A DNA stretch of 64,000 nucleotides from an uncultured Opitutaceae bacterium (GTDB taxonomy: Bacteria > Verrucomicrobiota > Verrucomicrobiia > Opitutales > Opitutaceae). This document shows, one piece after another, positions 1 through 64,000 of this stretch. Each line of letters begins with the position of its first letter. The stretch's first letter is position 1. The stretch is from the NCBI GenBank assembly GCA_903890485.1, contig CAITBM010000006.1, positions 75,901 to 139,900 on the forward strand. Direction: 5' to 3'. A model generated the notes under the pieces. It did no database searches. It worked only from the letters and a program-made list of their open reading frames with translations, and had not been told where the DNA came from. A program made the translations under genes and the position numbers.

Positions 1-2208
1 CACCGATCCCTCCAGCAGGGCATCCACGGCGTCGGTCACCGAGGAGGGATCCATGCCCTCGGTCGCCGCCTTCGACGGATCGACCACTATCGTGAGGGCG
101 TCTCCCGCCAGCACGATGCCCGAACGGACGTCGACGACCCCCTTGATGTGCCCCACCGCGTCCACAACACTCTTGGAGGCCGAAGCGAGCGTGTCCCCGT
201 TGTCGGCAAAGAGCTTGATCTCGATCGGCTGGGGAACGGCTGTCAGGTCGCCGATGAGGTCCTCCATGAGCTGCGCCATCTCGACGTCAAGACCCGGAAC
301 GTTCTTCTCAATTCGGCCCCGAACCTCATCGATAACGTCGTCGATGGGACGTCGAGGCTGGCCTTTCAGGCGCACGAAGAAATCCCCCTCGTTCGCCTCG
401 GTGATTCCTCCTCCCAACTGCGCCCCCGTCCTGCGGGAATAGGTCTGAACTTCCGGGGTGCTTTGGAGGATCACCTCGACCTGCCGGAGAAGCCGGTCGG
501 TCTCCGTGAGCGACGTTCCCGCGGCCGCACGGTAGTCGAGGATGAACCCGCCCTCGTCCATGGACGGCATGAAGCCGGAGCCAACATTCTTGTAGCCGAT
601 CCAGGCCACAATGAGGAGCGGGACTATCCCCAGAAGCACAAGGACCGGCCGGGCCAGCAGGCCTCGCATTAGCCGGGTGTAGAAGCCGTGCACCGCTTCA
701 GTCGCCCTACCCCCTTCTCTCTGGTTGGCGTCGCGCTCGTCCAGGAAATGGTCGGCCATGATCGGAACGGCAAGCCAGGCGACCAGGAACGAGACTACCA
801 GGCTTGCCGCCATGGTCATTGAGAGCGCCTTGAAGAAGGCCCCGGTGACACCCGAGAGAAACGCGAGGGGGGCGAAGATAATGACCGTGGAGAGCGAAGA
901 GGCGACCAGCGGCCGCGTGAATTCCGCAGCAGCCGACCAGACAAGGCCCGCGTGGCTGCCGCCGTGTCCCCTAAGCCTGCGGATCACGTGCTCCACCATG
1001 ACGATTGCGTCGTCGATGATCAGCCCAACCGCCGCGGCCATGCCGCCCAGCGTCATGATGTTGAAACTGCTGTGGATCAGCTTGAGGAGAAGCACCGTCG
1101 CCGCGAGGACGGCGGGCACGCACACCATCGCGATCAGGGTCACCTTGCCGTTCCTCAGGAATACAAGGAGCACCCCGCCGGCAAGGAAGATGCCCACCAG
1201 GACGGCGTCGCGCACGCTGCCCGCGGCGCCGAGGATCAACTCGCTCTGGTCGTACCAATTTGCAACCTTCAGGCCCGGGGGCAGGTGGGCCGCGTAGCCC
1301 ATCATCTTTCCGCGCACATCGCGCGCAATCTGGACCGTGTTCCCGTCCGGCTGCTGGAAGACCTCCATGATCACCGCGTCCTGCCCGTCGGCCGTCACCC
1401 GCGTCCATTGCGGCGCGGTGGCCAGCACAACCTGCGCAATGTCGGAGACCCGAAGGATGCCGGTCGAGCCCTTTTGCAGCACGGTGTTCCCGATCGAGTC
1501 GATATCCGCCAGGCGGTTGTCGACAATCGCCAGGTAGAGCTTGTCGTGGTCCTCCAGGCGGCCGACCGCGTTGATCGTGTTGGAGTTGGAAAGCGCCTTG
1601 CTGACGTCGGCCAGCGCAAGGCCGTGGGCCTCCAGGCGCGTCGGGTCGATCAGGACGTGGTATTCGGCCTCAAGCCCTCCCTGCACGGCGATCTTCGCGA
1701 CCCCGGGGACCGTGGAGAGAAGCGGCCTAAGTTGGTAGAAGGCAATATCACGCAGCCGAACCGGTGAGAGATGGTCGGACGTGAGGCTGTAGGCGAGGCT
1801 CGGGAATACCGTCGGATCCATCCGGCGCACCTCGAAGGTCGTCCCCGGGGGAAGCGAGCCCAGCACCCGGTTGATGGCCGACTCCACCTGGAGCATCGCG
1901 GCCACCATGTCGGCGCCCCAGTCAAAATTGACCGAGACGTCGCAGGACCCGCGGCTGGTCGTCGAGCGGATGCTCCTTAGCCCCGGGACCGAACGAACCG
2001 CCTCCTCGATGGGAACAGTGACCTCGATCGCCATCCGCTCGGCAGGCCGGTCGCCTGCGTCCAGATTGATGACAATCCTCGGGAAATCGGCGCGGGGAAA
2101 AAGCGCCACGGGGAGCGACACCGACGCCAAGATCCCGCCCAGGACCATCATGCCCAGGAGCCAGAGCACCGAGGTCCGGTGGGCCTGCATCCAAGCGGTC
2201 AGGTTCAC
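1..2208 (-). CDS. RND efflux permease (AcrB-type), C-terminus cut by window edge
   Basis: Inner-membrane proton-driven pump of a tripartite efflux system. The visible 736 residues cover the N-terminal membrane helix, the first porter half, the TM4 segment with the Asp pair in GLIIDDAIVMVEH that carries the proton relay in this family, the following helices and the start of the second periplasmic half. Full family members are about 1030 residues, so roughly 300 residues lie beyond position 1. The start is a GTG at 2208 that overlaps the TGA of the upstream adaptor gene (GTGA), indicating translational coupling. It is the last visible gene of an outer-membrane factor, adaptor, permease operon. 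The sequence does not tell whether the substrate is a drug or a metal. Confidence 0.93.
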   Translation of the reverse strand, partial: MNLTAWMQAHRTSVLWLLGMMVLGGILASVSLPVALFPRADFPRIVINLDAGDRPAERMAIEVTVPIEEAVRSVPGLRSIRSTTSRGSCDVSVNFDWGADMVAAMLQVESAINRVLGSLPPGTTFEVRRMDPTVFPSLAYSLTSDHLSPVRLRDIAFYQLRPLLSTVPGVAKIAVQGGLEAEYHVLIDPTRLEAHGLALADVSKALSNSNTINAVGRLEDHDKLYLAIVDNRLADIDSIGNTVLQKGSTGILRVSDIAQVVLATAPQWTRVTADGQDAVIMEVFQQPDGNTVQIARDVRGKMMGYAAHLPPGLKVANWYDQSELILGAAGSVRDAVLVGIFLAGGVLLVFLRNGKVTLIAMVCVPAVLAATVLLLKLIHSSFNIMTLGGMAAAVGLIIDDAIVMVEHVIRRLRGHGGSHAGLVWSAAAEFTRPLVASSLSTVIIFAPLAFLSGVTGAFFKALSMTMAASLVVSFLVAWLAVPIMADHFLDERDANQREGGRATEAVHGFYTRLMRGLLARPVLVLLGIVPLLIVAWIGYKNVGSGFMPSMDEGGFILDYRAAAGTSLTETDRLLRQVEVILQSTPEVQTYSRRTGAQLGGGITEANEGDFFVRLKGQPRRPIDDVIDEVRGRIEKNVPGLDVEMAQLMEDLIGDLTAVPQPIEIKLFADNGDTLASASKSVVDAVGHIKGVVDVRSGIVLAGDALTIVVDPSKAATEGMDPSSVTDAVDALLEGSV

Positions 2209-3311
2209 GGCTTCTTCTCCGCGGCGGGCTTCGCCTGGTCCCCGGCGGAATTCGACTCGGAGCCGGGAAGGGCGACCGCCATCCCATCCTCAAGCTCGTA
2301 GTTGCCGACGACGACGACGGGGTCCCCGGGTTTAAGGTCCTTGCCGGATACCTCGACGTTCGAGTCCGAGGTGATACCCACCTCGACCACGTGCTTCACC
2401 GCCTTGCCGTCCTTCACCGTGTACAGCGTCTGGCCATCATCCCCCGGAAGCACGGCGACGCGGGGCGCCACAAGGGCCGTCTTCTCGTCAACATGAACCG
2501 AGGCCCGGACATGCTCTCCGGAAAGCCAGCCACTCCCTGCTGGCAGGGTGACGCGCACGTCCACCGTGCCAGAAACCGGGTCGACGGCGGCACCCACCTG
2601 GCGGACGATACCCGTGGCCTCGGCCGCCTCCGGCCGATTGGCGGCCGAGAGACCGACCCGCTGGCCCACCCGGACCCGGGAGACGTCGGCAGGTTCGACC
2701 CCGAGATGGGCCTCCAGGCGGGAGATTCCGGCAACTGAAAGGAGCGAGGTTCCCGCGGTAAAGACCTGTCCGGTCTGGGCATCGATCTTGGTCACAATGC
2801 CTGCCTCGGAGGCCAGGATTCGCCCGTCGCCCGATTGCCCACGCGCCTCCATGCTTGCGAGCCGGGCGCGCGCGTCGTCATCGGCCTGCTGGGCTGATAG
2901 GAGCTCCTGGCTGGTGGCGAGCCTTAGGTCGAAGCGTTGGCGGGTTGCCTGAAGGGCCTGCTCGGCGAGCCTGGCAGCGCTCCGGGCCGAGGTCACCGCG
3001 AGCTGGGCGTCCGGGCTTCCCGCAACCTCGAGAAGGAGGTCATCCTTGCTGACGCTCGCACCCTGGGACACGGCCACGCGGGTCACCACCGCATCGTAGC
3101 CCAAGGCCACGCTGCGCGCACCGGATGGCGACGACTCGATGGTGCCAAACGCCAGGACGGAATCGACGATCTTCGCCATCTTGAGCGGCACCACCTGAAC
3201 CTGCGCCACGGGTTTCTGTTCGGCGTCGGCCGACTCGTTGTCGGTCCGGACAAGGAGCCAGAGCCCCAGGCCGGCCGCGACCACCGCCAGTACGAGGAGG
3301 AGTTTTTTCAT
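2205..3311 (-). CDS. RND efflux membrane-fusion (periplasmic adaptor) protein, HlyD/AcrA type
   Basis: A 368-residue adaptor that joins the inner-membrane pump to the outer-membrane channel. It has an N-terminal hydrophobic anchor (about residues 3-21), a first lipoyl/barrel segment, an alpha-helical hairpin rich in Ala, Gln and Arg (about residues 100-155), the returning lipoyl half (SEAGIVTKIDAQTGQVFTAG) and beta-barrel and membrane-proximal domains. There is no Cys lipobox, so it is probably anchored by the uncleaved helix. The C-terminus is a low-complexity tail rich in Ala, Lys and Pro. Its ATG overlaps the TGA of the outer-membrane factor gene and its TGA overlaps the GTG of the pump gene, so all three should be co-translated. 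Confidence 0.92.
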   Translation of the reverse strand: MKKLLLVLAVVAAGLGLWLLVRTDNESADAEQKPVAQVQVVPLKMAKIVDSVLAFGTIESSPSGARSVALGYDAVVTRVAVSQGASVSKDDLLLEVAGSPDAQLAVTSARSAARLAEQALQATRQRFDLRLATSQELLSAQQADDDARARLASMEARGQSGDGRILASEAGIVTKIDAQTGQVFTAGTSLLSVAGISRLEAHLGVEPADVSRVRVGQRVGLSAANRPEAAEATGIVRQVGAAVDPVSGTVDVRVTLPAGSGWLSGEHVRASVHVDEKTALVAPRVAVLPGDDGQTLYTVKDGKAVKHVVEVGITSDSNVEVSGKDLKPGDPVVVVGNYELEDGMAVALPGSESNSAGDQAKPAAEKKP

Positions 3312-4726
3312 AGGGAGCCCGGCTGGGCGTGCGAGTTAAGGGAGGAACGGCCCGTGGCGATTTCAAGGGCCACCCCGAGCTCAGCCAGTTGCTGCTCGAG
3401 GCGGTCCTGCTCCATCAGGCGGGCCGCGAGTGCGGCCTTGGCGTCTCGGTAGGCGAGCTCGTCGGTGTTGCGGGAACGCTGGGCGGCCTCGTTCGCCGCA
3501 ACCAAGCGCATAAGGTCCGGGAGGGACTCCCGAACGGTTCCCAGCTGAGCGCGGACAAGCGCCAGGCTTTGGATAGCCTGGCCGACCTGGGACCGAGCCT
3601 CGGCGACACGAGCCACGTACTCGTCAAAAAGCTGCTGGCGTGTCGCTTTTCCCAGCGCGATTTGCCCCTGGTTCCGGTCAAAGAGCGGAAGATCCACCGT
3701 GACGCCCACTCCCCGGGTGTTGATCGGCGTCGTGTCGTTCATCTTGTTCACGCTCAGGCCGATTTTAGGAAATTGGGCGAGGACCGCCGCCCTAAGCGTG
3801 GATTCCTGGCTCTGGTACCCCAGGCGAAGGGCGACCAGATCAAGGCGCCTGGTCTCTAGGCCTTCGGTTAGCAGCGTTGCGCTAAGGGGCGATTCCCCAG
3901 CAGGAGCGGGCTCCGGAGCCTTGAGGGGAACCTCGTCTGCCGCGCGCATCCCGAGCGACAGATTGAGCGCAGCCTGCTCCGTCGACAGCTGCTGCTCCAG
4001 GTCGAATCGCGTGTTCTGGGCAGCCGCCCAGCTGTCCGTCGCCGCCGTAAGGTCCGTGGTCGTCCGAAGGCCGAGTGACGCCGCCTTGCGCATCATGCCC
4101 GCAGTGTCGGCCAGCAGGCCCTCGACGGACTTGGCAAGGGGCAGGCGGCGCTTGAGCGAGAGGATGCGGTAGGCGCGGAGGCGTGCGTCCTGGGCCGTCT
4201 GCCATTCCTGCCAGGCCACGGTCAAGTCCACGGCACCCGCGCCGGCTTTCGCCGCGCGCACCTGGTCGTGGTGGGTGAGGAGCGAGGCCACCTCCCAGGA
4301 CAATCCAAGGGATTTCGCCGCGACGACGGCCGGGTCGTAGGTTCCGCGGGGCTTGTCCACGGAATAGCCGAGCTGCGGATTGGGCAGGATGCCCGCCTGG
4401 AGGATCTGGGCCTCCGCAACGCCGCGCTGGTCCCTCAGGGCCCGAAGATCCGGACTCACCACCACCACCATCACGGCCACTTCCTCCGGGGTGAACCCGC
4501 CCCTTCCGTCGATGACGATCGGGGCCAAGAGGGGGTGCTTCAACTGGGACGCAGCGACCTTTACCGAGTCCAGGGGCTCCGGCTCCAGGGCCCGATTTAC
4601 CGATGCGCCGTCGATGGGATTGGCCTCGTAGGTCGAGCACCCTCCGAGAGCCAACGCCAGCACCACAAGCGCGGGAAGCGCCCGGGATACACCGGACGCC
4701 GGAGCCTTGGGGTGGGTAGACAGCAT
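3308..4726 (-). CDS. TolC-family outer-membrane efflux lipoprotein
   Basis: A 472-residue outer-membrane factor, the exit duct of the RND system. The N-terminus is a lipoprotein signal ending in the lipobox LALGGC, so it is predicted to be acylated, as in the CusC/OprM branch. The rest is the duplicated helical-barrel pattern of the family: long Ala/Leu/Gln-rich helices separated by short strands, with repeats beginning near residues 90 and 300. It is the first gene of the operon, with a 4-bp overlap (ATGA) into the adaptor gene. The 69-bp gap upstream is the only place for the operon promoter. Confidence 0.92.
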   Translation of the reverse strand: MLSTHPKAPASGVSRALPALVVLALALGGCSTYEANPIDGASVNRALEPEPLDSVKVAASQLKHPLLAPIVIDGRGGFTPEEVAVMVVVVSPDLRALRDQRGVAEAQILQAGILPNPQLGYSVDKPRGTYDPAVVAAKSLGLSWEVASLLTHHDQVRAAKAGAGAVDLTVAWQEWQTAQDARLRAYRILSLKRRLPLAKSVEGLLADTAGMMRKAASLGLRTTTDLTAATDSWAAAQNTRFDLEQQLSTEQAALNLSLGMRAADEVPLKAPEPAPAGESPLSATLLTEGLETRRLDLVALRLGYQSQESTLRAAVLAQFPKIGLSVNKMNDTTPINTRGVGVTVDLPLFDRNQGQIALGKATRQQLFDEYVARVAEARSQVGQAIQSLALVRAQLGTVRESLPDLMRLVAANEAAQRSRNTDELAYRDAKAALAARLMEQDRLEQQLAELGVALEIATGRSSLNSHAQPGSL

Positions 4727-4795
4727 GGAATGGTTGTAGCGAATCTGGCTAAATTTTACCTGAATTTACAAGGCAGGGAGCGTCCCATTTTCGCT
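4727..4795 (-). promoter_or_regulatory. AT-rich leader upstream of the RND efflux operon
   Basis: This 69-bp gap between the hydrolase stop and the outer-membrane-factor start is markedly AT-richer than its surroundings and contains TAAAATTTAG on the minus strand. It is the natural location of the efflux-operon promoter. No well-spaced -35/-10 pair and no convincing operator palindrome stand out, so the call rests on position and composition. Confidence 0.35.
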
Positions 4796-6307
4796 TCAGG
4801 GCTGCGCTTTCCCCGCGAGCACCAAGTCCTTGGCCCCATTGAAAGCGACGGTCATGTGAATCGTCATCTCGACCTCGTCCGCTGCGAACTTGAGCCGGTA
4901 CGTGGCAATGAAAGGGGTCTGATACTTGCAAAGGACTGCGGTGAAGGTGTTCTCGCTTGACCACGCCCCGCTTGACGCGACGGCGAATTCCTCTTCAAGG
5001 CCATCCTTGAAAACGCCCTTGGTCCATGTGCCGCTCCCGCACGTTACGCGTTGGTCGGAGCCCAAGATCCGGACCGTCACTGTCGCCGGCCCACCGCCCC
5101 TGCCCGACTCGTAGGTGACGGACTCCATGTTGCGGGAATTGGGAGGAAACGCGTAGCGCTTTCCGGAGACATGCGCCTCGGCCGGTGAGCTTGCGGGACC
5201 CGCCAGTGCGGGAAGCTTCAGGCTGGCCAGCTTCTCCGAAAGGGCTTTGTCCCCCTCGGGATCGGCGGGAAGCGTCGCCCCGCCAAACGCAGGCAGGATG
5301 GTATCCCAGACGGCATTCATTTCGCCCTGCATGTCGCCGGTGCCCGCCGTCACGGCCAGCACCGCATCGTACTCGGGCATCACGATGCAAAGCTGCCCGA
5401 ACGCCCCGTCGCCCCGGTAGAATCCATGCCGGCACCGCCAGAACTGGTAGCCGTAGCCCTGATCCCAGTCGCTGTCCGGATTGCTCCCGTTTGAGGTCTG
5501 AAGGGACGTGGCTTCCTGGATCCAGGACTCGGGCACGAGCTGGGCCCCCTTCCATTTTCCCTTCTGCAGGTAGAGCTGTCCGAAGCGGGCGATGTCCTCG
5601 GTGCGGACGTGGAGCCCGAAGCCCCCGAGGGATATGCCCTGCGCGCTCGCCTCCCATGTGGGATTCGCGATCCCTAGGGGGTCGAAGAGCCGCGGCTTCA
5701 GGTATTCAAGGACCGTCTGGCCGGTCACTTTCTGCACGATGGCAGAGAGCATGTAGGTCGCCTCGGTGTTATAGGCAAAGTGGGTGCCGGGCTTGTAGGT
5801 GACCGGCAGCGCGAGGAAAACTTTCACGAGGTCCTGGTCCGTGCGGAAGGGAAACGGGTCGATGTTCTCCAAGGTCTGCCCGGTTTGCATCCGCAGCAGG
5901 TCCTTAACCCGCATCGCCGCCAGGTTCTTGCTCGGCTCCGCGGGCGCAGACTCGGGGAAGAACTTGAGAACGGGATCCGTGAGGCTCAGCTTGCCCTCCG
6001 AGATCGCCAGGCCCACGGCCGTGGAGGTGAAGCTCTTGCTGAGCGAGAACAGCACGTGGGGCTCCTCGGCGGCGTAGGGAGCCCACCAGCCCTCGGCAAC
6101 GACCTTGCCGTGCCGCATGAGGACAAAGCTGTGGAGCGCGTCCACCTTCTTCTCCGCGGTGTTCACGAACGCGAGGAGGGCCCGAGAGGATACGCCCTGC
6201 TCCTCGGGCACGCTCCGCTCTAAACCTGCGCCCGGATCCGGAGCCGCGGCCCCTATCGCACCGGGAAAACACAGGCACAGGGCCGCCAGGAGTCTTGTGG
6301 GGTTCAT
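4796..6307 (-). CDS. Exported serine hydrolase, beta-lactamase (class C / family VIII esterase) fold
   Basis: A 503-residue protein with a Sec signal peptide (residues 1 to about 20, ending in GAIGAAA) and a beta-lactamase-type catalytic domain. The SxxK motif is Ser88-Leu-Ser-Lys91 within FSLSKSFTSTAVG, and the Tyr of the second motif lies in HFAYNTEATYML. Such proteins are D-aminopeptidases, esterases or penicillin-binding-protein-like enzymes; the substrate cannot be read from sequence. About 130 residues follow the catalytic domain and look like a beta-rich accessory domain. The ATG at 6307 was chosen because the signal peptide begins there; the frame is open further upstream, but that extension has no signal-like character. 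Confidence 0.88.
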   Translation of the reverse strand: MNPTRLLAALCLCFPGAIGAAAPDPGAGLERSVPEEQGVSSRALLAFVNTAEKKVDALHSFVLMRHGKVVAEGWWAPYAAEEPHVLFSLSKSFTSTAVGLAISEGKLSLTDPVLKFFPESAPAEPSKNLAAMRVKDLLRMQTGQTLENIDPFPFRTDQDLVKVFLALPVTYKPGTHFAYNTEATYMLSAIVQKVTGQTVLEYLKPRLFDPLGIANPTWEASAQGISLGGFGLHVRTEDIARFGQLYLQKGKWKGAQLVPESWIQEATSLQTSNGSNPDSDWDQGYGYQFWRCRHGFYRGDGAFGQLCIVMPEYDAVLAVTAGTGDMQGEMNAVWDTILPAFGGATLPADPEGDKALSEKLASLKLPALAGPASSPAEAHVSGKRYAFPPNSRNMESVTYESGRGGGPATVTVRILGSDQRVTCGSGTWTKGVFKDGLEEEFAVASSGAWSSENTFTAVLCKYQTPFIATYRLKFAADEVEMTIHMTVAFNGAKDLVLAGKAQP

Positions 6308-6436
6308 GGGTAAATCACAACAAGGGGCTGGACCCCGGGCGACTCCTTTAATCGGGCACCCTCCCCCAATGGGAGGCCGCGCCGAGAAGTCGTGCCTGTA
6401 CAACCCCGGGACGCGCACCCATCGTTGGAGACAGCT

Positions 6437-8269
6437 ATGGGCCTTGCTCCGGACCCCCTTCGGCATTCCCCGCCCGCACCCCAGGCCGCGGGCGCGAGGG
6501 CCCTCCTCGGAGAGCCGCTGCTCTGGATTGGGGCACTCGGCCTTGTCCTGCTGTGCGCCGCCGTGTTCGGCCGCGCACTCGGCTTCACGCTCCTTGGCTT
6601 TGACGACGACATCAATATCTCGCTCAACCCGAACCTGGGTGCCCCGAGCGCGGCGCGCCTGGTCTGGGCCTTTTCGGACTGGAGCTACCTGCGGCGCTAC
6701 GTGCCCCTCGGATGGATCACCCTATTTGGGGTCAACGGGGCCTGTGGCCTTTCGCCCGTGGGCTACCACGCCACCTCTCTGGTCCTTCATGCGCTGAACG
6801 CCCTGGTGGTCTTTTGGATCATCGCCCGCGTGCTTCCCCTCGCCCTGCCCTCCGCCGGGCGCACGCGCATCGTCTATGCCGCCTGGATAGGCGCGGCGTG
6901 GTGGGCCGCGCATCCCCTGCGCGTCGAGCTCGCCGCATGGGCCTCGGGCATCCTGAATCTCCAGGGGGATTTCTTTCTTCTCTTGTCGTTTGCCGCCGCC
7001 GTCGAGGGCGTTCGCGGTGGGCCTTCTTCCTCCCGACGAACCTATGACGCACTTGGACTTTTGGCCTACGGACTCTCCCTCCTGAGCTACCCGACCGGCC
7101 TCGGCTTCCTCGGGGCGCTGGTAGCCCTCGATGCCTACCCCCGGAGCAAGGAACTTTCCTCGTGGAGGACATGGGCCGCGCTCCTCGCCCGGCGCGGCCC
7201 GTGGCTCGTTCTGGGCGCAGCCGGCGCAGGCCTCGCCCTTTTCGCCCAGGGCACGGCCACCGGGATCTGGAAGACGGCGCTTGCGCCCGAACTGGGCTTG
7301 GCGGCCCGCCTCGTCCAAGTCGTCGGATCGCTGGGATTCGCTTTGGAGAAGGTCGCCGTGCCGGCAGGCCTCTCCCCCATTTACGACACCTTCGTCGACT
7401 TTCATCCCAGCACGTTTGCCCTGGCCGCGACCCTCGCGGCGATCTTTCTGGCCCTCTTTGGCTTGTGGGCCCTGGCTCGGGCAAAAAAATGGGGGGCCCT
7501 TTGCCTTTGCCTCGGGTTCCTCTCGCTCATCGTCCCGTACCTGGGGTGGGATGCGACTCTTCATAGTCCAAGCGACCGCTACAGCTACCTGCCCTCCGTC
7601 GCCGCAGCCATCGGCGTGGGCTACGCCGCGGGGATTTGCGGCACCGCACTTCTCCTATCGGCGCTCGCCGGTATCACGGCCCTGGGTGCCGCAAGCGCCA
7701 GCCTTACCGAGGCCTGGCGGGACGACTTTAGCCTCCTTGGCCGAGTCGAGCTCCTAACCACGCAACCAGGCGCCCGCGCCGAGATCCAGCTGCGCATCGG
7801 GAAGGCGTATTTTGAGCGAGGCAACTACGACGCCGCGGAGCAGGCCTCGCGGGGCGCGATGAGGCTCATGGGGCTCCCGGCAAGCGCCGAGCCCCTCTAC
7901 GGAAAGAGCGCCTCGCGGGACTACGCCGAGGGCGCCCCCTTGGCCCTCGCCCACAACGGCATCGGGGTCGCGATGGCCCGGGCCGGGGACTGGCATGCGG
8001 CTGAAAACCATTTCCGGTGCGCGCTGGACGTGTCCCCCTCCTTTGCGAGGGCGAATCTCAACCTCGCCCTACTGCTTTCGGGCAGGGGCGAAACCGCCGA
8101 GCCACTCCACTGCTACCTGAGGGCCGAACGGGACCCGGCCGGGGCGCTCGACCCCCGGTCGGCCTCGGCACTCCTGCGCCGGCTGGCCGACGCCTACGGC
8201 TCGGCAGGGCGTTCAAGGTTGGCGCTCGCGCTCCAGGAAAGGGCTGCCCGGCTCAGCGGGGGCGACTAG
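6437..8269 (+). CDS. Polytopic membrane protein with C-terminal TPR-like repeats (TMTC/PMT-like)
   Basis: A 610-residue protein with a first helix at about residues 24-45, an extracytoplasmic acidic loop (LLGFDDDINISLNPNL) resembling the first loop of TMTC and protein O-mannosyltransferase-type GT-C glycosyltransferases, about ten hydrophobic segments up to residue 450, and a C-terminal soluble part with tetratricopeptide-like repeats (residues about 470-605, e.g. ALAHNGIGVAMARAGDWHAAENHF). A role in cell-surface glycosylation is inferred from this architecture. The ATG at 6437 has GGAG seven bases upstream, favouring it over an in-frame start at 6392. Its last 17 bp overlap the end of the convergent gene. 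Confidence 0.72.
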   Translation: MGLAPDPLRHSPPAPQAAGARALLGEPLLWIGALGLVLLCAAVFGRALGFTLLGFDDDINISLNPNLGAPSAARLVWAFSDWSYLRRYVPLGWITLFGVNGACGLSPVGYHATSLVLHALNALVVFWIIARVLPLALPSAGRTRIVYAAWIGAAWWAAHPLRVELAAWASGILNLQGDFFLLLSFAAAVEGVRGGPSSSRRTYDALGLLAYGLSLLSYPTGLGFLGALVALDAYPRSKELSSWRTWAALLARRGPWLVLGAAGAGLALFAQGTATGIWKTALAPELGLAARLVQVVGSLGFALEKVAVPAGLSPIYDTFVDFHPSTFALAATLAAIFLALFGLWALARAKKWGALCLCLGFLSLIVPYLGWDATLHSPSDRYSYLPSVAAAIGVGYAAGICGTALLLSALAGITALGAASASLTEAWRDDFSLLGRVELLTTQPGARAEIQLRIGKAYFERGNYDAAEQASRGAMRLMGLPASAEPLYGKSASRDYAEGAPLALAHNGIGVAMARAGDWHAAENHFRCALDVSPSFARANLNLALLLSGRGETAEPLHCYLRAERDPAGALDPRSASALLRRLADAYGSAGRSRLALALQERAARLSGGD

Positions 8270-9974
8270 GCTCCGCCTGGTCCTTCTCGGCCATCGCCCG
8301 GATCGTCTCGTCGGTCGGGTCCAGGCCGCTGGCCAACCGATGCTCCGCCGTGGCCTGATCCCTTAGGCCAAGGCCGAGGAGCACGTTCCCGAGCCAATAA
8401 TGGGCGCGGGCGTCCCCGGGGAAATCCAGGACGAGCGCCTCGAGCTCGCGCCGGGCATCCAAGGCGTGGCCCGACGTGGAAAGGCTGACCCCGGTCAAGA
8501 GGCGCGACATCGGGTTTCCCGGTGACAGGAACTGCGCGGTCTCGATCTCGTGTCCCGCGGCCCGCGTGTTGCCGCGGATCAGGAACTGGACGGCATAGTC
8601 GTTGTGGTCTCCCGCGCAGCGGTCGATCCCGTAGAGCACCCCGAAGGCGCCCGAGGCGAGGGCAAGCGGGATCCACACGCACCGGGCGACATGGAGCGCC
8701 GCGCCGCGAAGCGGCGCCTCCAGCGCCAGGACGCCCACCGAGGCCAGGAGGGCCAGCGCCGGGACAAACTCAAACTGGTAGCGCGAGCAGGTCCCAAAGA
8801 AAAAGGACACGAGGAGAAGGGAGCTGGCTGAGACCCAGGCGGCCGAGATCGCCAGCAATCGGAGGGCCGGCTGCGGGTGCGCCCTGCGGATGAATCCGGG
8901 CACGAAGAGAGCCGCCCAGAGTATCGGGGCGCAGAGCAGGATCCCCGAGATATGCTCCACTGCGCCGTGGTCGACGGGGAGGATCTCCCTGAGTGGACCG
9001 AGTGCGGGCTCGTGAAAATAGGGGAAAATCCGCGTGAGGGAAACGGACTGCGCCAGGTAGAGGCGCAGGTTGGTCCCGAGGAAGCTCGCCCCAAAGGTCC
9101 GCAGGTGGGCGACGTAGACACCCGCCAGCTGCCAGGCCTCACCGAAGTCAAACGGGCTCCCAAAGCGGTCGGCGTTGTAGAGCGCGGCCAGGGCGCCGCA
9201 GAACGCAAGCGGCAGGACGCCGGCGACCCACGCCCCAACCTCCCGGCGCCGGTTTCCCAGCAGGAGGAAAAGCAGCAGGATGGCAGCGCTCGGGAGCACG
9301 GTGGGGCGGGCAAGGAAGGCGAGGCCGAAGGCCATGCTGGCGCACGCCAGGCTCCCCGCCTCCTTGCCGGGCAGGGTCAGGCACCGCCACAGGAAACCGA
9401 GGGCCGCGGAGACCGCGAGGTAGCTGAAGGCGATCGGGACCTCCCAGATGTCCGCGCGCGCGGCGAGCAACGGGGCGTAGGAGCCGAGTCCAAGGACGAG
9501 GACGAGTATCGGCGGGACCCAACCGGGGGCCCCTGGAAAAACCCGCCGCCGGATGGACAGGAGGAGCGCAACGTTCACGGCGAGCCCGATCGAGCAGAGC
9601 AGGACGACCGCTCCCCAGTGCGGCAGCCATCCGCCCGTCAGGAAGTGCCACGGGATGAAGACCAGGACGGCCGGCGCGACGCCAAAGTAGAGGTAGAGGC
9701 GCCCTCCCCGGTAGCTCAGGTCGTGCAGGCGGTACCTCGGGTCCTCCCGCGCCACGCGGTTTGCCTCGGGATCATAGGGATCCTTGAGCGAGGTCAGCAC
9801 GTCCGGGGCCGCCTTGTCGAGGTAGAGGTGTCCGGCGAGGAGGCCGCGGGCGAGCAGGTTGTAGGCCGCCTCCCGGGGCTCCGGGTTGTCGCGGTCGGTG
9901 ACGCCCATCCCGCCGAGGAAGAGGTATGCGGCCACGACCAGGATGAAGGCTGATGCGGCAAGGCGGGATTCCAT
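8253..9974 (-). CDS. Polytopic membrane protein, GT39-like, with short C-terminal repeat region
   Basis: A 573-residue protein with an N-terminal helix (residues 5-25), an extracytoplasmic loop with DRDNPEPREAAYNLLARG, about ten further hydrophobic segments and a short C-terminal TPR-like part (RELEALVLDFPGDARAHYWLGNVLLGLG). The pattern of helices and charged first loop resembles GT-C membrane glycosyltransferases, but no diagnostic catalytic motif is certain. It lies 43 bp after dnaE2 on the same strand and could be transcribed by read-through from the SOS operon. It converges on the other TPR membrane protein with a 17-bp overlap; the two share architecture more than obvious sequence identity. 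Confidence 0.65.
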   Translation of the reverse strand: MESRLAASAFILVVAAYLFLGGMGVTDRDNPEPREAAYNLLARGLLAGHLYLDKAAPDVLTSLKDPYDPEANRVAREDPRYRLHDLSYRGGRLYLYFGVAPAVLVFIPWHFLTGGWLPHWGAVVLLCSIGLAVNVALLLSIRRRVFPGAPGWVPPILVLVLGLGSYAPLLAARADIWEVPIAFSYLAVSAALGFLWRCLTLPGKEAGSLACASMAFGLAFLARPTVLPSAAILLLFLLLGNRRREVGAWVAGVLPLAFCGALAALYNADRFGSPFDFGEAWQLAGVYVAHLRTFGASFLGTNLRLYLAQSVSLTRIFPYFHEPALGPLREILPVDHGAVEHISGILLCAPILWAALFVPGFIRRAHPQPALRLLAISAAWVSASSLLLVSFFFGTCSRYQFEFVPALALLASVGVLALEAPLRGAALHVARCVWIPLALASGAFGVLYGIDRCAGDHNDYAVQFLIRGNTRAAGHEIETAQFLSPGNPMSRLLTGVSLSTSGHALDARRELEALVLDFPGDARAHYWLGNVLLGLGLRDQATAEHRLASGLDPTDETIRAMAEKDQAEPSRPR

Positions 9975-10017
9975 GGGTCCGGCGGTTTATCGCCCCGGCG
10001 CCGCGGGGCGGCAAACC

Positions 10018-13000
10018 CTATCGGAAGTCGTGCGAGGACTGCTCGGGCAGGCCGAGCTCGGGCATGCCCGAGATCTCCTCCGCCATGATGTGGATCACGC
10101 CCTTCTCGTTCTGCAGCCGGCCCGTGATCAGGAGCGCGGGCTCCAGGTTGATGACAAGCCTAGCCTCCTCGAAGAGCCGGGGCCTGACGATCGCATTGGC
10201 GAGACCCGTCTCGTCCTCGAGCGTGATGAAGCAGAACCCCTTCGCCGTGCCCGGCCGCTGGCGCGTGATGACCGAGCCGCAGATCCTGACGCGCGCGCCG
10301 GCGGGCACGTCCCGGAGCCCGGCCGCCGTGCTCACCCCCTCCAGGAGCGGGCGGGCGAGCCTCATGGGGTGGGCCCCGGCCGTGAGCGAGAGGTGCGTGT
10401 AGTCGGCGTGCAGCCGCTCAAGGAGCGTCATCCGCTCCAGCGGCGAAAGCTCCCCCTCGGCGGCCGGGTCCGTGTCCCGGAAGAGGTCGTCCTGCCCGTG
10501 GAACGCCTCGACCGTCCACAGGGCGGATCTCCGGTGGCCCGCGAGCGCGTTTAGGGCGCCCGCGCCCGCCAGGGCCCTGCGCTCGGCCGCGCCCAGATCG
10601 ACCCGGCGCAGGAAATCGCCAAGGGAGGCGAACGGCCGCTCGCCCCGCGCCTGGAGCAGCGAGGCGACGGCCTGGCGCCTCACCCCGCGCACGCTCTCCA
10701 GGCCCAGGCGCACGGTCGTGTCCCCATCGACCCGGGATTTCGCATCGGAGGCCTGGACGCAGACCGGCAGGAATGAGACGCCGTGGCGCCTGCCGTCCTG
10801 GATCAGGCTCGCCGGGGAGTAGAACCCCATCGGCTGGCAGTTCAGGAGGGAGGCATAGAAGGCCCCCGGGTGGTGCACCTTCAGCCACGCGCTCGCATAG
10901 GCGATCAGGGCGAAGCTGATCGCGTGGGACTCGGGGAACCCGTAGAGCGCGAAGGATGCGAGCGACTTCACGAGGTACGCGATGGCCGGCTCGCTGACCC
11001 CGTTCGCCCGGAAGGCGAGCTCAAGCCTCGCCTTCATCCGGTCGAGCCGCTCCTGGGAGCGCGTGAACCCTATGGCCCTGCGGAGCTCGTCGGCCTCCGC
11101 GGCCGTGAACCCCCCGAGCTCCATGGCGAGCCTGAGGATCTGCTCCTGGAAGAGCACCACCCCGAGCGTGCGCTCCAGGATGGGGCGGGCGCGCTCGTCG
11201 GGGTAGGTCACGGGCTCCTCGCCGGAGCGCCGCTTCAGGTAGGGGTTCACGGCGTCCCCCTGGATGGGGCCCGGGCGGATGATCGCGACCTCGACCGCCA
11301 GGTCGTAGAAGGTCTCGGGCTTCATCCGGGGCAGCGTCGACATCTGGGCCCGGCTCTCGACCTGGAAGATGCCGATCGTGTCGGCCTCCTGGAGCATCCG
11401 GAACACGGCCGGGTCGTCCTTGGGCAGGCGAGCAAGGTCAACCGGCCTTCCGCGGCGGGCGCAGATCTCAACGGCGTCCTGCAGGGCCGCCATCATGCCG
11501 AGCCCGAGCAGGTCCACCTTGAGCATCCCCATGTCCTCGATGTCGTTCTTGTCCCACTGCAGGACGGAGCGGCCCGGCATCCGAGCGTTCTCAAGCGGCA
11601 CGAACTCCGAGAGGTTGCCAGCCGAGAGCACCATCCCCCCGGAGTGCTGGCCCAGGTGCCGCGGGAGCCCCTTCACCCTCCTGCAGGTGTCCAGGAGCGC
11701 CAGGAGCCGCGGGTGGGAGTCGGGGACGCCGGCCATGCGCAGCTGCTCGCCGAGCTTGATCGTCTGGGGGAGGTCCCCGCCGTGGTAGAGGCTCGAGAAC
11801 CGGTCGAGGGCGTCGTCCGGGAAACCGAAGACCTTGCCGACCTCCCGGATCGTGCTGCGGCCCCGGTAGGTGATCACGTTGGCCGTCATCGCGGCGCCCC
11901 TCCTGCCGTAGCGCCGGTAGACCTCCTGGATCAATTCCTCGCGCCGCTCGCCGCTCGGCAGGTCCAGGTCGATGTCGGGCCAGTCGGTCCGGCCCTCGGA
12001 GAGGAAGCGCTCGAAGAGCAGCTTGCTCTCGATGGGATCTACGGCCGTGATCCCGAGCGCGTAGCACACGGCGCTGTTGGCCGCGCTCCCGCGGCCCTGC
12101 ACCAGGGACCCGCGCTCCCGCGCGAAGGAGCAGAGGTCCCAGACGATCAGGAAGTACCCGCTGAAGCCGAGCTTGGCGATCAGGGCCAGCTCGCGCTCGA
12201 TCTGGCGCCGCACGTTGCCGACCACGCTCCCGTAGCGCTGCTGGGCCCCGAAGAGCGTCATCTTCCTCAGGAAGGAATCCTGCGACTCGCCGGCGGGGAC
12301 CGGGTGGTCCGGGAAGCGGTAGCCCAGGTTTGAGAGCGTGAACTCGATCCTCCCGGCAAGCCTCTCGGTGTTGAGGACCGCCTCGGGCAGGTCCGCGAAG
12401 AGCGCCTCCATCTCGGGCGCCCCCTTCAGGTGGCGCTCGCGGTTAAGCGAGAGCCTCCTGCCCGCGGCGTCGAGCGTCGTGTGGTGGCGAAGGCAGGTGA
12501 AGACGTCCACCACGCCCCCATCCTCCGGTGCCGCGTGCAGGACGCCGTTTGTCGCCAGGATCGGGAGCCCCCGGGCCCGGGCCCAGTCGACAAGGAACGT
12601 GTTCTCCCGCTCCTCGCCCGGGACCCGGTGCCGCTGGATCTCCACGTAGAGGTGCTCCCTGCCGAAGATCCTTAGGAGCCGCTCCCCGGCCTCCTCGGCC
12701 GCGCGGGCCCCGCCCGCATGCCAGGCGCCCCGGACGGGCCCCTCCAGGTCGCCCGTCAGCGCCACGAGCCCGTGGTGCGCCTCGGCGAGCTCCGCCCAGC
12801 CCACCCGGCCCTCGCCCTTCTCGGCCCTCAGGTGCACCGTGGTCAGGAGGCCGCAGAGGGCCTGGTATCCCGCCCGTGTCGCGACCAGGACCGGCACCAC
12901 GCTGCCATCCTCCATCGTGAGCTCGGAGCCGACCAGGGCCCTGACCCCGGCCTCCTTGCCCGACATGTGGAGCCGGACCGCGCCGTACACCCCGTCGCGG

Positions 13001-13119
13001 TCGCAAAGCCCAAGAGCGGCCATCCCGAGCCTGCCCGCCTCGCGCACGAGGGACTCGGGAAGCGAGCCGGCGCGCAGGAACGAGAACGCGCTGCGCGCGT
13101 GGAGTTCGACGTAGGCCAT
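10018..13119 (-). CDS. dnaE2: Error-prone DNA polymerase III alpha subunit DnaE2
   Basis: Catalytic polymerase of the ImuA/ImuB/DnaE2 mutasome, which copies past DNA lesions during the SOS response. The 1033-residue length fits DnaE2 rather than replicative DnaE1 (about 1160). The PHP domain starts at residue 3 (VELHARSAFSFLRAGS); the C-family catalytic acids are in PDIDLDL (Asp382, 384 and 386), followed by the palm, fingers, helix-hairpin-helix and OB domains, with the OB domain seen in GARVRICGSVITRQRPG. The short C-terminus lacks the tau-binding extension of replicative enzymes. Start ATG has AAGGA nine bases upstream. It is the last gene of the lexA-imuA-imuB-dnaE2 cassette, 22 bp after imuB. 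Confidence 0.96.
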   Translation of the reverse strand: MAYVELHARSAFSFLRAGSLPESLVREAGRLGMAALGLCDRDGVYGAVRLHMSGKEAGVRALVGSELTMEDGSVVPVLVATRAGYQALCGLLTTVHLRAEKGEGRVGWAELAEAHHGLVALTGDLEGPVRGAWHAGGARAAEEAGERLLRIFGREHLYVEIQRHRVPGEERENTFLVDWARARGLPILATNGVLHAAPEDGGVVDVFTCLRHHTTLDAAGRRLSLNRERHLKGAPEMEALFADLPEAVLNTERLAGRIEFTLSNLGYRFPDHPVPAGESQDSFLRKMTLFGAQQRYGSVVGNVRRQIERELALIAKLGFSGYFLIVWDLCSFARERGSLVQGRGSAANSAVCYALGITAVDPIESKLLFERFLSEGRTDWPDIDLDLPSGERREELIQEVYRRYGRRGAAMTANVITYRGRSTIREVGKVFGFPDDALDRFSSLYHGGDLPQTIKLGEQLRMAGVPDSHPRLLALLDTCRRVKGLPRHLGQHSGGMVLSAGNLSEFVPLENARMPGRSVLQWDKNDIEDMGMLKVDLLGLGMMAALQDAVEICARRGRPVDLARLPKDDPAVFRMLQEADTIGIFQVESRAQMSTLPRMKPETFYDLAVEVAIIRPGPIQGDAVNPYLKRRSGEEPVTYPDERARPILERTLGVVLFQEQILRLAMELGGFTAAEADELRRAIGFTRSQERLDRMKARLELAFRANGVSEPAIAYLVKSLASFALYGFPESHAISFALIAYASAWLKVHHPGAFYASLLNCQPMGFYSPASLIQDGRRHGVSFLPVCVQASDAKSRVDGDTTVRLGLESVRGVRRQAVASLLQARGERPFASLGDFLRRVDLGAAERRALAGAGALNALAGHRRSALWTVEAFHGQDDLFRDTDPAAEGELSPLERMTLLERLHADYTHLSLTAGAHPMRLARPLLEGVSTAAGLRDVPAGARVRICGSVITRQRPGTAKGFCFITLEDETGLANAIVRPRLFEEARLVINLEPALLITGRLQNEKGVIHIMAEEISGMPELGLPEQSSHDFR

Positions 13120-13141
13120 GGCGTCCTTCCCTCTGGGCCCC

Positions 13142-14593
13142 CTAGTCGAGCATGCCCTCGACCCGCCATGCCCCCGCGCTGCGCGCGATCTGGTAGATGC
13201 CGCCTCCGGAAAGCTCCACCTGCCAGGTTTCCTGCTCCCAATTTTCAGGCTTCCACCAGTCCCCCGAGGCGCGCCAGGGCCCCAGGGCCGCGCGCACCCG
13301 GCCCTCCAGGCGACCGCCCTCCAGGCGCGCGGGCATTCCCCCCTCGCAGGAGACCTCGACCGGCCACGGCGGCCGGAAGCGCCGCAGCGTGGGTCCGCAG
13401 GCCGGGTGCACCGGCTCGGCCAGGCGGGGTGTCACGGATTCCAAGGGGCGGCGCATCACGAAGGCATCGGGCCGGTGCGTGTCGAGGAGCTCCGGGGTCC
13501 CCACCCTGTCATCGCCCACGATCGCCGCCACCCGCGCCAGGTTCTCCCAGAACGAGGCGCCGTCCCTCAGGCCCGTGTCAAAGAGCCCCTCCTGCATCTC
13601 GGGCGGGCGGGCCGGCGCGGCGACGAGCCTCACCCCCGTGACGCGAGCCTCGGTGCGCACGGTGGCTAGGTGCCCGCCCAGGACGCGCAGCCATCCCTCC
13701 ACGTCGGCTCCCGGCTCTGGCAGCCTGAATTCCCGGCGGTGGTCGGTCTCGTCCTCCAACAGGAGCGTGAGCGAGAGCTTCTCGGCCACCATGCCCGCGC
13801 CCCGGAGCTCGAGCGCAATCCTCTCGGCAAAGCGGCGCATCTTGAAGAGGAGGGGCTCCGTCGACTCGACCGGCGGCTCATAGGCCCACTGCGCCGCAAA
13901 GCTCCGCGCCGGCTCCACCAGGCGAAGCACCCGGTTCGTCTCCCCGGCCGCGCGCTCCCAGAGGAGGACGCCCTCGGAGCCCATCCTCGCCCCCACCTCC
14001 GCCTTGGAAAGTGCGGTCAGGCCTCCCAGGGTCATGATCCCCCATCCCCTAAGGATCGCCTCCTGCCCGGGCGCGGGGGCGGCGAAGGAAAGGGGCAACG
14101 GCTTCAAAAATTCCGCGGCGTCGTCCACGACAAGGACCGGCTCCGCGCACCGCGCGGCGTAAGCGGCGAGGAGCGGCGTGGCCCCGGCGCCGATCCGGGG
14201 AGGGAGCCCCGATGCGGCGAGCTCGGCGGCGCGCAGGCGCATGAGCGCCTCCGTGCGAGTCCGGTCCGCCCCGCGCAGGTCCACGGTGCAGGAGCCCGAG
14301 CCGGTCGACTCGACCCGGGGCGACAGGGTGAAGGCGGCGGCAAGGAGCAGCCGATGCGCCTCGACCTCGCTCTCGGGCTCGCGCTGCCTGAGCACGATTC
14401 CCGGGCACCGCGACATGGCGAGCGTCGCCGCAAGCCCGGGGGCAACCCCTCGGGCCTCGGCCGAGGCCTCCGTGACCCGCGCCGTCCTGCCCTCCCCTGC
14501 GACCAGGGCCACCGCGCGGCCGGCAAGGGAGGGATCGCTCCTCTGCAGGGCACGCAGGGCAAAGTCGGGCACCAGCAGGACGGCGTAGTTCAT
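13142..14593 (-). CDS. imuB: ImuB, Y-family polymerase-like mutasome hub
   Basis: A 483-residue relative of DinB/UmuC that acts as the adaptor joining the beta clamp, DnaE2 and ImuA. The fold is recognisable (N-terminal MNYAVLLVPDFALRAL, then a palm region with ESTGSGSCTVDLRGA), but the acidic catalytic residues of active Y-family polymerases (the DMD and SIDE/SLDE motifs) are missing, as is usual for ImuB. The C-terminal part after about residue 330 is the regulatory extension. The ATG at 14593 overlaps the TGA of imuA. The frame is open further upstream, but that part lies inside imuA and is not homologous. Confidence 0.93.
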   Translation of the reverse strand: MNYAVLLVPDFALRALQRSDPSLAGRAVALVAGEGRTARVTEASAEARGVAPGLAATLAMSRCPGIVLRQREPESEVEAHRLLLAAAFTLSPRVESTGSGSCTVDLRGADRTRTEALMRLRAAELAASGLPPRIGAGATPLLAAYAARCAEPVLVVDDAAEFLKPLPLSFAAPAPGQEAILRGWGIMTLGGLTALSKAEVGARMGSEGVLLWERAAGETNRVLRLVEPARSFAAQWAYEPPVESTEPLLFKMRRFAERIALELRGAGMVAEKLSLTLLLEDETDHRREFRLPEPGADVEGWLRVLGGHLATVRTEARVTGVRLVAAPARPPEMQEGLFDTGLRDGASFWENLARVAAIVGDDRVGTPELLDTHRPDAFVMRRPLESVTPRLAEPVHPACGPTLRRFRPPWPVEVSCEGGMPARLEGGRLEGRVRAALGPWRASGDWWKPENWEQETWQVELSGGGIYQIARSAGAWRVEGMLD

Positions 14594-15246
14594 CCTGCCA
14601 ATTCCGCGGGCACCTCGGCGTGGCTGCGCTCCGTGCGGACCGAGAGCCTGCCGGCAAGGGTCCTGCGCGGCAGGTGCGCGTCGCCGAGTGAAAGCGGGGT
14701 GCCCAGGATGAGCCGCCACGGGACGGCGGGGACAAGGAGCGACTGCGTCTGCACGAGGACGGCCACCGAGCTTGCCTCCGCCGCCCGCTGCAGACGGTAC
14801 CAGGTGGAGGCGGGGGTCCTGTGGAGGATCCGCTCCGTGCAGCCCCGGAGGTCGAGCACCACCACGGCGTAGTTGCCGTCACGCACCAGGATGTCCGCAG
14901 CCGCAAACGCCTGCTCGGGCGCGAGGCAGCGCACCCAGACCAGGTGGCGCAGCAGGTCCTCCGGCACGCACGAGGGCGCGAACCCGTCCGCACCGTCCAC
15001 GAGCGCGATCCTCTGGCGCGCCGCCAGGGTGGCGGCCAGGAGCTCGGCGATCACGGTCTGCCCTCCCCCGCTTGGGGCCGGGGAGACGAGCTCGGTCAGG
15101 CGGCCCGCGGGCAGCCCGCCGCCCAGGGCGTCATCGATCGAGGGTACCGAGACCGGCACGCCGCCGCATGGCCTCCGGGTCTTTTCCGGAAAACGGGCGG
15201 CGAGAAGCGACCGCAGCGCGGAGACGGTTTGGGCAGGGGCGGACAC
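14590..15246 (-). CDS. imuA: ImuA, RecA-like mutasome component
   Basis: A 218-residue RecA/SulA-like protein required with ImuB and DnaE2 for damage-induced mutagenesis. It starts with a Ser/Ala/Arg-rich leader, then the family signature SIDDALGGGLPAGRLTELVS and a degenerate P-loop region (APSGGGQTV) in place of a clean Walker A, which is typical. A Walker B-like strand follows (NYAVVVLDLRG). It sits 16 bp after lexA and shares ATGA with imuB, so stoichiometric co-expression is likely. Confidence 0.92.
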   Translation of the reverse strand: MSAPAQTVSALRSLLAARFPEKTRRPCGGVPVSVPSIDDALGGGLPAGRLTELVSPAPSGGGQTVIAELLAATLAARQRIALVDGADGFAPSCVPEDLLRHLVWVRCLAPEQAFAAADILVRDGNYAVVVLDLRGCTERILHRTPASTWYRLQRAAEASSVAVLVQTQSLLVPAVPWRLILGTPLSLGDAHLPRRTLAGRLSVRTERSHAEVPAELAG

Positions 15247-15262
15247 TTGCCTTCATTCTTTG

Positions 15263-15877
15263 TCAGACTGCGGCGCCCCTGCGGATCAGGCCCACCAGCA
15301 CGCCCTGCGACTCAAGCTGCCGCTCGGGCACGATGTCGCGGTAGCGCTTGTTCGCCGCTCGCAGCACCGGCTTGCCGCGCAGGTGCACGAGCCGCTTCAA
15401 GGTGGTCGTCGTCTCATCCACGAGCGCCGCAATGATGTCCCCCTCGCGCGGCTCCCGCCGCTCGAGCACCACCAGGTCGCCGTCCAGGATGTGGGCGTCC
15501 ACCATCGAGTCGCCGTGGACCCGCAGCGCCCAGACCCGGTTCGGCCCCACCCTGTGGATCCCGAAGACGGAGGGATCGATGGAGAGGGTCTCCTCGGGGG
15601 TCTGCTCCTGCATCGCCGGGAGCCCCGCGGGGATGGAGCCAAAGACCGGCATCTCGAAGAGCTGGGCCTGGACGGACGAGGCCTTCAGGCCCCAGGTGCG
15701 CCCCGCGAGCTGCTCGATCTGCCCCTTGTTGGCCAAGGCGCGCAGGTGCCCGATCACGGTGGACTGGCTGCCGAACTTGAACCGGCGCTGGATCTCGCGC
15801 GAGGACGGCGGCACGCCCTTCTCGCGCTGGAAGTGCCGGATGAAGTCGAGGATCTCTTCCTGCCGTTCGGTCATCAT
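15263..15877 (-). CDS. lexA: LexA repressor / self-cleaving protease
   Basis: SOS master repressor, 204 residues. The N-terminal winged helix (residues 1-65, recognition helix around SSREIQRRFKFGSQSTVIGHL) is followed by the S24 autoprotease domain: cleavage site Ala84-Gly85 in SIPAGLP, nucleophile Ser124 in HGDSM and general base Lys161 in TTTTLKRLV. All catalytic elements are intact. The start is one of two adjacent ATGs at 15877/15874; an upstream extension reads into the VOC gene and is not LexA-like. It lies 4 bp after the VOC gene and 16 bp before imuA. The palindrome at 16285-16296 is the likely autoregulatory operator. Confidence 0.96.
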   Translation of the reverse strand: MMTERQEEILDFIRHFQREKGVPPSSREIQRRFKFGSQSTVIGHLRALANKGQIEQLAGRTWGLKASSVQAQLFEMPVFGSIPAGLPAMQEQTPEETLSIDPSVFGIHRVGPNRVWALRVHGDSMVDAHILDGDLVVLERREPREGDIIAALVDETTTTLKRLVHLRGKPVLRAANKRYRDIVPERQLESQGVLVGLIRRGAAV

Positions 15878-15881
15878 GGCC

Positions 15882-16235
15882 TTAGGGATCGGAGCACACC
15901 GACAGCTCGTTGCCGCTCGGCTCCGTGAAGTGGAAGCGGCGGCCACCCGGGTAGGAGAAGATTTCCTGCGTTATCTTCCCGCCGTGCTCGGACACCCGCT
16001 TGAGGGTCTCCTCCAGGCGCGGGTGAAACAGGACCACAAGCGCGCTGCCCGCGGCCTGCGACGCGCGCTTGTCGGAGCGGGCGAAACCCCCGGAAAGCTG
16101 GCCGTCCGTGAACGAGGTGTAGTCGGGGCCGTAGTCGGTGAACTGCCAGCCGAACACCGCCTCGAAGAAGGCCTTGGTCTTCTCCAGGTCGGAGGCGTGA
16201 AACTCGACGTAAAAGATCTTGGTTGCCTGGTCCAT
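15882..16235 (-). CDS. VOC (glyoxalase/bleomycin-resistance) family protein, first gene of the SOS operon
   Basis: A 117-residue single-unit VOC protein: the N-terminal strand KIFYVEFHASDLEKTKAFF, then FGWQFTDYGPDYTSFTDG, and the closing strand GRRFHFTEPSGNELSVCSD. Family members bind a metal or a small molecule as a dimer; His and Glu residues fit metal ligands (His13 and the Glu of FTEPSG), but the substrate is unknown. It sits between the candidate LexA operator and lexA with only 4 bp to lexA, so it should be the leader gene of the SOS transcript. That is an unexpected place for a VOC protein. No strong Shine-Dalgarno precedes the ATG. Confidence 0.85.
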   Translation of the reverse strand: MDQATKIFYVEFHASDLEKTKAFFEAVFGWQFTDYGPDYTSFTDGQLSGGFARSDKRASQAAGSALVVLFHPRLEETLKRVSEHGGKITQEIFSYPGGRRFHFTEPSGNELSVCSDP

Positions 16236-16284
16236 GGTGGGGCGGGTTTGAGGGCTTTGGCTAGGGGGCGATCAGTTGAATGGC

Positions 16285-16296
16285 GTTCATTTGAAC
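16285..16296. promoter_or_regulatory. Candidate LexA operator (GTTC-N4-GAAC)
   Basis: A perfect palindrome, GTTC ATTT GAAC, 50 bp upstream of the VOC start in the VOC-lexA-imuAB-dnaE2 operon. The half-sites are oriented opposite to the Gram-positive CGAAC-N4-GTTCG box and resemble the GTTC-N4-GAAC type I recall being described for verrucomicrobial LexA. A TTGATT element lies just upstream on the minus strand (16318-16313), so the box would overlap the -10 region. Binding is inferred. Confidence 0.7.
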
Positions 16297-16424
16297 GGTA
16301 TCCCATGACAGAAATCAAGCCATGAATTCGTGGTCCTTCGGCGACCCTGCGGCAGACCGCCAACGCAGGGAAGCCGAGAACTGCGACCCAGGCTTGCCCC
16401 GGGCCCTTAAGATCGCTCGGCTAT

Positions 16425-16452
16425 CCAAGATCCCCCATCGAGGGGATCTTGG
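16425..16452. repeat. Perfect 11-bp inverted repeat in the leader of the Gfo/Idh gene
   Basis: CCAAGATCCCC and its exact reverse complement are separated by a 6-nt loop (CATCGA), 43 bp upstream of the ATG at 16496. There is no T run, so it is not a standard terminator. It could be a leader RNA stem-loop or a protein-binding site. Confidence 0.7.
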
Positions 16453-16495
16453 AAGTCCAGGCCCAGTCGGCTGTCCCGAAACCGATCCCTTAAAG

Positions 16496-17908
16496 ATGAA
16501 AACTCCCCCCCAGAGTTCCCCGGCGATCTCCCGCCGCCGTTTTTGCCGGACCGCCCTTGCTGCCGCTGGCGTCGCGCCGTTCATAGGCCCATCGCGCCTC
16601 TTCGGCGCCGACGCGCCGAGCAATCGCGTCCGGGTCGGTCATATTGGCTGCGGCAGGATCGCCACGGGCCACGACATGCCGGGCGTCGCCGGATCAGGCC
16701 TCGCGGACGTGGTTGCGGTGTGCGATCTCGATTCCCACCGCCTGGCCGGGGGGAAGGCGACCATCGAAAGACTTTACCGCGATCGGTCCGGCCCCAAGCC
16801 GGCCATAGACCTCTACGGCGACTACCGGGAAATGCTGGCCCGCGGGGACATCGATGCGGTGACCGTCAGCACGCCCGACCATTGGCATGCGCAGCTGGCG
16901 TTGGCGGCCCTCTATGCCGGCAAGGACGTCTACCTCCAGAAGCCGATGACGATGACCCACGCGGAGGGGGTGCTGCTTCGCGAGGCCGTGGCCGCGACCG
17001 GGCGCATCCTGCAGGTCGGCAGCCAGCAGCGCTCCTGGGGTCCCAACGAGCAGTTCCGGAAGGCCGTCGAGTGCGTGCGCAGCGGCCGGGTCGGCAGGCT
17101 CTTGCGCGTGGAGATCGGCCTGCCCATCGACCCGACCAAGCCCGATGATCCGGAGCAACCCGTTCCGGCCAACCTGGACTACAACACCTGGCTGGGGCCC
17201 ACACCGGAGGCCTACTACACCGAGCAGCGCGTTCACCCCCAGGATGGCGTGAGGTCCCGCCCAGGCTGGTTGCGCCACGACGGGTATTGCCTCGGAATGA
17301 TCACCGGCTGGGGCGCCCATCACTTCGACATCGCCCATTGGGGAATGAACCTCGAGCTCGGCGGCCCGACCAAGGTCGAGGGCCGCGGCGAGTTTCCAGC
17401 CAACAAGATTTGGAACGTGCACGGGGCCTATCACGTCGAGCTGACCTACCCTGGCGACGTCCACATGACGGTTTCGGACAAGCTTCCCAACGGGATCAAG
17501 TTCATCGGAGACGAAGGCTGGATTTTCTGCACGCGTGAGTCCGAGTCGGCGGCAACCTCGAGCGATCCCGCGGTGGCGAAGACGAGCCTGAAGCCCCTGG
17601 ATGCCAGCGATACGAGGCTTCTCAATCCCAAGGGCCTCACGGTCGGTTTCCCGCACAGCACCTCGCATCATAGGAACTGGCTCGAGTGTGTCCGGTCGCG
17701 CCAGGCGCCGCTCTCCCCCGCCCCCATCGCGCACCGGGCCAACACCGCGTGCATCATCAGCTGGATTGCCATGAAACTCGGCCGGCCGCTCCAGTGGGAC
17801 GTGAAGAGCGAAACCTTTGTGAACGATCCCGAGGCCAACGGCATGCTCTCGCGGGAAGAGCGCCACGGCTTTGGCGCCACGTCCCTAGCCAAGGTCCATG
17901 GCGCCTAA
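16496..17908 (+). CDS. Tat-exported Gfo/Idh/MocA family oxidoreductase
   Basis: A 470-residue NAD(P)-dependent dehydrogenase-like protein. The N-terminus is a twin-arginine signal (SRRRFCRTALAAAGVAPF), then a Rossmann domain starting RVGHIGCGRIATGHDM and the family's second motif KDVYLQKPMTMTHAEG (Lys-Pro), followed by the C-terminal beta-sheet substrate domain with WGAHHFDIAHW. Exported Gfo/Idh enzymes act on sugars or glycosides in the periplasm, often forming 3-keto sugars, with tightly bound cofactor. The ATG at 16496 is chosen because the Tat signal begins there; the open frame upstream spans a hairpin and is non-homologous. Substrate unknown. Confidence 0.9.
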   Translation: MKTPPQSSPAISRRRFCRTALAAAGVAPFIGPSRLFGADAPSNRVRVGHIGCGRIATGHDMPGVAGSGLADVVAVCDLDSHRLAGGKATIERLYRDRSGPKPAIDLYGDYREMLARGDIDAVTVSTPDHWHAQLALAALYAGKDVYLQKPMTMTHAEGVLLREAVAATGRILQVGSQQRSWGPNEQFRKAVECVRSGRVGRLLRVEIGLPIDPTKPDDPEQPVPANLDYNTWLGPTPEAYYTEQRVHPQDGVRSRPGWLRHDGYCLGMITGWGAHHFDIAHWGMNLELGGPTKVEGRGEFPANKIWNVHGAYHVELTYPGDVHMTVSDKLPNGIKFIGDEGWIFCTRESESAATSSDPAVAKTSLKPLDASDTRLLNPKGLTVGFPHSTSHHRNWLECVRSRQAPLSPAPIAHRANTACIISWIAMKLGRPLQWDVKSETFVNDPEANGMLSREERHGFGATSLAKVHGA

Positions 17909-17976
17909 ACTGGAGGGCTCCAGCTGCCCTTTGGAGACCCCGGGCGCGCCCAACCGGTTGAAGTTCCCTCGTGCAC

Positions 17977-18516
17977 ATGGCCTCGCCCCTTGAACTCGTG
18001 CGGCCGACGTCGGCCCTTGAATGGTCGTACCGCAGCCACGTCGCGGAACTCGTGGAAAGGGGCGAGCCCTTCATTCCCTTTCCCGTTGGATTCGAACTCG
18101 GGGATTTTCCCGCCCTCCTGAAGAAACTCGACGATGGCTCCCGGGGCATCGGCCTCCCCGAGGGTTTTGTGCCGAACACGACCTATTGGCTCGTGCGCAA
18201 CGGCAGCGAGGTGGTGGGCGTATCCAACCTCCGCCACGCTCTCACGCCGAAGTTGCTCAGGGAGGGAGGTCATATCGGGTACGGAATCCGGCCGAGCGCC
18301 CGCGGTCAGCACCTGGGAACAGGGATCCTCCGGCTGACCCTGAAGGAGGCCGCGGCCCTGGGCCTGAAGGAAGTCCTGGTCACCTGCGACAAGTCGAACA
18401 CGGCGTCGGCACGGGTGATCCTGGGCAACGGCGGCGTCCTGGACTCGGAGGTGTTCGTGGAGGAGCGCGGCGCCTTCGTGCAGCGCTACTGGATCCGCGG
18501 CCTGGGGCAAACGTGA
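17977..18516 (+). CDS. GNAT family acetyltransferase
   Basis: A 179-residue GNAT-fold protein, a likely N-acetyltransferase using acetyl-CoA. Motif A is HIGYGIRPSARGQHLGTGIL, close to the R/Q-x-x-G-x-G/A acyl-CoA loop, preceded by the strand SEVVGVSNLRHAL and followed by EVLVTCDKSNTASARVILGNGG, the typical motif B with Asn and the NGG turn. An in-frame GTG at 17971 is an alternative start. It follows the Gfo/Idh gene by 68 bp and converges on the GntR-family gene with only 3 bp between the stops. Substrate unknown. Confidence 0.88.
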   Translation: MASPLELVRPTSALEWSYRSHVAELVERGEPFIPFPVGFELGDFPALLKKLDDGSRGIGLPEGFVPNTTYWLVRNGSEVVGVSNLRHALTPKLLREGGHIGYGIRPSARGQHLGTGILRLTLKEAAALGLKEVLVTCDKSNTASARVILGNGGVLDSEVFVEERGAFVQRYWIRGLGQT

Positions 18517-18519
18517 GGC

Positions 18520-19203
18520 CTAGCCCTGCTGCTTCAGCAGGCTCAGGTAGGTTTGCCGTGCGCGCAGGTTGTGCCTTTGGAGAAGCTCGCGAAGCCGGGC
18601 CCCGTCCCTGTTCCTGGTGGCACCGATCATCGCCAGGTGCTCGCGCTGGGCCCGGCTGGGGTCGCGCTCGGGGAAGATCTCGAAGAAATAGCGACGGACC
18701 CGGTCCCAGTGCTCGAACACGACCTTGAGCTGGTCGAGGACAGAGGGCAGTCCTGCGATCGAGACGAGCCTCAGGTGAAAGGCTGCGTTTGCCTGGTCCC
18801 ATGCCTCAAGCCCCCGGGGCAGGCGGATCTTCCCCATTGAGGCGTGGATCGCGGCCAGCTCGGCGAGGTCTTCGGCGCTCACCCTGTCGACGATGTCGCC
18901 GACCGTCGCCGTCTCCAGCCCGCTCAGGAGCACGAACACTTCCCGGACGGAGGTCTCATCCAGGGGGGCCACCTCGACCCCGACATGCGGGCGCATGACC
19001 ACCAGCCGTTCGGCGGCCAACCGGGCAACCGCCTCCCGGACGGGAATCGGACTGAGGTCATGCTGGCGGGCGAGCTCGTCGACGTTGAGGTAGTCGCCGG
19101 GCCGGTACTTTAGCGTGAGGATCCCCTGCCTGAGCTGGCCGTGGATGAGCTCGGTCTTGGTGAGGGCTCGGGCGATGCCTGGGGGTGCGGACACGGCCGT
19201 CAC
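18520..19203 (-). CDS. GntR-family transcriptional regulator, FCD (FadR-like) subfamily
   Basis: A 227-residue regulator with an N-terminal winged helix-turn-helix (residues 15-75; RPGDYLNVDELARQHDLSPIPVREAVARL is the GntR signature) and a C-terminal all-helical FCD effector domain. Probable metal ligands of the FCD pocket are Asn139, His143, His189 and His211; these proteins usually sense a carboxylated metabolite such as a uronate or other organic acid. It is divergent from the GH88-like operon with a palindrome between them, so it very likely regulates that operon and itself. The start is a GTG at 19203. Confidence 0.92.
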   Translation of the reverse strand: MTAVSAPPGIARALTKTELIHGQLRQGILTLKYRPGDYLNVDELARQHDLSPIPVREAVARLAAERLVVMRPHVGVEVAPLDETSVREVFVLLSGLETATVGDIVDRVSAEDLAELAAIHASMGKIRLPRGLEAWDQANAAFHLRLVSIAGLPSVLDQLKVVFEHWDRVRRYFFEIFPERDPSRAQREHLAMIGATRNRDGARLRELLQRHNLRARQTYLSLLKQQG

Positions 19204-19230
19204 TGTAGGAAAAGCTTTGACGAAAGATCA

Positions 19231-19242
19231 ATCATATATGAT
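19231..19242. promoter_or_regulatory. Probable GntR/FCD operator palindrome
   Basis: ATCATATATGAT is a perfect 12-bp palindrome, unusually AT-rich for this window, flanked by GATC on both sides, in the gap between the GntR gene and the divergent catabolic operon. Its form resembles FadR-subfamily operators (AT-rich arms around a central TATA). A TTGACG element lies just upstream at 19217-19222, so repressor binding would block the operon promoter. Inferred from position and symmetry. Confidence 0.65.
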
Positions 19243-19273
19243 ATACGATCAAGAACCGCCTGCCCCTGCGCGC

Positions 19274-20650
19274 ATGCACATCGACCTCAAACTCAAGGCC
19301 ACCGACCTGGCCAAAGCCCTCGACCGTTTCTGGATGCTCTCCGGCCAGAAGCTCGACTTGGTCCACCGCGAGTTCGACCCTGCCAAGGGATCGCCCGTGT
19401 TCACCGTGGGGGGCAAGTACACGACGCGCGGCTGGACGGAATGGACAGAAGGGTTCCACTACGGCTCGGGCTTCCTGCAGTTTGACGCCACGGGCGACAC
19501 AGGGGAGGCCGAGCGCGCCCAACGCCTGACGCGGGAGCGGATGGCCCCCCACGTGAGCCACGTCGGCGTGCACGACCACGGGTTCAACAACCTGAGTACC
19601 TACGGCAACTGGCTGCGCCTGCAGCGCGAGTGCCGATTGCCCGCCGATCACGTCGACTACTGCGAGCTCGCCCTGAAGATCTCCGGCGCCGTCCAGGCCG
19701 CCCGGTGGTCGGGCATCCACGGCGGTGGAGGGTTCATCTATTCATTCAACGGCCCGCACTCCCTCTTCGTGGACACGGTGCGCTCGTGCAGGATCCTGAT
19801 GGTCGCCCATGGGCTGGGCCACCGGCTGATGGGGGAGAACGACGTGGCCCACTCCCTTTTGGAGAGGGCCCTCTTTCACCTGGAGGCCACGGCCAAGTAC
19901 TCCATCTTCTACGGGGAGGGGCGCGACAGCTATGATGTTCCGGACAGCCGCGGGCGGACCGCCCACGAGGCCATCTTCAACCCGAACGACGGCAGGTACC
20001 GCTGCCCCAATTCACAGCAGGGGTTTTCGGGGTACACCACCTGGACCCGGGGGCTTTCATGGGCCATGGTGGGGTTCGCCGAGGAACTCGAGTTCGTCGC
20101 GACGCTTTCCGACGCGGAACTGGCCCCCTTTGGCGGCCGGGCAAAGTGGGAGGCCCTCCTCCTGAAGGCCGCCAAGGCCACCTGCGACTGGTACATTGCC
20201 AATACCGCCAGGGACGGCATTCCGTATTGGGACGGCGGCGCGCCGCGGCTGCACCTTCTCGGGGACTGGCGAGCCGCTCCGGCGGACCCGTTCAACCGGC
20301 ATGAGCCGGTCGACAGCTCGGCCGCCGCAATCGGCGCCCAGGGACTGCTTCGCCTGGGACGCTACCTGGGACCGGACTCCGACGGCCGGGCCTACTGGCA
20401 GGCGGGCCTAACGACGATGAGGACCCTCCTCGGCGACGCCTATCTCGGGATCGACCCCGGGCACCAGGGCCTCCTGCTCCACGCCGTCTACCACCGGCCC
20501 AACGGATGGGACCACATCCCACCCGGCCAGCACGTTCCGTGCGGGGAGGCCTGCATGTGGGGCGACTACCACCTCCGCGAGGCCGCACTCTATCTTGGGC
20601 GCATCGCGCGGGGCGAGAAGGCCCCCGCGTTCTTCGGCTGCCTGCGCTAG
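19274..20650 (+). CDS. GH88-like unsaturated glucuronyl hydrolase family protein
   Basis: A 458-residue (alpha/alpha)6-barrel protein. Features like the GH88/GH105 clan include VGVHDHGFNNLSTYGNW, GYTTWTRGLSWAMVGFAEELEF, the WDGGAP loop and PVDSSAAAIGAQGLLRL near the C-terminus. GH88 enzymes hydrolyse unsaturated uronic acids from oligosaccharides made by polysaccharide lyases, starting by hydration of the double bond. The sequence departs from the classical family, so the substrate is open. There is no signal peptide, so it is cytoplasmic. It is the first gene of the operon divergent from the GntR regulator. The ATG at 19274 is preferred; another in-frame ATG at 19238 lies inside the operator. 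Confidence 0.75.
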   Translation: MHIDLKLKATDLAKALDRFWMLSGQKLDLVHREFDPAKGSPVFTVGGKYTTRGWTEWTEGFHYGSGFLQFDATGDTGEAERAQRLTRERMAPHVSHVGVHDHGFNNLSTYGNWLRLQRECRLPADHVDYCELALKISGAVQAARWSGIHGGGGFIYSFNGPHSLFVDTVRSCRILMVAHGLGHRLMGENDVAHSLLERALFHLEATAKYSIFYGEGRDSYDVPDSRGRTAHEAIFNPNDGRYRCPNSQQGFSGYTTWTRGLSWAMVGFAEELEFVATLSDAELAPFGGRAKWEALLLKAAKATCDWYIANTARDGIPYWDGGAPRLHLLGDWRAAPADPFNRHEPVDSSAAAIGAQGLLRLGRYLGPDSDGRAYWQAGLTTMRTLLGDAYLGIDPGHQGLLLHAVYHRPNGWDHIPPGQHVPCGEACMWGDYHLREAALYLGRIARGEKAPAFFGCLR

Positions 20651-20677
20651 GACAAATCGCCCTGGCACCCTCTCCCG

Positions 20678-21514
20678 ATGACTGCGCCCACCGCCCCAGC
20701 CGACCTTTCCCGGTTGTGCCTGCACACGATCACCACCAAGCCGTGGGCGATCGAGACGGCCGCGGCCAAGTTCGCCTCGGCCGGGGTGAAGGGCATAACG
20801 GTCTGGCGTGATACACTCGTCGGCCGCGATATCCCCGCGACCGGAAGGATGCTGCGCGACCACGGGCTTTCCGTGGTTTCCCTGTGCCGGGGCGGATTCT
20901 TCCCCGCGGCGACACCCAGGGACCGGGCCCAGGCGCTGGACGACAATCGCCGGGCCATCGCCGAGGCCCACGCCCTGGGGGCACCCCAGGTCGTCCTGGT
21001 GTGCGGCGCCCTTCCGGGCCAGTCCCTTCCCGAGTCCCGCAAGCAGATCGCCGAGGGGATCGCGGCCCTCCTGCCCGAGTGCCAGTCCTCTGGGGTGAGG
21101 CTTGCCATCGAGCCCCTCCACCCGATGTACGCCGACAGCCGCTCGGCGGTGAACACGCTCGGGCAGGCCAACGACATGGCCGAGTCCCTGAACTCGCCCC
21201 ATGTCGGGGTCGCCGTCGACGTCTACCACCTGTGGTGGGATCCCACCCTCGAGCGGGAAATCGCGCGGTGCGGCCGGCTCGGCGCACTCTTCGCATTTCA
21301 CATGAGCGACTGGCGCACGCCCACCGTTGATTTCCTGAACGACCGGGGGCTCATGGGGGAGGGGTGTATCCCGATCGGGCAGATCCGGTCATGGGTGGAG
21401 TCCGCCGGTTTCACGGGTTTCCACGAGGTCGAGATATTCTCAAACCGGCTTTGGGCCACCGACCAGGACGTGTTTCTGGGGAACATCGTCCAGGCCTACC
21501 TCGCTCACGGCTAG
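20678..21514 (+). CDS. Sugar isomerase/epimerase-like TIM-barrel protein (AP endonuclease 2 superfamily)
   Basis: A 278-residue TIM barrel of the xylose isomerase-like family. The four expected metal ligands sit at strand ends: Glu in RLAIEPLHP, Asp in VAVDVYHLWWD, His in FAFHMSDWR and Glu in FHEVEIFSN. Members isomerise or epimerise sugars or act as dehydratases on keto-sugars and inosose-type intermediates. It is 27 bp after the GH88-like gene and before a Gfo/Idh oxidoreductase, a partnership common in inositol and 3-keto-sugar catabolism. The exact reaction cannot be assigned. Confidence 0.85.
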   Translation: MTAPTAPADLSRLCLHTITTKPWAIETAAAKFASAGVKGITVWRDTLVGRDIPATGRMLRDHGLSVVSLCRGGFFPAATPRDRAQALDDNRRAIAEAHALGAPQVVLVCGALPGQSLPESRKQIAEGIAALLPECQSSGVRLAIEPLHPMYADSRSAVNTLGQANDMAESLNSPHVGVAVDVYHLWWDPTLEREIARCGRLGALFAFHMSDWRTPTVDFLNDRGLMGEGCIPIGQIRSWVESAGFTGFHEVEIFSNRLWATDQDVFLGNIVQAYLAHG

Positions 21515-21564
21515 GGCGAACCTCGCCGCCGAATACCAGAATCTCTCAAGCCAGACACCCGAAA

Positions 21565-22713
21565 ATGAAAACCCACCGCATTGGCATCATCATGAACGGC
21601 GTCACGGGGCGCATGGGCACCAACCAGCACCTGGTCCGCTCGATCAAGGCGATCATCGATCAGGGCGGCGTGAAGCTCTCGGACAGCGAGACGATCATGC
21701 CCGATCCCGTGCTCGTCGGGCGAAACCAGGCAAAGCTGGTCGCCCTCGCCGCCCGGGTCGGGGTCGGCCGCGTCTCCACGAACCTCGATGCGGAGTTGGC
21801 GAACCCAGAGAACCACATCTATTTTGACGCCACGCTCACCGGGCAGCGCCCGGTCGGCGTCCGCAAGGCGATCGCGGCCGGAAAGCACATCTACTGCGAG
21901 AAGCCCATAGCGACAACCCATGCCGAGGCCCTGGCCCTCGCACGGGAGGCGACCGCCGCGGGGCTCAAGAATGGCGTCGTTCAGGACAAGCTTTGGCTTC
22001 CCGGCCTGGTGAAGCTCAAGTACCTCATCGACACGGGATTCTTCGGCAAGATCCTCTCGGTCCGCGGCGAATTTGGATATTGGGTCTTCACGGGCGAGCA
22101 CGAGAAGCTCCAGCGCCCTTCCTGGAATTACCGCAAGGAGGACGATGGAGGCATCATCGTCGACATGCTCTGCCACTGGCAGTACGTGATCCAGAACCTC
22201 TTCGGGGAAATCAGGAGCGTGTCCTGCCTGGGCGCCACCCACCTGCCCAAGCGCTGGGACGAGGCCGGCAAACCCTACGCCTGCACGGCCGACGACTCCG
22301 CCTATGCCACGTTTGAGCTGAGGAACGGCGTGATCTGCCATTTCAACTCCTCGTGGTGCGTCCGCGTCGACCGCGACGACCTTCTCACCCTCCAGGTCGA
22401 CGGAACCCAGGGCTCCGCCGTGGCCGGGCTTCGCGACTGCAAGGCCCAGGCGCTGGCTGCAACGCCCCGGTGCACGTGGAACCCCGACGTCGACAGCCCG
22501 GTCAAGTACAAGGACGGCTGGGTCCGCGTCCCCGACCAGGGGATTTACGACAACGCGTTCAAGGTCGAGTGGGAGCTCTTCCTGAGGCATGTCGTCACGG
22601 GCTCGCCCTTCCCGTGGAGCCTCCTTGAGGGGGCCAAGGGCGTTCAGCTCGCCGAGCTCGGCCTCAGGTCCTCGGCCGAGCGCCGCTGGATCGATGTCCC
22701 TTCGCCGGCCTGA
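21565..22713 (+). CDS. Gfo/Idh/MocA family oxidoreductase
   Basis: A 382-residue cytoplasmic NAD(P)-dependent dehydrogenase-like protein. The Rossmann start is RIGIIMNGVTGRMGTNQHL, an unusual glycine loop, with the catalytic-type motif GKHIYCEKPIATTHAEA and a C-terminal beta-sheet domain with the substrate-loop sequence EDDGGIIVDMLCHWQYV. No signal peptide is present, in contrast with the Tat-exported member at 16496. It is the third gene of the GntR-linked operon, where it probably oxidises a sugar or uronate derivative made by the upstream enzymes. The start was set at the ATG before KTHRIGI; sequence upstream overlaps the previous gene in another frame. Confidence 0.88.
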   Translation: MKTHRIGIIMNGVTGRMGTNQHLVRSIKAIIDQGGVKLSDSETIMPDPVLVGRNQAKLVALAARVGVGRVSTNLDAELANPENHIYFDATLTGQRPVGVRKAIAAGKHIYCEKPIATTHAEALALAREATAAGLKNGVVQDKLWLPGLVKLKYLIDTGFFGKILSVRGEFGYWVFTGEHEKLQRPSWNYRKEDDGGIIVDMLCHWQYVIQNLFGEIRSVSCLGATHLPKRWDEAGKPYACTADDSAYATFELRNGVICHFNSSWCVRVDRDDLLTLQVDGTQGSAVAGLRDCKAQALAATPRCTWNPDVDSPVKYKDGWVRVPDQGIYDNAFKVEWELFLRHVVTGSPFPWSLLEGAKGVQLAELGLRSSAERRWIDVPSPA

Positions 22714-22733
22714 CCCCCTCCCCCGCCTTGACC

Positions 22734-23510
22734 ATGAATAAGACAGCACTCGTGACCGGCGGCAGCCGCGGCATCGGATTCGGCATCGCCGAGAAGCTGG
22801 CCGCCGAGAAATGGGACGTCCTTGTGAACGGGGTCCGGCCCGAGGATGCGGTCGCCGAGCCCCTCGCCCTTCTCAGAAAGCTCGGGGCCAGGGTCGGCTA
22901 TGCCCGCGGCGACCTGGGGAGCGCCGCCGGCCGTGCGGACATCATCAAGGCGTGCAACGCCTTTACGGAGGGCCGCCCGGTCAACCTCCTCGTGAACAAT
23001 GCCGGCGTGGCCCCCAAGGTGAGGGCCGACCTGCTCGAAACCACCGAGGAGAGCTTCGACCACGTGGTCGACACCAACCTGAAGGGCACCTTTTTCCTGA
23101 CGCAGTCGATCGCCCGGGCGATGGTCGAACAGAGGCGGAGGGACCCGGGGTTTAAGGCGGCGATCATCACGATCACGTCGGTCTCGGCCACGGTGGCCAG
23201 CGTCAACCGGGGCGAATACTGCATCGCGAAGGCCGGGCTCGCCATGGTCTCAAGCCTCTTCGCCGCCCGCCTGGGGGCCGAGGGCATTGCGGTCTATGAG
23301 GTGCGCCCGGGGGTGATCAGGACGGACATGACGGCGGCGGTGACCGAGAAATACGACGCGCTGATCGCCGGAGGGCTCATGGTGCAGGCGCGCTGGGGGC
23401 TCCCGGAGGACGTGGGCAAGGCCGTGGCCTCGCTTGCGCGGGGGGACCTGCCCTACTCGACGGGCCAGGTGATCCTGGTCGACGGGGGCATGACGATCCC
23501 CCGCCTCTAG
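22734..23510 (+). CDS. Short-chain dehydrogenase/reductase (classical SDR)
   Basis: A 258-residue SDR with the glycine-rich cofactor motif TGGSRGIGFGIAEKL, the NNAG motif (LLVNNAGVAP), catalytic Ser in TSVSATVAS and the YxxxK pair in GEYCIAKAGLAM (Tyr and Lys present), ending QVILVDGGMTIPRL. It resembles annotated FabG-like 3-ketoacyl-ACP reductases, but its place as last gene of the GntR-linked sugar operon, 20 bp after the Gfo/Idh gene, points to a sugar or sugar-acid substrate. It converges on the cupin gene with a 41-bp gap. Confidence 0.9.
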   Translation: MNKTALVTGGSRGIGFGIAEKLAAEKWDVLVNGVRPEDAVAEPLALLRKLGARVGYARGDLGSAAGRADIIKACNAFTEGRPVNLLVNNAGVAPKVRADLLETTEESFDHVVDTNLKGTFFLTQSIARAMVEQRRRDPGFKAAIITITSVSATVASVNRGEYCIAKAGLAMVSSLFAARLGAEGIAVYEVRPGVIRTDMTAAVTEKYDALIAGGLMVQARWGLPEDVGKAVASLARGDLPYSTGQVILVDGGMTIPRL

Positions 23511-23551
23511 GCGCTTCCCAGAGGCTCGGACCCCCGGGCGGGCCGCAGCCC

Positions 23552-23944
23552 CTATTTGGAGTTGGGGAAGGCCGTGGGCGCAGCCTTCACCTCGATCAGG
23601 ATATACTGAAGCGTGGTTGTTCCCACGTTCTCGGCGGTGTGGGGCTTCTCCCCGTCCATCCACGACGACTCGCCAAGCGGCGGTTCCCACATCTCGACCG
23701 TCCCGTCGGCATAGGACACCTTGAGCTTGCCGGGCATGGTCACGTAGTAGAACGACGCGGGATGGGTGTGCAGCCCTTCCTTCGCCCCCGGGGCAAACGT
23801 GGCCTGGAGCACCCTCACGTACGCGTTTTCGACCAGGACCTTGTTGGTGGCGGGCGAGACCTTGGCGACGTCCTGGGCCCGAGCGGCGCCACACACGAAG
23901 GTGAGGGCCGCGACGATAATTCCTGCCAGAAGCAGTTTCTTCAT
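23552..23944 (-). CDS. Small exported cupin-domain protein
   Basis: A 130-residue protein: Sec signal peptide (residues 1 to about 23, MKKLLLAGIIVAALTFVCGAARA) and a single cupin barrel. Motif 1 is GAKEGLHTHPASFYYVTMPG, with two His and a later Glu position replaced; motif 2 is around EKPHTAENVGTTTLQYILIEV. It could be an enzyme or a binding protein; the metal-ligand set looks incomplete, so a binding role is as likely. The start has GAGG eight bases upstream, and the leader carries an unusual pair of alternative hairpins. Confidence 0.82.
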   Translation of the reverse strand: MKKLLLAGIIVAALTFVCGAARAQDVAKVSPATNKVLVENAYVRVLQATFAPGAKEGLHTHPASFYYVTMPGKLKVSYADGTVEMWEPPLGESSWMDGEKPHTAENVGTTTLQYILIEVKAAPTAFPNSK

Positions 23945-23991
23945 GAATCAATCCTCGCTGGATAGTTTGGGGCCGGATTGATTCCGGCCCC
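23945..23991 (-). promoter_or_regulatory. Cupin-gene leader with two mutually exclusive hairpins covering the ribosome site
   Basis: On the minus strand an 8-bp GC stem (GGGGCCGG / CCGGCCCC, 23984-23991 with 23969-23976) has the loop AATCAAT. The loop plus flanking bases (GAATCAATCC, 23975-23984) is perfectly complementary over 10 nt to GGATTGATTC (23945-23954), which spans half of the GAGG ribosome site up to the ATG. Forming the second helix would break the first and hide the start. This looks like a translational switch; function is inferred. Confidence 0.55.
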
Positions 23992-24153
23992 TGCGCGCCA
24001 TGAAAAGCGATGGTCTTCTCCGGGGAAATCCCAAATTATGCCGCACCGTTCGGGCACCCGCCCGTGGCAATCCTAAGATAAGTGCGCGCCTTCGCAGTTT
24101 TCTAGCTTACCGACGCATCGCGGGTCTCGCCCGGGCGCCAAACCCTCTAGGGC

Positions 24154-25062
24154 ATGAGCGGAAAAACCCTCTTACTCCTGGTGTGCGCGATCTCCGGGGG
24201 GCTCGGAGCCCGGGCCGAGGACCCCTTGCCCCGGGTGGCCAGCGGCCGGATCGAGCGCCTGCCTGCGTTTCCTTCCCAGTTTGTCTCGGCCCGCAACATC
24301 GACGTGTGGCTGCCTCCCGGATACGACGGCTCCACGCGGTGCCCAGTGATCTACATGCATGACGGCCAGATGCTCTATGACGCCTCCCACACGTGGACCA
24401 AGCAGTCGTGGCGCATGTCGGAGACCCTGACCAAGCTGATCCAAGGCGGAAAAATACCCCCGACCATCGTCGTCGGCATCTGGAACAACGGCCTGAAGAG
24501 GCACAGCGAGTTCTTCCCCGAGAAGGCGCTCCCATTCGTTCCCGACGAGCCCCGGGAGAAGTTCATCCGGTCAGCGCTGGCAGGGAAGCCCCAGGCGGAC
24601 AACTATCTCCGGTTCATTGTCCGGGAGTTGAAGCCCGCGATCGACGCCAGGTACTCCACACTGCCGGGCCGCCAGCACACGATCATCATGGGCTCGAGCA
24701 TGGGCGGAATCATCTCCCTCTACGCAATCTGCGAATACCCCGAAATCTTCGGATGCGCCGGTTGCCTGTCGACCGCGTGGATCGGCACCTTCGAGAAGAA
24801 CGCCATCTTCCCCCTGGCGACTTTCGACTACCTCAGGGGCCATCTGCCCGATCCGGCGACCCATCGGATCTACTTTGACCAGGGGACGGTCACCCTGGAC
24901 GCGCTCTACGGGGAGGCCGAGGGGTTTGCCGAGGTGATGCTCCGCGACCGGGGTTACACGGACCAGAACTTCATGGCCCGTGTCTTCCCCGGCGAGGGGC
25001 ACACGGAGGACGCATGGGCAAGGCGCGTCAGCGTTCCCCTCGGGTTCCTCGACGCACCCTGA
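24154..25062 (+). CDS. Exported alpha/beta-hydrolase, esterase D / Fes-like
   Basis: A 302-residue hydrolase with a signal peptide (residues 1 to about 21, ending LGARA). The esterase domain shows VWLPPGYDGSTRCPVIYMHDGQMLYD near the N-terminus (the HDGQ loop near the oxyanion hole), nucleophile Ser in IIMGSSMGGIISLYA and a C-terminal His in FPGEGHTEDAW. The family includes feruloyl and acetyl esterases and siderophore hydrolases. It is monocistronic in appearance, divergent from the cupin gene and convergent with the SRAP gene (13 bp apart). Substrate unknown. Confidence 0.85.
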   Translation: MSGKTLLLLVCAISGGLGARAEDPLPRVASGRIERLPAFPSQFVSARNIDVWLPPGYDGSTRCPVIYMHDGQMLYDASHTWTKQSWRMSETLTKLIQGGKIPPTIVVGIWNNGLKRHSEFFPEKALPFVPDEPREKFIRSALAGKPQADNYLRFIVRELKPAIDARYSTLPGRQHTIIMGSSMGGIISLYAICEYPEIFGCAGCLSTAWIGTFEKNAIFPLATFDYLRGHLPDPATHRIYFDQGTVTLDALYGEAEGFAEVMLRDRGYTDQNFMARVFPGEGHTEDAWARRVSVPLGFLDAP

Positions 25063-25075
25063 ACGGGCCGCGCTC

Positions 25076-25777
25076 CTAGCCGAAATCCAGCTCGGGCTCC
25101 GGAAGCGGCTCGTCCGGGGGAGCGAGGCACTGGGGCCCCTCGTTCCTGCTGTTGCTCATGTAGCGGCTGACCCGCCGCGAGGCCATCCGCGAAGCCTCAA
25201 AGGGCGCCGTGAGGCGCTTGAGCTCCTCGGGCGGAAGCGGCTGGTCCCCGAGCCACTGCGCCATGGCTCGCTCCGTGAGGATGACCGGCATCCGGTTGTG
25301 GACCGTGGCGACGAGCTCGTTGGGTTCGGTCGTGAGCAGGCAATAGGTCTCCGGGAGGTCTCCCGCGGGCGGGTCCCAGATCCCCGCGAGGGCAAAGGGC
25401 TCGTCGCCGGACAAGGTGAAGAGAAAAGGGAGCTTTGACGCCCCACTCGTCTTCCACTCGTAGAATCCATTCGCCGGCACCAGGCACCGCCGGGTTGCGG
25501 CGGCCTTTCGGAAGGCGGGAAGCGAGGCCACGGTCTCGGCCCGGGCGTTCGCGATCAGCTTGGGTTGGGCTCCGTGCCCCCCGAACGGGAGCAGCCCCCA
25601 GCGCATCGGGCGCACCCCGGTGACGCCGCCCGACCTCGCCACCACCGGCATCGTTGTCGTCAGCGTCGCGTTGAACCGGGGCACAGCCCAGTCCGGTGTG
25701 GCGAGCGGCTCGCCCAGGGCCGCAGAGATCGCATTCAGTGCGGCGTCAGTCTTGTGAAGCGTGTAGCGGACGCACAT
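25076..25777 (-). CDS. SRAP-domain protein (YedK/HMCES-type abasic-site crosslinker)
   Basis: Forms a covalent thiazolidine link with abasic sites in single-stranded DNA through the N-terminal Cys, shielding them during replication. The 233-residue protein keeps the full active set: Cys2 (after Met1 removal), Asn77 in LIANARAET, Glu107 in NGFYEWK and His160 in ATVHNRMPVIL. The common MCGR start is MCVR here. No GTTC-N4-GAAC palindrome is present in the 81 bp upstream, so it does not appear to share the operator of the lexA operon. It lies between xylB and a convergent esterase gene. Confidence 0.94.
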   Translation of the reverse strand: MCVRYTLHKTDAALNAISAALGEPLATPDWAVPRFNATLTTTMPVVARSGGVTGVRPMRWGLLPFGGHGAQPKLIANARAETVASLPAFRKAAATRRCLVPANGFYEWKTSGASKLPFLFTLSGDEPFALAGIWDPPAGDLPETYCLLTTEPNELVATVHNRMPVILTERAMAQWLGDQPLPPEELKRLTAPFEASRMASRRVSRYMSNSRNEGPQCLAPPDEPLPEPELDFG

Positions 25778-25858
25778 GGGCGCGTTGGGGAGGATCGCCG
25801 CTTGGGCCAGCCAAGGGCCAATGCCAGGACCGTTGCCGCGGTTTCACACACGTCAATC

Positions 25859-27358
25859 CTAGCGCACCTCAAACGCTCCCCTAAGGTCTGCGCAGAGTCT
25901 GTCGTGGAGAACCTGGCGTTTCCGGAACACCGCGACATTTGCCTTTTCAGGCATGCAGCGGGTCGACTCATCCAGTGAGACACTCCGGGCACAGAGCGCG
26001 GCGAGAGCGGCCGCAGATCCCCTGCCCTTCGAGTCGCACCATGCGGCCTGGAGGGCGCCGCCCAGAGCCGCGCTCTCGTCCTCTGCCATTGCCACCACGG
26101 GAACCCCGAAAACGTCGGCCGCGATCTGCCGCCAGAGGGCCGACCGTGCGCCTCCGCCCGTGAGGCGAATCTCCTTGGCCTTCACGCCCAGGGCGGCAAG
26201 GCGGCGGAGCCCATAGTTCATGCCGAGGGTCGTTCCCTCGATCGCAGCGCGAGCAAGGTGCCCCCGCGCCAGGGTCCTTCGGCCGAGGCCGAAGTACACA
26301 CCCGTGCCCCGCGGCAGGTTCGGGGTCCGTTCACCGTCGAGGTACGGAAGGAGGGTCAGGCCGTCGGATCCGGCCGGGGCGGCCGCAGCATTCTTTTCCA
26401 GGTCCTCGAGCGACCAGCCAAAGAGCGTCCTCACCTGCTCGGTGACCCCGGTGACGTTCATCGTGCACAAGAGCGGGAGCCAGCCGCCGGTCGACGAGCA
26501 GAAGGCCGCGATCTCCCCGTTCGGGTCGACCACCGGCTTCCGCGAATAGGCGTAGATCGTGCCGCTCGTGCCAAAGCTCGCCGTGACGGCGCCCGGGACC
26601 ACGTTGCCGGTGCCGATGGCGCCCATCATGTTGTCGCCTCCGCCCGCGCTCACGATTGTCCCGGCTGGGAAGCCGTAGCGGCCGGCGATCTCGGGGCGGA
26701 GCACCCCGCAGGGTTCATGTGACGCCGACAGCGCCGGCAGGCAGTCGGCCACGCGTCCGTCAACGGCGTCCATGGCGGCCTTGGACCAAACCCGCTTCCT
26801 CACGTCGAGGAACGCGGTCCCCGAGGCGTCGCCAAACTCCATGAAGTAATTGCCGGTCAGGTGGAAGTTCAGGTAGTCGTGCGGGAGCAGGATGTGGCGC
26901 AGCCTCTTGAAGTTCGCGGGCTCGTGGCGCTTCATCCAGAGCACCTTCGGCGCGGTGTAGCCCGGCAGGAACGGCAGGCCAGTCTTGCGGATCACGGCGG
27001 CGGGTCCGCCGAGCTTCTTCGTGAGGATCGCGCACTCGGGCGCGGTGCTCGTGTCGCACCAGAGTTTTGCCGGCCGGATCACCTTGCCGGCCTCATCCAG
27101 GGGGACGAAACCGTGCTGCTGGCCCGAGACGCCGATCCCGCGCACCCGGGAGCGCTCGATCTTTGAGGCCACCTCTCCGATCACGGCGTCCATGGCCGAG
27201 ACCCACTCCTCGGGGTGGGCCTCCATGTGGCCCGGGGGGAGGCCCCCGATCAGGTGGTGGGGGGCGCGCGCCTCGGCGACGACCCGACCCGTGTCGAGGT
27301 CGAGAGCGATCGCCTTGACGCTCTGCGTCCCGCTGTCGACCCCGATGTAGAGGCTCAT
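25859..27358 (-). CDS. xylB: Xylulokinase
   Basis: FGGY-family sugar kinase that phosphorylates D-xylulose to xylulose 5-phosphate. The 499 residues start with the ATPase-fold phosphate-1 loop YIGVDSGTQSVKAIALD. The catalytic Asp lies in SAGGGDNMMGAIGTG, the second phosphate loop in ASFGTSGTIYA, and the adenosine motif in LTGGGARSALWRQIAADVFG. Substrate-specific sequence GHMEAHPEEW near residue 44 is typical of XylB. It follows xylA by 8 bp in a two-gene operon for xylose entry into the pentose phosphate pathway. Length is normal. Confidence 0.95.
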   Translation of the reverse strand: MSLYIGVDSGTQSVKAIALDLDTGRVVAEARAPHHLIGGLPPGHMEAHPEEWVSAMDAVIGEVASKIERSRVRGIGVSGQQHGFVPLDEAGKVIRPAKLWCDTSTAPECAILTKKLGGPAAVIRKTGLPFLPGYTAPKVLWMKRHEPANFKRLRHILLPHDYLNFHLTGNYFMEFGDASGTAFLDVRKRVWSKAAMDAVDGRVADCLPALSASHEPCGVLRPEIAGRYGFPAGTIVSAGGGDNMMGAIGTGNVVPGAVTASFGTSGTIYAYSRKPVVDPNGEIAAFCSSTGGWLPLLCTMNVTGVTEQVRTLFGWSLEDLEKNAAAAPAGSDGLTLLPYLDGERTPNLPRGTGVYFGLGRRTLARGHLARAAIEGTTLGMNYGLRRLAALGVKAKEIRLTGGGARSALWRQIAADVFGVPVVAMAEDESAALGGALQAAWCDSKGRGSAAALAALCARSVSLDESTRCMPEKANVAVFRKRQVLHDRLCADLRGAFEVR

Positions 27359-27366
27359 GGCGGCCC

Positions 27367-28701
27367 TTAGCGTCCGGTGAGGTAGGAGTTGAAGAGGTTC
27401 TCCAGGTATTCCTGGCGGCCGCTCTTGAGGGAAGGTTCGCCAAGCTTGGTGAGGACGAGCTTTTCGAGTTCGCGGAAGCCGACCTGCCCCTTCTCGATCT
27501 GCTTGCCCACTCCGGAGTCGTAGCTCGCGTAGCGGTCGGCCACGAACTGGTCGAGCTTGCCGTCGGCAAGGATCCGCCGGGCGATCTTGAACGCCAAGGC
27601 ATAGGTGTCCATGCCCCCGATGTGGGCATAGAAGAGATCCTCGGGGTCGACAGACGGGCGGCGCAGCTTGGCGTCAAAATTGAGGCCGCCCTTGCCGAGG
27701 CCCCCGGAGCGGAGGATCGTGACCATGGCCAGGGTGATCTCCTTCACGTCGGTGTTGAACTGGTCGGTGTCCCAACCGAGGAGCGGGTCGCCGGAGTTGG
27801 CGTCGATCGAGCCCAGCATGCCCTGCGAGGCAGCGACCTCGATCTCGTGCTGGAAGGAGTGGCCGGCCAGGGTCGCGTGGTTCGTCTCGATGTTGAACTT
27901 CAGGTGCTTCTCCAGGCCGTAGGTCCTCAGGAAGGCGATGCCGCTCGCCACGTCGAAGTCGTACTGGTGCTTGGTCGGCTCCTTCGGCTTCGGCTCGATG
28001 TAGAACTGGCCCTTGAACCCGATGCGCTTGGCGTGGTCCACCGCCATGTGGAGGAACCGGGCCAGGTGGTCCTGCTCCCGCTTGAGGTTCGTGTTGAGGA
28101 GCGTCTCGTAGCCCTCGCGCCCGCCCCAGAACGTGTAGCCGTCGCCGCCCAACTCGTGGGTGACCTCCATCGCCTTCTTCACCTGCGCCGCGGCGTAGGC
28201 AAAGACGTGGGCATCGGGATTGGTGGCGGCGCCGCACATGTACCGCGGGTTGGAGAAGAGGTTGGCCGTGCCCCAGAGGAGGCGCACCCCGGTCTCCTTC
28301 TGGAGCTCCTTGGCGTGGGCCACGATGGCGTCCAGATTGCGGTTGGACTCGGCAAGTGTCGCGCCCTCAGGGGCGATGTCCCGGTCATGGAAGCACCAGA
28401 AGGGGGCCTCGATCTTGACGAAGAACTCGAACGCCGCGTCCATCCGGCGCTTGGCCACCGAGATCGCGTCCTTGCCCGACTCCCAGGGCCGCTTGATCGT
28501 GCCCGGTCCGAACGGGTCGCTGCCGACGCCGCGGAACGAGTGCCAGTAGGCGATCGAGAACCGCAGGTGGTCCCTCAGGCTCTTGCCATCGACCATCTCG
28601 GAGGGATCATAGTGCCTGAAGGCCAGGTGATTCTCGGACTTGGGTCCCTCGAATCGAATGTGCGGAACGCTGAAGAACTGGGCATTCTTTGATTTCGGCA
28701 T
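27367..28701 (-). CDS. xylA: Xylose isomerase (class II)
   Basis: Isomerises D-xylose to D-xylulose. The 444-residue length matches the class II enzymes. Catalytic His and Asp are in [13 protein letters not shown]. The metal-binding sites are in [33 protein letters not shown] and [18 protein letters not shown], all complete. It is the first gene of the xylAB operon, with a 107-bp divergent region upstream that contains a direct repeat suitable for a regulator. No xylose transporter or XylR gene is adjacent. Confidence 0.97.
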
Positions 28702-28747
28702 GGCCCGCGATACCTACCACGAGAGGCCCTCCACCGTCGAGATTTCG

Positions 28748-28769
28748 TTGGTGTCACAAATTGGCGCCA
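28748..28769. promoter_or_regulatory. Direct repeat upstream of xylA
   Basis: TTGGTGTCA (28748-28756) and TTGGCGCCA (28761-28769) are two 9-mers matching at seven positions and spaced 13 bp start to start. They lie about 50-70 bp upstream of xylA, between it and the divergent beta-propeller gene. The arrangement suits a regulator that binds tandem sites; the second copy is itself an 8-bp palindrome (TGGCGCCA). Weak evidence. Confidence 0.3.
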
Positions 28770-28808
28770 CTCCTTGTCTTTGGCCCCCGATCGGGCCAGC
28801 TTCCCGGG

Positions 28809-29828
28809 ATGCGCCCCCCGTTATTCTCCCTCTGCACGGTCTTCCTTGCCGCGGCGGCCGGTGCCTCCGCCTCCGATTTCAGGGTCCTGGCCCACTACCC
28901 CATCCCGGGGGAGGTCCGCTTCGACTACCTCAGGGTCGATCCCGACATGCGCCGGCTCTACGTCGCCCACTCCACCCAAGTCGACGTCCTCGACGTCGAC
29001 ACCGGCGCCCTCTTGGGGGCCATCGGCTCCATGAAGGGCGTCCACGGGATCGCCCTTGTACCCGACCTGAAGCGCGGCTTCATCACCTCGGGCGGGGACC
29101 GCACGGTGGTCATGTTCGACCTTGCCACCCTGAAGGTCCTCAAGGTCATCCCAGGCCTCGGCGTTAAGCCCGATGCGCTCGAATACGACCCCGAGACCCA
29201 GAAGGTCTTCGTGGCCAACGGCTCCTCGGGTGGCATCACGGTCATCGACCCGAAGACGGGCGAGATCTCCGGGCACGTTCCAATCGAGGGAAAGCTCGAG
29301 GGACTGGCGTTTGATGGCAAAGGGCGCCTCTTTGTGAACACCGAGGACAAGAGTATGATCCAGGTTGTTGATACCCATACGCTAACGCCCCTCGCCTCCT
29401 GGTCCATTGACCCGGTTGAGGGAGGAACCGGCCTCTCTATAGATACGGCAAGCCACCGGCTCTTTTCGGCGGGAGCCAACGGAAAGATGGCGGTGGTCGA
29501 CAGCGACACCGGCAAACTGGTCGCCACCCCGGAGATCGGTGAGGATCCCGACGGCGACGCGTTTGATCCCGCCCAGAGCCTCGTCTTCAGTTCCAGCGTA
29601 AAGGGCTCGATCACGGTGCTCCATGAGGACCAGCCGAATGCCTACAGCCTGGTCCAGACGGTCACCACCGCCCCCGGAGCCCGGACCATCGCCTTCGACC
29701 CGAAGACCAGCAGGGTTTTTGTTGCGACGGGCAAGTTCGGCCCGGCCCCGGCGCCGACCGCCGACAATCCCCATCCCCGCCCCCAGGCGGTCGCTGGCTC
29801 CTTCGAGGTCCTGGTCGTCGGCCGCTAG
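28809..29828 (+). CDS. Exported YncE-like beta-propeller protein
   Basis: A 339-residue protein with a signal peptide (residues 1 to about 21, ending GASAS) and roughly seven propeller blades with the repeating pattern 'value linked to a time or step, then VxD', e.g. RLYVAHSTQVDVLDVDTGA, KVFVANGSSGGITVIDPKTG and RLFSAGANGKMAVVDSDTGK. Relatives are periplasmic proteins of unclear function, sometimes DNA- or ligand-binding. The ATG at 28809 is used because the signal peptide begins there; an open frame upstream reads through the xylA promoter region. Its TAG is part of a CTAG that also ends the convergent gene. Confidence 0.85.
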   Translation: MRPPLFSLCTVFLAAAAGASASDFRVLAHYPIPGEVRFDYLRVDPDMRRLYVAHSTQVDVLDVDTGALLGAIGSMKGVHGIALVPDLKRGFITSGGDRTVVMFDLATLKVLKVIPGLGVKPDALEYDPETQKVFVANGSSGGITVIDPKTGEISGHVPIEGKLEGLAFDGKGRLFVNTEDKSMIQVVDTHTLTPLASWSIDPVEGGTGLSIDTASHRLFSAGANGKMAVVDSDTGKLVATPEIGEDPDGDAFDPAQSLVFSSSVKGSITVLHEDQPNAYSLVQTVTTAPGARTIAFDPKTSRVFVATGKFGPAPAPTADNPHPRPQAVAGSFEVLVVGR

Positions 29829-30181
29829 GCCGACGGCTTGAAGGCCGTCGCGAAATAGACGGCCAGGACGATGAAGAGGAAGCTCAGGGCGTAGTTCCAG
29901 GTTATCCGCTCCTTGAGCACCACCCAGGCAAATGCCACGAAAACCAGGAGCGTGATCGCCTCCTGGATGATCTTCAGCTGGTAGCCGCTCATGTTGTCCG
30001 TCATGTAGCCCATCCGGTTCGCCGGGACCTGCAGGCAGTACTCAAAGAAGGCGACGCTCCAGGCGACCAGGATCGCGACAAACATCGGTTTGCCCTCAAG
30101 CCACTTGAACTTCAGGTGCCCGTACCAGGCCGCGGTCATGAAAAGGTTGGAACCGAGGAGAAGGAGGACGACTTTGGTCAT
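29825..30181 (-). CDS. DUF486 family small membrane protein (DMT superfamily member)
   Basis: A 118-residue protein with four hydrophobic helices and the DUF486 family pattern: TAAWYGHLKFK after helix 1, AWSVAFFEYCLQVPANRMGY between helices 2 and 3, and QLKIIQEAITLLVFVAFAWVVLKE. Members are half-size drug/metabolite-transporter-like proteins of unknown function. The start ATG at 30181 fits the start of helix 1. Its stop TAG sits on the same CTAG as the stop of the convergent propeller gene. Confidence 0.9.
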   Translation of the reverse strand: MTKVVLLLLGSNLFMTAAWYGHLKFKWLEGKPMFVAILVAWSVAFFEYCLQVPANRMGYMTDNMSGYQLKIIQEAITLLVFVAFAWVVLKERITWNYALSFLFIVLAVYFATAFKPSA

Positions 30182-30277
30182 GATGGGCGGAATCGAGATG
30201 CGGGCTGAGGATTTTCGCAAGCCCCCCCGACTTGGCGCCCCTCGGGGCCACCGCATGAAAATTTCCCAAGTCGATGC

Positions 30278-30334
30278 TTGATTGCCGCAAATCGCGCCCT
30301 ATACCTTGCCGACAGTTCTGTCCGGACCTATACT
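30278..30334 (+). promoter_or_regulatory. Overlapping promoter candidates upstream of the glutaredoxin-like gene
   Basis: Two -35/-10 pairs are visible: TTGATT (30278-30283), 16-bp spacer, TATACC (30300-30305); and TTGCCG (30306-30311), 17-bp spacer, TATACT (30329-30334). The second -10 ends only 5 bp before the ATG at 30340, so a transcript from it would begin at or next to the start codon. No Shine-Dalgarno precedes that ATG. Confidence 0.45.
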
Positions 30335-30339
30335 ACCGA

Positions 30340-30675
30340 ATGACAATCAAAGCCTATCTCAAGCCGTCCTGCGGGTGGTCCAATGGCGTTCGCGCCATCC
30401 TCCGCAAGTATGGTCTGGATTTCCAGGACATCGATATCATCGGCAACCGCGCTAACTACGCCGAGATGGTCCAGAAGTCCGGCCAGCCCCTGTCCCCCTG
30501 TGTGGAGATCGACGGAGTGATGCTGGCCGACGTGTCGGGTGAGGAAGTCGAGAACTACCTCCTCTCCAACGACCTGGTCAAACCGACCGAGAACGCTGCG
30601 GGCGTCGCCACGAACGCGGGTTGCTCCGACGAAGAGCACGCCAAAATGGCCACCAAAACGATCCGCTTCTTCTGA
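30340..30675 (+). CDS. Glutaredoxin-like protein, monothiol-type motif
   Basis: A 111-residue thioredoxin-fold protein with the redox motif Cys11-Gly-Trp-Ser14 (SCGWSNGVRAIL), one Cys as in monothiol glutaredoxins, the cis-Pro region QPLSPCVEIDG and a GEEVENYL helix like the glutathione-site GSDD region. A Cys (Cys51 region, SPC) precedes the cis-Pro strand, and a C-terminal tail of about 30 residues contains another Cys. If the organism uses bacillithiol, as genes at 49810-52445 suggest, this may act as a bacilliredoxin-type protein; that is inference. The ATG at 30340 has no ribosome site. It is followed by a terminator. Confidence 0.8.
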   Translation: MTIKAYLKPSCGWSNGVRAILRKYGLDFQDIDIIGNRANYAEMVQKSGQPLSPCVEIDGVMLADVSGEEVENYLLSNDLVKPTENAAGVATNAGCSDEEHAKMATKTIRFF

Positions 30676-30713
30676 CGAGAGGTCCTGCTTAAAGACACCC
30701 ACAAGTTCCCGCA

Positions 30714-30750
30714 GGGCCGGCTCTCAAAACGAAAACCGGCCCCTTTTTTT
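30714..30750 (+). terminator. Rho-independent terminator after the glutaredoxin-like gene
   Basis: A 7-bp GC stem GGGCCGG / CCGGCCC (30714-30720 with 30736-30742), a 15-nt loop, then C and seven T. It lies 39 bp after the glutaredoxin stop and separates that gene from gltB, so gltB needs its own promoter in the 84 bp that follow. Confidence 0.85.
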
Positions 30751-30834
30751 GCACATACGCCAACAGCCCTGACCTGAGACCCAAAGCGAAACGGCTCCCA
30801 AAGATTTCCGAGGTTAACCCACCGACTACACGAA

Positions 30835-33800
30835 ATGCCCAACAGACCTGACGACGACCGCCAGCCCCGGCGCAGGGCCCCCGGCCTGCCCAAGAAGCAG
30901 GGCCTTTACGATCCGTGGTTTGAGCACGACGCATGCGGCGTCGGCTTCGTTGTAGATATCAAGGGCCGCCAGAGTCACGACATCCTCAAGCAGGCCATCC
31001 AGCTGCTGAAGAACCTGGACCACCGCGGCGCTGCGGGCTCCGAGGCGAACACGGGCGACGGCGCCGGCATTCTCATGCAGATCCCGCACCGCTTCCTGAA
31101 GGAGGCGTGCAAGAAGGCCCGGATCGACCTGCCGGCCCCGGGCGACTACGGCTGCGGCCACGTCTTCCTGCCCCGCGACCGCATCAAGCGGCGCAAGCTC
31201 GAGGAGCGCCTTGAGAAGATCATCCAGTCCGAGGGCCAGGTTGTCCTGGGCTGGAGGACCGTTCCGGTCGACAATTCCTCGCTCGGCGAGACGGCCCGCA
31301 TGAGTGAGCCGATGATCCGCATGGTGCTCGTGGGCCGCGGACCGACGACGCCCGATTCGACGGCGTTCGAGCGCAAGCTCTACGTGATCCGCAAGAGGGC
31401 CTACCGCGACATCCGGACCTCCACAATGGACGGGGCCGAGGTCTGGTACATGCCGAGCCTCTCGTACAAGACTATCGTCTACAAGGGCATGCTGCTGACG
31501 GGCCAGCTGGAGAAGTACTTCCTGGACCTGCAGAGCCCGCTCATGGAGACGGCGCTCGCGCTCGTCCACTCGAGGTTCAGCACGAACACCTTCCCGAGCT
31601 GGGACCGCGCGCACCCGTACCGCTACATCGCCCACAACGGCGAGATCAACACGCTCCGGGGCAACATCAACTGGATGAGGGCCCGCGAGGCCCTCTTCGA
31701 GAGCGACCTATTCGGGGAGGACATCAAGAACATCCTGCCGATCGTCAACCCGAACGGCAGCGACTCGTCGATGTTCGACAACACGCTCGAGCTCCTGATC
31801 CTCGCGGGCCGCTCGCCGGCCCATGCGATGATGATGATGATCCCGGAGCCCTGGTCGGGCAACGAGCGCATGGACGACGACCGCAGGGCCTTCTACCAGT
31901 ACCACTCCTGCCTGATGGAGCCCTGGGACGGCCCGGCTTCGATCGCGTTCACCGACGGCGTCCAGATCGGCGCCGTGCTGGACCGCAACGGCCTGAGGCC
32001 CTCCCGCTCCTACGTGACCAAGGACGGGGTCGTGATCATGGCCTCGGAGGCCGGCGTGCTGGACACGCCGCCGGAGAACGTGCTCCAGAAGGGGCGCCTG
32101 CAGCCGGGCCGCATGTTCATGGTCGACACGGCCCAGGGACGGATCATCGAGGACGAGGAGATCAAGGGGAAGATCGTCTCGGCCCAGCCCTACCGCAAGT
32201 GGCTCGACGAGCACCTGGTCCACCTGAGCGACCTGCCGGACGCCCCCGAGCTCCCGGTCCCCGACCACCAGACCCTCCTCCAGCGCCAGATCGCGTTCGG
32301 CTACACGAACGAGGACGAGCGGATCATCCTCACACCCATGGCGCGCGACGGCGTCGAGGCCACGGGCTCGATGGGCAACGACGCGGCGCTCGCGGTGCTC
32401 TCGAACAAGCCGAGGCTCCTGTACGACTACTTTAAGCAGCTCTTCGCACAGGTCACCAACCCCCCGATCGACTGCATCCGCGAGGAGATCATCATCGGCG
32501 CCGAGACGCGCCTCGGGAGCGAGGGCAACCTGCTCAACCCGCAGCCCTCGGCATGCCGCCGCGTGGAGCTCAAGTGGCCGATCCTCACGAACGAGGAGTT
32601 CGCCAAGCTCAGGCGCATGTCCGTCCCCGGGCTTACGGTCGGCGTCCTCTCCATCCTCTTCCGCGTCACGCGCGGGGAGAAGGGGCTCGCAAAGTCCCTG
32701 GAGGAACTCTGCGCCATGGCCCGCCGGATGATCGAGGAGGACGAGATCAACGTCATCATCCTCTCCGACCGCGGCGTCAACCGCGACTTCGCCCCGGTTC
32801 CGGCCCTCCTGGCCATCGCCGGGCTCCACCACTACCTGATCCGCGAGGGCCTGAGGACCCGCGTGAGCCTGGTGCTCGAGACGGGCGAGGCCCGCGAGGT
32901 CCACCACTTCTCGACCCTGATCGGCTACGGCTGCAGCGCCATCAACCCCTACGTGGCGTTCGAGGCGATCGACGACATGATCCGCGAGGGCCTCCTGCCG
33001 AAGCTGGACCACAAGACCGCCTGCAAGAACTTCGTGAAGGCGGGGACCAAGGGCGTCATCAAGGTGATGTCCAAGATGGGCATCTCGGCGATCCAGAGCT
33101 ACCGGGGCGCCCAGGTTTTCGAGGCGCTTGGCATCCGCCAGGACGTGATCGACCACTATTTCACCGGCACGGCCTCCCGCGTGGGCGGAATCGGCCTCGA
33201 CGTGATCGCCCAGGAGGTGCTCATGCGCCACCACGCGGCGTTCCCCGTGCGCTCGGTCGACGGGCACGTTCTGCCCTCGGGCGGGCTCTACCAGTGGAGG
33301 AAGGACGGCGAGCAGCACCTCTTCACGCCGGAGTCCATCCACAAGCTGCAGAAGGCCGTGAGGACCGGCAACTTCAAGACCTTCCAGGAATACGCGGCCC
33401 TGGTGAACGACCAGGCGGTTAACGCCTGCACGCTCCGCGGCCTGTTGGACTTCAAGGCCTCGACGGCGATCCCAATCGAGGAGGTCGAGTCCGTCGAGTC
33501 GATCGTCAAGCGCTTCAAGACCGGGGCCATGTCCTACGGGTCGATCAGCAAGGAGGCGCACGAGACGCTCGCTATCGCGATGAACCGCATCGGCGGCAAG
33601 AGCAACACCGGCGAGGGCGGCGAGGACCCCGCCCGCTACAAGATCGAGGCGAACGGCGATTCCAAGAACTCCGCGATCAAGCAGGTCGCCAGCGGGCGCT
33701 TCGGCGTCACGAGCGAGTACCTGGTGAACGCACGCGAGCTCCAGATCAAGATGGCCCAGGGCGCCAAGCCCGGGGAGGGTGGCCAGTTGCCCGGGACGAA

Positions 33801-35469
33801 GGTCTACCCGGCAATCGCCAAGACCCGCCTGACGACGGCCGGCGTGGGGCTCATCTCGCCCCCGCCGCACCATGACATCTATTCGATCGAGGACCTGGCC
33901 GAGCTGATCCATGACCTGAAAAACGGCAACCGCTTCGCGCGGGTGAGCGTGAAGCTCGTGGCCGAGGTCGGCGTGGGAACGATCGCGGCCGGCGTCGCCA
34001 AGGCGCACGCCGACGTGGTGCTGATCAGCGGCTATGACGGGGGCACCGGCGCCTCGCCGCAGACGTCGATCATGCACGCCGGGCTCCCCTGGGAACTCGG
34101 CTTGGCCGAGACCCACCAGACGCTTGTCCTGAACAACCTCCGGAGCCGTATCGCGGTGGAGACCGACGGCCAGCTCAAGACCGGCCGCGACGTCGTCGTG
34201 GCCGCCCTCCTGGGTGCCGAGGAGTTCGGGTTCGCCACCGGTCCCCTGGTGGCCACCGGCTGCATCATGATGCGGGTCTGCCACCTGAACACCTGCCCAG
34301 CCGGCGTAGCCACTCAGGACCCGGTGCTCCGCGCCAAGTACGCGGGAAAGCCCGAGCATGTGGTGAACTTCATGCGGTTCATCGCCGAGGACGTCCGCCA
34401 GATCATGGCCCAGCTCGGGTTCCGCACGATCGAGGAGATGGTCGGCCGGAGCGACCGCCTTGAGGCGCGCAAGGCAGTGGCCCATTGGAAGGCCAAGGGA
34501 CTGGACTTCAGCAACATCCTCTACCAGCCCGACGTCGACGACAACGTCGGCCGCTTCTGCCAGATCCCGCAGGACCACGGCCTTGACAAGTCGCTCGACC
34601 TCACGGTCCTCCTGGACCTGTGCAAGCCGGCGATCGAGCGCGGCGAGAAGGTCGCGGCCGAGATGCCGATCCAGAACGTGCACCGCGTGGTCGGCACGAT
34701 CACCGGCGGCGAGCTGACCAAGAAGTGGGGTGCCGCGGGCCTGCCCGAGGACACGATCCGGATCCACTTCAAGGGTTCGGCCGGCCAGAGCTTCGGGGCC
34801 TTCATGCCGAAGGGCATGACGTTCGTCCTTGAGGGCGACACCAACGACTACCTCGGCAAGGGGCTCTCCGGCGGAAAGCTGATCCTCTACCCGTCGAGCA
34901 AGTCGACCTTCGTGCCCGAGGAGAACGTCATCGTCGGGAACGTGGCGCTCTACGGCGCCACGAGCGGCGAGGCCTATATCCGCGGCATGGCCGGCGAGCG
35001 CTTCTGCGTCCGCAACAGCGGCGTCACCGCCGTCGTCGAGTCCGTGGGCGACCACGGATGCGAGTACATGACGGGGGGCCGCGTGGTCGTCCTCGGGCCG
35101 GCCGGCCGCAACTTCGCGGCGGGCATGTCGGGCGGCGTCGCCTACGTGCTCGACGAGGCCGGCACCTTCGCAAAGAGCGTCAACACCCAGATGGTGGGGG
35201 TCGAGAAACTCGAGAACCCCAAGGAGATCGCCGAGGTGCGCGCGCTGGTCGAGAAGCACCTGGCCTACACGAAGAGCGACCGCGCCAGGAAGGTCCTCGC
35301 GGAGTGGGGCTCGATGGTCCCGCTCTTCGTCAAGGTCCTGCCCAACGACTACAAGCGCATGCTCGCCTGCATCGAGCGCGCGCACGGACAAGGACTTACC
35401 GGCGAGGAGGCCATCATGGCGGCCTTTGAGGAGAACGCCCGCGACCTCTCTCGCGTGGGCGGCAACTAA
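30835..35469 (+). CDS. gltB: Glutamate synthase, large subunit
   Basis: Makes two glutamates from glutamine and 2-oxoglutarate. The 1544 residues hold the class II glutaminase domain (nucleophile Cys34 in EHDACGVGF, exposed by removal of a 33-residue prosequence), the central domain, the FMN synthase domain with [15 protein letters not shown] and [14 protein letters not shown], the 3Fe-4S cysteines Cys1143, Cys1149 and Cys1154 in [12 protein letters not shown], and the C-terminal GXGXG beta-helix. Length is normal. It is the first gene of gltBD with 27 bp to gltD. Codons are extremely GC-biased, which produces a long spurious antisense frame. Confidence 0.98.
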
Positions 35470-35496
35470 GAGCCCACCCCGAACGAACCTAGCACG

Positions 35497-36981
35497 ATGG
35501 GAAAACCAACTGGATTTCTAGAATACCTGCGGGAACTGCCCGCGGACAGGGCGCCGTCCGAGCGCGTGGGCGACTGGAAGGAATTCCATGAGCACCTGGA
35601 GGAGGACAAGCTGAAGAAGCAGGGGGCGCGCTGCATGAACTGCGGCGTGCCGTTCTGCCACACCGGCAAGCTGGTGAGCGGCATGGCCTCGGGCTGCCCC
35701 GTCAACAACCTGATCCCCGAGTGGAACGACCTGGTCTACCGCGGGCTCTGGCGCGAGGCGCTCGAGCGCCTGCACAAGACCAACAATTTCCCCGAATTCA
35801 CGGGCCGCGTGTGCCCGGCCCCCTGTGAGGGGTCCTGCGTCCTGGGGATCAACGACCCGCCGGTCACCATCAAGAACCTGGAGTGCTCGATCATCGACCA
35901 CGGCTGGGGCGAGGGCTGGGTGATCCCCCAGGCCCCCACGGTCAGGACGGGCAAGAAGGTGGCGATCATCGGCTCCGGGCCGGCCGGCCTCTCCGCCGCC
36001 GCGCAGCTCAACCGCGCCGGCCACACGGTCACGGTGTTCGAGCGCGCCGACCGCCCGGGAGGCCTCCTCATGTACGGCATCCCGAACATGAAGCTCGACA
36101 AGCAGGAAGTCGTCCTCCGTCGCATCCGGATGATGGAGCAGGAGGGGATCAAGTTCATCTGCAACGCGAACGTGGGCGACAACGTCGAGCCCCAGATCTT
36201 CCTGAAGGAATTTGACGCCACGGTGATCTGCACCGGCGCCACCCAGCCCCGCAACCTGCAGATCGAGGGACGCGAGCTCGGGGGAATCCATTTCGCGATG
36301 GAGTACCTGACCGCGAACACGAAGGCGGTCCTGGAGGGTGGGGTTCCCAAGACCCCGATCCACGCCGGCGGCAAGGACGTGGTGGTGATCGGCGGCGGCG
36401 ACACCGGCACCGACTGCGTCGGCACCGCGCTCCGCCACGGGTGCAAGAGTCTGGTCCAGATCGAGATCCTCCCCAAACCGCCCGGCGAACGCGCGGCAGA
36501 CAATCCCTGGCCCGAGTGGCCCAAGGTCTACAAGATGGACTACGGTCAGGAGGAGGCGGCGGCGCGTTTCGGCGCGGATCCCCGCGTCTACATGACCACC
36601 GTCAAGAAATTCACCGGTGACGCCGACGGAAGGGTCAAGGACCTGACCACGGTCGAGATCAAGTGGGAGAAAAACGAGCAGGGCCAGTTTGTCCCCAAGG
36701 AGCTTCCGGGGACAGAGAAGGTTCGCCCCGCGCAGCTCGTGCTTCTCGCCATGGGCTTCCTCGGGCCCGAGCAGGCCCTCCTCAAGGAAATCGGCGTCGC
36801 GACGGACCCTCGGTCCAACGTGAAGGCGGAATTCGAGAAATACACGACCTCGATCCCCGGGGTCTTCGCGGCCGGCGACTGCCGCCGCGGCCAGAGTCTC
36901 GTCGTCTGGGCGATCAACGAGGGGCGCGGTGCGGCTCGCGAGTGCGACCGCTACCTGATGGGCTCCACGGACCTCCCGTAG
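35497..36981 (+). CDS. gltD: Glutamate synthase, small (beta) subunit
   Basis: Flavoprotein that feeds electrons from NADPH to GltB. The 494 residues contain N-terminal Fe-S cysteine clusters ([27 protein letters not shown]), the FAD motif [18 protein letters not shown], the NAD(P) motif [17 protein letters not shown] and the C-terminal FAD contact [19 protein letters not shown]. All family elements are present and length is usual. It ends 4 bp before the stop of the convergent Gre-like gene. Confidence 0.97.
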
Positions 36982-36985
36982 CCCC

Positions 36986-37465
36986 CTACTCGACCGCGGC
37001 AACCAGGTGCGCGACCGGCCCGAGCCGGTCGGCGATCTTCACCGTGTCCCCGGCCCGCCGCCCCAGGAGTTGTCGGCCCAGGGGCGAGAACGCCGTGACC
37101 ACGGTGGCCACGTTTCGGCCGTCCCTCGCCTCGAGGCCCCCGGATTGGGGCCCCATCAGATAATGCGTTCTCCCCGACTTGGATTCCAGGGTCACCAGGG
37201 CACCCGAGGCGATCTCATCGCCCGGGCCCAGAACGCGCGGCACGAGTGTCCTCCACGCGGCGATGGCCTCGGCGATCTCCGAGGCGATCCGCGCCTGCCC
37301 GGCGGCCAGGTAGGCGGCGCTCTGGCTGCGCATGTCGTACTTGTCCTCGGCGCGGCTCTCCTCGTTGGTGGCCTCGTCCTTTGAGCCGAGCGCGGCCTCA
37401 GTCTGGAGCGCCAGCTCGGATTGCAGCTGGGAAATGACCGACTCAATAAGGGCGCTCTTGTCCAT
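36986..37465 (-). CDS. GreA/GreB-family transcription factor-like protein
   Basis: A 159-residue protein with an N-terminal helical part (residues 1-75) and a C-terminal FKBP-like GreA/GreB domain (VTLESKSGRTHYLMGPQSGG... SPLGRQLLGRRAGDTVKI, the SPLG and GD turns are diagnostic). The N-terminal helices are shorter than in GreA and carry the acidic stretch NEESRAEDKYD, which may replace the tip acids that coordinate magnesium in the polymerase secondary channel. It belongs to the atypical Gre-like proteins rather than true GreA. It is divergent from the DUF5069 gene with 32 bp between starts. Confidence 0.82.
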   Translation of the reverse strand: MDKSALIESVISQLQSELALQTEAALGSKDEATNEESRAEDKYDMRSQSAAYLAAGQARIASEIAEAIAAWRTLVPRVLGPGDEIASGALVTLESKSGRTHYLMGPQSGGLEARDGRNVATVVTAFSPLGRQLLGRRAGDTVKIADRLGPVAHLVAAVE

Positions 37466-37497
37466 TCCGGGTTTAGGGATATAGGTGACTGTCCCCG

Positions 37498-37959
37498 ATG
37501 CCGTCAAAGCCCATCCCCGGATCCACCGGCGAGGTTCTCACCTGCCTTCCCTCGCCCTATCTGCCGCACCCGCGGACGGGCCTCTTGTACCTTCCGCGGT
37601 TCATCGCCAAGTGCCGGTACGTGAAGGAGCACGGCTCCCTGCCCAAGAGCTACGCGAAGAACTTCAAGCGCGGCCTCGACCGGTTCCTGTGCATGCACCT
37701 GGGGATCGATCCCGCGGCCGTCGAGGAGATCGTGCGCGGGGCCGCCACGGACGAGGAGGTCGAGAGCGGGCTCGCGCGGCTCCTGCCCGCGGACCCCCAG
37801 GCGGCGAAATGGAACCGGGAGCTGGTCCAGAAGGGCATGACCCCGGCGGGACGGGAATTCCTGAAGGAAGCGCTAACGGCCATGGGGTGCGTCGACCGGT
37901 CGGAGGAGATCAAGAGCGTTCCCGACCTGATCGACTTCGACGAAGGGAGGATCGAGTGA
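37498..37959 (+). CDS. DUF5069 domain protein
   Basis: A 153-residue soluble protein with the DUF5069 pattern: a Pro-rich start, HPRTGLLYLPRFIAKCRY, then KNFKRGLDRFLCMHLGID and helical remainder with acidic turn DEEVESGLARLL. Function is unknown in the family. Its TGA overlaps the GTG of the next gene (GTGA), so the two are coupled. It is divergent from the Gre-like gene. Confidence 0.82.
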   Translation: MPSKPIPGSTGEVLTCLPSPYLPHPRTGLLYLPRFIAKCRYVKEHGSLPKSYAKNFKRGLDRFLCMHLGIDPAAVEEIVRGAATDEEVESGLARLLPADPQAAKWNRELVQKGMTPAGREFLKEALTAMGCVDRSEEIKSVPDLIDFDEGRIE

Positions 37960-38285
37960 TCAAGGGCCAGCAGGTCGTCTGCATCAACGACACCTTCAAC
38001 GACTTTGTTAAGGCCGTTTACAAGGAGCTTCCGGTGAAGGGCAAGACCTACACCATCCGAGAGGTGTTCCTTGGCCGCGAGAAGATCGTGAAGGGCGGGG
38101 ATTCCGCCACGGTGGGCCTTCTCCTGGTCGAGCTGGTGAACCCGCCCGACCCTTTCCATGTCGGCAAGCAGGAGCTCGGATTCTCATCGGAGCGCTTCGC
38201 CCCGCTGGAGGAGCTGCCCCCGGAGGAGGTCGCCGTGGGCGAGGAAATCGGGGCCGGGGTCGAATCGGGCTACTGGGCCAACTAG
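37956..38285 (+). CDS. Small conserved protein with SH3-like fold features, function unknown
   Basis: A 109-residue protein that begins with a GTG (37956) overlapping the upstream TGA. The segment KGQQVVCINDTFNDF... LPVKGKTYTIREVFLG resembles small phage and bacterial proteins with an SH3-like barrel that hold the phrase 'KGK-YT-RE'. The C-terminal third is acidic (EELPPEEVAVGEE). It has no signal or membrane segment. I cannot assign a function; coupling with the DUF5069 protein suggests a shared one. The longer open frame beginning at 37485 is the other reading of the DUF5069 region. Confidence 0.72.
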   Translation: MIKGQQVVCINDTFNDFVKAVYKELPVKGKTYTIREVFLGREKIVKGGDSATVGLLLVELVNPPDPFHVGKQELGFSSERFAPLEELPPEEVAVGEEIGAGVESGYWAN

Positions 38286-38295
38286 CTCAGGCGCC

Positions 38296-38721
38296 TTATT
38301 CCACCACGCGGACTGTTACCGCGCAGGTCGCAGCCGGCACGGCCTCCGAGAGCCTCGGGTCGAGAAGGTCGAACCTGAGCACGCTCTTCCCCGGCCTGAG
38401 CGCGTAAAACGAGAAGGCTATGGCCGGCTTGCCGTCAGCCGTCTCGCCCGCGGGCACGGCCTTCATCGGGCCCATCTGGTCCAGGACCTTGTTGTTGTTG
38501 GAGACGATCTCCCAGATCTTGGATGAGCCCTCTGCGGGGGCGGGAAGCACCAGCCGGATTGCCGAGACTAGCCCAATCTCCGTGTCCGGGGCCGGATGGT
38601 CGGGGGCGAGCACGACAGTCCGTGTCGTCCGGGGCTGGCGCTGCGGGGCGGATTCGCAGCCGCTGAAGGCCGCGCCCAAGGACAACGCGGCCAGGCAAAG
38701 GCAAAGGGAGTTAAGTTTCAT
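38296..38721 (-). CDS. Small lipoprotein of unknown function
   Basis: A 141-residue protein with a lipoprotein signal ending in lipobox LGAAFSGC (Cys22). After a short basic linker (PQRQPRTTRT) comes a single beta-rich domain of about 110 residues with SSKIWEIVSNNNKVLDQMGPM and FYALRPGKSVLRFDLLDPR, which looks like an immunoglobulin-like or protease-inhibitor (chagasin-type) beta sandwich. The call of a chagasin-like fold is a guess from this pattern. It is the last gene of the M28 peptidase operon, 6 bp after the kinase-like gene, so an inhibitor role would fit, but this is unproven. Confidence 0.7.
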   Translation of the reverse strand: MKLNSLCLCLAALSLGAAFSGCESAPQRQPRTTRTVVLAPDHPAPDTEIGLVSAIRLVLPAPAEGSSKIWEIVSNNNKVLDQMGPMKAVPAGETADGKPAIAFSFYALRPGKSVLRFDLLDPRLSEAVPAATCAVTVRVVE

Positions 38722-38727
38722 GATGGT

Positions 38728-39825
38728 CTAGGGCCTGAGTTCGGAGAGTGCGGGCCTTCCGACGTGGCGGCGAATGGATTCGAGGTTCTGGCGGACCAGG
38801 GCCCCCATGGACTCGCACAGCTTGTATTCGGGCCTGCCGTAGTGCTCGGCAAGCGATTCCCGAAGCTGGTGGACCTTGTCCGGGGGGGCGATGGGGTCGT
38901 GCTCCATCTCGGTCAGGATGCGGCCCAGCCGACCCGCGGCCAGCTCGGCCCGGTGGAGCAGAAGGGTCTGCTCCTCACGCAGGTACTGCTTCGCCGTCTC
39001 GGGGCGCAGCTGCTTCGAGCAGTAGTGGACCAGGGGGGCGTTCTCCTTGAAGAACTGCGGCCGGTAGAAATTTTTCAGGCCGTTGTAGCTCTGCTGGTCG
39101 AAGTCCATGGCGCGGACGCGCAGCTGCATGTCCTCGAAGTCGGGCGTCAGGACGAAAACGAAATTGTAGGCCCGCATGTCCCCCAGGAGCCGGACGAAGC
39201 ACCGCTCGTTGAACTTCACGAGCTCCTTGGCGACCCGGATCGGGCTCACCTCGGGGCGGTTCAACCAGCGCTGGATGAAGATATCCCCGGGGATCCCGGG
39301 GATGTGCTCCTCGATCAGGGTGCTGTCGTGGGTCAGGAAGTTCAGGCGGTTCGGCGAGAGCAGGTGCTCGAGCTCGAGCCCATAGACCCGCGACGCGTCG
39401 GCCTTCTTCACGTAGAAGTAGTCCTGGTTGTCGTTGTACGCGTTCACGATCCGTATCCTGAAGGGGGTCGAGTTGCCAAACGTGCATAAGTCGACCCGGT
39501 CCGCGTAGAGGTGCTGGACCACCGACATGTCGCCGTCGACCCGCAGGAGCGCGTACACCTCCTTCAGGGCCTCGTTGAGGGAGCGCATCTCGGCCCCGTC
39601 ATAGATCACGGTGTCCCAGAGCGTGGGCTTTCCATCCGCATCGCAGAGCGGGATGACCTCGGTGAAGCCGAGGAGCCGCTCGTAGGTCACGGGAAGGTCC
39701 CTCTCCCTCTTGTACGCCTTCAGGTAGCCGCGCAGGCCCTCCCGGATCGGGAAGGTCGGCTTGAGCCGGGTCGGAAGGATGTCGGTTTCCGGGGCCGGGG
39801 GTTTGGCAATGCGGCGGGGTTTCAA
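38728..39825 (-). CDS. Unrecognised protein with protein-kinase-like motifs
   Basis: A 365-residue soluble protein I cannot place in a named family. In order it has a basic N-terminus (residues 1-50), a beta-strand with two Lys (YFYVKK, Lys140-141) after a beta hairpin, an acidic helix (Glu151, Glu153), a possible hinge (EEHIPGIPGD), then GDMRAYN (Asp216, Asn221) and MDFDQQSY (Asp241, Asp243), and a helical C-terminus. The order and the 5-residue Asp-Asn spacing match the catalytic loop and metal-binding motif of protein-kinase-like folds (HRD..N then DFG; aminoglycoside phosphotransferase and HipA variants). Overlaps the NUP gene by 4 bp. Function is unproven. Confidence 0.5.
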   Translation of the reverse strand: MKPRRIAKPPAPETDILPTRLKPTFPIREGLRGYLKAYKRERDLPVTYERLLGFTEVIPLCDADGKPTLWDTVIYDGAEMRSLNEALKEVYALLRVDGDMSVVQHLYADRVDLCTFGNSTPFRIRIVNAYNDNQDYFYVKKADASRVYGLELEHLLSPNRLNFLTHDSTLIEEHIPGIPGDIFIQRWLNRPEVSPIRVAKELVKFNERCFVRLLGDMRAYNFVFVLTPDFEDMQLRVRAMDFDQQSYNGLKNFYRPQFFKENAPLVHYCSKQLRPETAKQYLREEQTLLLHRAELAAGRLGRILTEMEHDPIAPPDKVHQLRESLAEHYGRPEYKLCESMGALVRQNLESIRRHVGRPALSELRP

Positions 39826-40859
39826 GGGGGTAAGGAGGCAGCCTGCCAGGCGTCGCCGCGCGCCGCCAGCTCGTGGACGACGCGGCTGCCCACCCTGTAG
39901 GCGGACTCAAGCGCGGGAATGTATCCGGCGTATTCCGCATGCAGGCTGGCGTTCACATCCTGCCTGGGGGCCTGCATGCAGTAGTTGCTGGCCGTCCGCA
40001 GGAAGAGCACGCGCTGGAAGTCGACACGGCCCATCTTGGAAAGGCGGCTGAGCGCCGCCGCGATCCCCTGGTCCTCCATGTCGGACATCGCCATCACACC
40101 CTTGCCGTCAGTCCACAGCCGCGTCCAATCCGAGGCCCACTGGGTGAGCGCCTTCCCGTGCCAGTAGCGGCAGGACCCGAACGTCTCGCCACAGAGGACA
40201 AAGGGAGGCTTCTGGGCGTTGGGGAAACCCTCATAGGTAGCGCGGTAGGCGCGCATCTCGTCGGTGTCCGGAATCGCCGTGTCCCGGGTGAGGGCAAACG
40301 CCCAGTCGACTAGGCGCCCGTTCAGCGGGTAGGCCATCGCGTCCGGCTCCCAGCCCTGCCGCTTGGGCTTCTGGTTGGGCACGGTGGAGCCAACCGGGAT
40401 GATCGCGTAGGGCCAGGACGGGTCCGCTTCGCGGGCGTCGATCTCGTAGGCGACGTCGCCGTCCACCACGTAGTGCGCCCAGGCCGCACTGCCGATCGAG
40501 GCGGCGGCGGGGTTAACCCCCGCGATGCCGTTAATGACCCAGTAGGTCTTTGAGAAGTCGAAGGCTCCGCTCAGGACAAGCGCCATCACCTGCGTCGAGC
40601 ACCGGGCGGTGGTGCCCGAGATTACGCCAATCGTTCCCTTTCCGTCGGTCAGCACCGGGTGGTCGACACCCGGCACGACGATGGACTGGCTCCAGCCCTC
40701 CCGCTCGGCCCAGAACTGGAACTCGCCGGGCTTGTCGCCCTTGTCCGCCCCAACCTCAAAGGTGACGACGACCGCCACCTTGACCGCCATGGGCTCGGCG
40801 GAGAGGCGGGCGAGCGGGAGGATGAGGGCAAGCAGAAGGAGGCGGGAGCGAGGGTTCAT
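39822..40859 (-). CDS. NUP-family periplasmic purine nucleoside-binding protein
   Basis: A 345-residue protein with a signal peptide (residues 1 to about 21). The mature part is the purine nucleoside permease (NUP) fold: VAVVVTFEVGADKGDKPGEFQFW, then KGTIGVISGTTARCSTQVMALVL, FDFSKTYWVINGIAGVNPAAASIGSAAWAHYVVDGDV and VMAMSDMEDQGIAAALSRL near the C-terminus. The fold resembles nucleoside phosphorylases. Members are linked to nucleoside uptake, possibly by salvage. It lies between the M28 peptidase gene and the kinase-like gene with 4-bp overlaps on both sides. Confidence 0.88.
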   Translation of the reverse strand: MNPRSRLLLLALILPLARLSAEPMAVKVAVVVTFEVGADKGDKPGEFQFWAEREGWSQSIVVPGVDHPVLTDGKGTIGVISGTTARCSTQVMALVLSGAFDFSKTYWVINGIAGVNPAAASIGSAAWAHYVVDGDVAYEIDAREADPSWPYAIIPVGSTVPNQKPKRQGWEPDAMAYPLNGRLVDWAFALTRDTAIPDTDEMRAYRATYEGFPNAQKPPFVLCGETFGSCRYWHGKALTQWASDWTRLWTDGKGVMAMSDMEDQGIAAALSRLSKMGRVDFQRVLFLRTASNYCMQAPRQDVNASLHAEYAGYIPALESAYRVGSRVVHELAARGDAWQAASLPP

Positions 40860-43201
40860 AGGCCGTCAGGTGGTGGAGGGGGCGTGACGGCCGGCATAGC
40901 TTTTCCCACGCCAAGTCGGGGCGTGAGCTGGGTGGCCGCCTCGTCAAGGCGGGCGGCCGCTGCGTCAAGGACCCCTGCGACCACGGGCACATAGTCGATC
41001 ACATCCGGCCAGCGGCGGTCCTCCACGCCCTCGCGCAGGGCCGGGAGGGTCTTGGCGCCGTAGCCCGTGAACCGGCCCGGGGCGTAGAGCATGTTCCGGT
41101 ACCAGTCGCGCCCCGGCAGGCCCCTGGCCGAGCAGAGGCTCTGCTCCACCCCCTGCAGGAGGTCGTTCAGGCGGGCCACCTCCGCCGCGGGGAGGCGGAA
41201 GTCGTTGCCAGTCGCCCGGTCGAACGCCGCGTCATAGGCCGAAGCGCTCTGGGCGAGCCTGCCGGCCGCCGCCTGGAGGGCCGCGAAATTAAGCCGGGGG
41301 ACGTCGACGGGGCTCTTGGGCGCGTCGTAGCGCTCCAGGGGATCGGCGGCCAGCTTGAACGCGCCCTGGTCAAGCAGCTGCTGCAGGTGCCTCGCGTCGT
41401 CCCGCTCGTCGTCGGCGAGCTTCAGGATGTCGGCCACGTATCCCTGCACGGCCCGGGCAAGGCCGCCAAACTTCATGGGGAGGATGTCGGCGTCGGCCGC
41501 CCTCAAAACCAAACGCCCGGCCGTCTTGGCCAGGGCGACCTCGTACTCGAACTTGGGGTCGCCGAAGCGCACGAAGTGGTCGAACGAGTCGTAGGTCGAG
41601 TGGTAGATCCCCGAGTCCTGGTCCTCGCCCCCAAATCCGAGGTTGATCGAGGCAATGCCGAGGTGCTGCAGGAAGGGCGTATAGTCGGATCCCGAGCCCA
41701 GCGGAGTCAGGGGAAGGTCGGCGGAGCCTTCGGCGGCCGCCCGCATGGTCTCGCGTTCAGATCCCCGGATGAACGGATTGGCGCCCACCCTGACGTTCGC
41801 GCGGAAGCGCTCGATCACGCTGACTCCGGTCTCGGGGTCCGCAACGGCCCCGGCCGCCTCGTTCAGGAGGTGCTCGTAGGCATGGCTCCCCCCGAAGAAG
41901 AGGAAACCCCGGGCGTTGGTGTCGGAGTTCACGTAAAGAATGGCCTTGCGCTGCAGCTCCTCGCCGTGGGTCTCCGCCCACTCCGTGGAGCCCAGGAGCC
42001 CGGGCTCCTCGCCGTCCCAGCTGGCATAGACCAGCGTCCGCTTGGGCTTCCACCCGCTCCTGGCGAGCGCCCCGATCGCCTTGGCCTCGGCCATCACCGA
42101 AACATTGCCCGAGAGGGGATCCCAGGCCCCGTAGAACCACCCGTCGTGGTGGTTGCCGCGGATCACCCACTGGTTCGGGTAGGTTGAGCCCCGGAGGACG
42201 GCGACCACGTCGTAGATGGTCTTTAGGCTCCAGTCGGACGAAACGGCGAGGTGCACCTTCGCCGGGCCCGGGCCAAAATGGTAGGTGATCGGCAGGGATC
42301 CCCTCCACGCCTCGGGGGCCACGGGACCCTCCAGCGCCGCCAGGAGCGGTCGCGCGTCCCCGTAGGAGATGGGGATCACCGGGATCTTCTGGATCGTCTT
42401 GGCGTCGGCAACCGCCAGGCGCTTCGCGTTCGCGGTTGCGCCCACCCCTGGCGTGAGGGGGTCGCCCGAGTACTGCGTGATGTCGGAGACCGAGCCGCGC
42501 TGGACGCCGTCCTCGGGTCGGGTCCCCCCCTTCGGGTACACGTCGCCCACCGCGTAGCCATCCTCATGCGGGTCGGAATAGATGATGCAGCCCACGGCGC
42601 CGTGCTCGTGCGCGAGCTTGGGCTTGAGGCCCCTCCAGGAGTTGCCGTAGCGCGCGATCACGATCTTCCCGGCCACGTCGATCCCGCGGCGCTCAAGCTC
42701 CGTGTAATCCTCCGGCGTGCCGTAGTTCACGTACACGAGGTCGGCCGTCACGTCGCCGTCGGCCCCGTAGACATTGTACGGGGGAAGCCCGCCCTCGGGG
42801 TGTTCCGAGGTGCGGTCGCCGGCCACCGCGGGCTCATGGAGCGCGGCCTTGAAGGCGGTGGGGGCAACGAGCTCGAGCACGACCGACTTGGGCGTGGGAT
42901 AAAGGACGTCGAAGGTCTCTATCCTCGCGTCCCACCCCCACTCCTTGAACTTCGCCAGCGTGAAGTCGGCGTTCGCCTTGTCATGGGGTGAGCCGACCTG
43001 GTTCGGCGCCGAGGACATCTGCTCCATCCAGGAGCGCATCTCGGAGGGGTCGATCGCTGCGTCGAACGAAGCCTCGGCCTTGAGTTCGGCCGAGCCGGAA
43101 GCGGCCTTGAAGCCGGTCAGCGAGCCCTCGCCCGCCGACGCTACGGAAACCATTGCCACGGCACAGACCACGGCCGAGCCGGCCGCCCTGAGTGATTTCA
43201 T
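40856..43201 (-). CDS. Exported M28 metallopeptidase, glutamate carboxypeptidase II-like
   Basis: A 781-residue zinc peptidase with a signal peptide (residues 1 to about 23). The domains are an N-terminal part, a PA domain (YGTPEDYTELERRGIDVAGKIVIARYG and YPKGGTRPEDGVQRGS), the M28 catalytic core and a C-terminal transferrin-receptor-like dimerisation domain. Zinc ligands and base are visible in RGNHHDGWFYGAWDPLSG (His, Asp), ASWDGEEPGLLGSTEW (Glu pair), YVNSDTNARG (Asp) and IYHSTYDSFDHF (His). It likely removes C-terminal acidic residues from peptides in the periplasm. The length matches the GCPII class. It is first in a four-gene operon with the NUP, kinase-like and lipoprotein genes. Confidence 0.92.
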   Translation of the reverse strand: MKSLRAAGSAVVCAVAMVSVASAGEGSLTGFKAASGSAELKAEASFDAAIDPSEMRSWMEQMSSAPNQVGSPHDKANADFTLAKFKEWGWDARIETFDVLYPTPKSVVLELVAPTAFKAALHEPAVAGDRTSEHPEGGLPPYNVYGADGDVTADLVYVNYGTPEDYTELERRGIDVAGKIVIARYGNSWRGLKPKLAHEHGAVGCIIYSDPHEDGYAVGDVYPKGGTRPEDGVQRGSVSDITQYSGDPLTPGVGATANAKRLAVADAKTIQKIPVIPISYGDARPLLAALEGPVAPEAWRGSLPITYHFGPGPAKVHLAVSSDWSLKTIYDVVAVLRGSTYPNQWVIRGNHHDGWFYGAWDPLSGNVSVMAEAKAIGALARSGWKPKRTLVYASWDGEEPGLLGSTEWAETHGEELQRKAILYVNSDTNARGFLFFGGSHAYEHLLNEAAGAVADPETGVSVIERFRANVRVGANPFIRGSERETMRAAAEGSADLPLTPLGSGSDYTPFLQHLGIASINLGFGGEDQDSGIYHSTYDSFDHFVRFGDPKFEYEVALAKTAGRLVLRAADADILPMKFGGLARAVQGYVADILKLADDERDDARHLQQLLDQGAFKLAADPLERYDAPKSPVDVPRLNFAALQAAAGRLAQSASAYDAAFDRATGNDFRLPAAEVARLNDLLQGVEQSLCSARGLPGRDWYRNMLYAPGRFTGYGAKTLPALREGVEDRRWPDVIDYVPVVAGVLDAAAARLDEAATQLTPRLGVGKAMPAVTPPPPPDGL

Positions 43202-43446
43202 GGCTGGAGGAAAGCCGCGGCGTACCGGGAGGGCAAGCGCCCTTGGGGTAACCCAGGAGCCGGGGGGATTTGGGAAATTTCAAGTCTTGGCCTCATCCCC
43301 GAAACCCTGCTCAATCCCGGTCCGCTGCGAAGGACCCGTGTCCTGCGCCCCCTTTTTCGGCCCAGAATATCCCCCACCCCCTCGCTTCCCGTCGGCCCAG
43401 CGGCGCGCCGGTTGCAAACCGACGGATTGCGAACCTCATTACTCCC

Positions 43447-45576
43447 ATGCGACTCCCCCCGTTTACCCCAGGACTGACTGCCCTCCTAGCCGTTGCCCTG
43501 CAGGCGCCTGCGGGACACGCGGCGGCCAGCAAGGACTGGCCCGTTTATCTCGGCGACAAGGCGGCCAGCCACTACTCGGACCTGGGCCAGGTGACCCCGC
43601 AGAACGTGGACCAGCTTGGGGTGGCCTGGACGTGGAAGTCGGGTGACGCGCGGCCCGACAGCTCGCAGATCCAGTGCAATCCGCTGGTGATCGACGGCGT
43701 CGTCTATGCGACGACGGCCGCCATGAAGCTCGTGGCGCTCGACGCGGCGACGGGTAAGGAACTCTGGCGGTTCGAGCCTGTCGACCCGAACGGGGTCAAC
43801 CGGGGGCTCGCGTTCTGGACCGATGGCCAGGACCGGCGCATCCTCTACGGCAACGGGCAGTGGCTCTATGCGATCGACGCCCGCACCGGCAGCCCGATCA
43901 CGGACTTCGGCTACCTGGGCCGGGTGGACCTGGCTGAGGGCCTGGGACGCGACGTGACGGGCCTTGCCATCCAGATGAACACCCCGGGGGTGATCTACAA
44001 GGACCTGATCATCCTCTCCACGCGGTGCGGCGAGGGACCCGGCCCCGCAGCCCCGGGGCACGTCCGCGCCTACAACGTGCGGACGGGCGAGCTGGTGTGG
44101 ATCTTCCACGCGATCCCGTACCCCGGAGAACCCGGCTACGAGGGGTGGCCCCCGGACGCCTGGAAGCGCATTGGTGGAGTGAACGCATGGGCTGGAATGA
44201 CGGTCGACGATGAGCGGGGCCTCGTCTACTGCCCGATCGGCTCGGCGACCTTCGACTTCTACGGCGGCGCGCGCGCGGGCAACAACCTCTACGCGGACTG
44301 CCTGGTGGTGCTCGACGCCGCCACCGGCAAGCTCTCCTGGTACTACCAGTTCACCCACCACGACCTCTGGGACCGGGATCCCCCTGCCCCGCCGACCCTC
44401 CTGACGGTCCACCGCGATGGAAAGGACATCCCCGCCGTGGCCCAGGTCACCAAGAGCGGGCACGTCTGGGTGTTCAACCGGGTGACCGGCGAACACCTGT
44501 TCCCGGTCGAGGAGATCGCAGTCCCAAGTTCCGACCTGGCCGGCGAGGTCGCCTCGCCCACGCAGCCCCTCCCGCTCAAGCCCGCCCCGTTTGCACGCCA
44601 GCACTTCACGGAGGAGGAGATCACCAACCGGACGCCCGAGGCGCACCGCGCGGTCCTCGAGCGCTACTTCCGCGTGAGGCCCCACGTTGCCTTCGGCCCT
44701 CCGAGCAAGGAGGGAACCATCGTCTTCCCGGGGTTTGACGGCGGTGCCGAATGGGGCGGCGCGGCCGCCGACCCCTCGGGGGTGCTCTACGTGAACTCGG
44801 CCGAGATGCCGTGGATCCTCAGCATGATCGACACGAGCGGCGCCACCTCGCTTGGCCAGCAGGTCTTCCTTCAGAATTGCACGGGGTGCCATGGGGCCGA
44901 CCGCAAGGGCAATGCCGCGGCCAACATCCCCTCGCTCGTGGACATCAAGGCCCGCCTGACGCGTGACCAGATCATGGAAGTCATCACCAAGGGCCGGGCC
45001 GTCATGCCGTCCTGGGGCTTCCTCTCGCCTGTCCAGCGCAAGGCCCTCGTGGGCTTCCTCCTGGGGGAGAAGCCCCCGGCGGAGGAGGGGCACACGAACG
45101 AATGGAACACCTACGTGCCCGATGTCGAGCAGAGCGGGTTTGTGGCGCCGCCCTACACCCACACGGGCTACAACCGGTGGCTCGATCCCGACGGGTACCC
45201 GGCGGTGAAGCCGCCGTGGGGAACCCTGAACGCCATCGACCTGAACACCGGCGAGTACCTGTGGAAGGTGCCCCTCGGGACCTATCCCGAGCTGATCGCC
45301 AAGGGCATGCCCCCGACAGGCAGCGAGAATTACGGGGGGCCCCTGGTCACCTCCGGCGGGCTCGTGTTCATCGGCGCCACGAAGGACGAGATGTTCCGTG
45401 CCTTCGACCAGCACACCGGGCGCGAGCTCTGGAGCGCCAAGCTCCCGGCCGGCGGCTATGCAAGCCCCGCGACCTACGAGGTGGGCGGCCGCCAGTTCAT
45501 CATCATCGCCTGCGGAGGCGGCAAGATGGGGACGAAGAGCGGCGACAGCTACGTCGCGTTCGCGCTTCCCAAATAG
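43447..45576 (+). CDS. PQQ-dependent dehydrogenase with inserted haem-c segment
   Basis: A 709-residue exported quinoprotein with a signal peptide (ending GHAAA), an eight-bladed propeller and PQQ-tryptophan docking repeats (DWPVYLGDKAASHYSDLGQ, AATGKELWRFEP, TGELVWIF, TGKLSWYYQFTHHDLWD, TGRELWSAKL). A haem-c motif lies at Cys478-Thr-Gly-Cys481-His482 within a stretch of about 100 residues between blades, as in the membrane-type glucose dehydrogenase-like branch with a built-in cytochrome. It oxidises an alcohol or sugar and passes electrons to haem c. No PQQ biosynthesis genes are in the window. The ATG at 43447 is chosen because the signal peptide starts there. Confidence 0.9.
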   Translation: MRLPPFTPGLTALLAVALQAPAGHAAASKDWPVYLGDKAASHYSDLGQVTPQNVDQLGVAWTWKSGDARPDSSQIQCNPLVIDGVVYATTAAMKLVALDAATGKELWRFEPVDPNGVNRGLAFWTDGQDRRILYGNGQWLYAIDARTGSPITDFGYLGRVDLAEGLGRDVTGLAIQMNTPGVIYKDLIILSTRCGEGPGPAAPGHVRAYNVRTGELVWIFHAIPYPGEPGYEGWPPDAWKRIGGVNAWAGMTVDDERGLVYCPIGSATFDFYGGARAGNNLYADCLVVLDAATGKLSWYYQFTHHDLWDRDPPAPPTLLTVHRDGKDIPAVAQVTKSGHVWVFNRVTGEHLFPVEEIAVPSSDLAGEVASPTQPLPLKPAPFARQHFTEEEITNRTPEAHRAVLERYFRVRPHVAFGPPSKEGTIVFPGFDGGAEWGGAAADPSGVLYVNSAEMPWILSMIDTSGATSLGQQVFLQNCTGCHGADRKGNAAANIPSLVDIKARLTRDQIMEVITKGRAVMPSWGFLSPVQRKALVGFLLGEKPPAEEGHTNEWNTYVPDVEQSGFVAPPYTHTGYNRWLDPDGYPAVKPPWGTLNAIDLNTGEYLWKVPLGTYPELIAKGMPPTGSENYGGPLVTSGGLVFIGATKDEMFRAFDQHTGRELWSAKLPAGGYASPATYEVGGRQFIIIACGGGKMGTKSGDSYVAFALPK

Positions 45577-45702
45577 CCGGCGCCGCGCGCCATCCCCCGG
45601 GCCGCATCGGCCCCGGGGGCCCGGCCGGCAACGGCTTGGGCCAGGCCTTCCAGTTTGGGTTTGCGCGGGAACGGGCGCGGGAGCAGGGTCCCAGCCGTCC
45701 CC

Positions 45703-46167
45703 ATGAACCTGCGCCTTCTTGCCGTTGCGATTCCTGCGTTGGCCCTCCTGGCGGGTTGCTCCGAATCGACGGTCGTGAAGGCGAAGGCCGAGATCCTGGC
45801 CGCGGACCGGGCCTTCAATGCAGCGTCGCAGAAGGATGGCCCAAAGGCCGCATTCCTGGCCTTTGTCGCGCAGGACGGAAAGATCCTCGGCGAGGAGCAG
45901 CTCGGGGCCGGCGGGATAAAAAACCGTTTTGCCCAGCTTCCGGAGAGTGCAACCCTCACCTGGGAGCCCGCCTACGTGGACGTGTCCGCCGACGGGGACC
46001 TGGGCTACACCTGGGGGCACTACACCCTCACGGTCCCGCTGCCCAAGTACGGGCCGAAGCCGTTCATTAAGCGCGGCACCTACGTGACCGTCTGGAAGCA
46101 CCAGCTGTCGGGTTCATGGAAGGTCGTCCTGGACGGCAGCGTCGCGGACGCGCCGAGCAGCCTCTAG
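45703..46167 (+). CDS. NTF2-like (DUF4440/SnoaL-type) lipoprotein
   Basis: A 154-residue lipoprotein: signal with lipobox ALLAGC (Cys19), then an NTF2-like cone fold, seen in EILAADRAFNAASQKDGPKAAFLAFVAQDGKIL and the strands GYTWGHYTLTVP and RGTYVTVWKHQLSGSWKVVLDGS. Family members are ketosteroid-isomerase-like or unknown. It is 126 bp after the PQQ dehydrogenase and ends 3 bp before the convergent metallophosphoesterase stop. No catalytic assignment is possible. Confidence 0.82.
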   Translation: MNLRLLAVAIPALALLAGCSESTVVKAKAEILAADRAFNAASQKDGPKAAFLAFVAQDGKILGEEQLGAGGIKNRFAQLPESATLTWEPAYVDVSADGDLGYTWGHYTLTVPLPKYGPKPFIKRGTYVTVWKHQLSGSWKVVLDGSVADAPSSL

Positions 46168-46170
46168 CGG

Positions 46171-47553
46171 CTATTTCGTGACGACCTCGGAGTCGAAGGT
46201 CTTGCCGTCAGTGTCGTAGATCGCGATCTTCATCCGGGAGGCGTCGATGTCCAGGGTCAGGAACCCGAACTTCGACTCGGCAAAGAGGGCGCCCGGCGCG
46301 TTCTTCGCGACCTTCCCAAGAGCGCTCCCGCCCCCCCCGCTCATGAAGAAGTGCACCCCGTCGACGGAATCCATGTGGGCCATCGCGTGCTGGTGGCCGC
46401 AGAGGTAGGCATCCACCCGCCCCTTGAGGACCGGCCACAGGCGGGTGCGCATGTAGGCCATGTAGTTGCCGGCCTTGGCGTTCCGCTCCGGCGCAAAGAT
46501 CGGGTGGTGGCCGTACACCACCTTCCACCGCGCGGTGCTGCTCGAAATGGCATGGTCAAGCCAGAGGACCTGCTTTTCCGAGAGCTCGGTCGTGTCCAGG
46601 ACGAAGAACTGGGCCGAACCGGCGGTGTACGTGTAGTAGGGGGACGGAAACCTCCAGGTGGGGCTGTGGTACGCGAGCTCCGCCGCCGCCCCGTCGTCGG
46701 CGTACCACTCGTGGTTGCCAAGCGACGGGTAAAACGTGATTCCCAGGGGGCCGTAGAGGGTTTCCCACCAGTCCCTCCACCGCGGGTCGTCGGTGCCGGT
46801 CATTCCCGTCGGGTAGAAATTATCGCCCAGGGTGATGCCCAGGTCGAACGGCTCCGTCTTGGAAAGAGTGACGATCGCACTGGCCACGTCCCTCTGGGAC
46901 TGCGTGCCTGAACCAAAATCCCCAAACCCGACCACCCGGACGGGCTGGCCCTCGGCCTTGACCCGGAATACCTCGGGGACCTTGCGCATGAAGGCGGGCA
47001 TGGCGGCGCCCCGCTCGATGAGGATCCAGCGCTCATCGGCCTGCGCCAGCTTGGAAAGGGCCTCCGTGTCCCCGGCCTGCCGGGCCGAGGCGATCCGCGC
47101 GGCGATCACCTTCCGGAGCGCCTTGGCCTCCAGGCGCCGCGCGGTGTCGAGGCAGGCCAGCATGAGGTCGTTGTCGGGGGTCGTGTCGGCGAGCTTCCGC
47201 AGTGCCGCCACGGCTCCCGCGTGGTCGACCCAAAATCCGTCCACGCCGATCACGTGCAGGACGAGAAGGTCCGTTGCCGGCGTCTCCGCCGGCATTCGGC
47301 CCAGCACGAAGTCGGCCGCCTCGGGCTCGCTCGCCAGGTCGACCATGACCTCCTGCTCAAGCTGCTGGGGGGAGAAGGCGGCCATGCCCTTGAGCTCCTT
47401 CGCGTCCTCGTGGACCCATTTCCTTGCGGCGTCGGCGACCTCCGCGGGGAGCTTCGCTGCGAGCACCTCGACGGGGCTTGGGCCCTCCGCGGCTATTGCG
47501 GGGAGGCCGATGAGCGCGGACACCAAGAGGGGGATGATCCTATGGACTCGCAT
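46171..47553 (-). CDS. Exported metallophosphoesterase
   Basis: A 460-residue secreted calcineurin-like phosphoesterase with a signal peptide (residues 1 to about 21). An N-terminal helical part of about 190 residues is followed by the catalytic domain with the five metal-motif blocks: GFGDFGSG (Asp), TLGDNFYPTG (Asp), SLGNHEWYAD (Asn-His), VYGHHPIF (His) and CGHQHAMAH (His). The order and TGTDDPRWRDWWETLYGPL linker look like the tartrate-resistant acid-phosphatase branch. The substrate is unknown. It is transcribed away from the small paralogue genes at 47640-48634 with an 86-bp gap. Confidence 0.9.
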   Translation of the reverse strand: MRVHRIIPLLVSALIGLPAIAAEGPSPVEVLAAKLPAEVADAARKWVHEDAKELKGMAAFSPQQLEQEVMVDLASEPEAADFVLGRMPAETPATDLLVLHVIGVDGFWVDHAGAVAALRKLADTTPDNDLMLACLDTARRLEAKALRKVIAARIASARQAGDTEALSKLAQADERWILIERGAAMPAFMRKVPEVFRVKAEGQPVRVVGFGDFGSGTQSQRDVASAIVTLSKTEPFDLGITLGDNFYPTGMTGTDDPRWRDWWETLYGPLGITFYPSLGNHEWYADDGAAAELAYHSPTWRFPSPYYTYTAGSAQFFVLDTTELSEKQVLWLDHAISSSTARWKVVYGHHPIFAPERNAKAGNYMAYMRTRLWPVLKGRVDAYLCGHQHAMAHMDSVDGVHFFMSGGGGSALGKVAKNAPGALFAESKFGFLTLDIDASRMKIAIYDTDGKTFDSEVVTK

Positions 47554-47639
47554 GGATCGATACTTGCACCCCCCGGGCCAGGTTCCAGCCGTATCTCTCC
47601 GCCTCAGCGTCAGCCCAGGTTAAATTCCCGGGGCGGCCG

Positions 47640-48165
47640 CTAGTAGTCGTCCACCACGAAGAACATGATCCACGAGAAGCAGGCCGTCACCAGGACGATG
47701 GCGGACAAGCCGTAAATCGCGGACACGACTCCGGGAAGGGCCCGCATGAGCGCAAACACCAGGAGGTCGGTGCCGCCGACGATGATGAGGAAATCCCGGA
47801 GCCTCCTCGACTTGCGCCTGCGCCACGCCCGAATCCTCCCCCATCCCGACCTCTCCTCGGCAATCCGGTTCTCGAGGAGCATCTCGGGGACGCTCACGAT
47901 CGAGGGGTCCCCCTGGGGCGCCGGAGAGTCCATCGGGGTGATCTCCTTGGGCCTGAAGGCGGGCGAAAGCGGGGGCTCGGGCGTCGGCAGAAATAGGCCC
48001 TTCCTTTTCTCCTTTTTGGAACGCTCCTCGGCCAGCGCGTTCTGCTGATGGATGAGCTGGACAGAGATCGCCTTTCCGTCCCCCCGGCAGCGCCCGGGTA
48101 TCGGTGGGCGTGATCTCCCTGGGCTTAAGGACCAGGTGGCTTGTCTTCGGCTTCTCGTCGTCCAT
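47640..48165 (-). pseudogene. Small two-helix membrane protein, +1 frameshift in a six-G run
   Basis: Paralogue of the next gene upstream (48173-48634). The ATG at 48165 opens MDDEKPKTSHLVLKPREITPTDTRALPG, after which the frame must shift at the C/G run 48080-48085 to continue with DGKAISVQLIHQQNALAEE. The paralogue has LPGDGTALSVELMHRMNQ at this position with the run one base shorter. The C-terminal part carries two hydrophobic helices and ends FVVDDY, matching GVMDRY of the paralogue. The gene would be intact if one G were removed, so it may be a sequencing error, a recent mutation or a slippage switch. The family is unknown to me. Confidence 0.75.
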
Positions 48166-48172
48166 CGGGGGG

Positions 48173-48634
48173 CTAGTACCTGTCCATCACGCCAAAGAGG
48201 ATCCACGCGAGCACGAGCACCAGCATGGCGATCGCGGCAAGCGCCAGGCCGATCACCGGCAGATTGTTGCGGAAGACGATGCTCAGGACTAGGGCCGCCA
48301 CTCCCGCGCAGGAAAGTAGAAGCAGGAAGTCGCGGTTCCTTCGGGACCTCCTTCTTACGGGCATCGCGATCAGCTCATCCTTGGGGTTGGCCTTCGCCGC
48401 CAGGCTATGGCGAAAGAGGTCGTGGACCCGGATGGCGTCGGGATCGGGGATCCCCAGCAGCTCACCCTCGGGCCGGGCCCTGGCTGCCGCCTTCGCCTCC
48501 GCCGCCTGGTTCATCCGGTGCATGAGCTCCACGCTGAGGGCCGTTCCGTCACCCGGCAGCGAACGCTCGTCGGTCGGGACGATCTCCTTCGGCTTCAGGG
48601 TTAGGCGCCGCGGCGGTTGCTGTTCTTCGTCCAT
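48173..48634 (-). CDS. Small membrane protein, tandem paralogue of the frameshifted gene
   Basis: A 153-residue protein with a cytoplasmic N-terminal half (Lys- and Pro-rich LTLKPKEIVPTDERSLPGDGTALSVELMHRMNQAAEA), a basic stretch (PVRRRSRRNRDF) and two C-terminal membrane helices (LLLLSCAGVAALVLSIVF and LALAAIAMLVLVLAWILFG). It is 7 bp upstream of the frameshifted paralogue. The motif KPKEI-P-D occurs in both proteins near residue 15, so it may be a functional site. Both genes follow the alpha/beta hydrolase of the bacillithiol chain by about 50 bp. Function unknown. Confidence 0.72.
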   Translation of the reverse strand: MDEEQQPPRRLTLKPKEIVPTDERSLPGDGTALSVELMHRMNQAAEAKAAARARPEGELLGIPDPDAIRVHDLFRHSLAAKANPKDELIAMPVRRRSRRNRDFLLLLSCAGVAALVLSIVFRNNLPVIGLALAAIAMLVLVLAWILFGVMDRY

Positions 48635-48685
48635 GGGCGAGCCCGGCAAGCGGAGCACCGCGGCCAGCCAAATGCAATTGAACAC

Positions 48686-49813
48686 TCAGCGGCAGACCGA
48701 GCGCAGGAAGCGGCCGATGGAGTACGTGGCGAGCTGGCCGGAGGGACTGCTCAGGTTGAACTCGAGCGCGTGCGTGGCCCAGGGCAAGGACACCAAGATG
48801 TTCGGGACGCCCAGCTCCGTAAGGCGGGCCGCAAGGCGCTCGCTCTGGCGGTACCAGACCAGGGTGTCGATCTTTCCATGGATCAGCAGCGTCGGTGGCG
48901 ACCGGGGGCCGGCAAGCAGGTAGCCGCTGGCGCTGTCGTAGGCGCTGCCCGCCTGGTCAGGCGGCCCCCCCAGGAACTGGCGCAGGAGCTGGAGGGAGTT
49001 GAGCACGTCGTCGGGCCGGCCCCATTTCCAGGCGAAACGCATGTCAGCCGGAGCATAGAGGGCCACGACTCCGCGGACCGACGGGTCCCCCAGGGAGTAG
49101 GCGCACGCCTCGGCGATCTGCCCACCTGCGGAGCGACCGAGCAGAACCAGACGGGCCGGGTCCAGCCCCAGGGACGCCGCATGCCCCTTCAGGTATGCAA
49201 TCGCCGCGGCGACATCCTCGCGCTGCGCGGGCCAAACGGAGGCCGGCGCCAGCCGGTAGGAGAGGTCAGCGACCGCGTAACCCTCATGGGCCAGCCAGGC
49301 GTTGAGCTGGGGGACCTGCCCGCGTTCGCCGTCGTCCCACCCGCCGCCGTGGATCACGACCACGCAGGGGGCAACCCGCCCGCCGACTGCCCCGTAGAAA
49401 TCGAGCTTCAGGGTTCCCGCGTAACTGACCGTGGTTCGCGGAACCGGTGCGGGCCACACCTTGAAGAGTCCGGGAACCGAGAACGCGGGCCCGGGATACT
49501 CCCCGGCCCCAAACTGGCGGTCCATGCGGCCGGGCAGGCTCCGTGCGATCAGCCAGGCCTGCGCGCAGGGCTGCAGGAGGAGCCCGACGGCGACGGCACT
49601 GATCCCCACGGTCGCCAGGGCCCATTTGCTCCGGCCGCTCCGGGTCCGCCAGGCGACCCAGGCCGCAGCAAGCGGCATGGCCGCGACCAGGTAGCCGAAC
49701 TGGTCGGCGATGACGGAGCCTTTCCAGCCCATCCAGTCGGGCGACGGGAACACGGTAAGGAGCCCGAGGACAGCCGAGCCGACCGCCAGGATGAGGGCCA
49801 AGGGGCGCGTCAT
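48686..49813 (-). CDS. Membrane-anchored alpha/beta-hydrolase (BD-FAE/HSL-like)
   Basis: A 375-residue protein with three hydrophobic helices in the first 95 residues and a C-terminal serine hydrolase domain. Oxyanion motif is VIHGGGWDDGERGQV, the nucleophile Ser is in LLGRSAGGQIAEA, and Asp (HGKIDTLV) and His (PWATHALEF) complete the triad. The Arg before the Ser is unusual. The catalytic side may face either way. Its ATG overlaps the bshA stop by 4 bp, making it the last gene of the long bacillithiol-transport chain. Substrate unknown. Confidence 0.82.
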   Translation of the reverse strand: MTRPLALILAVGSAVLGLLTVFPSPDWMGWKGSVIADQFGYLVAAMPLAAAWVAWRTRSGRSKWALATVGISAVAVGLLLQPCAQAWLIARSLPGRMDRQFGAGEYPGPAFSVPGLFKVWPAPVPRTTVSYAGTLKLDFYGAVGGRVAPCVVVIHGGGWDDGERGQVPQLNAWLAHEGYAVADLSYRLAPASVWPAQREDVAAAIAYLKGHAASLGLDPARLVLLGRSAGGQIAEACAYSLGDPSVRGVVALYAPADMRFAWKWGRPDDVLNSLQLLRQFLGGPPDQAGSAYDSASGYLLAGPRSPPTLLIHGKIDTLVWYRQSERLAARLTELGVPNILVSLPWATHALEFNLSSPSGQLATYSIGRFLRSVCR

Positions 49814-50961
49814 CTCATCCCGGCACCGGCGCAGACGCGGCGGTAAAGCTCCACGTAGCGCGGGACGATCGCCTCAGCGGAAAAATGGCTGCGCGCCCTC
49901 GCGCGCGCCCGCTCCCCCATCGCCCGGCGAAGCGCCGGGTCCGCGATCAGCTTCTCGACCGCGCGCGCGAGGCCGTCGGTGTCCGCGTGCGGCACAAGGA
50001 GTCCCGAGACGCCCGATTCCACGACCTCCGGGATTCCCCCGACCTCCGTTGCCACGCTGGGGCACCCGAAGCACATGGCCTCGAGGATGCTCAGGCAGAA
50101 GCTCTCCACATCCGAGGTGAAGAGTCCGATGTCGGCCGCCTGGAGGTAGTCCTCGATCTCGCTGATCTGCTCGCGGACGATCACGCGGCCCGAGAGGCCC
50201 AGCCTCTCGACGTCCCCCATGAAGGGCGTGAAGTCGCCCCCGGCAAGGATCACGAGCTTGAAGGATTCACGCGGGCGAATCCGCGCCGCGCTCTCCAGGA
50301 GGACGTCGATCCGCTTGAGGGGCCGGAGGTTCGACGCGTGGAGCACCATCGCCTCGCGCTCCCCGATCCCAAGCTCCGCCCGCACTGCCTCCCTTGGCCT
50401 CTTGGCCGGCCTCGGCTCGAAGAAATTGTGGATCACCTCGATCGGGCGCCGCACCGAGAGGTGGGCCTGGGTCTCCCGCTTGAGGAACTCCGAGACCGTG
50501 GTCACGGCGTCGGAGCGCTCGAGCGCGTGCGTGATGGCGGGGCCGTAGCCGGCGTCGCGCCCGAGGAGCGTCGTGTCGGTGCCATGGAGCGTGGTCACCA
50601 CCCGCGGCGCCGAACCTTCCGGGAGCATCGAGCGGGCGAGGACGGCGGCCGTGGCGTGGGGAACGGCATAGTGGACATGGAGCACGTCCAGTCCGACATC
50701 GCGGCTCACCTCGGCCATCTTGACCGACAGCGGCAGCGTGTAGTCCGGGTACTTGAACAGGCCGTAGTCGTTGATCACGACTGGATGGAAGAAGATCCCC
50801 GGGGCCCCCCAGGGCAGGCGGAAGGGGCGCTCGTAGCTGATGAAATGGGCCTCGTGGCCCCGGCGAGCCAGCTCCTCCCCGAGGGCCGATGCCAGGATCC
50901 CGCTTCCGCCGACGGAGGGATAGCACGTGATGCCGATCTTGAGGGGGCGGAGGGATTCCAT
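49810..50961 (-). CDS. bshA: N-acetyl-alpha-D-glucosaminyl L-malate synthase BshA
   Basis: GT4-type glycosyltransferase that joins GlcNAc from UDP-GlcNAc to L-malate, step one of bacillithiol synthesis. The 383 residues begin with the BshA hallmark KIGITCYPSVGGSGILASALGEELARRGHEAHFIS, then FKYPDYTLPLSVKMAEVSR, HVHYAVPHATAAVLAR and THALERSDAVTTVSEFL. The C-terminal nucleotide-binding EX7E-type segment is ESFCLSILEAMCFGCPSVATEVGGIPE. The match to the family start is near-exact. It follows bshB with 1 bp between and overlaps the downstream hydrolase. Confidence 0.96.
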   Translation of the reverse strand: MESLRPLKIGITCYPSVGGSGILASALGEELARRGHEAHFISYERPFRLPWGAPGIFFHPVVINDYGLFKYPDYTLPLSVKMAEVSRDVGLDVLHVHYAVPHATAAVLARSMLPEGSAPRVVTTLHGTDTTLLGRDAGYGPAITHALERSDAVTTVSEFLKRETQAHLSVRRPIEVIHNFFEPRPAKRPREAVRAELGIGEREAMVLHASNLRPLKRIDVLLESAARIRPRESFKLVILAGGDFTPFMGDVERLGLSGRVIVREQISEIEDYLQAADIGLFTSDVESFCLSILEAMCFGCPSVATEVGGIPEVVESGVSGLLVPHADTDGLARAVEKLIADPALRRAMGERARARARSHFSAEAIVPRYVELYRRVCAGAGMR

Positions 50962-50962
50962 G

Positions 50963-51700
50963 TCAGTACCTGCGGGCCGAGCTGCCGAGAGGGGAAAGCG
51001 ACCCGAACACCAGGGGATCGTTCGGAAAAAGCGCCTGGGCGTAGTCGACACCGGCCCTCAGGCCCAGGACGCGTGCTCGGGAGAGCTGCAGGTCCACGTA
51101 GTTGCGCGTGGCGAGCTGCGAGGCGTGGGCCGCCATCGCGGCTTGCCAGGCGGCGATCACCCGGGGATCGGAGATGTCGACCACGACCGGCAGGGTTCCC
51201 CGCTCCTCGGCCTCCGGGGTCACCGCATAGTAAAGGAGGGGGCCGATCGCGTGGGCAGGCAGGGCCTTAAGCGAGGCGATTCCCCCATAGCGCGCCAGGC
51301 GGGCAGCATCGCGGACAATCCGCCCGAGCCTTGGATGGTCCGGGTGCTGGTTGCCTTCAAGGGTGGGCGCCAGCACGTAGGCCGGGCGAAGCCTCCTGAT
51401 AATGGCCGCGAGCTTTCTCGCATGGCGGGGCTTCTCCTCGAGGGCCGCATCGCCGTCCAGGGTCACAAACTCAATCGTCGCCCCGAGGTGCCTCGCCGCG
51501 AGCCGGGCTTCCGCCATCCTCCCGGCCGGGGACCCACGGGACGCGGACTCTCCCCTTGAGCACACCACCAGGTGTGCGCGGCGGCCACCCTGCGTCTCTT
51601 GGGCGATTATCCCGCCGCATCCGAACTCGATGTCGTCGGGGTGCGCGCCGAAGGCGAGAACGGGGCCGCCCTCAAGAGAGTGTTTCGCAGTAGGCTTCAT
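50963..51700 (-). CDS. bshB: Bacillithiol pathway PIG-L deacetylase BshB
   Basis: Zinc deacetylase that removes the acetyl group from GlcNAc-malate. The 245-residue protein has the metal motif LAFGAHPDDIEFGCGG (Asp-Asp pair), the linking AEARLAARHLGAT and the third-ligand motif GNQHPDHPRLGRI, as in the BshB1/LmbE family. A TTG at 51712 is a possible alternative start. The gene overlaps the short BshC-like gene by 29 bp and is followed by bshA, which fixes its role despite the wide substrate range of PIG-L enzymes. Confidence 0.93.
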   Translation of the reverse strand: MKPTAKHSLEGGPVLAFGAHPDDIEFGCGGIIAQETQGGRRAHLVVCSRGESASRGSPAGRMAEARLAARHLGATIEFVTLDGDAALEEKPRHARKLAAIIRRLRPAYVLAPTLEGNQHPDHPRLGRIVRDAARLARYGGIASLKALPAHAIGPLLYYAVTPEAEERGTLPVVVDISDPRVIAAWQAAMAAHASQLATRNYVDLQLSRARVLGLRAGVDYAQALFPNDPLVFGSLSPLGSSARRY

Positions 51701-52445
51701 CGGAGCGGTCAATGGGGTCGCGGCCCACGAACGTGATGTCGGGGGCGTCCTCTTTCTTCAGGTAGGCCTGCTCGCCCGCCCCCGCAATGTAGTGGGTGCA
51801 GTGGACGACCGACTGCATCCATCGCAGTCGGGAGTCCCGCGTGGGACTGACCTGGGATTTGTCGAACGGCATGGGCGGGAGCGTGACGAATGAATCCCCA
51901 CCCTCGTGCAGTTGCAATGCGCCACCTGCGAATCGCGCCCGCACCGTCTCGCCCTGGTGGCTCACGTCGACAAAGAACTCGTCCACGGCGCACGCCGCAC
52001 GTCGGAACTCCGGGTCCCCCGAGCGGACGACCCGGATCCCCTCCAGGAGTCCCATTCTGCGGTACATCTCCAGGCAGAAGTCCGCCACCCGATCGGCCTC
52101 GACCTGCTTGAAGGCGTCGACCCAGGCGGGGTCCACGTAGGCGGGAAGCTGGCGCGCCATGTTGTCCCTCCAGCCCGCGGGCACCCGTTTGGCGTAGAGC
52201 GGCGAGAATTTGCGCTGGAGCTTGTTCTCAAAGGTGAAGTTGAGCGTCTGGGCTTCCCCGGTCTTGCGGTGCCTCAGGGTGGTCTGCGTCTCCCGCGGAT
52301 CATGGTCGCTGTCATGGAGGAAGAACACGATCTCGCCCCCGAGTTCCGCCCTGAGCCGCCGGGCCGTGAACACCTTCGCGGCGAGGAAGCGCCGCGGGAA
52401 AAAACCGCAGGGCTGCTGGCCGAAGCAAATCAGGGGGGCGGTCAT
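51672..52445 (-). CDS. Short BshC-like protein, candidate cysteine-adding step of bacillithiol
   Basis: A 257-residue soluble protein. Its N-terminus has GQQP (residues 9-12), Lys24 at exactly the 15-residue distance found between GQQ and Lys in classical BshC, then DSDHD (residues 45-49), corresponding to the EDHD-type motif of BshC. Classical BshC is about 540 residues, so this is half length; the middle (WRDNMARQLPAYVDPAWVDAFKQVEADR) and C-terminus (EQAYLKKEDAPDITFVGRDPIDRSDEAYCE) are not recognised. Context: it lies directly before bshB and bshA. The match is from memory of BshC sequences. Confidence 0.6.
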   Translation of the reverse strand: MTAPLICFGQQPCGFFPRRFLAAKVFTARRLRAELGGEIVFFLHDSDHDPRETQTTLRHRKTGEAQTLNFTFENKLQRKFSPLYAKRVPAGWRDNMARQLPAYVDPAWVDAFKQVEADRVADFCLEMYRRMGLLEGIRVVRSGDPEFRRAACAVDEFFVDVSHQGETVRARFAGGALQLHEGGDSFVTLPPMPFDKSQVSPTRDSRLRWMQSVVHCTHYIAGAGEQAYLKKEDAPDITFVGRDPIDRSDEAYCETLS

Positions 52446-54151
52446 GGGGCGGCGGGTGTCGGGCGGCCACCCAGGCCGAGGATCCCCTGGAGGATCACGC
52501 TAAACACCATGCAGGCCACGCAGCCGATCACGTTGTACCAGAGGTACGAGATGCTCTGCGTCGCATAGAGGGCGAAGACGAGGGCCTGCGCGGCGAGCGC
52601 GGACCAGAACACCGCCGTCCCGCCGACCCGCTTCAGGAAGAAGGCCACCAGGAAGAGCCCGAGGACGACACCGTAGAAGATGGACCCGAGGATGTTCACA
52701 GCCTGGATCAGGTTCTCGGCGAGGTTCGCGAAAAGGGCGAACCCGATCGCGACCAGGCCCCAGAACGCCGTGAAGACCTTGGAAGCGACAACGTAATGGC
52801 CATCGGAGGCCTCGCGGCGGACCAGGTGGCGGTACACGTCCACCGTGGTGGTGGAGCCGAGCGCGTTCAATTCCCCTGCCTTTGACGAGAGAGCGGCAGC
52901 GAAGAACGCCGTCACCAGGAGGCCGATGAGGCCGTGGGGAAGGTGGTCGAGGATGAAGGTGATAAAGACATAGTCGGCGTCGTTGGCCTTGGTGCCCGGC
53001 GAGGCCAGATCGAGCGCGGCCCGGGTCTTCGCCCGCACTTCTTCGATCCGCTCGTGCGCCAGCGAGGCGCCGTCCCGGGCCTGGGCCTCGGCCTGGCGGT
53101 TCCCCGCGTGGCGTGCGGCAACCCAGGCCTCAACCTGCGCCCGTTCGGCGGCGTGGGCCGCGGTGAACTCTCCGTCCAGTGCCTTTAGCCCGCCGTCCGT
53201 CGCTTGCTCCGCCTGGGCCTTCCAGACGGTCCGGTTAAAATACACGGGCGGGCGCTCAAACTGGTAGAACACAAAGATCAGGACACCGAGCAGCAGCATG
53301 AAGAACTGCATCGGGATCTTGAATACGGCGTTGAACATGAGCCCGAGGCGGCTCTCCCGGATCGAGGCGCCCGAGAGGTAGCGCTGCACCTGGGACTGGT
53401 CCGTCCCGAAGTACGAGAGGGCGAGGAACATCCCGCCGAGGACGCCGGTCCAGACCGTGTAACGCCGGTCCATGTTAAGGGAAAAGTCCACGGCCTCCAT
53501 CTTGTGGAACCCTCCGGCAATCGTGAGCGCATCGCTGAAGGTGAGCCCCGGCGGCAGGCGAACGAGGAGCACGAAGAAGGCCGCCACCATGCCGGCAAAG
53601 ATCACGCCGATCTGGTACTTCTGCGTGAGGCTCACCGCGTCGCATCCCCCGGCAACCGTGTAGGCCACGACGAGGAGCCCGCTGCAGACGATCGTCGCGT
53701 CCAGGCGCCAGCCCATGACGGTCGACAGGACGATGGCCGGGGCATAGATCGTGATCCCGGCCCCGAGGCCGCGCTGCAAGAGGAAGAGACCGGCGCCCAG
53801 GAGCCGCGTCTTCGAATCAAAGCGGTGGCCCAGGTACTCGTAGGCGGTGTAGACCTTCAGCCTGCGGTAGATCGGCAGGAAGACGACCGAGATGACAATC
53901 AGGGCGATCGGGGCCCCGAAGTAGTTCTGGACGAAGCCCAGGCCGCTCTCGTAGCCCTGGCCCGGAGTCGACAGGAAGGTGATCGCGCTGGCCTGAGTCG
54001 CCATGACGGAAAGCCCGATCGTCAACCATGTGGCCTGGCCCGAGCCCTTCAGGTAGCCGCTAAGGTCCCGCCGGCCGCGCGTGTTCCAGACTGCGTAGGC
54101 CGCGATGGCGAGCATCGAGCCGAACAGGATGACATAGTCCAGGGTGTTCAC
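52442..54151 (-). CDS. Sodium:solute symporter family transporter
   Basis: A 569-residue SSS-family protein with about 13-14 helices: GTG start at 54151 followed by helix 1 (YVILFGSMLAIAAYAVWNT), the family motif FLSTPGQGYESGLGFVQNYFG, and SYFGTDQSQVQRYLSGASIRESRLGLMFNAVFKIP, a strong SSS signature. A long cytoplasmic or periplasmic loop of about 100 residues (Ala/Glu/Arg-rich coiled coil, residues about 340-410) is unusual. It couples sodium entry to a solute, possibly malate or an amino sugar for the pathway next door; that is inference. The start overlaps the small-protein stop, and its stop overlaps the BshC-like start. Confidence 0.92.
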   Translation of the reverse strand: MNTLDYVILFGSMLAIAAYAVWNTRGRRDLSGYLKGSGQATWLTIGLSVMATQASAITFLSTPGQGYESGLGFVQNYFGAPIALIVISVVFLPIYRRLKVYTAYEYLGHRFDSKTRLLGAGLFLLQRGLGAGITIYAPAIVLSTVMGWRLDATIVCSGLLVVAYTVAGGCDAVSLTQKYQIGVIFAGMVAAFFVLLVRLPPGLTFSDALTIAGGFHKMEAVDFSLNMDRRYTVWTGVLGGMFLALSYFGTDQSQVQRYLSGASIRESRLGLMFNAVFKIPMQFFMLLLGVLIFVFYQFERPPVYFNRTVWKAQAEQATDGGLKALDGEFTAAHAAERAQVEAWVAARHAGNRQAEAQARDGASLAHERIEEVRAKTRAALDLASPGTKANDADYVFITFILDHLPHGLIGLLVTAFFAAALSSKAGELNALGSTTTVDVYRHLVRREASDGHYVVASKVFTAFWGLVAIGFALFANLAENLIQAVNILGSIFYGVVLGLFLVAFFLKRVGGTAVFWSALAAQALVFALYATQSISYLWYNVIGCVACMVFSVILQGILGLGGRPTPAAP

Positions 54152-54282
54152 CGGAACAGGAGGGACAGGAGGGTGAGGAGCGAGACCCACGCGGCAAAGA
54201 TCGCGATCACCAGGCCGTAGACGCCGCCCCACTTCCGGGGCCAGGGCAGTCCCGTGGATTGGTCGTCCTCAGGATCGTTCAT
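54148..54282 (-). CDS. 44-residue single-helix membrane protein, partner of the symporter
   Basis: MNDPEDDQSTG then WPRKWGGVYGLVIAIFAAWV and a Leu-rich end: an acidic N-terminus and one hydrophobic helix. It is coupled to the SSS gene through GTGA (54148-54151) and to the PIG-L gene through ATGA (54279-54282). Small subunits next to SSS genes are common, so a stabilising partner is likely. The longer open frame upstream is the other reading of the PIG-L gene. Confidence 0.75.
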   Translation of the reverse strand: MNDPEDDQSTGLPWPRKWGGVYGLVIAIFAAWVSLLTLLSLLFR

Positions 54283-56825
54283 CTGCCGAGGGATACTAGG
54301 TTCGCAAACAGCCGGTAGGCGCCGGGCACGCCCGCGGGCAGCTGCCTGAAGAACGAGAGGCCGGTGTACACGAAGTAGCCCTTGCCGAGGTGCGCCACCA
54401 GGAGCCCGCCCTTCAGGGGCGCCTCGCCCGGGTCGCTGCACGAGAGGAGGGCCTCCAGGTGGCTGGAGTCAAAGTCGCTCGCAAAGTCGAGGCCCCTTTC
54501 CTGGACCCATCCGTCAAAGTCAGCCGGAACGATGCGGTTCGGGGAGGTGAACGCCGGATGATCGGGGACCAGGAGGGAGACCGCCGCCTTCTCATCGGTC
54601 ACCCGGTAGTGGGGAAGGTCCCGGGAAAGCTTCAGCGGATAGGGGGCGAGCTGATCGGTCTGGAGCCCGCCGGGCGTGTTGTACTGCTCGACCACCGTGC
54701 CGCCGGCCTCGACGTAGGCGAAAAGGTCCTTCAGGTGGGGGGCGAGCTCGGTCCTCGTGTTGAAGGCGCGCACGCCGATCACGACGGCGTCGATCCCCTG
54801 GAGCCCCTTTGCTGTCAGATCCGCATCGGTCAGCTGCACCACGGAGTAGCCCATTTGGGCAAGGCTTGCCGCAGTGCTGTCGCCCGCTCCGGGAAGATAG
54901 CCCACCCGCTGTCCGCGGATCGCCAGGTCGAGGCAAACCGCCTTCGCGTGCGCCAAGGGCTGCAGGAGCTGGGGCGGGATGTGGCCGTAGGTGATGTCGA
55001 TCCGGCCCGTCCCGTAGCTTGAGCCGCCGACCTCCGCGACGGCGCGGAGGTCGCAGGTCTCGGGGGCGCCGGGCGCACCCACTTGGAAGGCCAGCTCCGC
55101 CTTGTCCCCCACCCGAGCCAGGTGGAACGCCTGCCGGCGCGGGGAAAGGGTCCAGCCCTTGGGGGCCACCAGGCTGAGATATCCCGAGGTGTCGGCCCGG
55201 GAGGCCGTCACCTCCAGCTTCACGGTCCGGCTCGTTCCCGGGGAGACTAGGACGACGGCTGATCCGAAGCCCAGGGAAACGGGCGGGATCACCCGGGGAA
55301 GCACGCGGGCCTCCTCCTTGCCCGGCTCGCGGGCAAGGTAGACCGCGGCGTGGGCGACAACGAGCGTCTGGCCCCCCACCTGAAAGACGTCCTCGACCGG
55401 CACCGCAGCAGGGCCTTCCGGCCGGCCGATGAGCGTCGGGTCGTCGACCCGGAAGAGGCCGGGGGATCCCTGCTCGCGGAGCCAGTAGGGCTGCGTCAGC
55501 TCGGTCCCTGGCGGCAGGGTCCGCGTCGCATCGACGCTCGAGGCGACGTTGGGCACGAGGCTTCCGGCGCCCCGGGCCTTGCGCCCCAGGGTCGGGTAGC
55601 GGACCGCAATCCACTTCACGGGCACATCGGAACGGACAACGGCCACGTGGTGAAGCGCCAGGTCCTCGCCGGGGACGACCTCCTTTGCCGAGATCGTGGT
55701 CTCAACCGAGAGCCCCAGGCAGGCGGCGAGGATGTGGTCGAGCTTGGCCCGCTTCTCGTCGAGAAGCGGATCGGGCGGAAGGGCCGCGAGCTTCGCCTTG
55801 ATCTGGAGGAGCACCGGCACGCTTGCCGAGGGGTCGGTCGGGCTGAACCCCTGCTCGGCCTTGTCGGCCAGGACGGCGATCTCCGCTCCTCCGGGGAACC
55901 GGCCCCAGGACGTGTCGACCCCCTCCATCAAGTCCTTGGTCGCGGGCTCCCCCGCCAGGACCTTGAACGCCTCCGTGTGCGGTCCCGTCCCGGCCGACGC
56001 CACCGAAAAATTCGCAAACCCCTGTGTCCGGTGCATCGAGCGGCTCCTCGCCGCCAGGGCCGCGAACGACTGGCCCGTCACCCCGTCGGTCCCGTCAATA
56101 CCCATGCGGAGCATAGCCGCGGAGGCGTCGTCGGGCGCGGGCCGGCCCGGGCCCCACCACCCGTTCCAGAGGATGCGCCGGGGCTGCCACGGCCTCAAGT
56201 CCCGCAGCTGTTCGGGAAAGGCCTTCGGGTCCCCTGCCAGGCCGAACGCCTCGAGCGCCAGGACAGCCGACGCCGTGTGATGGCCGTGGGTCCCGCTCGG
56301 CTCGGTCGGGAACCGCGTGATCACGACGTCGGGCCTGAAGGTGCGGATCACCCGGACCACGTCGGCAAGCACGTCCTGGCGGCCCCACTTCGCGAGGGTC
56401 TGGCCGAAGTCCTTGGAATAGCCGAAGTCCCTCGCCCGGCTGAAGAACTGGCGCCCCCCGTCGACCTGCCTGGCGGCAAGAAGCTCCTGGGTGCGGATCA
56501 CCCCGAGGAGATCCCCAAACTCCGGCCCGAGGAGGTTCTGGCCCCCGTCGCCGCGCGTGAGCGAAAGGTACCCGGTCCGGTAGCCCCGCCCCCGGGCCAG
56601 GTAGGTGATCAGCATCGTGTTCTCGTCGTCGGGATGGGCGGCCACGTAGAGCACCGTGCCGGTGACGCGGAATTCTCGGAGCTCCTGGGCGATGGCCGCG
56701 GGGGCCACCGGTTCCGCACCGGCAAGCAGCGGGGCGAGAAGGAGCGCGAGGGCCGCCGCGCCGAGGAATACCCTCGGCGTGGATCGCGGACCTCCGTCGG
56801 CGATGGGGCAGGCTCTCCTGGTCAC
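54279..56825 (-). CDS. Large exported PIG-L deacetylase with C-terminal amidotransferase-like domain
   Basis: An 848-residue protein. A basic start and hydrophobic helix (VFLGAAALALLLAPLLAGA) serve as signal. The PIG-L deacetylase domain has the zinc motif AHPDDE (His64-Glu68) and HGHHTASA; a middle beta-rich part (residues about 430-620) resembles a NEW3-like or fibronectin-type region; and the C-terminal part (VVIGVRAFNTRTELAPHLKDLFAYVEAGGTVVEQYN) is like class I glutamine amidotransferase or ThuA folds without an obvious Cys triad. It probably deacetylates a sugar outside the membrane. The GTG at 56825 overlaps the DUF2911 stop. Confidence 0.85.
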   Translation of the reverse strand: MTRRACPIADGGPRSTPRVFLGAAALALLLAPLLAGAEPVAPAAIAQELREFRVTGTVLYVAAHPDDENTMLITYLARGRGYRTGYLSLTRGDGGQNLLGPEFGDLLGVIRTQELLAARQVDGGRQFFSRARDFGYSKDFGQTLAKWGRQDVLADVVRVIRTFRPDVVITRFPTEPSGTHGHHTASAVLALEAFGLAGDPKAFPEQLRDLRPWQPRRILWNGWWGPGRPAPDDASAAMLRMGIDGTDGVTGQSFAALAARSRSMHRTQGFANFSVASAGTGPHTEAFKVLAGEPATKDLMEGVDTSWGRFPGGAEIAVLADKAEQGFSPTDPSASVPVLLQIKAKLAALPPDPLLDEKRAKLDHILAACLGLSVETTISAKEVVPGEDLALHHVAVVRSDVPVKWIAVRYPTLGRKARGAGSLVPNVASSVDATRTLPPGTELTQPYWLREQGSPGLFRVDDPTLIGRPEGPAAVPVEDVFQVGGQTLVVAHAAVYLAREPGKEEARVLPRVIPPVSLGFGSAVVLVSPGTSRTVKLEVTASRADTSGYLSLVAPKGWTLSPRRQAFHLARVGDKAELAFQVGAPGAPETCDLRAVAEVGGSSYGTGRIDITYGHIPPQLLQPLAHAKAVCLDLAIRGQRVGYLPGAGDSTAASLAQMGYSVVQLTDADLTAKGLQGIDAVVIGVRAFNTRTELAPHLKDLFAYVEAGGTVVEQYNTPGGLQTDQLAPYPLKLSRDLPHYRVTDEKAAVSLLVPDHPAFTSPNRIVPADFDGWVQERGLDFASDFDSSHLEALLSCSDPGEAPLKGGLLVAHLGKGYFVYTGLSFFRQLPAGVPGAYRLFANLVSLGR

Positions 56826-58168
56826 TTCAGGCTGGCGATGAGGGCCTCGTTCAGGCGCAGGTACTCGTCCCTCGCCGGACCCGTGTCCTTGGAGGCGAGC
56901 TCGATCGAGTGGCGCGCCGTGGCCTCGGCGCCCGCCTTGTCGCCCCTCTTGGCCTGGATCAGGGCCTTCCGGTAGATCATGTAGTAGGCGTTCGGCTGCT
57001 CCGCGATTGCGGCGTCCATCCATCCCTCGGCCTTGGCGAGGTCCAGGTTGTTATCCAGGTAGAACATCGCCGAGGGGAAGTACGGCTTCTTGCCGCTGCC
57101 CGCCATGGCGGCCTCGATCTTGGGGACCAGGGCGCCGACCACGTCGAAGCCGAGCTTCACCGGGACCCGCGTGTGTTCCCAGACCAGGTCGAGCGTGGCC
57201 GAGTCTGGGCGGAAATCATTGAACTCGATCGTAAAGGTCTCGACCGGCTCGGCGAGGGCGACGGGCGTCGCGGTCACCCGCAGGACATCGTTCTTCGGGT
57301 CGTAGGCGTAGGCGCCCCACTGGTCACCGGCCTTCTGGAAGATGATGGTCCACTGGTCCTTGTTGGGGATCGTGAACAGCTCGTAGGTGCCGGCATCAAG
57401 GTGCGATCCTTCGACGGAGACCGGCGTGCTGAAGGAGATGCGGGTCGCGCTGTTGGCGCCGGTGCGCCAGACCTGCCCGTAGGGGTTGTTGCCGCCCAGC
57501 ATGACGCGGCCCTTCGCGCTCGGCCGGGAGTAGACGACCTCGATGTCGGTCGCGCCGATCCGCTGCTTGAGGGTCGTCGCGGGGCTCGCCTGGGGGAAGG
57601 AGATCTGAGGTTCGGGGACCTTGAGCGCCACCGAGAACTGGGTCTTCTCCCACTTGATCTTCAGGCTCCCCGTTCCCGAGGCATCCGTCTCGATGGAGAT
57701 CGTGAGCTGGTCGACCGGCGTATCGAGCGCCTCCTTCTTCAGGTTGACCCGCGCCAGGTCGTGGGTCTCGTCGACCGGCACTCCCCATTTTCCGACCGAG
57801 GTGCTGATGGCCAGCTTGGAGGTCCCCGACTGCGACGGGATGGTGTAGAGCGTGTAGACGCCCGCCGGCACGAGCGCCTCGCCGATCATGACCGGCTTCT
57901 GGACAATGAGGGTCGTGGCCTCGTCAGCACCCAGGCGGTCGGCCTGGTCCCATTTGACAAGGCCTCCCCAAATGACGCGCGGGGCGCCGGTCTTCGGGTC
58001 CTTGGTGTAGGGCCTGCCGTAGGTCACGGTGATCCGGTTTCCGGTGTGCCAGTCGCCAAACACGGCGCTGACGGTTTCGTGCGGGCTCTTCCGGCTCTGC
58101 TGGGCCACGAGCGGCAGGGTCGCAAGGGCTCCGAAAATAAGGGCAAGGGTGGTTCTGAGGTGTCTCAT
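56822..58168 (-). CDS. Exported protein with two tandem DUF2911 domains
   Basis: A 448-residue protein with a signal peptide (residues 1 to about 22, ending LVAQQ). It has two copies of the DUF2911 unit: the first with DWHTGNRITVTYGRPYTK... GGLVKWDQADRLGADEATTL and the second with DIEVVYSRPSAKGRVMLGGNNPYGQVWRTGANSATR (the RTGAN motif is typical, and is DRLGAD in copy 1). The C-terminal 110 residues are helical (TPR-like). DUF2911 has no known function. First gene of the long chain that ends with bshA and the hydrolase. Confidence 0.9.
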   Translation of the reverse strand: MRHLRTTLALIFGALATLPLVAQQSRKSPHETVSAVFGDWHTGNRITVTYGRPYTKDPKTGAPRVIWGGLVKWDQADRLGADEATTLIVQKPVMIGEALVPAGVYTLYTIPSQSGTSKLAISTSVGKWGVPVDETHDLARVNLKKEALDTPVDQLTISIETDASGTGSLKIKWEKTQFSVALKVPEPQISFPQASPATTLKQRIGATDIEVVYSRPSAKGRVMLGGNNPYGQVWRTGANSATRISFSTPVSVEGSHLDAGTYELFTIPNKDQWTIIFQKAGDQWGAYAYDPKNDVLRVTATPVALAEPVETFTIEFNDFRPDSATLDLVWEHTRVPVKLGFDVVGALVPKIEAAMAGSGKKPYFPSAMFYLDNNLDLAKAEGWMDAAIAEQPNAYYMIYRKALIQAKRGDKAGAEATARHSIELASKDTGPARDEYLRLNEALIASLK

Positions 58169-58220
58169 GGGTGTATCCTGTCCGGCGTTTAATCGGGTTG
58201 TCCCGTCTTGGGGTTTAGCG

Positions 58221-58230
58221 CCTAATTAGG
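58221..58230. promoter_or_regulatory. CCTAATTAGG palindrome in the divergent gap
   Basis: A perfect 10-bp palindrome 53 bp upstream of the DUF2911 start, in the 121-bp region that also serves the divergent gene at 58290. On the minus strand TTGCAC precedes it and a possible TAAACC follows it. The AT core stands out against the GC background. It could be an operator for the eight-gene chain. Weak but testable. Confidence 0.3.
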
Positions 58231-58289
58231 TAGTGCAAGAGCGGGGATTCGGCAAGTGCCACCCCGTCCTTACCGCAACAATTTTCCCC

Positions 58290-58778
58290 GTGCCCCAGCG
58301 AGACTACATCCTCAGGTTGATCGAGCAGGCGGCCCAGGTTATCGCCCGGATTACGCTCCAGCGCGAGATGGGTCAGCCGGGTCTGGCGGTCCAGTCGGTC
58401 ATCGACGGGATCGAGAAGCTTTTTGGCCTCACGGTCTCCGAGGTGGGCTCCCTGGACACCGAGGCACTCTATGGCCAGCTGACAGAGGGGGAACAGCCCG
58501 AGAACGCCCGCGACAAGTGCATCATCTTCGCCGCACTAAACCACCAGGCCGGGCTCGCCTACGAGGAGCGGGACCTCCCCGCCCTGGCCCAGCCGGCCTT
58601 TCACCTGGCGCTGGTCTTCACGCTCCTCGCCCGAGTCGGGTTCCCTGGAACCGAGGGCCCCGAGTTCACCCCAAAAGTCGACGACCTGCTCTACCGGCTT
58701 GACGGGTTTGAGCTTCCCGAACGGACCCGGGAGCTCCTCGAGACCTATCGGAAGGCGCCGGCCTCCCAGCAAACCTAG
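58290..58778 (+). CDS. Conserved helical protein, DUF6483-like
   Basis: A 162-residue soluble, mostly alpha-helical protein: QRDYILRLIEQAAQVIARITLQREMGQPG at the N-terminus, as in proteins annotated DUF6483, then a TPR-like middle (LNHQAGLAYEERDLPALAQPAFHLALVF) and a helical end (LYRLDGFELPERTRELLETY). The GTG at 58290 is chosen because homologous sequence starts there. It ends on a CTAG shared with the convergent esterase gene. Function unknown. Confidence 0.75.
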   Translation: MPQRDYILRLIEQAAQVIARITLQREMGQPGLAVQSVIDGIEKLFGLTVSEVGSLDTEALYGQLTEGEQPENARDKCIIFAALNHQAGLAYEERDLPALAQPAFHLALVFTLLARVGFPGTEGPEFTPKVDDLLYRLDGFELPERTRELLETYRKAPASQQT

Positions 58779-59692
58779 GACTTGGAAGCCCCTTTGGCTC
58801 CAAGAAACCCGTTGTAGCGGAGCCACTCCTCGGCCCGCGAGGACCATGAGGTCGCCGGGTTGCCCGTCGGCCTCAGGCCGAAGCCGTGGCCCCCTGAAGG
58901 ATAGGCATGGAGCTCGAAGGGAACAGCCGCCTTCTTGAGCGCAATCCCGTAGGCGAGGATGTTCTCGACATGGATGCCGTCGTCCTCGGCCATGACCATG
59001 AAGGTGGGCGGCGTCGCCGCGGTGACCGCAACCTCCGGGGCGAGCGTGTAGAGGTCGTTGTCCGGGACCAGGTAGGCCGGATAGACGAGGATCTGGAAGT
59101 CGGGCCTGCACGAAAGGTCATCGGCCGAGTCCACCCGCGGGTAGGTCCGGGACGCGGAGTTCGCGGAAAGCACGGCGCAGAGGTTGCCGCCAGCCGAGAA
59201 ACCCATGACCCCGACCCGCTTCGGGTCGATGCCCCACTCCGTTGCATGGGACCTGACGATGCCAAAGGCCCGCTGGGCGTCCTCCAGGGGAGCCGCGTAG
59301 GGCGCGCGGCCCTCGCGGCGCGGGACCCGGTACTTCACAAGGACCGCCGTTACCCCGATCGAATTGAGCCATGCGCAGGCCTCGGTGCCCTCGTGGTCGA
59401 TCGCCAGGATGTAGTAGCCGCCGCCGGGGAAGACAACGACCGCGGCACCGGTGTCCTTCTCCGGCGCCGGCTTGTAGACGGCAAGCGTCGGATCGGAGAT
59501 CGAGCTCAGGATGAGGATCGGCCGGCCCGCGACATTGTAGTCGCTCTTCTTGCCCTTCTCGTCGTTGGCCGGCGCGCCGGGCTTTTCGCCCGGCGCGGTC
59601 CCGTTCCACAGTTTCATGGGCAGAGGCTCGGCGTTCAGGCAAACGGCCCCGAGTACCCCCGCCAAGACCCACCGCCCGACGTAGCGATTCAT
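58775..59692 (-). CDS. Exported alpha/beta-hydrolase, acetyl-esterase-like, downstream copy
   Basis: A 305-residue secreted hydrolase: signal peptide (residues 1 to about 21), then IKLW-type start with GTAPGEKPG, oxyanion motif VVFPGGGYYILA, nucleophile Ser in VGVMGFSAGGNLCAVLSA, Asp in MAEDDGIHVENI and His in YPSGGHGFGLR. The family contains xylan acetylesterases and bacterial BD-FAE-like enzymes. The ATG at 59692 starts the signal peptide; the frame extends far upstream only as a shadow of the neighbour. Paralogous to the next gene, about half the residues alike by eye. A polysaccharide-deacetylating role is inferred. Confidence 0.88.
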   Translation of the reverse strand: MNRYVGRWVLAGVLGAVCLNAEPLPMKLWNGTAPGEKPGAPANDEKGKKSDYNVAGRPILILSSISDPTLAVYKPAPEKDTGAAVVVFPGGGYYILAIDHEGTEACAWLNSIGVTAVLVKYRVPRREGRAPYAAPLEDAQRAFGIVRSHATEWGIDPKRVGVMGFSAGGNLCAVLSANSASRTYPRVDSADDLSCRPDFQILVYPAYLVPDNDLYTLAPEVAVTAATPPTFMVMAEDDGIHVENILAYGIALKKAAVPFELHAYPSGGHGFGLRPTGNPATSWSSRAEEWLRYNGFLGAKGASKS

Positions 59693-59748
59693 CCCGCGAG
59701 CGAACGCCCACCCGGAGGCCCAGTCGATCAAAATAGGGATTCCAGGCC

Positions 59749-60651
59749 CTAGTCCCTGCCCAGGATACCCCGGGACCTCATCCAGTCGGCGGCCCGCTGC
59801 GGCCAGGTCGTCACGAGGTCCTTCGTGGGCCTGAGCCCGTAGCCATGCCCCCCAGTCGGATACGCATGGAATTCCATGGGCACCTGGGCGGCCTTGAGCG
59901 CCATCGCATAGCCGAATCCGTGGTCCGCTCGGACAGCCGGATCGTCCACCGCGATCGCAAGAAACGTGGGCGGTGTCGCCGAGGTGACGGCGACCTCCGG
60001 GCTGACGGCCGTGCCCTCGTCCACCAGGCTGCCAGGATAGATGAGGATTTGGAAATCCGGTCTCGCGCTCAGGTCGTCGGCCGCATCGACCCGGGGGTAG
60101 CCCCTCTTCGTAGTGTGCGCGCACAGGAGCGCCGAGAGGTTGCCCCCCGCCGAGAATCCGAGGACGCCAACGCGCGTCGGGTCGATGCCCCACTCCTTGG
60201 CGTGGGACCTCACCAGGCCAAAGGCCCGCTGGGCGTCCTGGAGCGGGGGAAAGGAATCCGTATGGGGGCCGTTGGGCTGCGGAACCCGGTATTTGAGCAG
60301 GACTCCGGTCACGCCGATCGAGTTCAACCAATGGCAGACCTCCGTTCCCTCGAGATCCATGGCGAGGATGTAGTAGCTGCCCCCGGGGCAGACCACCACT
60401 GCGGCCCCCGTGTCCTTTTCCTTGGCGGGACGGTAGACGGCAATCGTGGGCTCCGACACGTTGCCCAACCTGATGAGAGGCTTGCCCGCGATCAGGTTGT
60501 CTTTGGCGGTCGTGGTGTCGTGTTCTACGCCGGCGATGCCGGAGTTGCCCGGAGGGGTGCCAGGCCAAATCTTTATCTCCGTTGGCTGGGCGCCGAGGGA
60601 CGCTGCACTGAACAGAAGCATGCCGACGATCCTGATGGGGATTGGGGTCAT
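59749..60651 (-). CDS. Exported alpha/beta-hydrolase, acetyl-esterase-like, upstream copy
   Basis: A 300-residue secreted hydrolase with a signal peptide (MTPIPIRIVGMLLFSAASLGA). Motifs are VVCPGGSYYILAM (Ser replaces the third Gly of the oxyanion loop), nucleophile Ser in VGVLGFSAGGNLSALLCAH, Asp in AVDDPAVRADHGFG and His in YPTGGHGYGLRP. It is 56 bp upstream of its paralogue on the same strand and was probably created by tandem duplication. The differences in the GGG loop and around the active site suggest the two copies have different substrates. Confidence 0.87.
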   Translation of the reverse strand: MTPIPIRIVGMLLFSAASLGAQPTEIKIWPGTPPGNSGIAGVEHDTTTAKDNLIAGKPLIRLGNVSEPTIAVYRPAKEKDTGAAVVVCPGGSYYILAMDLEGTEVCHWLNSIGVTGVLLKYRVPQPNGPHTDSFPPLQDAQRAFGLVRSHAKEWGIDPTRVGVLGFSAGGNLSALLCAHTTKRGYPRVDAADDLSARPDFQILIYPGSLVDEGTAVSPEVAVTSATPPTFLAIAVDDPAVRADHGFGYAMALKAAQVPMEFHAYPTGGHGYGLRPTKDLVTTWPQRAADWMRSRGILGRD

Positions 60652-60713
60652 GAGGAAGAGCGAACGCCCGTCGGCCGGGGCAGTCCAATCCTTTCCAAGA
60701 CCCGACCCTCCGC

Positions 60714-61799
60714 CTAACCCAGGACCTCCGTCAGCCGAAGCAGCAGCATCTCGTCCCCAAAGGCACCCGACTTGGAGACCACCCGGACACTGTCCCAAAC
60801 GCCCCCCACGATCCGCGACACCGGAATCCCCGGCGACACCTCGCCCTCCACCAGCAGGTGGCGGGCGGACACGGCCATGCAAACCGCCCGGGTCGTCTCC
60901 CCTCCCGAGACCACGAGGGTCGCGGGCCTCGGAATCCCGCCGAGGAGACCCCTGACGGCAGCCGCGATGAGGTTCGCGGCTTCGGGTCGGCTCGTCGCCT
61001 TCGGAATGTCAAAGCCCACCAGGCATGCGCCCTCGCCCAATAGCCGGGTCGCCACGCGCGGCGCGTCCGAGAAGCCGTCGCGGGTCATGAGGACCCCTTG
61101 CCCGCAGGCGGCGAGCTGCGCCACGGTGACCGGGTGGTCGGAGCCCAGGATCCCAAGGATCGGCCTCTCCAGGAGAAACCGCCCACGGTCCCTCGGGCCG
61201 GCCAGCGCCGCCGCGAGCCCTCCGCTCCCGCACCACAGGACCGGCTTCTCGAGCGCAACCCCCGCCTTTGCGATCAGCGCAAGCTCCAGGTCGCTCTCCG
61301 CGTCCCAGACCGAGATCCCCTCGGGCACGGATTCCCCGGGCCGTTTCAGGGAGACCGCCAAGCCTTGGCTTCGGAGCACGCCGGCAATGTCCTCGCCCAC
61401 CGGCAGAGCCGCGTTCTCGGAGAGAAGCACCTGCCGGCCGCCGCGCGTCACCCGGCCATGGACGGGAAACGCGGCGGCGATGATGCAGTAGGGGAACTTC
61501 CCCTCGCGGATCACGGTGGCCAGCTCCAGGCCCGGATGTCCCCGAAGTCGGCTGTCGACCTTCTTGTAGGCAAGCGTCGCGCGGTCCGGCGCGAGAAAGG
61601 GCGCCAATCGCGCGGCAGCCTCCGTTGCCGCCTTGGCCGACGTGTCCCGGGTCGCCGCGTCCACCGCCAGGTCCCCGGCCTCAGGCCCGGGCATCGTTCC
61701 GTTCAGGTAGACAGGGATCGACCGGCCCGCGCCCGCAAACTGGGCCGCCGTGTCGAGAGCCCCTGTGAGGTCGTCAGCGATAAGGCGCAGGTGCTTCAT
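60714..61799 (-). CDS. Four-carbon acid sugar kinase family protein (DUF1537)
   Basis: A 361-residue kinase-like protein of the DtnK/OtnK family. The N-terminal motif LRLIADDLTGALDTAAQFAGAG is the family's acid-sugar site, and the C-terminal ATP site is VVSGGETTRAVCMAV. Known members phosphorylate D-threonate, L-threonate or D-erythronate and are normally paired with a PdxA-type dehydrogenase or an aldolase; neither is adjacent, so the substrate is open. The length is slightly shorter than the usual 400-430. It lies 62 bp upstream of the esterase pair. Confidence 0.85.
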   Translation of the reverse strand: MKHLRLIADDLTGALDTAAQFAGAGRSIPVYLNGTMPGPEAGDLAVDAATRDTSAKAATEAAARLAPFLAPDRATLAYKKVDSRLRGHPGLELATVIREGKFPYCIIAAAFPVHGRVTRGGRQVLLSENAALPVGEDIAGVLRSQGLAVSLKRPGESVPEGISVWDAESDLELALIAKAGVALEKPVLWCGSGGLAAALAGPRDRGRFLLERPILGILGSDHPVTVAQLAACGQGVLMTRDGFSDAPRVATRLLGEGACLVGFDIPKATSRPEAANLIAAAVRGLLGGIPRPATLVVSGGETTRAVCMAVSARHLLVEGEVSPGIPVSRIVGGVWDSVRVVSKSGAFGDEMLLLRLTEVLG

Positions 61800-61834
61800 C
61801 CGGATTCGGCGGCAACCCTCGCCGAATCCCCCGA

Positions 61835-63514
61835 CTATTGCCAGTATGGAGGTGCGTCCGCCTCGGGCCTGTCGGCAACCTGGGGAATCTCAAAATCCCG
61901 GAGGACGACCTGCTTGTCGAAATACCCGACCGGCTCGGCCGCGAGGATAACCAGTTCGGCGCCCTCAAGCCACGAGCCGTCCGTCGGGACGGCAATCGGC
62001 GAGCCCCCCATCTTCCAGAATTCCGTGAACTCTGCGTTTCGCGTGTTGATGTCGATTGTCCACTGGGGAGCGTCCATCGAGCTCCACGAATGGTAGCCCA
62101 AGGCAAACTCGCCCCGGGAGCGGTTGATCAACGCGAGGGCAAACCGGTATTGGTCGGGGCGGGAGTCGGGCCGGGCCGCGCCCTCGGTGATCAGGACACT
62201 GGTGGCGCGCAGGTGCTGAAGCGTGGCGACCACCTTGCCCTGTTCGATGGCCATCCTCCGAATCCTCCACATCTGGCCGTCATGGGTCCAACGGGAGCCG
62301 CTCAGGGCGGGCATCCGCGCGAGGTCGCGGAACTGCAGCTCGTAGAGCTTGAGGGTGGCCGTGAGCGTGCCCTTTTCACCCTTGTGGGCGACCGCCGTCT
62401 CATCGGGAACGTTGAACAGCCTGAGCCTGGGTTGTTTGACGGCATCGGCCGGGAGCGCAGGGGGCTGCAGTCCCAGCTGGCGGCAGACGGCCGTCGCCTG
62501 GGCGACGCTGGACCAATACGGCCAGAACTCCCTACCGATTTGCTCGAGGGGCAGCGGCTGGGCATCCCCAAAGCGCATGGCCGAAGAGATGGACTCAATC
62601 TGGATGATGCGTCCCTCCGGGATGCTGCGCAGGGCGGCATTGAGCGCCATGGTGTGTGAACGAACGGACCTGCCCGTCGCCGGATCGTTCATATAGCCGA
62701 CGCTCCAGGTAACGACTGGGGGGATCAGCATCACCTGGACCGAGTCGGAGGTTCCGGGTTTCGCCTGGAGTTCGGATGCGGCCTGGGGCATCGGGATCGA
62801 GAGCGGCCAGTGGCTGGCGCACGCGAGCACGGCCGGAATAAGCACCGCTCCGAGCACAAGGGTGCGGGCCAGTCGCCTCGTGGCATACTGGTGCACCACG
62901 AGCCCAATCGCCGCCAGGCCGCTGAAGAGGCCGATGGACGCCATGCGCGCGGCGTGGTCCGGAAGGTCCATCCTCCAGGGGGCGAAGAAGAGGGGAAGCG
63001 GAACGAGCACGGTCGCGGCCACGACGACAAGGAAGGCAGCCAGCGTGGCCGCGACGGCCTGCATCATGCTCCGGGTCACCGAGCCGATCATCGCGAACAC
63101 GAGACTCTCAACGGCGATCATGCCCGTCGATTCGATCACCATGCCGAGCGCAACGCGCAAGGGCGTGTCTAGGGAAACCGCCAGGTAGGCGTTGACCGCC
63201 AGCGAAGGGACGGCGAATACGAGAAAGAGCAGGAGCAGCTTCGCCGACAGGAGCAAACCCGGGGAAATGGGGCGGGTGCGCCAGAACGCGCGGTCACCCA
63301 CAGGGGGGTCGGACTGGACGATCGCAACCGAAAGGACGAAGAGCACCACGACCGGTGCAATCTGGCTGACGACAAAGACCAGCATTCCCGAGGAGCGCGG
63401 CCACAGGTCCCAGTACCATCCGAGAGTGGAAAGGAAGCTGAAGAGGACGCCAAGGATCGCGAGCACCCAGAGGTGGCGGAGGTCCTTCTTGAGGATGAGG
63501 AGCACGGTTCTCAT
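61835..63514 (-). CDS. ABC exporter permease with large extracytoplasmic domain
   Basis: A 559-residue integral membrane protein with six helices in the first 250 residues (e.g. WVLAILGVLFSFLSTLGWYW, APVVVLFVLSVAIVQ and SAKLLLLFLVFAVPSLAV), as in ABC-2-type or gliding-motility permeases, then a soluble part of about 300 residues (residues 260-555) that is not recognised. It overlaps the ATPase gene by 4 bp (ATGA). Together they form an exporter of unknown substrate; some members give resistance to peptides or act in cell-envelope stress. Confidence 0.75.
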   Translation of the reverse strand: MRTVLLILKKDLRHLWVLAILGVLFSFLSTLGWYWDLWPRSSGMLVFVVSQIAPVVVLFVLSVAIVQSDPPVGDRAFWRTRPISPGLLLSAKLLLLFLVFAVPSLAVNAYLAVSLDTPLRVALGMVIESTGMIAVESLVFAMIGSVTRSMMQAVAATLAAFLVVVAATVLVPLPLFFAPWRMDLPDHAARMASIGLFSGLAAIGLVVHQYATRRLARTLVLGAVLIPAVLACASHWPLSIPMPQAASELQAKPGTSDSVQVMLIPPVVTWSVGYMNDPATGRSVRSHTMALNAALRSIPEGRIIQIESISSAMRFGDAQPLPLEQIGREFWPYWSSVAQATAVCRQLGLQPPALPADAVKQPRLRLFNVPDETAVAHKGEKGTLTATLKLYELQFRDLARMPALSGSRWTHDGQMWRIRRMAIEQGKVVATLQHLRATSVLITEGAARPDSRPDQYRFALALINRSRGEFALGYHSWSSMDAPQWTIDINTRNAEFTEFWKMGGSPIAVPTDGSWLEGAELVILAAEPVGYFDKQVVLRDFEIPQVADRPEADAPPYWQ

Positions 63515-64000
63515 AGGGCCCCCTTTCCGCGGTTCATCCGCGCCAGCACGAGGAAGATCTCCTGGAGCATCATGGCCTGCACCGAGACTTGCGCACCTGG
63601 AAACACGCTAGCGATCTGGACCTCGCCCCCCGACGGTTCAAAGGAGCTGCAGACGAACCTCACCACGTTTTCAGAGGGTTGCTTGGCCTCAAGCCAGCCC
63701 GAGGGCAGCGGCGAGGGAAGCGAGACGGGAGCCCCGCCGACCACCTCCACCAGCCGAAACCGGCCCCGCAGGGCATCGGCGGGCTCGTGGACCAGGAGCC
63801 TGCCGCCGGCCAGAAAACCCACGTCATCGGCAAGGCGCTCCACCTCGTCGATGTCGTGGGAGGAGACGATGAAGGTCCTCGGCCGGTCGTCCCCGGGGAG
63901 TTCAAGGAGACCCTGGATGAAGTCGTCTCGGACCAGGGGATCGAGGCCCCCGAAGGGCTCGTCCAGGACCATGAGTTCCGGCCGGTAGGCGAGACCGCTC
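63511..64000 (-). CDS. ABC transporter ATP-binding protein, N-terminus cut by window edge
   Basis: C-terminal 163 residues of an ABC ATPase. The visible part begins just after the signature motif (SGLAYRPEL), then the Walker B MVLDEPFGGLDPLVRDDF with its catalytic Glu, and the switch His in TFIVSSHDIDEVERLADDVGFL. A C-terminal extension of about 80 residues (from VGGAPVSLPSPLPSG to the end) is common in exporters of this type. The Walker A and Q-loop lie outside the window. It is coupled to the permease gene by ATGA. Confidence 0.88.
   Translation of the reverse strand, partial: SGLAYRPELMVLDEPFGGLDPLVRDDFIQGLLELPGDDRPRTFIVSSHDIDEVERLADDVGFLAGGRLLVHEPADALRGRFRLVEVVGGAPVSLPSPLPSGWLEAKQPSENVVRFVCSSFEPSGGEVQIASVFPGAQVSVQAMMLQEIFLVLARMNRGKGAL

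Follow-up and report, generated by a model that had tools for sequence, protein, structure and literature searches.

The locus considered here is best understood against the pathway of bacillithiol (BSH), a protective sulfur compound, in which BshA makes GlcNAc-malate and BshB deacetylates GlcNAc-malate to GlcN-malate. BshC (YllA; PF10079 and PF24850, TIGR03998; structure 4wbd), annotated as the cysteine-adding enzyme, has its place beside these two proteins. A 2015 review noted that no in vitro activity had ever been demonstrated for BshC and that it acts by an unknown mechanism (PMC4360819). An analogous step is carried out by MshC (TIGR03447), the cysteine ligase of mycothiol synthesis, which follows a glycosyltransferase and a deacetylase and is a relative of cysteinyl-tRNA synthetase (CysRS). 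A 2018 survey listed the Verrucomicrobia among the lineages with 'no documented or predicted' low-molecular-weight thiol (PMC6282198). A 2025 survey set its BLAST E limit at 1e-20 and retained homologues of the BSH enzymes only if they were similar in length, at coverage >80% and identity >25% (PMC12719100); such a filter, we infer, would drop the protein described below. In the open-licence literature that we searched, which includes no preprints and few subscription papers, there was no report of a compact or a verrucomicrobial BshC and no paper combining bacillithiol with a term beginning Opitut; one paper that mentions both bacillithiol and a term beginning Verrucomicrob concerns mercury genes (PMC8261052).

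The window, by which we mean the whole stretch of 64,000 nucleotides analysed from an uncultured Opitutaceae bacterium, carries on its minus strand, in the order of transcription, genes for a large PIG-L protein, an SSS symporter, a compact BshC-like protein, BshB and BshA. The compact bshC-like open reading frame (51672-52445, minus strand) runs from ATG to TGA, encodes 257 amino acids and has a coding-type base composition (GC at codon positions 1, 2 and 3 of 0.66, 0.46 and 0.85). Downstream of it lie a bshB-like PIG-L deacetylase gene (50963-51700, minus strand; ATG at 51700, alternative TTG start at 51712) and bshA, for glucosaminyl-malate synthase (49810-50961, minus strand), whose ATG at 50961 is placed one base beyond the bshB stop. 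The bshA product scores 395 bits against TIGR03999, exceeding the cut-off of 273.7, and the bshB product scores 129 bits (E 1.8e-37) against TIGR04001, which is under that model's cut-off of 182.5. Upstream is the sodium:solute symporter gene of the SSS/SSF type (52442-54115, minus strand; ATG at 54115, with the frame open up to a GTG at 54232), preceded by a large PIG-L (LmbE-like) open reading frame (54279-57023, minus strand) whose true start is uncertain. The stop of the symporter gene overlaps the compact gene by 4 bases, and the 3' end of the compact gene overlaps the 5' end of bshB, counted from its ATG, by 29 bases; the three genes are thus probably co-translated, as an inference from sequence. 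The best NCBIfam match of the large PIG-L product is mycothiol-conjugate amidase Mca, at only 36 bits (cut-off 277). Ahead of its PIG-L domain is a hydrophobic stretch, judged by eye, which suggests that the protein is exported. It is conceivable that this protein and the symporter take part in extracytoplasmic handling of thiol conjugates.

The initial annotation had proposed that a half-length BshC-like protein of 257 residues lies directly ahead of bshB and bshA and follows the BshC pattern at its N-terminus, and each element of this description held. The protein is about half the 520-560 or so residues of a classical BshC. GQQP is found at residues 9-12 (codons at 52410-52421, minus strand) as the counterpart of the BshC GQQ, Lys24 (52374-52376, minus strand) corresponds to Lys104 of BshC (numbered, here and below, as in the Bacillus velezensis protein L118), and DSDHD occupies residues 45-49 within HDSDHD at 44-49 (52299-52316, minus strand). 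The claimed lysine spacing is that of L118, in which G89 and K104 are 15 residues apart. DSDHD does stand where BshC was said to have EDHD, since EDHD is found in most of the six classical BshC compared, L118 having D133-H134-D135 at this place. A second shared motif, which the initial annotation did not contain, lies near the C-terminus and reads R206...Q211...G222-A-G-E225..Y228...R242, with R334...Q338...G350-P-G-E353..Y356...R377 as its parallel in BshC. Part of it falls in residues 210-228 (MQSVVHCTHYIAGAGEQAY; codons at 51762-51818, minus strand), the counterpart of a BshC stretch ending in GPGExxY, and the TIGR03998 match of one family member, L024, falls on this same stretch (E 0.01).

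In the six classical BshC, GQQ...K...DHD..E and R...GxGE..Y...R are invariant except for the second G of GxGE. The same residues, in the same order and with the same spacing from GQQ to K, are identical in the 116 rows of our alignment of the compact family, in which G224 is kept in 114. These rows represent 106 distinct proteins from GQQ onward, some rows differing only in their start. The invariance of residues 9-11, 24 and 47-49 in 116/116 rows means that the N-terminal motif match exceeds chance. There are also differences: the compact proteins have GQQP-C-G where BshC has GQQAG and HDSDHD where the six BshC mostly have EDHD, and C124, C216 and H218, invariant in the compact family, have no invariant counterpart in the six classical proteins.

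Beyond these motifs, the sequence evidence for kinship with BshC is weak when taken alone. The window protein reaches TIGR03998 at E 0.12 and 11.3 bits, where the cut-off is 265.8, and has no match to PF10079. Among 28 members of the family, PF10079 matches four and TIGR03998 five at E <= 1, with best values of 8.3e-6 and 1.9e-4 respectively, and the top PF10079 score of 25.8 bits stays under the curated 27; two diverged members that were tested separately (L148 and L149) gave no BshC match. A family-profile search of PDB sequences returned nothing significant (best E 0.39), and BshC was not returned. Profile-profile comparison with hhalign, using the 116 rows against the six classical BshC, gave a score of 33.9, and the probability was low (17-25%). 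None of 200 column permutations reached this score and reversal gave 16.0, but under a stricter control in which 10-residue blocks were kept, 4 of 200 reached the real score, with a maximum of 39.4. The permissive hhalign alignment runs in the same order through residues 81-391 of BshC and pairs, in addition to GQQ, K24 with K104, DHD 47-49 with 133-135, E52 with E138, R206 with R334, G222 with G350, E225 with E353 and Y228 with Y356; Q211 and Q338 are one residue out of register by count, and R242 and R377 were paired by eye.

It is the structural match that carries the case for kinship. An AlphaFold2 model of the 257-residue protein has a mean pLDDT of 95.0 and a pTM of 0.91. With Foldseek, the Bacillus subtilis BshC structure 4wbd (E 5.6e-10) is the only match in the PDB at E <= 0.001, and VIA aligns 239/257 residues to 4wbd with a Z of 20.2 and an rmsd of 2.6. 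The second-ranked structure in VIA is the core of a class I lysyl-tRNA synthetase (LysRS, 1irx), with a Z of 14.6, 206 residues aligned and an rmsd of 2.9; this likeness hints at a possible common origin of BshC and the class I LysRS core. The fold predicted by the model is that of the BshC Rossmann core, about residues 81-391. Compared with BshC, the compact protein is without the first ~80 residues, has a shortened middle part and has no C-terminal coiled-coil domain. By length, by the missing coiled coil and by the curated model cut-offs, every one of which it falls under among those tested, it fails strict membership of the BshC family. The initial annotation held that its proposal would be refuted if there were no structural match to the BshC Rossmann core, or if a full-length bshC were found elsewhere in the genome. 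The structural match was found and the claim is not refuted on that ground, and a PF10079 search of the genome, which is 97% complete, found no full-length bshC.

The compact gene is conserved among the relatives of its host. A match is present in 28 of the 57 genomes searched (its own and 56 relatives), and full-length matches, at 55-85% identity, occur in 26/56 relatives besides its own genome. All full-length matches are within the window's own family, where they are present in 27/37 genomes, its own included. A chance open reading frame is rejected by this conservation. The one remaining match is a 37-residue gene start of 84% identity at a contig end in G052, a half-complete genome of a different family (L028:1501-1611); it could reflect transfer, or the contig could be a stray one. 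Scanning genome contigs gave 319 stretches encoding relatives, of which the best 80 were kept for locus counts; these are the most similar and are partly redundant, and their titles mostly give Opitutaceae, Opitutae/Opitutia, Opitutus or Verrucomicrobia. The operon is also carried by Opitutaceae bacterium EW11 (L099), whose record does not bear a MAG title. Each of the 80 contains an open frame of 252-268 amino acids, and a truncated pseudogene is rejected on this basis; in 11 of the 80 there is no ATG in the 15 codons before FGQQ, so lengths are approximate. The 116 aligned rows span the same 252-268 amino acids, and 72 of the 257 positions are at least 97% conserved among them. No relative of the compact protein was found in plasmids by tblastn at E 1e-5 or in viral contigs with two peptide patterns, and a search of plasmids for the SSS symporter returned only distant transporters.

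The neighbours of the gene are also kept. Counting among the 80 loci only those with enough flanking sequence to be testable, bshB follows no more than about 1.3 kb away on the same strand in 76/77 and bshA lies within 3 kb in 66/69; upstream, the SSS symporter is found within about 1.5 kb in 63/68 and the large PIG-L gene at up to 5 kb in 54/58. Three loci (L044, L049 and L105) have the compact bshC and bshB but no bshA, with 10 kb downstream covered. Two metagenome-assembled genomes (MAGs) named after lineages outside the phylum, Obscuribacterales (L094) and Melainabacteria (L110), contain the operon. In a midpoint-rooted tree whose bootstrap had not settled, the two group together with support (100/97) and are surrounded by sequences from Verrucomicrobiota; bshB was not found in the L094 locus. 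This placement would fit transfer of the whole operon, which remains no more than a possibility, and misnamed MAG bins are not excluded: a 16S search of the non-Verrucomicrobial MAGs yielded one in only 3/10 genomes and missed it even in a one-contig genome. A MAG titled Phycisphaerales (L104) likewise has the compact gene together with the genes that precede it, falls within the Verrucomicrobiota sequences, and allows the same two readings, transfer or a misnamed bin.

A pattern of replacement was seen in 387 Verrucomicrobiota genomes, the same set being searched for BshA, the compact protein, full-length BshC and YpdA. BshA is above its cut-off in 28 genomes; sub-cut-off BshA matches occur in 387/387 and are presumably other glycosyltransferases. 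The compact protein is present in 25 genomes and full-length BshC is above cut-off in three, all of one family, f46; a fourth PF10079 match, below cut-off and in G334, fell on the compact protein. These 25 and these three do not overlap and together make up precisely the 28 bshA genomes, so that in this sample of the phylum the compact protein replaces BshC in bshA-bearing genomes outside f46 (25/25). In genera g48, g49 and g55, genomes without bshA are also without the compact protein, and vice versa. A Fisher value of 2e-36 overstates this association, as related genomes are not independent. None of bshA, the compact protein and full-length BshC is above threshold in the remaining 359 genomes; the compact BshC is therefore not a phylum-wide solution. 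YpdA (TIGR04018) is above cut-off in 3/387 genomes, exactly those three with full-length BshC, and in 0/25 compact genomes. The thiol may thus differ, or be recycled differently, in the compact genomes; both possibilities, that they recycle bacillithiol by other means and that they make something else, remain.

As to other thiols in the window's own genome, no GshB was found there, and glutathione is for that reason an unlikely thiol for this organism, a judgement that rests on the absence of GshB only and does not cover GshA. MshC (TIGR03447) gave only two sub-cut-off matches in the same genome, the best on a 511-residue open frame that we take to be CysRS, and MshC is not among the matches listed for the compact protein.

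The three genomes of f46 provide an internal comparison. There the operon has the order methyltransferase, bshC, bshB and bshA, and bshC takes the position that the compact gene has elsewhere, immediately upstream of bshB and bshA; this operon differs in that its BshC is full length with a coiled coil and in that YpdA is found elsewhere in the genome. In the 19-kb loci of this family (L113-L115), tblastn revealed neither an SSS symporter nor a large PIG-L gene. In Bacteroidota, genes of both types may occur in the vicinity of a full-length bshC. The gene that precedes bshC in f46 encodes a SAM methyltransferase of 247 amino acids (L114:7814-8557, L113:9634-10377, L115:8036-8779), which could, by position only, be NmbA, the N-methyl-bacillithiol synthase.

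The initial annotation had proposed that a compact BshC carries out the last step here. It is likely that the gene does encode such a protein and that it performs the last, amino-acid-adding step on GlcN-malate, most likely with cysteine; operon position and pathway co-occurrence support this, the activity, the substrate and the thiol being inferred. In the proposed scheme, BshA would form GlcNAc-malate and BshB would then yield GlcN-malate, to whose free amine the compact Rossmann-fold protein would join an amino acid, with bacillithiol or a close variant as the predicted product. Fold and context give good support to a BshC-like function, for which there are no activity, ligand or metabolite data; catalysis, the use of cysteine, the identity of the product and the ability of the core to function without the coiled coil are each inferred.

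Among the alternatives, the one that survives best is that the protein is a BshC relative that adds another amino acid or uses another acceptor, so that the product is not bacillithiol. The idea of a different acceptor or thiol was already raised in the initial annotation, and it is still alive given that no YpdA is above cut-off in the compact genomes, as opposed to 3/3 with full-length BshC. The operon's own partners, the large PIG-L and symporter genes, also speak for it, as do the full-length loci, which are without the symporter and in which the one weak PIG-L match by tblastn is bshB in L115; moreover, the invariant C124, C216 and H218 specific to the compact family could mean another substrate pocket. 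Against it, the motifs found in both the compact and the classical proteins (GQQ, K, DHD, E, R, GxGE, Y and R) suggest the same chemistry, and the strong BshA match makes GlcNAc-malate the expected intermediate. We regard this alternative as possible. A bolder form, which can be entertained only as one joint claim, is that of a separate branch of the BshC superfamily making a thiol or an aminoacyl-glucosaminyl-malate distinct from bacillithiol, with an active site that includes the invariant Cys and His, with an exported PIG-L amidase and the SSS symporter in place of YpdA, and with an operon that has been transferred as a whole, Melainabacteria-type genomes being among its recipients. For the active site, C216-x-H218, perhaps with C124, might combine with HDSDHD to bind a metal that serves the cysteine thiol; CysRS and MshC have a metal in this role.

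A second alternative, which we consider unlikely, is that the protein is an independent offshoot of a class I aminoacyl-tRNA-synthetase-type core, similar to class I LysRS, and that its likeness to BshC is convergent. The recruitment of MshC from CysRS offers a parallel, and the rank of 1irx as the second structural match and the weak sequence likeness to BshC speak in its favour. On the other hand, BshC leads by over 5 Z units and aligns with a larger part of the protein, BshC-type motifs are found at both ends in the same order, and the sequence matches listed for the family include BshC models, in several members, but not any synthetase family.

Equally doubtful is the proposal that the protein is a decayed or regulatory remnant of BshC and that an unknown enzyme performs the last step. 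In its favour, the compact protein has no known activity and lacks the coiled coil, which the 2015 review calls required for dimerisation (PMC4360819). Against it, the conservation of 72 positions includes the BshC-type motifs, lengths are tightly kept, a second BshC is absent from the window's own genome and the MshC matches there stay below cut-off, and the protein is present in every genome outside f46 that has bshA above cut-off (25/25). Finally, a split BshC with its missing half encoded elsewhere would fit the fact that the protein ends about where the coiled-coil domain would start, but it is very unlikely, with PF24850 above cut-off in 0/25 compact genomes (nine have sub-threshold matches, E 0.02 to 1) versus 3/3 full-length genomes.

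We thus favour the reading of a compact BshC, which is likely to be a new variant rather than a new kind of enzyme, its function being inferred. With it, a concrete thiol pathway can be predicted for the Opitutaceae and for a few further lineages, and it marks the portion of BshC that evolution keeps. As the 2015 review knew of no in vitro activity of BshC (PMC4360819), a single-domain form of 257 residues is attractive for such work. If the compact protein works, at least one branch of the family would be capable of catalysis without the coiled coil reported for BshC.
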